From positions 1 through 24,423 of IMG/VR virus record IMGVR_UViG_3300012923_000208: a stretch of DNA of 24,423 bases. The stretch is one strand, 5' to 3'. Positions within the stretch are counted from its first letter, which is position 1; every line of letters starts with the position of its first letter. The notes beneath the pieces were generated by a model. The model made no database searches, was not told the origin of the DNA, and saw only the letters and a list, made by a program, of their open reading frames with translations. Of this stretch, positions 1-24,423 are shown piece after piece. This DNA is from a virus. The position numbers and the translations under genes are program-made.

Positions 1-223
1 CCCCATAGGGACCCTCCGCCAGCGCGCCACCTGGCCCCTGCCGCCCGACGCCTCGAGCGCCCCCCGAGCTCCTCCCTCCCTCTGTGTCGTGGCCCTTGTG
101 GGAGGGGATGGGGGGCAACAACAAGATCATCCGGGGGTGGCCGTAGACGGTTCTGAGCCCCCCCTCGCGATGCGCGATCATTCCATCCGAGGGGCGACCT
201 CACCCTCCGGTATGTCGCGGACC

Positions 224-243
224 CCTCACCCGGGCGGGTGAGG
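224..243. repeat. Perfect 8-bp inverted repeat (hairpin)
   Basis: CCTCACCC and GGGTGAGG form a perfect 8-bp stem around the loop GGGC. The same CCTCACCC string also occurs as a direct copy at about 198-205. The hairpin lies downstream of the last minus-strand gene and has no T-tract on either strand, so it is not a classical intrinsic terminator. A factor-dependent terminator or protein-binding site is possible. Confidence 0.45.
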
Positions 244-338
244 TAGCCGGGACCGCACCACACCATAGCATACGCGCCAAGAGGAAAATGACGACGCAGC
301 GTGCCGAAAACGGCGCTCCCGGACAGACCTCTGCGCAG

Positions 339-365
339 ACTAGTCCTGTTGCGAAACAGACCAGT
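339..365. repeat. Imperfect hairpin next to a promoter-like sequence
   Basis: The arms 339-350 and 355-365 pair around a GCGA tetraloop (351-354; a GNRA-type loop in a plus-strand transcript). The inner CTGTT/AACAG stem is perfect. The outer part pairs with one bulge, and its single mismatch would be a G-U pair in a minus-strand transcript. It abuts the TTGACT element that starts at 365. Confidence 0.35.
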
Positions 366-394
366 TGACTGCGCTCGGTCTCGCATCGTATGCT
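365..394 (+). promoter_or_regulatory. Sigma70-like promoter candidate, plus strand
   Basis: TTGACT (365-370) and TATGCT (389-394) are separated by 18 bp and match the bacterial -35 and -10 consensus at 5/6 and 4/6 positions. It points rightward, against all genes in the window, and no good ORF follows it. It could drive a non-coding or antisense transcript, or be a chance match. Confidence 0.25.
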
Positions 395-589
395 CCTTCC
401 ACTCAGGTGGTGGTCGGCTTCGCATCCGGCCTCGGTAGCTGCGAATCCGAACGCGGCTATCGGGGCCGTGGTGTCTCAGGGTTCCAGTGGCTTTCGCCCT
501 GGCCCAAGATCACCGCGCCGGCTTGTCACTCATGGCCGGCTACTAACGGGCCCGATCCTGGTGCCGCTCGGATCGCCTACCTTACCCTC

Positions 590-964
590 TCACCCCCTTT
601 TTCCAAACAAGGATTCAAGATCCTCGATTGACCGCACCACTTCGACCCGCACGCCTTTCTCTCGCAGCAGCTCAACACTCTGCAAATCACGCCGGTAGAA
701 CTGAGATCCGATGACGGCATCGCCCTGGACCGGATACTTGACTTCGATATAGAAGAAGTACCCGACTCTAAAGTCTGGCGTGTAGCGCCGCCCATTCGCG
801 AGCTTGATCGTGTCAGGCTCGTACAGCCACGGCACCTCATGCTCTGTTAGCCACTCCGCGACGTCGCGCTCGAGTACCGACTTCACCTTGACGCTCGTCC
901 CGTAGTGAAAGGTCACGTTCCAAGGAACGCGCCCCCCACCACGAAGAGGATAGCGATAAAACAT
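590..964 (-). CDS. Putative PD-(D/E)XK phage endonuclease
   Basis: A protein of 124 aa. The order of an early Glu in LERDVAEWL, then RYTPDF, then YIEVK is the E / D / ExK layout of the PD-(D/E)XK nuclease core, as in T7 endonuclease I-like and TnsA-like nucleases. The catalytic residues would be the Asp of TPDF and the Glu and Lys of EVK. A Holliday-junction or branched-DNA role is inferred, not shown. I chose the ATG at 964 because it overlaps the preceding stop as TGATG; a GTG at 997 would add 11 residues. It is the last gene of the leftward operon. Its base composition looks less GC-rich than the neighbouring structural genes, which may indicate separate acquisition. Confidence 0.62.
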   Translation of the reverse strand: MFYRYPLRGGGRVPWNVTFHYGTSVKVKSVLERDVAEWLTEHEVPWLYEPDTIKLANGRRYTPDFRVGYFFYIEVKYPVQGDAVIGSQFYRRDLQSVELLREKGVRVEVVRSIEDLESLFGKRG

Positions 965-1014
965 CAGTAGACGTCTGCCTGCACGTGGGACTTCCACGAC
1001 GGAACCGAGTTCAT
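964..1014 (-). CDS. Micro-ORF, 16 aa, between two overlapping genes
   Basis: It encodes MNSVPSWKSHVQADVY, too short for family assignment. The support is purely positional: its ATG overlaps the upstream stop as ATGA (1011-1014) and its stop overlaps the nuclease ATG as TGATG (962-966). This gives an unbroken chain of translational coupling through a gap that would otherwise be empty. It may be a genuine small protein or a ribosome-relay leader that lets ribosomes reach the nuclease start. Confidence 0.42.
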   Translation of the reverse strand: MNSVPSWKSHVQADVY

Positions 1015-1181
1015 GGGAGGGGTTGCCCGTGCAGGTCCACGATCACCACCTGGTGCCACAGGAACTGCAACGGCGGCGGCGCATCCTTTCCGCCACTCGG
1101 CCAGCCGGCCCAGAGGTTGCCCTGATTGTCGAGCGCGATCATGAAGCCCTGGTAGGGCGTGATCTGGGTGAACTTCGGCAT
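1011..1181 (-). CDS. Hypothetical protein, 56 aa
   Basis: A short protein beginning MPKFTQITPYQGFMIALDNQ and containing LWAGWPSGGKD. The pattern of aromatic residues and the phrase ALDNQGNLW resemble a single blade of a beta-propeller or a tail-appendage fragment, but no function can be assigned. The ATG at 1181 overlaps the stop of the upstream exported protein as TGATG, which fixes the start. The stop overlaps the next micro-ORF as ATGA. Confidence 0.6.
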   Translation of the reverse strand: MPKFTQITPYQGFMIALDNQGNLWAGWPSGGKDAPPPLQFLWHQVVIVDLHGQPLP

Positions 1182-1783
1182 CAGGATCGGATGGCGATCA
1201 CGGTGTAGGTTCCCGCGGTTGGCGTGCACAGCGCGACAGCGAGATTCCCGAAGGTCAACGCCAAGGTATCCGTGCCACTCACCCGAAAGCCAGTGAGTGG
1301 ACACAGCGCGACCACGCCCGGCTGGTTCACGATGACCTTGTCGGCTGTCGTCAACCCGGCGACGGTGAATGTCTGCTCGGCCGCTCCGATCGCTGCGGCC
1401 ATCTGGGACGGGGTCAGACTAGGCGCGTAGACCCGGATGTTCGTGATCGCGGTGGGAGTGGCTCCCCCAATCGTCGCGCTGGTCGTGGCCGTGAGCGTGC
1501 CCGCGCTGAGGCTCGTCAAGCCGCTCGGGGTGGCCGTACACGCTGGTGGGGCTCCGCCCACCATGACCGCCGTGGAGGCGGCACAAGCCACCGCTGAGGC
1601 ATTCCCGCCAGAGACGAAGAGCACACCGGTCGACGCCGAGAAATCGGCGCCGAGACCACCCTGGGCTGGTGTAACGGGGTTCCTGAGTGAGGACGCTGCC
1701 CCACCCGAGATGATCTGAGATTCCGCCACGGTGGCAAGCAGCGCCACCGCCAGCAGGAGCAGGACCAGGCGGCGGAGCCTCAA
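1181..1783 (-). CDS. Exported protein with tail-fibre-like sequence, 200 aa
   Basis: The N-terminus has a typical Sec signal peptide: MRLRR followed by a Leu/Val/Ala-rich core to about residue 20. The mature part begins with a segment like those in tail fibres (NPVTPAQGGLGADF). The C-terminal region (about residues 130-200: TFTVAGLTTADKVIVNQPG, then SGTDTLALTFGN, ending TYTVIAIRS) resembles a beta domain I know from phage tail appendages. A signal peptide on such a sequence is odd for a virion protein. It may instead be a host-surface or secreted decoy protein. The start overlaps the upstream stop as ATGA, so it is co-translated with the next exported protein. Function is not established. Confidence 0.65.
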   Translation of the reverse strand: MRLRRLVLLLLAVALLATVAESQIISGGAASSLRNPVTPAQGGLGADFSASTGVLFVSGGNASAVACAASTAVMVGGAPPACTATPSGLTSLSAGTLTATTSATIGGATPTAITNIRVYAPSLTPSQMAAAIGAAEQTFTVAGLTTADKVIVNQPGVVALCPLTGFRVSGTDTLALTFGNLAVALCTPTAGTYTVIAIRS

Positions 1784-2184
1784 AAGACATCCCCCTGCAC
1801 ATCAAGCGTCCCCACGCCGCCAGCGCAGGAGCTGAGGGTGATGACCATGTTGTTCCCGAGCAAGCCCGTCAGGCCTGGGTTCCACGTGGCGGAGACCGTC
1901 GTCGTACCCACGAATGCGGCCGAGGACGACCAGATCGTGGTCCCGCCGTCGGTGATGGTCACGCCGGCGGTGGCCGCGCTACAGCGCGCGCTCAAGGTAT
2001 AGAGATGCGCCCTCGTGCGGGGCGTCGCGGTGAGCGTGACCGAGACCGCCGCAGCTGAGCCCGACGTCACCTCCTGATTCTTCGTATTCCCGGCCTGCGT
2101 CGGCACCATCGCCGGCTGCGCCCACGCCGTCGACGCGGCGAGGAGCAGCCCCACGAGGGCGAGCAGTCGCGTGCGCCGCATCAT
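1780..2184 (-). CDS. Exported beta-rich hypothetical protein, 134 aa
   Basis: It begins MMRRTRLLALVGLLLAASTA and is probably cleaved after AWA, a clear Sec signal peptide. The mature part is Thr/Ser/Val-rich with two or three Cys residues (SARCSAAT, LSSCAGG) and alternating hydrophobic strands, which suggests a small beta-sandwich. The ATG at 2184 overlaps the upstream stop as ATGA. It forms a pair with the exported protein immediately downstream and resembles the exported proteins at 7882-9051 in style. No enzyme motif is visible. Host-envelope or matrix location is inferred. Confidence 0.62.
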   Translation of the reverse strand: MMRRTRLLALVGLLLAASTAWAQPAMVPTQAGNTKNQEVTSGSAAAVSVTLTATPRTRAHLYTLSARCSAATAGVTITDGGTTIWSSSAAFVGTTTVSATWNPGLTGLLGNNMVITLSSCAGGVGTLDVQGDVF

Positions 2185-2438
2185 TGTTCGACTCCATCGT
2201 CCACGCAGTCGAGCGCGTCCGCGTGGGCCATCGCGCGGATGGTATGGCCCGGGTCGATCAGGTTGAGGAAGATCGCCAAGCGCTTCGCGACAAACGTTTG
2301 CGCCTCGTCGTCCGGGATGAGCTCGCCCGCGTCGATCCGCCCGACTATGCTGGAGATCGTCTCTTGGGGCGGCGCCCCGCCCATGGACGCGATGGCTCTA
2401 TCGAGATTATAGAGCGTGTTGCGGAGGCGGTCTGGCAT
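2181..2438 (-). CDS. Hypothetical protein, 85 aa, mostly helical
   Basis: Begins MPDRLRNTLYNLDRAIASMG and is predicted to be helical throughout, with an acidic tail ending in DCVDDGVEQ. The start is fixed by GTAGGAGCACG immediately before the ATG at 2438; longer upstream starts would run into the lipoprotein gene. It lies between the lysis-associated lipoprotein gene and the exported-protein pair. I do not recognise the family. Confidence 0.6.
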   Translation of the reverse strand: MPDRLRNTLYNLDRAIASMGGAPPQETISSIVGRIDAGELIPDDEAQTFVAKRLAIFLNLIDPGHTIRAMAHADALDCVDDGVEQ

Positions 2439-2445
2439 CGTGCTC

Positions 2446-2913
2446 CTACTTGAACGGAATTGCCAGGCCACCGCCGGGCAAGCCCTTCGCGCCGTAGGCC
2501 GCGGCATCGAGCATGAACTGCGCGACAAGCAGCTTGCAGTCGGCGGGCACTTGAATCCCGCCCCCCTGCGCGCCCTTGAGTTGCTGCGCGCGCACGTAGA
2601 GCACGGAGCCGAGGGAGATGAGGTCGCTGATCTTCGGCGTGAACGACGAGCCCGCCGGCGCCGGATTGGCGGGGTCGAGGCCGAGCTGGGTCAACACCGC
2701 ATGGAAACACCCGGGCGCCGGATCGCTTTTCGGCAGGGCGCCGACCGCGACGGCCTGGTCGAGATCGTACGTGGCATCGAGCAAGCCCTGGACGACGACC
2801 TTCCCGAGATCCGTCTTCGCGGCGGTGGTGGTGATGTCCGCGGCCGGATTCCCGCTCAACGTCTGGCACGACGTGAGCGCGAGCGCCCACGCGAGGACGA
2901 GCCAACGGGTCAT
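2446..2913 (-). CDS. Putative phage lipoprotein, 155 aa
   Basis: The N-terminus MTRWLVLAWALALTSCQ is a lipoprotein signal peptide with lipobox LTSC; Cys16 would be lipidated and anchored in a membrane. The rest is a mixed helical domain with two further Cys residues (PGCFHA, ADCKLL). It overlaps the preceding small membrane protein gene as ATGA and sits a few genes after the endolysin. That position suggests an outer-membrane spanin subunit, but at 155 aa it is longer than usual for an o-spanin and has no obvious Pro-rich stretch. The lipoprotein call is firm; the lysis role is inferred. Confidence 0.62.
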   Translation of the reverse strand: MTRWLVLAWALALTSCQTLSGNPAADITTTAAKTDLGKVVVQGLLDATYDLDQAVAVGALPKSDPAPGCFHAVLTQLGLDPANPAPAGSSFTPKISDLISLGSVLYVRAQQLKGAQGGGIQVPADCKLLVAQFMLDAAAYGAKGLPGGGLAIPFK

Positions 2914-3254
2914 GCGGTCTCCCCAAGCGCCGGGTGTAACACGACGCAGTCATGAACGCTCGACGTCGGACAGCGGAGCTCGCCGACCATGCCCCAGAAG
3001 CGGCGCACGCGGTCGAGGCGCGCCGCTCGGAGCGGCGCGGGCCCCTCGAGGGCCCACTCGAGCGTCGGCACGAACCCGGGCAGCGCCCGCGGCGCGACCG
3101 GCGTGACGGCGGACGCGGGCCCGGGGAGGGGGCTCGCGACGACGCCGGGGGTGACGGGCCCTGCGCCGCGAGACGTCGCGACGAGGCTGGACACACCGGC
3201 CGCACCCCCGAGGAGCACGCCCACGCTGACCCAGAACGCCCACGCGGGTCTCAT
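2910..3254 (-). CDS. Small membrane-anchored protein in the lysis cassette, 114 aa
   Basis: Residues 5-27 form one hydrophobic N-terminal segment (AFWVSVGVLLGGAAGVSSLV). A Pro/Ala/Val-rich linker follows to about residue 60, then a short charged domain with RAARLDRVRRFWGM. Two Cys residues lie near the end (LRCPTSSVHDCVV). The gene overlaps the holin candidate upstream and the lipoprotein downstream, both as ATGA. An inner-membrane spanin partner of the lipoprotein is possible from position, but the coiled coil expected of an i-spanin is not evident. Function remains open. Confidence 0.55.
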   Translation of the reverse strand: MRPAWAFWVSVGVLLGGAAGVSSLVATSRGAGPVTPGVVASPLPGPASAVTPVAPRALPGFVPTLEWALEGPAPLRAARLDRVRRFWGMVGELRCPTSSVHDCVVLHPALGETA

Positions 3255-3460
3255 GGATGCGGCACCGGCGGCGTCGCCATGAGCGCTTGGAGGCGCCGGC
3301 CGCCGGCCACCAAGCCGGACACCAGGGCCAGGATGAGCGCGGCGCGCGGCGGCACTTGCGTCGAGCCCGAGCCGACCATCGCCGCCGTGTAGGCGGCGCC
3401 GCCCGAAATGAGAAAGTCGGAGAGAAAACTGACGAACAGGGTGAGCAGGTAGGGCGTCAT
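3251..3460 (-). CDS. Putative holin, two transmembrane segments, 69 aa
   Basis: A very hydrophobic small protein. TM1 spans roughly residues 4-30 (MTPYLLTLFVSFLSDFLISG and onward) and TM2 roughly residues 40-54 (ALILALVSGLVAGG). It ends in a short basic/proline tail. Size, topology and position directly after the lysozyme gene fit a holin that would let the endolysin cross the inner membrane. The ATG at 3460 is 4 nt from the endolysin stop. The holin could alternatively be the one-TM protein at 3898-4176, or the two could act as holin and antiholin. Confidence 0.55.
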   Translation of the reverse strand: MTPYLLTLFVSFLSDFLISGGAAYTAAMVGSGSTQVPPRAALILALVSGLVAGGRRLQALMATPPVPHP

Positions 3461-3464
3461 GGGG

Positions 3465-3896
3465 TCACACCCACCGATCCTCTCGGAGCTGGATCGCGAG
3501 CCGGTGGGCGCGCCCAGCGGTCTCGGTGTTCCGCGCGTAGTCGCTCGCGAGGAGCTCGTCCGCGGCGCGCTCCCACTCCCCATCCAGCAGGTGCCCGTGC
3601 ATCTTGCGGAACCCCAGCATCCCGTGCAGGCCGAGCTCGTAACAGAGGCTCATGACCACGCCCTGCCGCGGGATCGACAGCGCGCGGAAGAAGGGGAGCG
3701 TCTCGCAATCGGACGCGCAGGCGCGTTCGTCGTTCGCGAGCAGGTACTCGGCCTCGTCCTTGGAGACGCCGCGCGTGAGCGTGTTGCGCCCGTAGCCGAT
3801 CACGTGGCCGACCGAGTCGGACCGCTCCGTAATCGCCAGCCCCTCTTCGCGCCGCATGAGGCTCTTGAAATCGGTGACCGCCGGTGGTTCGCGCAT
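3465..3896 (-). CDS. Endolysin: GH24 / T4-type lysozyme-like muramidase
   Basis: A protein of 143 aa that should cleave the glycan strands of host peptidoglycan at lysis. The N-terminal catalytic region reads LMRREEGLAI, then SDSVGHVIGYGRN, then GVSKDEAEYLLANDE. This is the GH24 order: catalytic Glu in REEGL, Asp in the loop, the IGYGRN strand, and the family helix SKDEAEYLL. A second lobe follows (GVVMSLCYELGLHGMLGF, then GEWERAADELL). The usual Thr of T-I-G-Y-G is Val here, and the Asp-to-IG loop is one residue shorter than in T4 lysozyme. The ATG at 3896 lies 1 nt after the upstream TAA. Neighbours on both sides are small membrane proteins, giving a lysis cassette. Confidence 0.8.
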   Translation of the reverse strand: MREPPAVTDFKSLMRREEGLAITERSDSVGHVIGYGRNTLTRGVSKDEAEYLLANDERACASDCETLPFFRALSIPRQGVVMSLCYELGLHGMLGFRKMHGHLLDGEWERAADELLASDYARNTETAGRAHRLAIQLREDRWV

Positions 3897-3897
3897 G

Positions 3898-4176
3898 TTA
3901 CGGCTTCTTTTTCTCTTTCTCTTGTCGGATGCCCTCGACAATGCCGGCCGCCGTCGCGGACGCCGTCGCCTCGGCCGTCGCTTTCGTTGACGCGATCAAT
4001 TGCTCGACGAGGCGATCCGTCGCCCCGTTCACCGTCTCGGCCACGAGGTCCACCTTCCGATTCGTGTCATTGAGTTTGGTGCTATTGCGGATCGACGTGA
4101 TCAGCGTCGCTAACGCCGTGACGAATCCGGCGAGGGCCAGGATCGTGGCCGGAAGATTGGACCAAAAGTCGTGCAC
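3898..4176 (-). CDS. Small membrane protein, holin-like, 92 aa
   Basis: One N-terminal transmembrane segment at about residues 9-28 (ATILALAGFVTALATLITSI) is followed by a long amphipathic helix (TNRKVDLVAETVNGATDRLV), an Ala/Thr-rich helix and a Lys-rich tail (EKEKKKP). Similar one-TM plus helix proteins with an ETVNG motif often precede phage lysozymes and are annotated as holin-like or XhlA-like. The start is a GTG at 4176, supported by AGGAAGG upstream. It is adjacent to the endolysin. A holin or spanin-type role is inferred from position and topology. Confidence 0.6.
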   Translation of the reverse strand: MHDFWSNLPATILALAGFVTALATLITSIRNSTKLNDTNRKVDLVAETVNGATDRLVEQLIASTKATAEATASATAAGIVEGIRQEKEKKKP

Positions 4177-4233
4177 CGGGTGCCTTCCTGGGAGTCACGG
4201 GACCTCCCCGTTGAAAAAGTGAACGTCGGCCGG

Positions 4234-4428
4234 TCATTCCCGGGTGCCTCGGCGCGAGTCGCGGCGACTCGTGTCCCTGGAGGTGTCGCGCGCGGTGTCG
4301 CGCGGGGTCTCCCGCTGGAAGAGGCGCGACTCATCGCGATAGGTGGCTTGTCGGACATCGCCGCGGTCGATGGAGTCGAGCTGCCGCTGGACGGCGTCGC
4401 GGGTGTCGGCCTGGCGCTGGTCGGGCAT
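4234..4428 (-). CDS. Small charged protein with Arg-Asp-Thr repeats, 64 aa
   Basis: The N-terminal half (MPDQRQADTRDAVQRQLDSI) is a charged helix. The C-terminal half is low complexity, with ETPRDTARDTSRDTSRRDSR built from repeats of R-D-T/S. The ATG at 4428 overlaps the upstream stop as TGATG, which supports the gene although it is small. No family is recognised. The alternating charge suggests an unstructured tail, perhaps for nucleic acid or protein contact, but this is inference. Confidence 0.55.
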   Translation of the reverse strand: MPDQRQADTRDAVQRQLDSIDRGDVRQATYRDESRLFQRETPRDTARDTSRDTSRRDSRRGTRE

Positions 4429-4745
4429 CAGAGCCACCCCGTCGCGGTGTCGTCGGGGGCGCCCTCCGGCGCGTTGTACGCCTTGGGCAGGCCCACGGCG
4501 GGTCGCACCGCCGCGCCCCCGGCGGAGGTGTCCCCCGGGTCGTTCGGGTCCATCTCCTCTTGCCCGAAGCATTGCATCATGCTCGACCCCTGGGCGAAGG
4601 CGAGGGCGCCGCGGCCCGGCTTCGCCGCGTACCGATTCGGACGGAGCGAGTCGCGGGTGTAGAGCGGCAGGTCCGAGAGAAAGCCGTCCTGGGCTCCGAT
4701 GCCGTGGGGATCTTGGCCGCGCGTCGTGGTCTTCTTGGTCGCCAT
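4428..4745 (-). CDS. Hypothetical protein, 105 aa
   Basis: Begins MATKKTTTRGQDPHGIGAQD, followed by LPLYTRDSLRPNRYAAKPGRG and an acidic stretch EEMDPNDPGD. It is probably largely disordered, with Gly/Ala/Pro-rich parts. AGGAGAGCACCCC precedes the ATG at 4745, a strong ribosome binding site. I do not recognise it. Its place among small genes upstream of lysis suggests a minor virion or accessory protein. Confidence 0.6.
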   Translation of the reverse strand: MATKKTTTRGQDPHGIGAQDGFLSDLPLYTRDSLRPNRYAAKPGRGALAFAQGSSMMQCFGQEEMDPNDPGDTSAGGAAVRPAVGLPKAYNAPEGAPDDTATGWL

Positions 4746-4756
4746 GGGGTGCTCTC

Positions 4757-5017
4757 CTAGGGGTAATACAGGGGATGGAGCTGATTGCCGTTCGGCCCCC
4801 AGATCGGCTCATGATACCGCGCCGCCTCGGCCGTCAAGACGTGGTCGGCGGCGTGCGTCGGCGCGATGCTGGCCACCGCGGCCTCCGCGGTGCGTCCGTG
4901 GGCATCGACGGCAAAGCCGCACCCGGTCTCGACGCAGCGGACGATCCAGCCGGGCGCCTGGCCGTTCTGGGCCGGGACAATCGGCTCGTGCTGGCCCTGT
5001 CGGAGCTGGCCGGGCAC
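4757..5017 (-). CDS. Small protein with Cys/His pattern, 86 aa
   Basis: The centre reads IVRCVETGCGFAVDAHGR and then SIAPTHAADHV: two Cys four residues apart followed by two His four residues apart. This layout could bind a zinc ion, as in the small DUF1059-type proteins, but I cannot confirm the family. The C-terminus is aromatic (NQLHPLYYP). The start is a GTG at 5017, chosen because GAGGAGGACTGAG precedes it and it overlaps the upstream stop by only a few bases. An ATG at 5050 would overlap the upstream gene further and has no such site. Confidence 0.55.
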   Translation of the reverse strand: MPGQLRQGQHEPIVPAQNGQAPGWIVRCVETGCGFAVDAHGRTAEAAVASIAPTHAADHVLTAEAARYHEPIWGPNGNQLHPLYYP

Positions 5018-5018
5018 C

Positions 5019-5180
5019 TCAGTCCTCCTCGGCTTGCAGGGCGATCCCATGCATGTCGATCACCGGGCCGAGGCGATCGTCGTGGACGTCGTAGGAGTAG
5101 TGGCCCGCCTCCAGTTTCTCCTGGATCTCCTCGTACACCGCCGCGGAGACCCGGAGGATCACGTAGGAGTGGTGGCCCAT
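5019..5180 (-). CDS. Conserved-looking small protein, 53 aa
   Basis: This 53-aa frame fills the gap between the 5181 and 4757 genes exactly. It begins MGHHSYVILRVSAAVYEEIQ and ends with VIDMHGIALQAEED. The sequence is well structured (a beta strand, a helix containing EEIQEKL, then GHYSYD and an acidic tail). I recall similar short phage proteins ending in IDMHGIAL. The ATG at 5180 directly abuts the TGA at 5181-5183. Its last codons provide the AGGAGGA ribosome binding site of the next gene. Function unknown. Confidence 0.62.
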   Translation of the reverse strand: MGHHSYVILRVSAAVYEEIQEKLEAGHYSYDVHDDRLGPVIDMHGIALQAEED

Positions 5181-5519
5181 TCACTTGCCCCGCCGGATGA
5201 CCCACGGCGCGAGGATCGCAAACCCCGCCATGATGGCCGCCCGTTCCCAAGTGGGGTTGCGCATGGCGAACGCGGCGAGCGTGACGGTACACCCGAGCGC
5301 GGCCCAGCGGAGAGCCCGGTCGCAGAGCAGCTCCACGATGGGCTCAAGCACCTTGGCGGTGTCCAGCAGCATGACGGCGATGCCGGCCTGGCGCTGTTCC
5401 CGTCGCGTGGTGCGGATCTGCTCCTCGACGGCCTCGAGGTGGGCGCGGTCCTCCGCCGAGGTCTCGGGCGGGATCACCTCGGACCCGTTGCCATGGGGGA
5501 CCGCGTGGAGATCCCGCAC
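5181..5519 (-). CDS. Small membrane protein with C-terminal TM hairpin, 112 aa
   Basis: The N-terminal half is charged and helical (SAEDRAHLEAVEEQIRTTRR, a possible coiled coil). A hydrophobic hairpin at about residues 70-108 follows (RWAALGCTVTLAAFAM, then RAAIMAGFAILAPWVI), with a basic RRGK end. The start is a GTG at 5519, one base after the upstream TAG, with a poor ribosome binding site, so coupling is likely. The topology would suit a holin or another phage membrane protein. It lies several genes away from the lysozyme. Confidence 0.55.
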   Translation of the reverse strand: MRDLHAVPHGNGSEVIPPETSAEDRAHLEAVEEQIRTTRREQRQAGIAVMLLDTAKVLEPIVELLCDRALRWAALGCTVTLAAFAMRNPTWERAAIMAGFAILAPWVIRRGK

Positions 5520-5520
5520 C

Positions 5521-5886
5521 CTAGGGGCTCTGGACTACTTTCGGGTGGATCAGGTGGTCCGCCTCGCCATCGAGATGCCAGGTCCCGGGGGCCCCGCTGG
5601 GGTCCCAGGGGGCGCTCGTCTCGTGCGTCTGTCGCTGGGAGACGGCGCGGGCCTTGTCGTCGGGGTCGCCCGGCGCGGGCTTGGGGGAGTCGTGGCCGAG
5701 GAAGACGTGGGTGTCATCGGCCGTGGCGTACTCGAGATGCGCAAACTGCCGCACCCCCTGAGGAGTGCGGACGCTCTCGTTGATCCCGTCGGAGAGCAGG
5801 CGCGCCGGCCGGGCCACGGTTTCGCCGGGGCGGACGTACCACACGGGCTGTCCGGTATGCAATTCCACGACCTCGGGCTCTGCCAT
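5521..5886 (-). CDS. Hypothetical protein, 121 aa
   Basis: Begins MAEPEVVELHTGQPVWYVRP with a run of short beta-like segments, then a His/Asp-rich C-terminal half (GTWHLDGEADHLIHPK). AAAGGAG lies just before the ATG at 5886. It follows the GT-C-type membrane protein gene with a 2-nt gap, so it is part of the same mRNA. No family is recognised; a small soluble beta-domain protein is the most I can say. Confidence 0.58.
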   Translation of the reverse strand: MAEPEVVELHTGQPVWYVRPGETVARPARLLSDGINESVRTPQGVRQFAHLEYATADDTHVFLGHDSPKPAPGDPDDKARAVSQRQTHETSAPWDPSGAPGTWHLDGEADHLIHPKVVQSP

Positions 5887-5888
5887 GG

Positions 5889-7352
5889 TCAGGGCTCCTT
5901 TCCCAATTCCGTTAAGAGTATGCGGGCCCGCTCCAGATGATTCTTTTCGACTGGAATCCCGCGAGCGACGACCGGCACAGCCTCGACAAAGATCCGAAGT
6001 TCCCGCCGGGCGTTTTCACGCTGCCCCGACGCGAGTAAGACGGTGGCGAGGTTCCAATGCCGTTCCCATCGGGGAACGAGCGTCGTGTCTGAAATTGCGA
6101 TCGCATGCTCGAGATACCGGCGCGTCTGCACGAGATCACCACGCTGATAGGACTGAAATGCGGCGGCATCCTGGCAGACGGTGCACGTGACTTCATGCTC
6201 CGCCGCGTAGGCCCAGAGCGTCTCATCATTCCGCCACATCGGCATGTGCACAAGCGTCACGACGCTGAACGCGGCGACGACCACGGCCGCTCCGGTGGGC
6301 GCCATCCGAGGGAAGCGCCGTGACGCCCGCGTCAGCCCCGCGCCCGCAAGGAGAGCGAGAGGCAGACACGCGAGATAGCTGTAGCGGTTGGCGACGAGCT
6401 GCGGGCCGTTCTGGAAGAGTCCCGCCTGTGGAAACACCGCGACCGCGTACCCTATCAGCGCTGCCGTCAAGCCTGGCCACCACCGCCACGTGAGGACACA
6501 TAGCGATGTCGTAAGGACCAGGATCGCGACGGCAATCGGATACTGCGGTTGCCCCCAGGACGGGACCCAGGTGTATTCGATCAGGTGACTCAAGCGCCCG
6601 GGCCAGAGCGTTTGCCGGGCGTAAAACACCTCGCTATAAGCGATCTGTAGCAAGCGGGGTCCGAGTCCGACAGTGGCCCACGCCGTGCTATTGCCCAGGA
6701 CGTGCAGGGCGCGGAAGGCAATCACAGACAGCACCACTGAGACGGCGAAGAATGGTGCTAGCCGCTTCCACAGGTGCGAGGGGACTCGACCCGTGCGCCA
6801 CCACTCAAGGCAGAGGAGCAGCACCGGCAATGTCACCGCCAGCGAATGCGATAAGCCAGCGAGCAGAAAGGCTCCGAAGGCGAACCCCCGTCGCTCTGTG
6901 AGCCAGAAGAGCACGGCGACGAGCAGCCACGTCGTCATGAGCAGTTGCCGAAGTTCGGTGATGAAGACCACCGATTCCAGACGGAGCGGATGCACGGCGA
7001 AGAGCAGCGCGGCGGCGAGGGGCCCGAGTTGGCCCTGCTGGATCAGCCGGCGCGCGATCACATAGACGAGAACGGCATTCCCCGCATGCAAGAGCACGTT
7101 GACCGCGTGCCACCCGCCTGCATGGAGACCCCACAGATGGTACTCCGTGTTGATGACGAGCCACGTCAACGGAATCCAGTGGCCGAAAAAGATATTTTGC
7201 GTGATCCAGACCCAGGACCATTCCCGGATGATGGGGTTCGACACGATGGCGGGCCCGTCGTCCCACTTGAGGAGGAAATCATAGCGGAACGCTGGCGCAA
7301 AGACGGCGCAGGCGACAACAAAGACAAAGAGAACCGGGAGCGAGCGTCTCAT
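5889..7352 (-). CDS. GT-C-fold multi-TM glycosyltransferase-like protein with C-terminal TPR helices (TMTC-like)
   Basis: A protein of 487 aa with about ten transmembrane segments. TM1 (residues 5-22) leads into YDFLLKWDDGPAIVSNP, where the Asp pair (31-32) is where GT-C and TMTC-type O-mannosyltransferase relatives carry their catalytic acidic motif. Further family landmarks are WHAVNVLLHAGNAVLVY (81-97), HPLRLESVVFITELRQLL (121-138), VANRYSYLACLPLALL (320-335) and MWRNDETLW (372-380), then paired helices like TPRs (383-487). Such enzymes move sugars from polyprenyl-phosphate carriers onto proteins or glycans on the outer side of the inner membrane. The ATG at 7352 overlaps the upstream stop as ATGA; a longer frame to 7562 overlaps the upstream gene and is unlikely. 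Substrate and activity are unknown. A host-derived surface-modification cargo gene is inferred. Confidence 0.72.
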   Translation of the reverse strand: MRRSLPVLFVFVVACAVFAPAFRYDFLLKWDDGPAIVSNPIIREWSWVWITQNIFFGHWIPLTWLVINTEYHLWGLHAGGWHAVNVLLHAGNAVLVYVIARRLIQQGQLGPLAAALLFAVHPLRLESVVFITELRQLLMTTWLLVAVLFWLTERRGFAFGAFLLAGLSHSLAVTLPVLLLCLEWWRTGRVPSHLWKRLAPFFAVSVVLSVIAFRALHVLGNSTAWATVGLGPRLLQIAYSEVFYARQTLWPGRLSHLIEYTWVPSWGQPQYPIAVAILVLTTSLCVLTWRWWPGLTAALIGYAVAVFPQAGLFQNGPQLVANRYSYLACLPLALLAGAGLTRASRRFPRMAPTGAAVVVAAFSVVTLVHMPMWRNDETLWAYAAEHEVTCTVCQDAAAFQSYQRGDLVQTRRYLEHAIAISDTTLVPRWERHWNLATVLLASGQRENARRELRIFVEAVPVVARGIPVEKNHLERARILLTELGKEP

Positions 7353-7639
7353 GAGTCCGGCTCGTCCAACGCCGTCCCCTCGGGCCAGCAGCCGAGCCAG
7401 GTCCCTTTCTCGGCAATCGGAGGTGAGCCAAAGTGCTTGTCGAGAAGCGCAGGGGTGACATCGTACCACTTTGAAAATCCGACCTTGGGCCGCCCCGTGA
7501 CGGCCTTGAGTTTCGCTCGGCACTCGCTCGCGGGCACGGGCCCGGCCTCTTGCCGCCACCACAGCGTGCCATCGCTGGAGGCATGCTGAGAGAGCACGAT
7601 GAATCCACAGAACGCGATTGAGTACAAGCGAGAGCGCAT
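7349..7639 (-). CDS. Small exported protein, 96 aa
   Basis: The signal peptide is MRSRLYSIAFCGFIVLSQHA. The mature part has two Cys (ASECRAKL, LGCWPEG) that could form one disulfide, and several Trp. It resembles small periplasmic proteins of unknown function. The ATG at 7639 overlaps the upstream stop as TAATG, and its own stop overlaps the GT-C gene as ATGA, so it is firmly part of the glycosyltransferase-like cassette. Whether it assists that membrane protein is unknown. Confidence 0.58.
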   Translation of the reverse strand: MRSRLYSIAFCGFIVLSQHASSDGTLWWRQEAGPVPASECRAKLKAVTGRPKVGFSKWYDVTPALLDKHFGSPPIAEKGTWLGCWPEGTALDEPDS

Positions 7640-7860
7640 TACGGCCCTACGTTGCCGACTTTAACCGCGTTGGGGTATGCGGCGAGAAACTCAGTTTCCG
7701 TAGGTAGCGGAATACTGAAAGCAGCCGAAAGATTCACTTCAACGATACCCGCCGACTGGACGTTTGGCGATGATCCTCCGTAGACCATGGTCTCACGCAG
7801 CCGTGGGTCTACCGCCGAGACGACAGACTGCCATTGAGCGAACGCCACATCTACGTGCAA
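7639..7860 (-). CDS. Hypothetical protein, 73 aa, TTG start
   Basis: The sequence after the start (HVDVAFAQWQSVVSAVDPRL) runs into a Ser/Val-rich middle and ends PNAVKVGNVGP. I chose TTG at 7860 because TAGGAGATAGGCA lies at the right spacing; an in-frame GTG at 7848 would be about 19 nt from that site. No hydrophobic signal or domain is recognised. It lies between an exported beta protein and the exported 96-aa protein, with a TAATG overlap downstream. Confidence 0.5.
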   Translation of the reverse strand: MHVDVAFAQWQSVVSAVDPRLRETMVYGGSSPNVQSAGIVEVNLSAAFSIPLPTETEFLAAYPNAVKVGNVGP

Positions 7861-7881
7861 TGCCTATCTCCTAGTTGGAGA

Positions 7882-8388
7882 TCAGGGAGCGACGTGCCAG
7901 CACGCGGTCAGGAACTGAAAGGTACTCGCCTGCGCCGTTGGGCCAACGATCGTGGGCGCGGTTCCCGCCAGGCTCTTGATCGGAATCGCGAGCACGCCGG
8001 TCAGGCCTGGAACGGACGTGACGGCTCCTGGCAGCGCGGCGGCAGTCCCACTGTTCGCGGCGCCATTCGGAGCGGGCCAGGAAGGCGTGCCAGAAATGTT
8101 GGTGGTGGTGACGGTCACCGCGGTCGCGGAGGTGGTGTTACCCGCCGTGGTGAAAAGAGCCGCGTTGATGTAGTCGAAATAGATCGAGTTCGAGCCACCG
8201 GGAGCGGGCACCGTGATGGTCTGCTGCGCGGAGCTGGTACCGTTCGCCGAGAGACACGACTGGGCGGCCAGGCCGGTTGAGCCGGTCTGGGTGGTGGCGG
8301 CACCGGGGGACGCCTGCTGAGCGAGCGCGGCGACCGGGATACCGAGGGCCAGGACGAGCGCGAGTGCTACGCCGAGAAACCTCTTCAT
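7882..8388 (-). CDS. Exported beta-rich hypothetical protein, 168 aa
   Basis: The signal peptide is MKRFLGVALALVLALGIPVA, with likely cleavage after ALA. The mature chain is Thr/Ser/Ala/Gly-rich, with alternating hydrophobic strands (QQTITVPAPGGSNSIYFDYI, ATAVTVTTTNISGTPSW), and has two Cys (AAQSCLSAN near its start, LTACWHVAP at its end). It looks like a secreted beta-sandwich. GGGAGACAGAATC precedes the ATG at 8388. It is one of several such exported proteins in this late region. No catalytic motif is seen. Confidence 0.62.
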   Translation of the reverse strand: MKRFLGVALALVLALGIPVAALAQQASPGAATTQTGSTGLAAQSCLSANGTSSAQQTITVPAPGGSNSIYFDYINAALFTTAGNTTSATAVTVTTTNISGTPSWPAPNGAANSGTAAALPGAVTSVPGLTGVLAIPIKSLAGTAPTIVGPTAQASTFQFLTACWHVAP

Positions 8389-8427
8389 GATTCTGTCTCC
8401 CTTCTGTTGGTGGTACTGCATGGCCCT

Positions 8428-9051
8428 CTAGCAGCCACCAGGGCCGCCTGGGAACGCGAGGAGCGTGGAGTAGGGGATCGGCGTCGTCGCGAGGTTCGCG
8501 TAGCCGTGGAAATTCGCCAAGTTCGCATCGACCTGGAAGCCGGAGGCCGCCGGGACGACGGGGATGATGAACTCGTTGCCGAAGCTATTCCCCCCGGCGA
8601 TCACTAGTACACAGGTGCCCGCCGGCCCCCGGCGCACGCGCAGGGTCGCGCCCTGCATCAGGGGACCCGAGGGCGCGACACTGTCCGGCGTGGTGGAGAG
8701 CACGAGATCCCCCGAGCCGAGGAGCTGGACCGGGGTGCCGACGGGCGCGAGGGCGAGGCCATTGGCGAACGTGCCGGCGGCCAAGCCCTGAAAGGCGAGG
8801 GTCCCGGAGATGACCATGTTGCCCGTGGTGGGATCGACGGTGGTGCCCGGCGCGCAGTTGAATCGGCCCTGCGAGTCCGAGACCTGAATGCAGTTCAACC
8901 CCCCGCGGAATGGATGCCAAACATCAGGAGGCACCGAGGACTGGGCCTTCACCTGGGCAAGAGTGTGAAGCGGGAATGGCGGTATCCCCGGAGCCCAATC
9001 TATGGCGAGGACGACCAATAAGGCGAGCGAGACTCTCAGGGTCATCCTCAT
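8428..9051 (-). CDS. Exported protein with N-terminal hydrophobic segment, 207 aa
   Basis: Begins MRMTLRVSLALLVVLAIDWA, a signal peptide or anchor. The remainder carries PGTTVDPTTGNMVISGTLAF, typical of phage tail-fibre-like repeats, and a C-terminal part with ATLRVRRGPAGTCVLVIAGG and a Gly/Pro end. AGGAGGGACAGCGC sits before the ATG at 9051. That ATG overlaps the stop of a tiny leader ORF as ATGA. It is the first full gene after the promoter-like element at 9090-9130. As with the other exported genes here, the mixture of signal peptide and fibre-like sequence is unusual. Function unknown. Confidence 0.6.
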   Translation of the reverse strand: MRMTLRVSLALLVVLAIDWAPGIPPFPLHTLAQVKAQSSVPPDVWHPFRGGLNCIQVSDSQGRFNCAPGTTVDPTTGNMVISGTLAFQGLAAGTFANGLALAPVGTPVQLLGSGDLVLSTTPDSVAPSGPLMQGATLRVRRGPAGTCVLVIAGGNSFGNEFIIPVVPAASGFQVDANLANFHGYANLATTPIPYSTLLAFPGGPGGC

Positions 9052-9092
9052 GCGCTGTCCCTCCTGTAGCCCGCCGAAGGCGAATCGGTCAT
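9048..9092 (-). CDS. Possible leaderless leader peptide, 14 aa
   Basis: It encodes MTDSPSAGYRRDSA. It has no ribosome binding site, but its ATG lies 8 nt downstream of the -10-like TAATCT, so a transcript from the adjacent promoter-like element would start at or next to this AUG. Its codons include the AGGAGG of the next gene, and its stop overlaps that gene's ATG as ATGA. A coupling leader is possible; it may also be chance. Confidence 0.28.
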   Translation of the reverse strand: MTDSPSAGYRRDSA

Positions 9093-9130
9093 TGGGGGGG
9101 AGATTAGCCCCGCAAGCGTTGCATGGTCAA
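9090..9130 (-). promoter_or_regulatory. Promoter-like element, copy 2 (upstream of exported-protein cassette)
   Basis: Minus strand: TTGACC (9130-9125), 18-bp spacer, TAATCT (9106-9101), seven C, then AATG. It matches the element at 22821-22861 in hexamer positions, spacer length, TGCGGGGC in the spacer and the block TARTCTCCCCMCCAATGRC. It starts directly after the TAG of the upstream gene and precedes a gene with its own strong ribosome binding site. A phage late or middle promoter is the simplest reading. Confidence 0.55.
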
Positions 9131-9445
9131 CTATTTTTCCTTGGTGGGGGGCTTGGGCGCCTTGAGGGCCTCGATTTCCTTGGCCTGCTCGGCGATCCGC
9201 GCCTGCGCCTGGCTCAAGAGCGTCTTGGCGAGGGACAGTTGATCCTCAAGGTATTGCCGATAGTCGCGGAGATCGTCCACCATCGTTTGCAGGCAGGTCA
9301 GGGACGCCTTGCACAGGACCACCGGCTTGGGGTCCGCGGCGCTGGCCGCGCCGGCCCACAGCACCAGCGCGGCCAGCGTAAGTTTTCCTTTGGCCAGTAG
9401 CCAAGAATGAGGACCACCCCCTTGCACGCTAATCGGTCGGCGCAT
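9131..9445 (-). CDS. Exported coiled-coil protein, 104 aa
   Basis: Residues 17-36 form a signal sequence or membrane anchor (AKGKLTLAALVLWAGAASA). Two Cys follow (VVLCKASLTCLQ), then a long heptad-like helix (DYRQYLEDQLSLAKTLLSQA and QARIAEQAKEIEALK) and a Lys/Pro tail. The ATG at 9445 overlaps the upstream gene by 17 bp; no better start is visible in frame. A periplasmic coiled coil would suit a spanin-like or envelope-contact protein, but it lies far from the endolysin. Function is uncertain. Confidence 0.52.
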   Translation of the reverse strand: MRRPISVQGGGPHSWLLAKGKLTLAALVLWAGAASAADPKPVVLCKASLTCLQTMVDDLRDYRQYLEDQLSLAKTLLSQAQARIAEQAKEIEALKAPKPPTKEK

Positions 9446-9815
9446 GGTCCAGATCCGCCCCAAATTCGGGGCCGAGCTTGTACTTGATCGCCATGTACCG
9501 GATCGCCTGGGCCGCGGCGGCGGTGCGCTCCGAGAGCTTCTCGGCGAGCCGCATGTTGCGATAGAGCGTCCGCATGGTCTGCTCCTCGAGCAGCTCCAAG
9601 GTGATGGCTTCCTCGGGATGCATCTCCTCGGCGCGCTGAGCCGTCTCCTCCGGCGTCGGCAGGTCCGGCGGCGCCCGGTGCTTAAACTCCTGGGCCGACA
9701 CCACGTGCGCATCCCCGTCCGGCGTGATGATCTTGACCGGCGAGGGACGCGGGCCCGGGGGGACGGGCCGCGGGCGACTGCCGCTGTACCCGCTACCGCT
9801 CATCGCTCCGTCCAC
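9429..9815 (-). CDS. Hypothetical helical protein, 128 aa
   Basis: A Pro/Gly/Ser-rich N-terminus (GSRPRPVPPGPRPSPVK) is followed by a beta segment with IITPDGDAHVVSAQEFKHR and a long helical region (ETAQRAEEMHPEEAITLELL, then MRTLYRNMRLAEKLSERT). The frame opens with GTG at 9815; an ATG at 9803 with GGACGGAG just upstream would give 124 aa and may be the true start. It follows the last probable internal virion protein. No family is recognised. Confidence 0.55.
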   Translation of the reverse strand: MDGAMSGSGYSGSRPRPVPPGPRPSPVKIITPDGDAHVVSAQEFKHRAPPDLPTPEETAQRAEEMHPEEAITLELLEEQTMRTLYRNMRLAEKLSERTAAAAQAIRYMAIKYKLGPEFGADLDHAPTD

Positions 9816-9816
9816 G

Positions 9817-11499
9817 TCATGGCTGATCCATGAGGCGGCGAGCTTCCTGAGCCCCCAGGCCTGTGACCGGGGCGCTCGTCGCGAAACGATAGGCCGGAGA
9901 GAGCGGCGCCTTCGTGACGATGGGCCGTCCGCTCAGCGCCATGGCGCTCAGTGCCCCGGCGGCCCCACCGATGGCCGCCCCACTGTAGTCCACATGCCCA
10001 GCGAGGAGCGAGGCGACGAGCGCCGGCACTTCACCGACGATCGCGCCGCCGTACGGGCTTAACTTCGGGATCGTCGTGGCTTCAACGCCCTTGGGTAAGG
10101 GCGCTGGCTTGGGCACGTCCGGGAGCGGCGCCGGGCGCCGAAAGGCCTGCGTGATCGGGGGCGGCTCTGAGACGGGGGGCACTGGTCCGGGTCTCCGGAC
10201 GGCTTCGGCGATCGGGCCACGGAAGACATCGCCTTGTCCCCGGCGTCGAAGGGCGTCGATCTTCTTCAGATTCGTGAACGCGGCCCGAGCCGACTCCGGG
10301 TTGAACTTCTCTCCCTTGAGCATCTGGCTCTTGTCCGCGAAGTCGATGAGCGCCTGGGCCGCTCGATACTCAGCGCGTGCGGCCTGGTTGCCAAGGTCCG
10401 CCTTGTCGAGCGCGGTCACGCCCCGGCGGTAGACCCCATGATCCTTTTTCCAGAATCCCGTCAGTCGTTCCGCGAGTTGTCCCCCGTCCACATCACCAAT
10501 CGGCGGTCTCGTCTTGTCGAGCTGTCGAAGACCAGAGAGTCTCAGGCCAAGCGCGTCCGCATCGGCTTGGGAGAGCGGAACCTTCTTGCCGCTCCCTTGG
10601 CGGACCACTTCGTTCAACGCCGCATCGAACCGTTCACTCAGCCGCTGTTGGCCTTTCCCGTAGACCATGTCCACGAGACCGGCTTCGGTCGAGGGAAACT
10701 CGTTGAAGGCCGGCACTTGTTGCTTGAAGGCGTCGGCGATCGACTGGGCACCATGCTGAGCGTAGTCCCGTGCCTGGGCCTCGTACTGCGTCTGCTTGGC
10801 GGCTTCCCGTTCCGCGTGTGATCGTTTGGCCTCCGCCTTCTGCTCTTGATGGGTGGCCCTCGCTTCGCGCACGCGGCCGGCTTCCTCGAGACGCCGAGCC
10901 GCGACCTGTTCTGGATAGGCGGCCTCCTCCGCCGCGCGTCGCGCCAGGAACGGTTGGCCCGCCCGTTGAGTCTGGCCGAAACGGACCACCCCAGGCAGGA
11001 CTTCACCGGCCACCTGGCTAAGGCCCTCGGAGCCGGCTTCCTTGAGTCCCTCTCTCCAATCTCCGGTCTGTGCGGCGCTCGTGACCCCACTGGCGAACGA
11101 CCGAGCGGCGGTGCGCTTGAGCGGAGCGGTGAGCAGGCCGCCACCGACCGGCAGTGTCGCGGATAAGCCGGCCGCCTCTGGTACTGATCCCGGCAGGAAG
11201 AGATCCCCGGCGGCTCGGACGTATCGACCGGGGGCGTCCCAGGAGCCGATGTTCTCGCCGAAGATACCACGCGAGACGGCGGTTCGGTCGCCAGCCGGCG
11301 GCTCGGCCACCAGCGATTGTTTCGCGCGGCCGACGATGTCGGGTCCCGCCGGAGGCGGTGCCTCACGTCGCACGATGCGAGGGGGTGGTGTCGCGTGTTG
11401 TTTCTTGGCGAGATCCTTGATCTGCTCCGGCGTGGACCCGGACGGATGGTCCACCGTGAGAATCTGGCCGTCTGGCGCGCGCACACGGGACTGCGCCAT
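9817..11499 (-). CDS. Probable internal virion / ejection protein, 560 aa
   Basis: A large protein starting MAQSRVRAPDGQILTVDHPS. The early segment GSTPEQIKDLAKKQH resembles helical virion-protein N-termini. A long Ala/Glu/Lys/Arg-rich coiled coil occupies about residues 185-255 (RRAAEEAAYPEQVAARRLEE, AEREAAKQTQYEAQARDYAQ). A second helical region follows, then a Pro-rich linker (about 445-490), and a hydrophobic Gly/Ala stretch near the end (ALVASLLAGHVDYSGAAIGG). This composition fits proteins ejected with the DNA in podoviruses. The ATG overlaps the upstream stop as TAATG. No lytic transglycosylase motif is visible. The role is inferred from position and composition. Confidence 0.55.
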   Translation of the reverse strand: MAQSRVRAPDGQILTVDHPSGSTPEQIKDLAKKQHATPPPRIVRREAPPPAGPDIVGRAKQSLVAEPPAGDRTAVSRGIFGENIGSWDAPGRYVRAAGDLFLPGSVPEAAGLSATLPVGGGLLTAPLKRTAARSFASGVTSAAQTGDWREGLKEAGSEGLSQVAGEVLPGVVRFGQTQRAGQPFLARRAAEEAAYPEQVAARRLEEAGRVREARATHQEQKAEAKRSHAEREAAKQTQYEAQARDYAQHGAQSIADAFKQQVPAFNEFPSTEAGLVDMVYGKGQQRLSERFDAALNEVVRQGSGKKVPLSQADADALGLRLSGLRQLDKTRPPIGDVDGGQLAERLTGFWKKDHGVYRRGVTALDKADLGNQAARAEYRAAQALIDFADKSQMLKGEKFNPESARAAFTNLKKIDALRRRGQGDVFRGPIAEAVRRPGPVPPVSEPPPITQAFRRPAPLPDVPKPAPLPKGVEATTIPKLSPYGGAIVGEVPALVASLLAGHVDYSGAAIGGAAGALSAMALSGRPIVTKAPLSPAYRFATSAPVTGLGAQEARRLMDQP

Positions 11500-12815
11500 T
11501 ACTCCGTGGTCCCCAAGACTTCGTAGTCAGTGGTCGGCGGCCCTTGGTTGGGCAGATGGCCCAACTGCTTGAGGGACTCGCGCGTGGTGGCGAGATCTCG
11601 GTTCCAGCGCTTCTTCGCGGCCGGGATGAACAGGTCCCAGAAGTCCTTGGGCGCGCCCATGAGATTGCCCGCCTCCGCCTCGCCGACGACCTTGAGCCGG
11701 AGCGCACTGCCGGTCGTCCCGAGGCCGACTTCCGTCCCGATGACCAGCGGCGTGCCGAAGCGATTGAGGATCTGGATCGCGTTCGCGATGTCCGACCGAC
11801 CGGGCTTCGACTGGAGCGCGGCCTTCGTCTTCACGGTGTCCCAGACGGCCCCCCCTCGTGGGATGATCCCCTCCTGATCCAGAAGATCGACCGCCTCAGC
11901 CACGAGATCCGCGTTGTCGAGCTTCTGCTGGAGGGAGGACTCGGTCCCCTGGAGCTTGAACAGGTTCCCCGCGGTCTCCTTGCGCAGCTTGAGCCCTTCG
12001 GCCAGCCGTTCGTTCGTGATCCGCCGCTGTTCCTGGGTGGCGTCAAAGGTGCGATCCGCCCGCCGCGCGGTCTCGTTGTGCTGGGCGATGCTCTGGTCGA
12101 GGGTCTTCATCTGCACGCCAAACTGCCGCTCCTGCTGTTCGCGCGTCCCGAGCAGGTTGATGAGCTCGCCGAGATTCCCCCGCTCCGCGGCGAGGGCCGC
12201 CTGGTCATCGCCGTCTAGGCGCGCTCGGACGCCGATCTCGGCCAAGCGCTCTTGCATGCTCCGGTCCTGGGAGGTCAGGAGATCGTTGTAGGCCTCGCGC
12301 CGGGAGCGGTGCTCCGCCAGGAGCTTGTCGGAATTGGCAGTCCACTCGGCCATGGATCGCTCGACGCGGTCCTTGTCGCCTTCCATCCAGCCATGGATCG
12401 CCCCTTTCAAGCCGGCCACCGCACCGAGCGCGGAGCCCCCGCCGCGCATCCCGCCGATGCCGAGGGCGAGCTGCGTGGCCCCGGCGAGGGCCGCCTGCAC
12501 CTGGGAGAGCGTGTCCTTGCCGGGAACCATGAACGGCCGCGCCTCCGTGGACGGCGGCGTGGGCAGTGCGAGCGCCGGCGGTGTGGCCGCGGCGGCGGCC
12601 TGCTCGTGCTCGCCGGCCTTGGTGCGCAGGCCTTCCAGATCGGACCGCCCCCGGGTGGCGGACTCCCGGGCGTGCGCGGCTTCGCGGGCGCCCGCCTCTT
12701 GGAAGCTTGGCACTAATCCCAGCGACCCGGTCAACCCCTGGAGCGGGGTCGGCGGCGGCGGGGGCGGCAGACCGGACGTGTCCAGGGTGGTGTCCGCGCC
12801 GAAGGGGTTCGCCAT
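11499..12815 (-). CDS. Probable internal virion protein, 438 aa
   Basis: A run of prolines (LPPPPPPTPL) opens the protein, followed by Ala-rich helices, a Gly-rich hydrophobic segment (ALAGATQLALGIGGMRGGGS, about residues 108-127) and a long charged helical region (RSMAEWTANSDKLLAEHRSR, QQERQFGVQMKTLDQSIAQH). It ends in a domain with LFIPAAKKRWNRDLATTRES. No enzyme motif is seen. The start overlaps the upstream stop as TGATG and the end overlaps the next gene as TAATG. With its two neighbours it forms a set like the internal core or ejection proteins of podoviruses. Confidence 0.55.
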   Translation of the reverse strand: MANPFGADTTLDTSGLPPPPPPTPLQGLTGSLGLVPSFQEAGAREAAHARESATRGRSDLEGLRTKAGEHEQAAAAATPPALALPTPPSTEARPFMVPGKDTLSQVQAALAGATQLALGIGGMRGGGSALGAVAGLKGAIHGWMEGDKDRVERSMAEWTANSDKLLAEHRSRREAYNDLLTSQDRSMQERLAEIGVRARLDGDDQAALAAERGNLGELINLLGTREQQERQFGVQMKTLDQSIAQHNETARRADRTFDATQEQRRITNERLAEGLKLRKETAGNLFKLQGTESSLQQKLDNADLVAEAVDLLDQEGIIPRGGAVWDTVKTKAALQSKPGRSDIANAIQILNRFGTPLVIGTEVGLGTTGSALRLKVVGEAEAGNLMGAPKDFWDLFIPAAKKRWNRDLATTRESLKQLGHLPNQGPPTTDYEVLGTTE

Positions 12816-13564
12816 CAGGCCGCCGACCCGGAGAGCTTGCCGATGGAGGCGTTCGCTTGCGCGATGAGTTCCTCGAGGGACTTCTGCTGGGCCTGTGAGG
12901 CGCCCATGACGCCGGTCGCGGCGCTGACGCCCGTCTGGAGGCCCGCCAAGCCGGTCTCTTCCTGCTGCTGCAACATCGAGCCGCGCATGCTCATGGCCTG
13001 CTCGTCAATTAGGCGGTTGAACGAGTCGAGCTGCGTGGAATTGCCGAGGCCCATCGAGGCGAACCGCGAGGCGGCGTCGGCTTTCGCCTTCTGCGTCCAC
13101 TCGTCAATCTTGGCCTGGAGGGCCGGGGTCAGCTCGCCACTGGCCGCCCGGTTGAGCGTCTTCGTGCCGAAGTCCACGGCCGGGGCCGCCGCCGCCTGGG
13201 CTTGCTTCTCGGAGGACTGAAGGATTTTGGTCTGCTGGCCGAGTTGTTTCTGGGCGCTCAGTTGATTGCCGATCCCCAGCGCCTGGGAGCCGAGCCCGAG
13301 CCCGGCGGTCAGGGCCTTCAATCCGCCGCCGACGGTATCCAGTCCCAGGCCCGAGGCAAACTTCCCGAGTCCGGTGCCGATGTTCCCCCACCACGAGCCG
13401 CCACCACCACCTCCGGCTCCCGGCACAGCACCGACCGCCGGTCCCGGCGTGTTGGCCCACCCTTCCGGGATCGTGCTCGCCCCGAAGTCCTGGAGTCCAC
13501 CAGGATCAGACGGGTAGGCTCCACCACCAACTCCCGATGCGAAGTCAAGCAGCTCGTCCGCCAT
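12815..13564 (-). CDS. Probable internal virion protein, 249 aa (gp14-like by position)
   Basis: The N-terminal third is Gly/Pro-rich (GAVPGAGGGGGGSWWGNIG), then comes a Gly/Leu-rich hydrophobic segment (GGGLKALTAGLGLGSQALGI, about residues 79-98). The rest is helical and Gln/Ala-rich (SAQKQLGQQTKILQSSEKQA, RGSMLQQQEETGLAGLQTGV). The general plan, a hydrophobic N-terminal part plus a long Gln-rich helix, resembles T7 gp14-type ejection proteins. ATG at 13564 lies 2 nt after the upstream stop. The assignment rests on composition and gene order only. Confidence 0.52.
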   Translation of the reverse strand: MADELLDFASGVGGGAYPSDPGGLQDFGASTIPEGWANTPGPAVGAVPGAGGGGGGSWWGNIGTGLGKFASGLGLDTVGGGLKALTAGLGLGSQALGIGNQLSAQKQLGQQTKILQSSEKQAQAAAAPAVDFGTKTLNRAASGELTPALQAKIDEWTQKAKADAASRFASMGLGNSTQLDSFNRLIDEQAMSMRGSMLQQQEETGLAGLQTGVSAATGVMGASQAQQKSLEELIAQANASIGKLSGSAA

Positions 13565-13566
13565 GA

Positions 13567-13926
13567 TTAGATCCCCGCCGCCGATGCGAGTCGTTCGTGT
13601 TCTTGCGCATGGAGAAAGGTCCAGGTCGCAAACTCGTCGCGGTCGTTGAGGTTATAGGAACTAAAATCGGCGGACCCCGAGAGGCCGAGGCCGCCCGCTT
13701 CCCCGTCGTGCATGGTCTGATGGGTCGCGTGCCAGTCGTCGGAATTCTCGTCGCCCGGGCCATCGCCCAGGGAGAGCGAGGGGTAGGGCTTGACCCCCTG
13801 CGCGGCGAGCTGATGATCGAGGGCGCGATGCCAGAGATCGTGCTGGCCGAGCCAGTCGATGAAGGCGGACTTGTCCCCGAACGGGAGCGACTGCCACGCG
13901 ATGGGCTGCGGGAGGCTGTTGGACAT
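13567..13926 (-). CDS. Hypothetical phage protein rich in His and Trp, 119 aa
   Basis: It reads SLPFGDKSAFIDWLGQHDLW and HRALDHQLAAQGVKPYP, then an acidic linker and a C-terminal part DWHATHQTMHDGEAGGLGLS and EFATWTFLHAQEHERLASAA. His and Trp residues cluster strongly. Such short proteins accompany internal virion genes in environmental podovirus-like genomes, but their role is unknown. The ATG overlaps the upstream stop as TAATG. Confidence 0.6.
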   Translation of the reverse strand: MSNSLPQPIAWQSLPFGDKSAFIDWLGQHDLWHRALDHQLAAQGVKPYPSLSLGDGPGDENSDDWHATHQTMHDGEAGGLGLSGSADFSSYNLNDRDEFATWTFLHAQEHERLASAAGI

Positions 13927-15440
13927 TACGGCGCGCCGACGGCCTGCTGCGCGAATCCGAGGGCCTCATCCGGGCCCCCAATCGGCCGCGGCATGGTCGT
14001 CCCGCCTCCGGGTCTGGGGGCCAAGGCCTGCTCGACCATCTTCGTCGCGTCCTGCGACTCCGGCGTCGCGCCACTCGGGGGCATCGGGTCGCGGGCCGGA
14101 CTCTCCAAGGATTGGCGGTACTTTGTCCACGCATCGGATGCGCCCGGCATCGCCACGTCCTCCGGGAACTGCGCCACCGTCGCCGCCCAGTCCTCTGGGG
14201 AGATGTATTTTTGGAGGTCCATGTTCAGGCCAGTGGACCGCGCCCGGTCTCGTTCCATGTTCGTCATGACCGTGTTCCAGAGTTGCGAGCCCGGCGCACT
14301 CCCCTCGGGGCCCGTCTCTGGGAGGAACGGGAGCAGGCCCTTGATGGCCTGATTCAACTCATCGACCGGGACCCCGAAGTCTGAGGTTTGTTTCCATTCG
14401 TGGGCGGACCCGCCAGCTCCCGGAAGCGCCGGGATCGAGAACGGGTCCGAGCCGACTCCGTATCCGCCGATCCGGCCGGCCTGATTGGCCTTGAACGCAT
14501 CGAGGAGTTGGGAGAGTTCGGCGCGCGATCCCACGGTCGGCAACGCCTGATAGAGGGCCCTGAGTCCGGTGCTCTCCTCCCCGAGGGTATTGCCGAGTTT
14601 CTCGCCGAACATCGCATAGGGGTCGGGTTTCGGTCCGAGCTGGAAGGGGATGTCTTCGTTGCCGGTGAGTTGTCCGATGAGACCGATCAACATGGCGGCA
14701 GTCACGGGAGCCGCGCCAAGGGCGGCCGCCGCACTGAGTCCCGCCGTGCCGGCCACCGCCGAGGCCCCGGCTCCAGCGGTGCCGGCCACCGTGGCGGCAC
14801 CGCCGAGCGTCTTCGCCGCTGTCCCAAGATCCTTGTTGCCAGTGGCTTGAGCGAGAAGCCCGAGGAGCGCCGCGGCGGCGCCCGCGCCGGTGGCGGTGGT
14901 GCCCAATCCGCCCGCCACGTCACCGGCCGCTACACCACCAGGTTCCCCCAAAGATTCCGGGGGTGGCGTGGATAACGCCGATCCTGGTGGCACCTCTCCA
15001 CTGCCGATAGTGGACCCAGGGAACGCCTGAGAGAATTGCGGATCTCCGAGTGATTCTGGCGGTGGCGTAGACAAGGCCGATCCAGGAGGCGGTGTCCCGG
15101 TCCCAGTGTCGGAGCCAATGAGATCGCTCGCAAACTGTCCCGCTTTCGAGGCGGCCGACGCCGACTGCGAGGCGAGACTCAGCGCACTCGGACGAGTAGC
15201 CGATGACCCACGTCGAGCCGCCGCCGCTAACGGCCCCCCCTCGGCAGCGCCCGGTCCCGGGCCAGCCCCGCCGGTCCCGACGGTGGTGCCGCCAGCTCCC
15301 GTGACGGGCGAGGCGACCGCGCCGCCTCCAGCGGCAGAAGCGCTCGGCAAGGTCTTGAGGCGTTGACTCAGGGCGGGCTGTTGCCGCCCGAGATAGTCGA
15401 GCGCTTGGCCCGCCTGATCGTCCGTGAATCCGTCAGCCAT
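13926..15440 (-). CDS. Gly/Ala-rich structural or ejection protein, 504 aa
   Basis: It starts MADGFTDDQAGQALDYLGRQ, a small helical head. A long Gly/Ala/Pro/Ser-rich low-complexity region follows with two copies of PPGSALSTPPPESLG (15039-15089 and 14940-14990). Residues about 185-270 are very hydrophobic and small-residue rich (AAALLGLLAQATGNKDLG, LSAAAALGAAPVTAAMLIGL) and could insert in a membrane. The C-terminal half is soluble and helical (GLRALYQALPTVGSRAELSQ, MNMERDR-like charged parts). The ATG at 15440 overlaps the upstream stop by 8 bp; a longer frame to 15620 would overlap that gene more. A virion or pore-forming ejection protein is inferred. Confidence 0.5.
   Translation of the reverse strand: MADGFTDDQAGQALDYLGRQQPALSQRLKTLPSASAAGGGAVASPVTGAGGTTVGTGGAGPGPGAAEGGPLAAAARRGSSATRPSALSLASQSASAASKAGQFASDLIGSDTGTGTPPPGSALSTPPPESLGDPQFSQAFPGSTIGSGEVPPGSALSTPPPESLGEPGGVAAGDVAGGLGTTATGAGAAAALLGLLAQATGNKDLGTAAKTLGGAATVAGTAGAGASAVAGTAGLSAAAALGAAPVTAAMLIGLIGQLTGNEDIPFQLGPKPDPYAMFGEKLGNTLGEESTGLRALYQALPTVGSRAELSQLLDAFKANQAGRIGGYGVGSDPFSIPALPGAGGSAHEWKQTSDFGVPVDELNQAIKGLLPFLPETGPEGSAPGSQLWNTVMTNMERDRARSTGLNMDLQKYISPEDWAATVAQFPEDVAMPGASDAWTKYRQSLESPARDPMPPSGATPESQDATKMVEQALAPRPGGGTTMPRPIGGPDEALGFAQQAVGAP
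14940..15089 (-). repeat. Two 51-bp direct repeats, 99-bp period, in a Gly/Ala-rich gene
   Basis: Blocks 15039-15089 and 14940-14990 both encode PPGSALSTPPPESLG followed by DP or EP. They are well conserved in protein but diverged at many third codon positions, so the duplication is old and the sequence has been kept by selection. A flexible linker or binding motif in the 504-aa virion protein is likely. Confidence 0.7.
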
Positions 15441-15813
15441 TGGGATCTGCGTCACCCGGTCGTGTATCGAGATAGTCAATAAGCAATTCGCGCCACTGCG
15501 AGAAGCCCGGCTGAGTTCGCCCGGTATCCAGCTTATCGCGGAGCCAGGACACCAACTCCTTGGTCGTCTCGGCCATGTCTTGGAGCAGGAGTTCCTGCCA
15601 GACCGCCCACTTGCTGCCATCGCTTCGCGGCATGCCTTGAGGATACAGTGAGGTCACGGCCTCAGTGGCAACGAGCCGCGCCGCGACGGTGTGAATGTTC
15701 ACGCCCGGTATCGTGAGCGAGACCACGTCGCCGGACATCAACAGAAAGGGAATCTCCTTCCAGCACAGCGTCACGCGAGAGGCATTGGTCAGGGCCCGCT
15801 GGGCGACGGTCAT
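15433..15813 (-). CDS. Hypothetical protein, 126 aa
   Basis: Starting at MTVAQRALTNASRVTLCWKE (ATG at 15813, with GCGGAGCAACGAA before it), it contains a short beta part (IPFLLMSGDVVSLTIPGVNI) and a helical C-terminal half with WAVWQELLLQDMAETTKELV and FSQWRELLIDYLDTRPG. An extended frame to 15924 would overlap the tail-fibre gene and is not favoured. It lies between the tail fibre and the Gly/Ala-rich protein. Minor virion protein or chaperone are both possible; I do not recognise a family. Confidence 0.58.
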   Translation of the reverse strand: MTVAQRALTNASRVTLCWKEIPFLLMSGDVVSLTIPGVNIHTVAARLVATEAVTSLYPQGMPRSDGSKWAVWQELLLQDMAETTKELVSWLRDKLDTGRTQPGFSQWRELLIDYLDTRPGDADPNG

Positions 15814-15832
15814 TTCGTTGCTCCGCTTGTGT

Positions 15833-17014
15833 CTAGATCCACGCGGGAAGGAAGTAGGTAATCCCGGCCAGATCCGTACAAGTGATCCACGAGTTTTGGG
15901 TAGGCCCCGTGGGGCTATTCGCACCTCCAGTTAACCCAAGGGTGGCCGTTGCGCCTCCGGCCGGAACGTTGCGAGTGCCCATCTTCAAGATGCCGGTATC
16001 GCTCGCACCGAGGACAACGATGGTGTCATTAAAGACCCGGAATGCGCCGCTTTCGTTGTTCAAGTGTTTCGGGTTGAAACCAGCAGACGCCAGTGTAATC
16101 CGTCCACCGGATGCCACGCCAGAGTCGATTTTGATATACGGGTTGCCCGTGACGATCCCGGAAATGTAGATGCCCTGCTGCCAGGCGTTGGCTCCGCCGC
16201 CCAGCGTCGAGGCGTGGATGCTGATCGCGGTAGTCACCTGGAACGTGCCGACGCTGTTGATGAACAGCCCATAGACCGCGCTCTGGTTTGTCCCGCCCGG
16301 AGTTTCCGCCGCCCCGGGATTGGCCGCGTTATTGACGACGTCGAGCTCACAAGCATTGGCGCCCGTGGTGGCAATGGGCGCGCCGACATTGATCTGGGCG
16401 ACTCCGACGATGCCCCAGATCACGCTCTTGGTCGCGGTCGCTGTCATGTAGGCATAGCCATTGAGCGACGCGATCTGATTGATGCCGGCCGCGGGAGCGG
16501 CCACGGCGAAGGCGCGCGTGAGGAGACTCCCGCCGAAGGCCGGCGCTTGAGCCGTGAAGGCCCCCTGGAAGATGGTATCAATGCGCGCGGTGAGGATGCT
16601 ATTCACCGTCCCGGCGACCGTCGCCTCCCACCGCTCGGTATAGACGGATGGGGTGAGGAAGGTCTGACCCGTGAGCGGAGCGGCGAGGGTGCCATCGACG
16701 GTCGTAATCAGCCGCGGGACCGCGACCGCGCCATCGGTCGCGCCGGTTGGAATCCCTGGCGCTCCGGTGGCGGACCCCGTGGAGGCCTGGGTCCAGACCG
16801 CCCCATTATCCACGTAGAGTGCGCCGCCCGCGACATCGGTGGCGAGGAACCAGGCCCCGGCATTCCCTGCCGCCGGCCGATTGGCGAGCAGCCCGATGGT
16901 GACTTCTCGCGCATTGATATAGGAGGCGATCGTGGACAGATCGGCGTCGAGCTTCGAGATCGCGCTCGGGCTATTCCCGAGAAACACATTGGGGATCGCG
17001 AGCGCGCCGGGCAT
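15833..17014 (-). CDS. Putative tail fibre / tail appendage protein, 393 aa
   Basis: The N-terminus (IPNVFLGNSPSAISKLDADL) looks like a virion-attachment segment. Residues about 37-75 contain VTIGLLANRPAAGNAGAWFL and VAGGALYVDNGAVW, a pattern common in phage tail and collar fibres. The middle is Ala/Thr/Gly-rich beta sequence. The end (NSWITCTDLAGITYFLPAWI) matches the closing strand often seen in phage appendage proteins. It should form a trimeric fibre or spike for host recognition. It follows the nozzle-like gene by 3 nt, the usual podovirus order. The receptor target is unknown. Confidence 0.6.
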   Translation of the reverse strand: MPGALAIPNVFLGNSPSAISKLDADLSTIASYINAREVTIGLLANRPAAGNAGAWFLATDVAGGALYVDNGAVWTQASTGSATGAPGIPTGATDGAVAVPRLITTVDGTLAAPLTGQTFLTPSVYTERWEATVAGTVNSILTARIDTIFQGAFTAQAPAFGGSLLTRAFAVAAPAAGINQIASLNGYAYMTATATKSVIWGIVGVAQINVGAPIATTGANACELDVVNNAANPGAAETPGGTNQSAVYGLFINSVGTFQVTTAISIHASTLGGGANAWQQGIYISGIVTGNPYIKIDSGVASGGRITLASAGFNPKHLNNESGAFRVFNDTIVVLGASDTGILKMGTRNVPAGGATATLGLTGGANSPTGPTQNSWITCTDLAGITYFLPAWI

Positions 17015-17017
17015 GGA

Positions 17018-18676
17018 TCAGCCGTTGAGAAACACGAAGGGCGTGCCATCCGGGTTGGTGAACACGAAGGGCGTGTCAGCCGGCGTGGTGAACACAAAGG
17101 GCAACGCCGCGTCGACCCCGGTATCCCATTCACTCGTCGGGCCAGCTGACAGATGGGCCGCCTCAAGCGTGACCAGATCGGCGCAGGGATACGAGAGCGT
17201 CCAGCCGAGACGTTGGCCGATCGTCGGGTTGTCCGTCCGAAACAAGGCATAGCGCACCCCGAGCCAGGCATCCGACACAGGAGAAAAAATCGGGAACACA
17301 ACGGGTAATGTCAGTGTCCTGGCCTCTGTGGTGAGGGTCACGCTCAAGGAGGTCAATCCGGTCGCGAGCGGAGCCGAGAAATCAAACCCCACGTGGAAGG
17401 CCTGATGACCCTCAACGGGGGCGCCCGCATCCGAGAGCTTACTGGAAATCGTGACCGTGCCCTTCGCGGCATCGGAGGGCCGCGCGAAGATCCGATACAG
17501 GAATCCACCGGCGTCAATGCCATAGACCTCTGGAACGGTACTGATGGTGAGGGAGACCAGATCCAGTATCCGATTGCCTCCCAGATCCGGCGTGGTGGTG
17601 ACGAACCATTTCCCTTCGGCGAAGCACAGCAGTCGTGTACTGTGCACGCCTGTCTTCGGGTCGGTGAACGAGAAGAGATAGACGAGGATAATAATGCCAT
17701 TGAGTTTCACAATGCCGGGTCGAGGTCCGAAGGTAATCGCCGGACCGAGGCTCGAAAAGAATTGATCGAGTTTTCCGGAGAGCTTTTGCGGAGTCACGCC
17801 CAGCAAGGAATGAATCGAATAGCCGGTGGAGAAAATCAACGACCGGAAGTACCCGATGACGGAATCCCCGAAGGCGGTGCCGATCGTGGTCACGGCATTC
17901 GTCACGGAGAACGTGGTGACGCCGGACACCGTCGCGATGTTGCCGAGCGCGTCGATCGCCGCGATGCCGATGATCCAGAGCTGGGACACGGTCGAGATGA
18001 GCCGCTGAATCGCCCCCTGGAACGCATCATCCGTGATCTTGAACGAGCCAGAGCCGTTCGCCGCGACGAAGTCGGCAAAGGCATTGGGGGCGCTAAAGGT
18101 CATGGTGCGCGGCGCCGTGCCCAAGAAGGCATAGCCCGAGAACACGGAGAGGGCGTGGCCCTTTTTCGTCGCGTCGATGACGGTGAAGGTGACGCCGTCC
18201 CATTTGACATACCCAGCCTTATCGTCGAGGAACAGAACCGGGCCGTCCTGCCAGATCACGATGGCGGTGCCGCTGGGCGATGACGAGAAGGTCTGGACGG
18301 GGGCAATCTGGACATCCACGGCGCCGTCCAGGAAATGGTCTCGCATCCACGCCGACCCATCCTCGAAGATCGCGATGGTGACCGGGTGTGGGGTGGTGTT
18401 GGGCGCATAGGTGAGCGAGCATCCGTAGGATTCTTTGATCAGCGATCCCGCGTGCAGCGCTGTCCCCCTCGGCCCGTTGTAGAGGGGGGTCGGGGCGATC
18501 CCACGGCCGAGCGGCATCGCATTCTCGCACCGATAGAGCTCGTCCTCGTCCAGGGTGAGGCGCGAGTCGGTGACGTTGAGGCCTTTCCAGGCGCGTTGCG
18601 TCTGGGTGATCGGCGGGGCCGGCCCCCGGCCGCCGCCGCCCCCACCCCCGCCGGGCGGTCCCGGTTGCCGGGCCAT
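17018..18676 (-). CDS. Tail nozzle / DNA-stabilisation-like protein, 552 aa
   Basis: After a Gly-rich, probably flexible start (GPPGGGGGGGGRGPAPP), residues 29-70 read AWKGLNVTDSRLTLDEDELY and CENAMPLGRGIAPTPLYNG. This resembles the opening of P22 gp10-like stabilisation and other podovirus nozzle proteins. The rest shows repeated beta segments such as HPVTIAIFEDGSAWMRDHF, SVFSGYAFLGTAPRTMTFS and STVSQLWIIGIAAIDALGN, consistent with a beta-propeller. It would close the tail tube below the adaptor. The C-terminus is a short repeat of PFVFTTPADT / PFVFTNPDGT / PFVFLNG. The ATG overlaps the adaptor stop as TGATG. The product name is inferred from order and fold pattern. Confidence 0.58.
   Translation of the reverse strand: MARQPGPPGGGGGGGGRGPAPPITQTQRAWKGLNVTDSRLTLDEDELYRCENAMPLGRGIAPTPLYNGPRGTALHAGSLIKESYGCSLTYAPNTTPHPVTIAIFEDGSAWMRDHFLDGAVDVQIAPVQTFSSSPSGTAIVIWQDGPVLFLDDKAGYVKWDGVTFTVIDATKKGHALSVFSGYAFLGTAPRTMTFSAPNAFADFVAANGSGSFKITDDAFQGAIQRLISTVSQLWIIGIAAIDALGNIATVSGVTTFSVTNAVTTIGTAFGDSVIGYFRSLIFSTGYSIHSLLGVTPQKLSGKLDQFFSSLGPAITFGPRPGIVKLNGIIILVYLFSFTDPKTGVHSTRLLCFAEGKWFVTTTPDLGGNRILDLVSLTISTVPEVYGIDAGGFLYRIFARPSDAAKGTVTISSKLSDAGAPVEGHQAFHVGFDFSAPLATGLTSLSVTLTTEARTLTLPVVFPIFSPVSDAWLGVRYALFRTDNPTIGQRLGWTLSYPCADLVTLEAAHLSAGPTSEWDTGVDAALPFVFTTPADTPFVFTNPDGTPFVFLNG
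17031..17105 (-). repeat. 30-bp tandem repeat encoding FVF decapeptides
   Basis: Units at 17031-17060 and 17061-17090, plus a partial third from 17091, each start AACACRAAGGGC on the plus strand and encode about ten residues with PFVF. They form the extreme C-terminus of the nozzle-like protein. Repeated aromatic strands at a virion protein tip could mediate subunit contact. Confidence 0.7.
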
Positions 18677-19371
18677 CAGTAGCCTTGCTTGCCGCTGCGC
18701 GCGGCGGTGTAGGCGGAGAGCATCTGACCGACCCGGGCCCCTTCGATGTCCCGCATCGCGCGGATGTAGAAGCCAAAGTGTTGCTCGGCCTCGTCATACC
18801 GGCGCTGATTGATCTTGGCCAGATAGGCCGCGTAGAACGGAATGGGGACCGTGTAGGGGAAGGGGAGCGGGTCGGGGTCCGCGGCGTTCACGAAGGTGGT
18901 GGCGAGGACCGAGAGATCGAAATCCGCGTTGTAGACCGCGCCCGGGGCCGGGGCGATGTAAATCTGATTGGCCCCGTAGCGCGCGAAGCCCCAGGGCCGA
19001 TTCTGGTAAAAGGTGAGCGCCCGGGCCTTGGTGGTGAGGTCGGTAAAGGTGGGGTTCTCGAGGACGACGCGGGTGCTCCCGTAGATCAGGATCACGTTGA
19101 TGCAATCCAGCACGGTCTTGTTCGGCGCGAGGGCGGTGAAGGTGTAGAGGTCCTGGCCGATGGTCAAGGGGACGTTGGGGACGTAGGTCCGCGACCCGCC
19201 GCTCCAGAGATCCCGCTGATTCGTCGCATCGTTGATGAACACGGTGAGATCGAAGTCCGAGAAATACTGCGAGAGCGTGGGGTTCAGCGGATTCGGGACG
19301 TAGGTCGCGGCGAGGTCATGGAGCAACCGCCGCGTCCGCGTCAGATACGTCCCGAGCGTTTCCCCCGCCAC
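18676..19371 (-). CDS. Putative head-tail adaptor protein, 231 aa
   Basis: The N-terminal part TLGTYLTRTRRLLHDLAATY and YFSDFDLTVFINDATNQRDL fits the helical start of podovirus adaptor (connector) proteins. A beta-rich middle follows (VPLTIGQDLYTFTALAP, CINVILIYGSTRVVLENPTF, PWGFARYGANQIYIAPAPG). The C-terminal helices carry PFYAAYLAKINQRRYDEAEQ and FYIRAMRDIEGARVGQ. It would bind under the portal and carry the nozzle. The start is a GTG at 19371 with a modest ribosome binding site; a perfect hairpin (19379-19396) lies just upstream. The order capsid, small protein, adaptor, nozzle supports the call. Confidence 0.6.
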   Translation of the reverse strand: MAGETLGTYLTRTRRLLHDLAATYVPNPLNPTLSQYFSDFDLTVFINDATNQRDLWSGGSRTYVPNVPLTIGQDLYTFTALAPNKTVLDCINVILIYGSTRVVLENPTFTDLTTKARALTFYQNRPWGFARYGANQIYIAPAPGAVYNADFDLSVLATTFVNAADPDPLPFPYTVPIPFYAAYLAKINQRRYDEAEQHFGFYIRAMRDIEGARVGQMLSAYTAARSGKQGY

Positions 19372-19378
19372 GGCCTGT

Positions 19379-19396
19379 CACCCGCGGAAGCGGGTG
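19379..19396 (-). terminator. Hairpin between small structural gene and adaptor gene
   Basis: A perfect 7-bp stem, CACCCGC and GCGGGTG, closes a 4-nt loop (TTCC in the minus-strand transcript) in the 34-bp gap before the adaptor start. There is no U-tract. It may act as an attenuator or RNA-processing site that lowers expression after the capsid genes. Full termination here is unlikely because no new promoter follows. Confidence 0.4.
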
Positions 19397-19405
19397 CCCC
19401 CCGGG

Positions 19406-19708
19406 CTAGCCGATTTTGATGGTGACGACGTTTTGGTTGCCGCCGCCGGCGTTGCGGAAGCGGACATCGACGCCGTCGGAGCAGAACAGGCCCGGCGACA
19501 CGCCCGCCGCGGCCGGGGCATTCCACACGCCGCTGTCGTCGAGCACCTCGAAGACGACGTTGGCGCCGAGGCCATAGGCGTAGAAGAGGCCCGCGGCGGG
19601 GATGAACGCGCCGCCCGCGCCGGGCACAATGACGGTGGTGAGCGCCTTGCCAAAGATCGAGCCCGAGAGCCCAGTGGCGATCCCGGTCGGAACGAAATCG
19701 GTGCCCAT
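19406..19708 (-). CDS. Small structural protein, possibly decoration, 100 aa
   Basis: A compact, mostly beta protein starting MGTDFVPTGIATGLSGSIFG with ALTTVIVPGAGGAFIPAAG and ANVVFEVLDDSGVWNAP. It ends QNVVTIKIG. It lies close behind the capsid gene, a common place for head decoration or head-completion proteins. The AAGGAG of its ribosome binding site is inside the last codons of the homing endonuclease gene, 9 nt before the ATG. No family is recognised; the decoration role is inferred. Confidence 0.5.
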   Translation of the reverse strand: MGTDFVPTGIATGLSGSIFGKALTTVIVPGAGGAFIPAAGLFYAYGLGANVVFEVLDDSGVWNAPAAAGVSPGLFCSDGVDVRFRNAGGGNQNVVTIKIG

Positions 19709-19709
19709 G

Positions 19710-20228
19710 TTAGGTCAGCTCCTTCCTGCGGGCACGAGCGATCCGCGTCCGCTCTCGATGCTTGGCGAGATGCTCGGGGTCCTTGTAGTAGCGTCGGAAG
19801 TAGTCCCTGCGGCACTCGCCGCACTTCTTGAGCGGCTTGAGGACCCCATGGGCGCACGGCGGAGCGTAGCGATTGTGTGGCCGCGACGGTCCTCCCTGCG
19901 TGAGCACGAGACGGAATTGCTCTCGTTTCTGCGGAGAGAGCCACGGCCAGAGCATTGCGCAGATCGCTTGGACTTGAGGATGGCCAGCCGCCCTGTAGTG
20001 GAGAATCGGCTGCCCGCCATATTGACCGCGCTGGTAGGGACCGTAGATCTTTCCGATTCCAACGGCCTCAGCGAATCTGTCAAGAACCCAGCGATCCACT
20101 TGGGTGACATCGAGTACTGGGCAGCGACCACGGTATCCCTTTCGATTGGCGAAACTTCCGACGTGGCCCTCTCCATTGAAGAGTCCTGCGGCACAGGCAA
20201 GCGCTTCTCTGTTCGGTATGAATCCCAT
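19710..20228 (-). CDS. LAGLIDADG-type homing endonuclease, free-standing, 172 aa
   Basis: Residues 11-24 (ACAAGLFNGEGHVGSF) form the LAGLIDADG helix and its Gly-Glu-Gly active-site end, as in variants reading AGLFDGEG. One motif implies a homodimer that cuts a long DNA target. A C-terminal basic part holds CAHGVLKPLKKCGECRRDYF and YYKDPEHLAKHRER, which may bind zinc and DNA. The capsid gene upstream is uninterrupted, so this is a free-standing element rather than an intron ORF. Its composition is visibly less GC-rich than its neighbours. It lies in the capsid reading frame, separated by one TAG and eight codons, and has a weak ribosome binding site. Confidence 0.68.
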   Translation of the reverse strand: MGFIPNREALACAAGLFNGEGHVGSFANRKGYRGRCPVLDVTQVDRWVLDRFAEAVGIGKIYGPYQRGQYGGQPILHYRAAGHPQVQAICAMLWPWLSPQKREQFRLVLTQGGPSRPHNRYAPPCAHGVLKPLKKCGECRRDYFRRYYKDPEHLAKHRERTRIARARRKELT

Positions 20229-20249
20229 GCCGAGAACATAGCGTCTTCC

Positions 20250-21257
20250 CTAGACAGAGTCAAAGGTAAGACCGGTCACCTTGGAGACACTCTTCGGCTT
20301 GACACAAACCAATTCGGCCACAGTCACGAGCGCGCCGACATAGCCCAGCTGGTAGTTTGCGAGCGTGGACTGGAACCCCGTGAAGGCGAAGGCCGCGGCG
20401 CGGTGGAGATACGGCGCGGTGTACTTGCCCTTGAAGAGATAGAGCGTGCCCTCCGTGCCGTAGGCCGGGTCGTAGTAGATCGGCACCGAGCCGACCATGA
20501 GGGCGTTGAACGCCGACCGCGGGCCCTCGGGCACCTTGGAGAAGCCGGAGCCCGGCGTGATGACAAACTGCTCGAGGCCCAGGTAGTCGCGGGACAGCCG
20601 CGACCACGTGCCCGGGCCGGTCACGCCGAAGTCCGGCGGCTCGCCCTGGTTGAACTTCGACGCGGAGGTGATGTACTGATTGATGAGCGCGCGGGTTGGA
20701 TCGACCCCGCCCGCGTTGATGACGTTCGCCTGCAGCCACGTGTTGGCCGCCCGCGAGAGGTTGGCGTAGGTGCCGGTGGCCGACGCGATCAGCGGCAGGC
20801 CGTCGAGGTCGTTCGAGCCGTAGGTGGCGTTCGTCCAGATCTGGGTCGAGTAGTATTCCGCCTGCGAGTTGCCGGCGTCGTTCATGCGGGCGGCCAGGAT
20901 CGGGATCACCGCGGCGTCCCACTGGACGAGCCCCTCCAAGCCCAGGAACGGGATCGGGGTAATGATGATCTTGAGGTTCCACTCCGCGTTGACGCCGGGA
21001 TTGAGCGCGGCCGGCTGGGGAAACTTGCCGGAGGCGTCGGTCGCGACGGTGTTGACGTAGCTGCCCCCCTGCATCGGCACGGTGACCGAGGACATGCCGC
21101 CGCCGGCCGGCTTCGCGTTGGCGAAGAGCGCGGCCATCAGCGGCGTCGCGTTGCGGGTCTGGACGATCAGCTTGCCGGTGAAGGCGCGCCGCGTGAAGTT
21201 TTGGAGCTCCGTTCCGGCGGGACCGCCTGCGATGATGCCGACGCCAGGGATGGGCAT
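20250..21257 (-). CDS. Major capsid protein, 335 aa
   Basis: Starts MPIPGVGIIAGGPAGTELQN and continues with FTRRAFTGKLIVQTRNATPL and SSVTVPMQGGSYVNTVATDA. The middle contains WNLKIIITPIPFLGLEGLVQ and WDAAVIPILAARMNDAGNSQ, an HK97-fold-like long helix. The C-terminal part includes SVPIYYDPAYGTEGTLYLFK and FTGFQSTLANYQLGYVGALV, typical of the P-domain and axial regions of podovirus-type capsids. It forms the phage head shell. It follows the probable scaffold gene with a 3-nt gap and has only a weak ribosome binding site, so coupling to the scaffold is likely. Confidence 0.75.
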   Translation of the reverse strand: MPIPGVGIIAGGPAGTELQNFTRRAFTGKLIVQTRNATPLMAALFANAKPAGGGMSSVTVPMQGGSYVNTVATDASGKFPQPAALNPGVNAEWNLKIIITPIPFLGLEGLVQWDAAVIPILAARMNDAGNSQAEYYSTQIWTNATYGSNDLDGLPLIASATGTYANLSRAANTWLQANVINAGGVDPTRALINQYITSASKFNQGEPPDFGVTGPGTWSRLSRDYLGLEQFVITPGSGFSKVPEGPRSAFNALMVGSVPIYYDPAYGTEGTLYLFKGKYTAPYLHRAAAFAFTGFQSTLANYQLGYVGALVTVAELVCVKPKSVSKVTGLTFDSV

Positions 21258-21260
21258 GGG

Positions 21261-21875
21261 TTACCCGCGTCCTCTCCGTCCGGCGCGCTGGCCGAACATA
21301 TCCTGATAGACGGCCTCCACAAAGGGCTCGTTGATCTTGTCGAGGTCGGCTCCGGGACCCGCGGTGAGGAGCGCCTTCATCTGCTCGTCCTTGGCGTCGG
21401 CGACAAAGGCATCGGAGAGCGCCGCGCCGCGGGGCTCGGCGAGCTCCTTGGACTCGTAGAATTTCTCGACCGCGACGGTCAGCGACTTGGGCCCGATCTC
21501 GTTGTCCACCATGAACGTCTCGATGGCGTCCAGATCCTCCGCGGCGCCGCCCGCTTCCTCCAGCCGCGCGCGGAAACTCTGGCGCCGCCGGCCCTTCTTT
21601 TCATCCTCGAGCTCGGTGCGGAGCTTCTTGACGGCGTCGAGGTCGTCCTTGAGCTCGCCGCGGATGACCTCGGGGAGGTCGATCTCGGGGACGGACGCCT
21701 TGGGGAAGAGGCGCTTGCTGTGGGACTGGATGGCGCGCTTGGCCTCGGGGTCCCCGTAGAGGCGCTCCATCAGTTGGACCCGCGGATCTTTCGACGCGAT
21801 GTGCGCGAAGACCTGCGGATTCGCGAGGGCGGCCTCGGCGAGCTCGGCGGGCGTCAGGTCTGAGAGATCCGGCAT
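21261..21875 (-). CDS. Probable scaffolding protein, 204 aa
   Basis: An acidic, almost entirely helical protein starting MPDLSDLTPAELAEAALANP. A coiled-coil part follows (GELKDDLDAVKKLRTELEDE, then KKGRRRQSFRARLEEAGGAA). It ends in a basic tail (FGQRAGRRGRG), which in scaffolds often contacts the capsid protein. It sits directly before the major capsid gene, the standard scaffold position. GAGGAGCGCGACC precedes the ATG at 21875. No protease motif is seen. The assignment rests on composition and order. Confidence 0.62.
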   Translation of the reverse strand: MPDLSDLTPAELAEAALANPQVFAHIASKDPRVQLMERLYGDPEAKRAIQSHSKRLFPKASVPEIDLPEVIRGELKDDLDAVKKLRTELEDEKKGRRRQSFRARLEEAGGAAEDLDAIETFMVDNEIGPKSLTVAVEKFYESKELAEPRGAALSDAFVADAKDEQMKALLTAGPGADLDKINEPFVEAVYQDMFGQRAGRRGRG

Positions 21876-21886
21876 GGTCGCGCTCC

Positions 21887-22108
21887 TCAGTCGTCGCTAC
21901 TGTGGCGCGACTCGTCGGCGGTCTTGATCTTGGTGGGCGAGTCGATGTCCATGAGCCCCGACGGCGCGTCGCCCTTGGGCCACTTCGTCGGCGCGTCGAG
22001 GCCGCCGTGGTGACTCATCCGTTTCGGGTTGTAAATCATGCCCGCATCCTGCTTGTCGGAGGTGACCTCGCGAATCGGAAACATCTTCGGCCTTACGAGT
22101 CCAGCCAT
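21887..22108 (-). CDS. Hypothetical protein, 73 aa
   Basis: Begins MAGLVRPKMFPIREVTSDKQ, continues GMIYNPKRMSHHGGLDAPTK and ends in an acidic Ser-rich tail (ESRHSSDD). AAGGAGGCTAGATC before the ATG is a very strong ribosome binding site, implying high expression. It is between the Pro/Gly-rich protein and the scaffold, and is likely a minor head or assembly protein. I do not recognise the family. Confidence 0.58.
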   Translation of the reverse strand: MAGLVRPKMFPIREVTSDKQDAGMIYNPKRMSHHGGLDAPTKWPKGDAPSGLMDIDSPTKIKTADESRHSSDD

Positions 22109-22111
22109 GAT

Positions 22112-22525
22112 CTAGCCTCCTTGGGGTGGACCAGCGGGGGGACCGCCGGGGGGACCGCCAGCGCCTGGGACGCCCTGACCCGCGAGGCCGCCCCGGACCA
22201 CCTGGCCCATATCCATCGCGGCGGGCTTCTGTCCTGGATAGAGCTGTTGGCCCATGAATTTGAGCTCGGCCTGGCCGAGATCCTCGGGCGGCTTGGCGAA
22301 AATCTTGCCGAGCTTGGCCGCCGTTTCGGCGAGCGCGATGCCCATGGGCGACTCTTTCGGAAACATCGGGATGGCGATGCGGGCGAGCTCGGTGGCGAGG
22401 CCGGCGATGATCTTCCCGCGCGCTTCTTGCCCACCTTTCGCCTGGGGCGCCGCGGCGGGCTCGACCTGCCCCTGCGGCATGGCGGCCATCCCGGGCGGCA
22501 TGCCCCTCATGGGCGGGCCCTCCAC
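22112..22525 (-). CDS. Met/Pro/Gly-rich head-region protein, 137 aa
   Basis: A Met/Pro/Gly-rich N-terminus (MRGMPPGMAAMPQGQVEPAA) leads into a helical core (KIIAGLATELARIAIPMFPK, ALAETAAKLGKIFAKPPEDL) and a low-complexity Gly/Pro end (GAGGPPGGPPAGPPQGG). The open frame starts with GTG at 22525. An ATG at 22510 overlaps the stop of an Arg-rich mini-ORF as ATGA and is an equally good start (132 aa). Such proteins often lie between portal and scaffold. The function is unknown. Confidence 0.55.
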   Translation of the reverse strand: MEGPPMRGMPPGMAAMPQGQVEPAAAPQAKGGQEARGKIIAGLATELARIAIPMFPKESPMGIALAETAAKLGKIFAKPPEDLGQAELKFMGQQLYPGQKPAAMDMGQVVRGGLAGQGVPGAGGPPGGPPAGPPQGG

Positions 22526-22599
22526 CGAACGACGCGCGCCCGCCGGAGATTCCGGCGGGCGGCGCGCTTGGCGCGGCGGGTCGTCTTACCGACGGCCAC
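22507..22599 (-). CDS. Arg-rich mini-ORF, 30 aa, GTG start
   Basis: It begins MAVGKTTRRAKRAARRNL and ends VVRWRARP, with 13 Arg or Lys of 30 residues. Its stop overlaps the ATG at 22510 as ATGA. A 10-bp palindrome lies inside it, partly from its CGC/CGG Arg codons, so the region may be a non-coding hairpin instead. Confidence 0.3.
   Translation of the reverse strand: MAVGKTTRRAKRAARRNLRRARVVRWRARP
22538..22560. repeat. Perfect 10-bp inverted repeat (hairpin)
   Basis: GCCCGCCGGA and TCCGGCGGGC form a perfect 10-bp stem with a 3-nt loop. There is no T-tract. It lies in the gap before the first long head gene and overlaps the Arg-rich mini-ORF. It could be an RNA-stability or processing hairpin at the 5' side of the head mRNA. 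Confidence 0.55.
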
Positions 22600-22627
22600 G
22601 CCGTTTCCCGTAGCGGTGACGGATCAT
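22586..22627 (-). CDS. Arg-rich mini-ORF, 13 aa
   Basis: It encodes MIRHRYGKRRGRR; 7 of 13 residues are Arg or Lys. Only a short GGAA lies before the ATG. It follows the previous mini-ORF by 10 nt and ends, like it, in a Gly/Lys/Arg run. It is doubtful alone, but part of a pattern of basic mini-ORFs. Confidence 0.25.
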   Translation of the reverse strand: MIRHRYGKRRGRR

Positions 22628-22637
22628 TTCCGGGCGC

Positions 22638-22694
22638 TTACCGGCGGCCCTTACGCCCGTGCCGACGATTCCGTACGATGACGGTCTCGACCAT
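22638..22694 (-). CDS. Arg-rich mini-gene, 18 aa, strong ribosome binding site
   Basis: It encodes MVETVIVRNRRHGRKGRR. AAAAGGAGCACACC directly before the ATG at 22694 is one of the best ribosome binding sites in the window, so translation is likely. The peptide has a short hydrophobic start and a strongly basic end. It could bind nucleic acid (for example packaged DNA or RNA) or a virion protein; no family is recognised at this length. Confidence 0.48.
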   Translation of the reverse strand: MVETVIVRNRRHGRKGRR

Positions 22695-22772
22695 GGTGTG
22701 CTCCTTTTAGACTGCGCGGCTCAGTGCAGCTCGCGTGTGATTACGCAACAGGGCGCGCCGAGCCTGGGAAAC

Positions 22773-22823
22773 TCATCGACGGGACTTCCGACTGGACCCG
22801 CGGCGTCCACCTCGTGTCGCCAT
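22773..22823 (-). CDS. Possible leaderless Arg-rich micro-ORF, 16 aa
   Basis: It encodes MATRGGRRGSSRKSRR. It has no ribosome binding site, but its ATG is 8 nt after the -10-like TAGTCT, exactly as for the 14-aa ORF at 9048-9092. Because the AATG is part of the conserved element, the ATG may be conserved for promoter reasons and not for translation. Confidence 0.25.
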   Translation of the reverse strand: MATRGGRRGSSRKSRR

Positions 22824-22861
22824 TGGTGGGGAGACTACGCCCCGCACTATCTGCACGTCAA
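22821..22861 (-). promoter_or_regulatory. Promoter-like element, copy 1 (upstream of head genes)
   Basis: Minus strand: TTGACG (22861-22856), 18-bp spacer, TAGTCT (22837-22832), CCCCACC, then AATG. It shares hexamer positions, spacer length, TGCGGGGC and the TARTCTCCCCMCCAATGRC block with 9090-9130. It follows a hairpin behind the methyltransferase gene and precedes the head gene cluster, as expected for a promoter of the virion operon. Confidence 0.55.
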
Positions 22862-22885
22862 GAGGACTTTTTGGCGTGGGGTGGG

Positions 22886-22902
22886 CAGTCCGAGGCGGAC
22901 TG
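22886..22902 (-). terminator. Hairpin just after the methyltransferase gene
   Basis: CAGTCCG and CGGACTG form a perfect 7-bp stem around a 3-nt loop, starting 5 nt after the methyltransferase stop. No U-tract follows in the transcript. The position between a gene end and a promoter-like element suggests a transcript boundary. Confidence 0.4.
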
Positions 22903-22907
22903 AGAGG

Positions 22908-23864
22908 CTAGACGAGCCCTAGCTGCGCGGTCCGCTTGTAGGCCATCGCGCAGTATTCCGGCTTGAGTTCGAGCCCGACGAACCGCCGGCCGAGGCGCTG
23001 GCAGACCAGCCCGACCGTGCCGCTGCCGGCGAAGGGGTCGAGGACCGCGCCACGTTCCGGGGTCCCGGCCAGCACGCAGGGCTCCACCAGCGCCTCGGGG
23101 AAAGTGGCGAAATGGGCCTCTGGGTACGGCTGGGTCGCAATCTCCCAGACGGAGCGGCGGTTACGCGTGCCGTTTAGAGACCCATGCGTCGCCGCGGTGG
23201 GCATTGGCAGAGACGAGACGAAAGGATCGTCGCCGAGCCTGACGAGCGAGCCGGCGCGGTTGCCGTGCTGATGCACTGACGGCTCCGCTATTGAGCGCGC
23301 GTCGTAGTAGTACCGCTCGCACTTCGCCAGCAGGAAGAGGTACTCGTGCGCCTTCGTCGGCCGATCCGTCACGCTCTCGGGCATCGGGTTCGGCTTGCTC
23401 CACACGATGTCCGAGCGGAGATACCAGCCGTCCGCCTGGAGGGCGAAGGCGACGCGCCACGGGATGCCGACGAGATCCTTCGGCTTGAGGCCAGGTGTGT
23501 GCTTCAGGCTCCCAGTTCCGTTGCCGCCCAAAGGATGTGCAAAGATCTGCCGAGCCGACAGCATGGAGGATCCTTCAAGGCGTGACGAGGCCTCGCTTGT
23601 CGTGTCGCCACGAGATTGCGCGCCCCACGACCCGGCGTAGGAGTCCCCGAGGTTGAGCCAGCACGTCCCGTCATCGCGCAGCACCCGCCAGACCTCGCGG
23701 AAGACGACCACCAGGGCGGCCACGTACTCCTCCGGCGTGCGCTCGAGGCCGAGCTGGCCCATGACGCCATAGTCGCGCAGGCCCCAGTAGGGAGGGCTCG
23801 TCACGACGCAGTGGACGGACTGGTCACGCAGCGGGATGGATCGGGCGTCGGCGTTGATGATCAC
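22908..23864 (-). CDS. DNA methyltransferase, beta class (N4-cytosine or N6-adenine)
   Basis: A protein of 318 aa that should transfer a methyl group from S-adenosylmethionine to a base in DNA. The catalytic motif IV is VVTSPPYWGLRDYG at residues 20-33 (SPPY, more common in N4-cytosine enzymes). The AdoMet-binding motif I is DPFAGSGTVGLVCQRLG from residue 276, followed by RRFVGLELKPEYC. Motif IV before motif I defines the beta class, with the target-recognition region between them. The GTG at 23864 is the best start; the ribosome binding site is weak. No restriction enzyme gene is adjacent, so it is probably an orphan enzyme protecting phage DNA from host restriction. Confidence 0.82.
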   Translation of the reverse strand: MIINADARSIPLRDQSVHCVVTSPPYWGLRDYGVMGQLGLERTPEEYVAALVVVFREVWRVLRDDGTCWLNLGDSYAGSWGAQSRGDTTSEASSRLEGSSMLSARQIFAHPLGGNGTGSLKHTPGLKPKDLVGIPWRVAFALQADGWYLRSDIVWSKPNPMPESVTDRPTKAHEYLFLLAKCERYYYDARSIAEPSVHQHGNRAGSLVRLGDDPFVSSLPMPTAATHGSLNGTRNRRSVWEIATQPYPEAHFATFPEALVEPCVLAGTPERGAVLDPFAGSGTVGLVCQRLGRRFVGLELKPEYCAMAYKRTAQLGLV

Positions 23865-23882
23865 GCGAAGCGTGCTAGCTAG

Positions 23883-24423
23883 CTATCGAGTAGAACGTCC
23901 GCCGCGTCCATGCTGGGCCTGCATCTCCTTGATGGCCAGCAGGCGCTCGCCCTTCTTCGCGGCGGCGTCTTGGAGATGCCGGGCCTTGGACCGGAGGACG
24001 TCCACCATCGGGGGGTCCTTCATGGTGACGTAGTCGGCGAGGTCGATGGCGCCAGCCTTGAGGAGATTGTCGGCCTCGGCCTTGATCGCGGCGGCGTAGA
24101 GCGGGGAGGCCGAGTGGGCGGCGACCAACACCACGGTTTCCTTGGGGATCTGGGTCAAGAGGAAGCGGGCGCCGTCGGGCTTCACGAGGGCCTCGGGCTC
24201 GAGCATCCGGTGGTAGCGCCAGACCAGGGTCGCGATCTCGCTGACCGCGTGCTCCACCCGCATCGCCAACTCGCGCGGCCGGGCCGACGCTAGGGTCGCC
24301 ATGACGCCGACCTGATTGCCGGCGCGGATGCCGGGCTCGCCCTGCCCCTGGAGGAGCAGCGGGAGGCCCCCCTGGTCGGCGAATTGCTTGTCGATCCCGT
24401 CCACCTCGGCGAACGCCTCCGGC
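23883..24423 (-). CDS. Portal protein, C-terminal part (5' end outside window)
   Basis: The frame stays open to the right edge (upstream codons read PEAFAEVDGIDKQF), so the start is missing. The visible 180 aa include GGLPLLLQGQGEPGIRAGNQ and MATLASARPRELAMRVEHAV, a pattern I know from portals of environmental podovirus-like phages. A beta part follows (RFLLTQIPKETVVLVAAHSA), then helices with ADNLLKAGAIDLADYVTMKD and DVLRSKARHLQDAAAKKG. The portal is the dodecameric DNA gate of the head. Its position ahead of scaffold and capsid supports the call. Confidence 0.6.
   Translation of the reverse strand, partial: PEAFAEVDGIDKQFADQGGLPLLLQGQGEPGIRAGNQVGVMATLASARPRELAMRVEHAVSEIATLVWRYHRMLEPEALVKPDGARFLLTQIPKETVVLVAAHSASPLYAAAIKAEADNLLKAGAIDLADYVTMKDPPMVDVLRSKARHLQDAAAKKGERLLAIKEMQAQHGRGGRSTR

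Follow-up and report, generated by a model that had tools for sequence, protein, structure and literature searches.

A probable TMTC-like GT-C membrane protein encoded within a phage structural and lysis operon

The gene described here sits inside an operon of phage structural and lysis genes, and its product is very probably, judging from homology, a TMTC-like relative of the GT-C glycosyltransferases. The window, by which we mean the whole stretch of DNA that was analysed, is a linear IMG/VR virus record of 24,423 bases and represents a fragment. Taken as a whole, the explanation that we favour, and hold tentatively, is that of a periplasm-facing accessory GT-C enzyme which would use a host lipid-linked sugar, with exported phage proteins as its likeliest acceptors.

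The open reading frame runs on the minus strand from 7352 to 5889, with an ATG at 7352 and a stop at 5891-5889, and encodes 487 amino acids; every window gene that could be placed lies on this same strand. Its surroundings are best read beside a second phage contig, L002 (VBJV01000138.1), a 7.1-kb sequence found inside a public Chloroflexi MAG bin:

8428-9051, minus strand: exported protein, no function assigned; homologue at the same place in L002
7882-8388, minus strand: exported Ser/Thr-rich protein, 28% Ser+Thr after the signal, candidate acceptor; 48% identical in L002
7639-7860, minus strand: small conserved gene, no function assigned; homologue at the same place in L002
7349-7639, minus strand: small protein with a signal-anchor-like N-terminus, overlapping the GT-C gene; 52% identical and at the same place in L002
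5889-7352, minus strand: 487-aa predicted membrane protein of the TMTC-like GT-C type; core at about 1-370, tail with TPR-like helices at about 388-487
5521-5886, minus strand: conserved gene directly downstream of the GT-C gene; homologue in L002
5181-5519, minus strand: conserved downstream gene, one predicted membrane helix; homologue in L002
4757-5050, minus strand: conserved downstream gene, no function assigned; homologue in L002

The upstream gene (7639-7349) and the GT-C gene share an ATGA overlap, and on the other side 2 nt separate the GT-C stop from the start of the next gene at 5886; both junctions, pointed out in the first-pass annotation, are present in the window. GC content by codon position is 0.66/0.47/0.76, and the neighbouring genes are alike in this respect. 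The phage genes of the window include a portal, present as its C-terminal part and homologous to the annotated portals of two circular phage genomes, a major head protein that matches phrog_9953 (E 4e-20), tail genes, and a Phage_lysozyme above its Pfam cut-off. That the GT-C gene lies among phage genes, as had been claimed, is thus borne out both by the portal, head, tail and lysozyme genes around it and by the same block in L002.

Elsewhere in the window, positions 2446-3941 form a lysis-like cluster in which a lysozyme is accompanied by small membrane proteins and by a lipobox protein, a putative spanin pair. A DNA methyltransferase gene (N6_N4_Mtase, 22908-23864) lies between the portal end and the genes preceding the head protein; the sequence available for 80 head-protein relatives contains no homologue of it. 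A 172-aa gene (19707-20228), flanked by the head protein and a head/tail gene, resembles, by eye, a homing-endonuclease-type insertion; its product has no Pfam match, and a homologue is present in 1 of the 80 head-protein relatives (L070).

The eight genes listed above correspond to eight consecutive genes of L002, with the order kept. The GT-C proteins are 51-53% identical and their neighbours 33-52%, which puts the GT-C gene roughly level with the best-conserved of them. In L002 it also overlaps the gene upstream, there by GTGA, and the downstream 2-nt gap of the window is not preserved. Between the two GT-C genes pS is 0.655, with dS near saturation, and pN is 0.326 (0.31 in the membrane core), giving a pN/pS of about 0.5, uncorrected; the lower pN shows that the gene is under purifying selection. 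A search of the MAG bin of L002 did not recover the remainder of this phage, and the head and tail proteins of the window are also unmatched there; the MAG label of L002 is no evidence of host. A few genes downstream of its GT-C gene, L002 encodes a 493-aa exported Ser/Thr-rich protein (5126-6607) that may be fibre-like; the match of its C-terminus to K1-lyase_C is very weak (E 0.025).

Searched directly, the window protein gives nothing above noise in Pfam, PHROGs, NCBIfam, PADLOC or the PDB sequences, and its family is seen through intermediates. A genome scan with it returned one relative, the L002 protein (51% identical), while a profile of both phage proteins reached full-length Chloroflexota homologues, G126, G159 and G175, whose frames span 766-897 aa. 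Both phage proteins align with these nearly end to end at about 30% identity; hhalign gives a probability of 99.9% (E 1e-37, 434 columns), and blastp scores 141 bits against a maximum of 38 among 400 locally shuffled sequences. Among the three bacterial homologues the Pfam scan covered G126, which exceeds the cut-off of PMT_2, the dolichyl-phosphate-mannose-protein mannosyltransferase model (34.4 bits vs 26.1), and carries about six TPRs. In the same type of scan neither the window protein nor that of L002 matches PMT_2 (PF13231), and both score below the TPR cut-off. DUF1736 (PF08409), the TMTC segment between TM7 and TM8, is absent at E up to 10 from P0002 and G126, and is not matched by P0001 at E up to 1. 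As DUF1736 and a clear DW motif are lacking, we do not class the protein as a TMTC in the strict sense. These alignments nevertheless lead us to regard the phage protein as a descendant of bacterial TMTC-like PMT_2-TPR proteins, with a shortened TPR tail. Of the original TMTC/GT-C-type designation, then, the relationship to PMT_2-TPR proteins stands by way of intermediates, and a PMT, DUF1736 or PHROG match of the window protein does not; the HMM search that had been proposed yields nothing from that protein directly, whereas its homologue G126 passes PMT_2. The label of O-mannosyltransferase was too strong, there being no direct family match and the EL2 RxD and EL3 Lys being replaced.

Structure prediction speaks to the two parts of the protein differently. 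The window protein has 10-12 hydrophobic segments, a number that varies with the threshold, and its membrane core was modelled from the few sequences available with a pLDDT mostly under 50; its GT-C fold is therefore assigned by homology. The tail (about 388-487) is modelled confidently; about 90 of its residues superpose to about 2.1 A on peptide-binding domains of the TPR type, with Z-scores of a size common for helical repeats. The fold look-up covered only residues 351-487 and returned no GT-C chain. The TPR-like helices noticed at first reading are backed by this confident C-terminal part.

Seven ligand-site motifs have been defined in TMTCs, in which the Asp of the EL2 RxD and the EL3 Lys correspond to the ArnT pair that makes a salt bridge at the acceptor site (PMC7801869). 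We placed these motifs, by position and pattern, on an alignment of five sequences (the window protein, L002, G126, G159 and G175):

7257-7262, minus strand: Asp31-Asp32, DD motif (M1) in the first outer loop; invariant in 5/5 sequences
6945-6953, minus strand: Leu134-Arg135-Gln136 at the EL2 RxD site (M3), replaced; R-K-D in L002 and bacteria
6846-6848, minus strand: His169 at the site of the conserved EL3 Lys (M4), replaced; Lys in L002 and bacteria
6375-6389, minus strand: Asn322-Arg323-Tyr324-Ser325-Tyr326 at the M7-like (ERxxY, EL5) site; Arg and Tyr kept

The DD motif comes after the first membrane helix, and the EL1 histidine is kept as H58; Asp31-Asp32, HPLRLESV (121-128) and ANRYSYL (321-327), the landmarks named at first reading, are all found in the 487-aa product. 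On the acceptor side, Asp has become Gln and Lys has become His, and the Arg of the RxD is changed as well. The replacement of the Asp and Lys partners together, in one lineage, would mean either an acceptor shift or a loss of catalysis, and altered specificity or lost catalysis are both possible for the window copy. With the RxD/Lys pair replaced, we think that the acceptor choice of the enzyme has probably shifted, and we consider it reasonably likely that the protein is still active as a glycosyltransferase.

Could the window copy instead be a non-catalytic membrane protein of GT-C descent, serving in structure, as a chaperone-like factor or in the timing of lysis, such that only relatives like L002 may be active? 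This is one of two serious rivals to the favoured explanation, and we judge it unlikely. It would account for the replacement of both acceptor-side partners and of the RxD Arg, all of which L002 keeps, for the Asn found in both phages in place of the acidic residue of M7, and for the location of the gene among lysis genes; however, the DD, His58, Arg323 and Tyr326 are retained, and purifying selection extends over the gene, its membrane core included.

GT-C enzymes use polyprenyl-linked sugars and act at the membrane's outer face, and the likely acceptors are for this reason exported molecules. Under the accessory-enzyme explanation, the gene would encode a member of the GT-C/PMT clan that spans the inner membrane several times and is reduced to a membrane core and a short TPR tail. 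Expressed late, it would work at the outer face of the inner membrane, moving a sugar to an acceptor there from a polyprenyl-phosphate donor made by the host; the TPR tail, facing the periplasm, would keep a peptide acceptor in place. Within the window no synthase for a polyprenyl-phosphate sugar was recognised; the donor would have to come from the host. The likeliest acceptors would be exported phage proteins of the same operon, such as the Ser/Thr-rich 7882-8388 product, and it is quite possible that the main acceptor is an exported phage protein.

Signal peptides, called by a simple hydropathy rule on N-termini, are suggested for at least six window proteins (1181-2184, 7349-7639, 7882-9051 and about 9131-9433), in addition to the lipobox protein at 2446-2913; this number of exported proteins is large for a phage of such size. 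For those scanned, neither Pfam nor PHROGs gives a function. Three products (1184-1783, 1783-2184 and 7882-8388) contain 24-28% Ser+Thr after the signal, and for the exported set overall the Ser/Thr enrichment is not significant (p 0.10). The signal-peptide neighbours of the GT-C gene are conserved in L002, where the 7882-8388 product, encoded three genes upstream, keeps its signal. A bolder version of the accessory-enzyme explanation, and in our view a doubtful one, is that the phage carries a module for protein glycosylation, in which a pared-down TMTC-like enzyme is encoded in a late operon alongside exported Ser/Thr-rich acceptors of its own, and the RxD/Lys pair has been re-specified between related phages.

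The second serious rival would direct the enzyme at the host surface. Here the sugar would be added to an envelope polymer in the manner of Gtr, perhaps blocking superinfection or keeping released virions off debris. Such enzymes use GT-C folds and outer-face polyprenyl-phosphate donors, surface modification by phage genes is common, and the GT-C gene is accessory among relatives. Yet the closest homologues are of the protein-type PMT_2-TPR kind and not Gtr, no gtrA/gtrB-like partner was recognised among the window proteins scanned (from a record that is a fragment), and a late operon with lysis genes would leave little time for surface conversion, all of which makes this alternative improbable to us. 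The weakest alternative, that contig assembly joined a bacterial gene fragment to phage DNA, could appeal to a gene type that is otherwise bacterial and to scans that found no further copy among viral contigs, but the caveat of chimerism in the first-pass annotation is answered by L002, an independent contig in which the same eight genes follow in order, the GT-C gene central among them, comparably diverged and with a stop/start overlap, which indicates long residence in the phage and leads us to reject a chimera as extremely improbable unless both assemblies contain the same error.

The gene is accessory among related phages. An alignment-based scan with the head protein identified 584 of 600 candidates as relatives, and 80 of these were retained; a single-sequence scan with the head protein found nothing. 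The GT-C gene is absent from the 20 IMG/VR records searched whole, as well as from two circular INPHARED genomes, and the records without it include twelve of 31 kb or more. The closest head-protein relative among those kept, L063 (78%), ends before the GT-C region. Scans of viral contigs for the GT-C gene, for its parts and for its upstream neighbour returned no relative, the pattern scans being non-exhaustive: the degenerate HPL[HR][VIM]ESVAW pattern finds L002, G126, G159 and G175, which served as the positive control, and would miss the window's own variant. A tblastn search of 50,697 phage and 72,556 plasmid records with both phage proteins and the bacterial core gave only one weak Haladaptatus fragment, and no further phage-type copy was found in 301 Chloroflexota phylum-set genomes or 110 class-level genomes. 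As to the host, a diderm is hinted at by the lipobox protein (2446-2913) that neighbours the lysozyme.

This gene adds a type of membrane glycosyltransferase that is rarely seen in phages. The acceptors of bacterial TMTC-like proteins are poorly known, and a phage operon with few exported proteins offers a small set of candidates; likewise, two sister genes of which one has naturally lost the Asp-Lys pair provide a ready-made test of the pair's role. TMTC-like proteins are already known in bacteria and eukaryotes. Our partial coverage of the literature contained no precedent for a TPR-bearing TMTC-like gene in a phage, and for phage GT-C, GT39 and TPR glycosyltransferases it contained one (PMC5705922), in which a dolichyl-phosphate-mannose-protein mannosyltransferase-type gene lies beside phage structural genes in marine viral contigs. 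The co-location is shared with the window gene; in the parts of that paper available to us, the description includes no TPR-bearing member and no conserved operon, and on this description the marine genes are set apart.

Serotype-converting Gtr proteins are, like the window protein, phage-encoded multi-span enzymes, and are thought to use outer-face lipid-linked sugars. They come with gtrA, a flippase, and gtrB, a donor synthase, beside the transferase, whereas neither partner was recognised among the window proteins scanned; no sequence relation of the window protein to them was found. Human TMTC1-4, compared by published motifs only, share the plan of a GT-C-type core with C-terminal TPRs, together with the DD, the EL1 His and the Arg/Tyr before a late membrane helix; the window copy differs from them in having no DUF1736 match, clear DW motif, RxD or Lys. 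Nearest of all stand the bacterial PMT_2-TPR proteins G126, G159 and G175: these are longer (766-897 aa, with about six repeats in the scanned G126, against 487-507 aa and a short TPR tail in the phage versions) and have the RxD and Lys that the window copy is without, but they are like the phage proteins in the DD, GH..P, HPL..ESV and R..Y sites and in the TPR tail that follows the core.

Follow-up and report, generated by a model that had tools for sequence, protein, structure and literature searches.

Arginine- and lysine-rich micro-genes between the portal and capsid genes of tailed phages probably encode nucleic-acid-binding peptides of head assembly

Protamine-like core peptides, which are small, arginine-rich and DNA-condensing, are found in baculovirus (p6.9) and adenovirus (mu). 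The early antiterminator N of phage lambda carries an arginine-rich motif that acts with boxB, along with further domains. In the Microviridae, the J protein of phiX174-like phages and VP8 of gokushoviruses are short Arg/Lys-rich peptides that are important in DNA packaging (PMC11281519). Translational autoregulation of gene 32 in phage T4 uses an mRNA pseudoknot of the H type that lies just before the gene (PMC535899, PMC3014915).

The window, meaning the whole stretch of DNA that was analysed (24,423 nt; virus record IMGVR_UViG_3300012923_000208, positions 1 to 24,423), and its relatives contain micro-genes in the head operon for peptides of 11-30 aa that are about half K/R. Like J and VP8, these are very short basic peptides encoded with capsid genes. 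The likeness is one of kind and no sequence relation is claimed: J and VP8 come from ssDNA phages, are about twice as long, and attach to the capsid through a C-terminus that is buried and mostly hydrophobic, whereas micro-genes A and B, found in clade 1 of the relatives, end in K/R, and a hydrophobic/aromatic capsid-binding C-terminus was absent from their sequences. The phage peptides share small size and Arg-richness with p6.9 and mu, and could likewise condense DNA, but p6.9 and mu belong to viruses of eukaryotes and are not sequence relatives. The clade-1 micro-gene B resembles T4 gene 32 in having a predicted H-type pseudoknot upstream of its start; gp32, however, is a large single-strand-binding protein, and binding of a peptide to the pseudoknot is a proposal in our case. 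An arginine-rich peptide next to an RNA hairpin, often GNRA-looped in clade 1, also recalls lambda N and boxB, although N has extra domains and acts in antitermination.

The features of the window are listed in Table 1. On the minus strand, the C-terminus of the portal protein is followed by the methyltransferase, the mini-ORF cluster, genes of 132-137, 73 and 204 aa, and the capsid gene. The initial annotation described three tiny minus-strand basic ORFs (18, 13 and 30 aa) and a fourth basic frame, and all four are present. It gave the first a strong ribosome-binding site, which was confirmed; this is the only strong Shine-Dalgarno (SD) sequence among the four, as the 13-aa ORF has no clear SD and the fourth frame, which is 27 aa long in its GTG-started form, has none. 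The statement that the ORFs end in or consist of Arg/Lys runs was correct except for the 30-aa ORF, which is Arg-rich throughout but ends in RARP. The cluster was also thought to be the 5'-most part of the head operon, and this did not hold since the portal and DNA methyltransferase genes sit upstream. In a 360-nt gap of the window's composition, 0.03 such ORFs are expected and three were observed, a number reached in 0 of 2000 Markov replicates. The stop codon (TGA) of the 30-aa ORF and the ATG of the head gene behind it share bases (ATGA, 22507-22510), and this head gene is predicted to be translationally coupled to it. A counterpart of the same head gene comes after the micro-genes in clade 1 and clade 2. 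The 204-aa gene is a probable scaffold gene, judging from its position.

Table 1. Features of the portal-to-capsid region of the window.
Feature	Position	Strand	Basis or remark
Portal protein, C-terminal part	23883..24422	-	28% identity with annotated portal of L003
DNA N6/N4 methyltransferase, between portal and micro-genes	22908..23864	-	PF01555, E 7.5e-48
Candidate micro-gene, 16 aa, MATRGGRRGSSRKSRR	22773..22823	-	Composition only
Shine-Dalgarno AAAAGGAG of micro-gene A	22701..22708	-	Sequence
Micro-gene A, 18 aa, MVETVIVRNRRHGRKGRR	22638..22694	-	SD AAAAGGAG; counterparts in L273, L005 and clade 2
ORF of 13 aa, MIRHRYGKRRGRR	22586..22627	-	Unlikely by chance; resembles clade-2 peptides, e.g. 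MVTRYRRGRRRGRR
Micro-gene B', 30 aa, GTG start, MAVGKTTRRAKRAARRNLRRARVVRWRARP	22507..22599	-	L273 orthologue; similar ORFs in L005 and L006
GC-rich inverted repeat within micro-gene B'	22533..22566	.	Self-match
Following head gene, rich in Pro, Gly and Gln (132 aa counted from ATG)	22112..22510	-	ATGA overlap with B'
73-aa head gene	21887..22108	-	Gene order kept in L003, L004 and other loci
204-aa gene preceding capsid gene	21261..21875	-	Scaffold guess by position
Major capsid protein	20250..21257	-	phrog_9953, E 4e-20

Within the window's own lineage, the relatives compared were L005 and L273, and a further scan for close relatives of the window found no additional ones. The capsid proteins of L005 and L273 are 78% and 63% identical to that of the window. 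Counterparts of micro-gene A are MFTEFQRDRRGRRRGRR in L005 and MFTEIVRNRRGRRGRRR in L273, the latter preceded by AGGAGG. L005 also has a basic ORF of 52 aa, with its stop codon running into the following start (TAATG), and MKTTRRHKRAARRNAAKARVVRSMRRK of L273 aligns with micro-gene B'. Between B' and this orthologue, 11 codon changes are synonymous and 8 alter the amino acid, and the first 13 codons contain 8 synonymous changes and 1 non-synonymous change. The codon-level comparison proposed at the outset found the amino acids kept and a bias towards synonymous change. The alternative outcome that had been considered, loss of the frame with retention of an RNA hairpin, was the reverse of what was seen. 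The GC hairpin of the window was rejected as a functional element, and the inverted repeat is probably incidental, because it is not kept in L273. No orthologue of the 13-aa ORF was found in L273 or L005, and none of the fourth frame among the relatives compared (the L005 and L273 lineage). We grade the four frames separately: it is nearly certain that A and B' are protein-coding, the 13-aa ORF is likely to be, and the assignment of the fourth frame is tentative and somewhat doubtful.

A search of IMG/VR with the window's capsid protein alone gave no match. A profile of three capsid sequences retrieved more than 580 related stretches, and 80 of these were examined together with two GenBank genomes (MW202753 and MW202825), giving a clade-1 set of 82 loci. 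In most of these, the gap separating the portal gene from the next head gene holds two ORFs, A (e.g., MYKKMKRGRKTRR) and B (e.g., MARKARKGRKGRK), each with a separate SD. Counting only ORFs that start with ATG behind an SD, span 9-20 aa and consist of K/R to at least 50%, there were 87 in this slot, distributed over 48 of the 82 loci. The same class of ORF was found 0 times outside the slot in 1.35 Mb searched on both strands, and 0 were found in Markov sequences. Among the 55 loci with enough upstream DNA, 46 have at least one micro-gene and nine are without any. Across the relatives, the copy number varies, from a single 11-aa ORF (L100) to three or four in tandem (L098). The spacer from A to B measures 67-84 nt, and frameshifting or bypassing that would join A to B was rejected because this length is variable.

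In clade 2, where the capsid protein is only about 34% identical, 80 loci were examined and 77 were usable. A basic ORF of 13-15 aa, of the type MIERNRRGKRKHRK, occupies the slot in 70 of the 77, and the counterparts of the window's micro-gene A are of the M..ERNRRGRKHKRK types. At least one micro-gene was present in 71 of the 74 loci whose upstream DNA was long enough. Among cultured phages that are distant but have a related capsid protein, no convincing counterpart was seen. Matches in assembled genomes were on MAG contigs from several phyla, which may be mis-binned phage contigs, and the hosts are uncertain.

Codon usage was then compared across the loci. Micro-gene A of clade 1 occurs as 37 distinct nucleotide versions that encode 22 peptides (pN/pS 0.063) and B as 29 versions that encode 17 peptides (pN/pS 0.074), while the other two frames gave values of 2.2 to 53. 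The clade-2 ORF had a pN/pS of 0.097 compared to 1.8 and 5.0 in its other frames; the ORFs were selected for basic composition, which makes the absolute values somewhat low, and the contrast between frames is large. By this measure, the micro-genes are kept by selection on their amino acids, in a fixed place in the head operon, across a broad group of tailed phages. The relatives lend strong support to the earlier view of these ORFs as genuine small basic genes: they share the slot, provide their own SDs and differ by synonymous changes.

At capsid identities as low as 34%, what stays the same is the location where portal and head genes meet, the shortness of the genes and the charge of their products; the exact sequence and the number of copies change. 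Such a pattern speaks for a role in head assembly in which the charge of the peptides acts on nucleic acid. The one to four micro-genes between portal and capsid, each of about 11 to 30 mostly Arg/Lys residues, probably encode peptides that bind nucleic acid during head assembly. The cluster would be an array of very short genes whose Arg/Lys-rich products are synthesised alongside the portal, scaffold and capsid proteins, attach to nucleic acid largely by virtue of their charge, and assist in packaging the genome or condensing it inside the head, in the manner of microvirus J/VP8 or of a protamine. We consider such J- or protamine-like peptides to be the best explanation and give it a probability of about 0.5. 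Of the functions initially put forward for the peptides, neutralisation of packaged DNA, mRNA binding and adjustment of head-gene translation may each still apply.

In clade 1, the spacer between A and B contains a small hairpin, often GNRA-looped, followed by the sequence GGG-TNT-GGCTGAC-TT-CCC-(A/T-rich)-GTTGGCC, which fits an H-type pseudoknot. Pairing is maintained in 98.4% of cases for helix 1 and 91.1% for helix 2, with 38 cells changed on both sides; the covariation score was reached by 0 of 500 shuffles and was lost when the partner columns were slid. A conserved ORF of 7-8 aa (MAAFPLTK) was considered for this region and rejected, as neither its start codon nor its stop is kept: the base preceding TGG can be A, G, C or T, and the sequence forms the pseudoknot instead. 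A search of Rfam 15 gave no match in the window and none in the L008 slot up to an E of 1. When IMG/VR was searched with the RNA core alone, 80 readable places were obtained, three of which (L124, L127 and L136) were rejected as chance matches, all in one unrelated repetitive gene. B follows in 75 of the other 77, the remaining two being cut off, and A precedes in 65 of the 77. A covariance model added six more places, all in B-bearing loci. Of the window and its relatives, the window (E up to 5), L005 and L006 were searched with the model and gave no match, and loci with A alone lack the pseudoknot. The pseudoknot is therefore tied to B, and A seems to be the more general component.

The pseudoknot directly adjoins the SD of B on its upstream side and probably controls translation of this second peptide in clade 1. 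Arginine-rich peptides often bind structured RNA, so the micro-gene products could be autoregulators whose arginine-rich motif binds an mRNA structure of their own operon, in clade 1 the pseudoknot, and thereby adjusts how much B or head protein is made. The covariation, the position ahead of the SD and the restriction to B-bearing loci all agree with this. The proposal fits B and its pseudoknot but not A, and the window, L005 and L006 have micro-genes despite having no match to the RNA. It cannot be the general function, and we regard autoregulation as a rather unlikely account of the family.

Another possible explanation is that the micro-ORFs are cis-acting leaders: the act of translating them, through coupling or pausing on basic residues, would set how strongly the following head gene is translated, and the peptide itself would do nothing in trans. 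In clade 2, a median of only 9 nt separates the ORF end from the next gene, and together with the overlap in the window this means that coupled synthesis or a pure leader role has to be considered. The TAATG of L005 is also in keeping with it. In clade 1, however, the next head gene lies a median of 105 nt away and has its own SD, which is a poor fit, and A and B are separately initiated across their spacer. Moreover, coupling by itself would not call for basic residues to be conserved while synonymous codons change freely. We consider a leader function unlikely, a little more so than autoregulation.

Two further alternatives were weighed. Cationic peptides could be directed at the host, interfering late in infection with its membranes, ribosomes or nucleic acids; the extreme charge and the presumably late operon would suit this, but the linkage is fixed to head genes and not to lysis or early genes, and hydrophobic residues are few, so we find a host target very improbable. 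Chance ORFs of GC-rich DNA, with the hairpin inside B' as the real element, can practically be dismissed: the window's high GC does favor Arg codons, but the same ORFs are present in relatives of 39-50% GC and nowhere else in the 1.35 Mb, and the synonymous bias and unconserved hairpin contradict this reading.

Our literature search, which did not cover the catalogue of Fremin et al. 2022, reportedly one of predicted small phage genes, found no description of this micro-gene family. The default minimum gene length of Prodigal is 90 nt, and the family goes unannotated because genes of 11-18 codons are shorter than gene finders usually accept. In MW202753 and MW202825, A and B are not annotated and minus-strand CDSs are annotated over them instead. 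These hypothetical CDSs, antisense to A and B (L003 4740-5038 and L004 6384-6644), look like gene-caller artefacts. The family shows clearly how codon comparison between relatives can identify genes of about 13 residues. It also suggests that small basic peptides dedicated to head assembly may be in use among tailed phages, and it brings with it a covarying RNA element that no Rfam family matches. If the peptides are borne in the virion, this J- or protamine-like system would be among the smallest known protein genes. The fullest version, in which a widespread group of tailed dsDNA phages packages its genome with virion-borne peptides of about 13 residues and one clade controls its second peptide through a previously undescribed pseudoknot bound by that same peptide, is a long shot, less probable than either autoregulation or a leader role by itself.

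Several minor observations were made at these loci. In L100, a GC hairpin and T run resembling an intrinsic terminator come right after the 11-aa ORF MARRHRRSRRK, directly downstream of the micro-gene. Three clade-1 loci without A or B (L060, L063 and L064) have a next head gene with a strikingly acidic N-terminus, e.g., EMEEGEGEAEEVETEE. An extra basic micro-ORF (e.g., MKGRKTKRKGRRGY) is located about 390-850 nt upstream of the capsid gene, outside the main slot, in L316, L336 and L350. In L005, an ORF of 53 aa whose tail is basic (GRRVSRRGRRSKR) lies between portal and micro-gene A, 2175-2013 nt upstream of the capsid gene. The corresponding place in L003 and L004 has no gene like the window's methyltransferase. 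Elsewhere in the window, an SU10-type adaptor protein (18676-19371; PF24175, E 3.6e-8) suggests a short-tailed phage, and a 557-aa ORF (5889-7562) appears by eye to be a multi-helix membrane protein, which is unusual for a phage late region.
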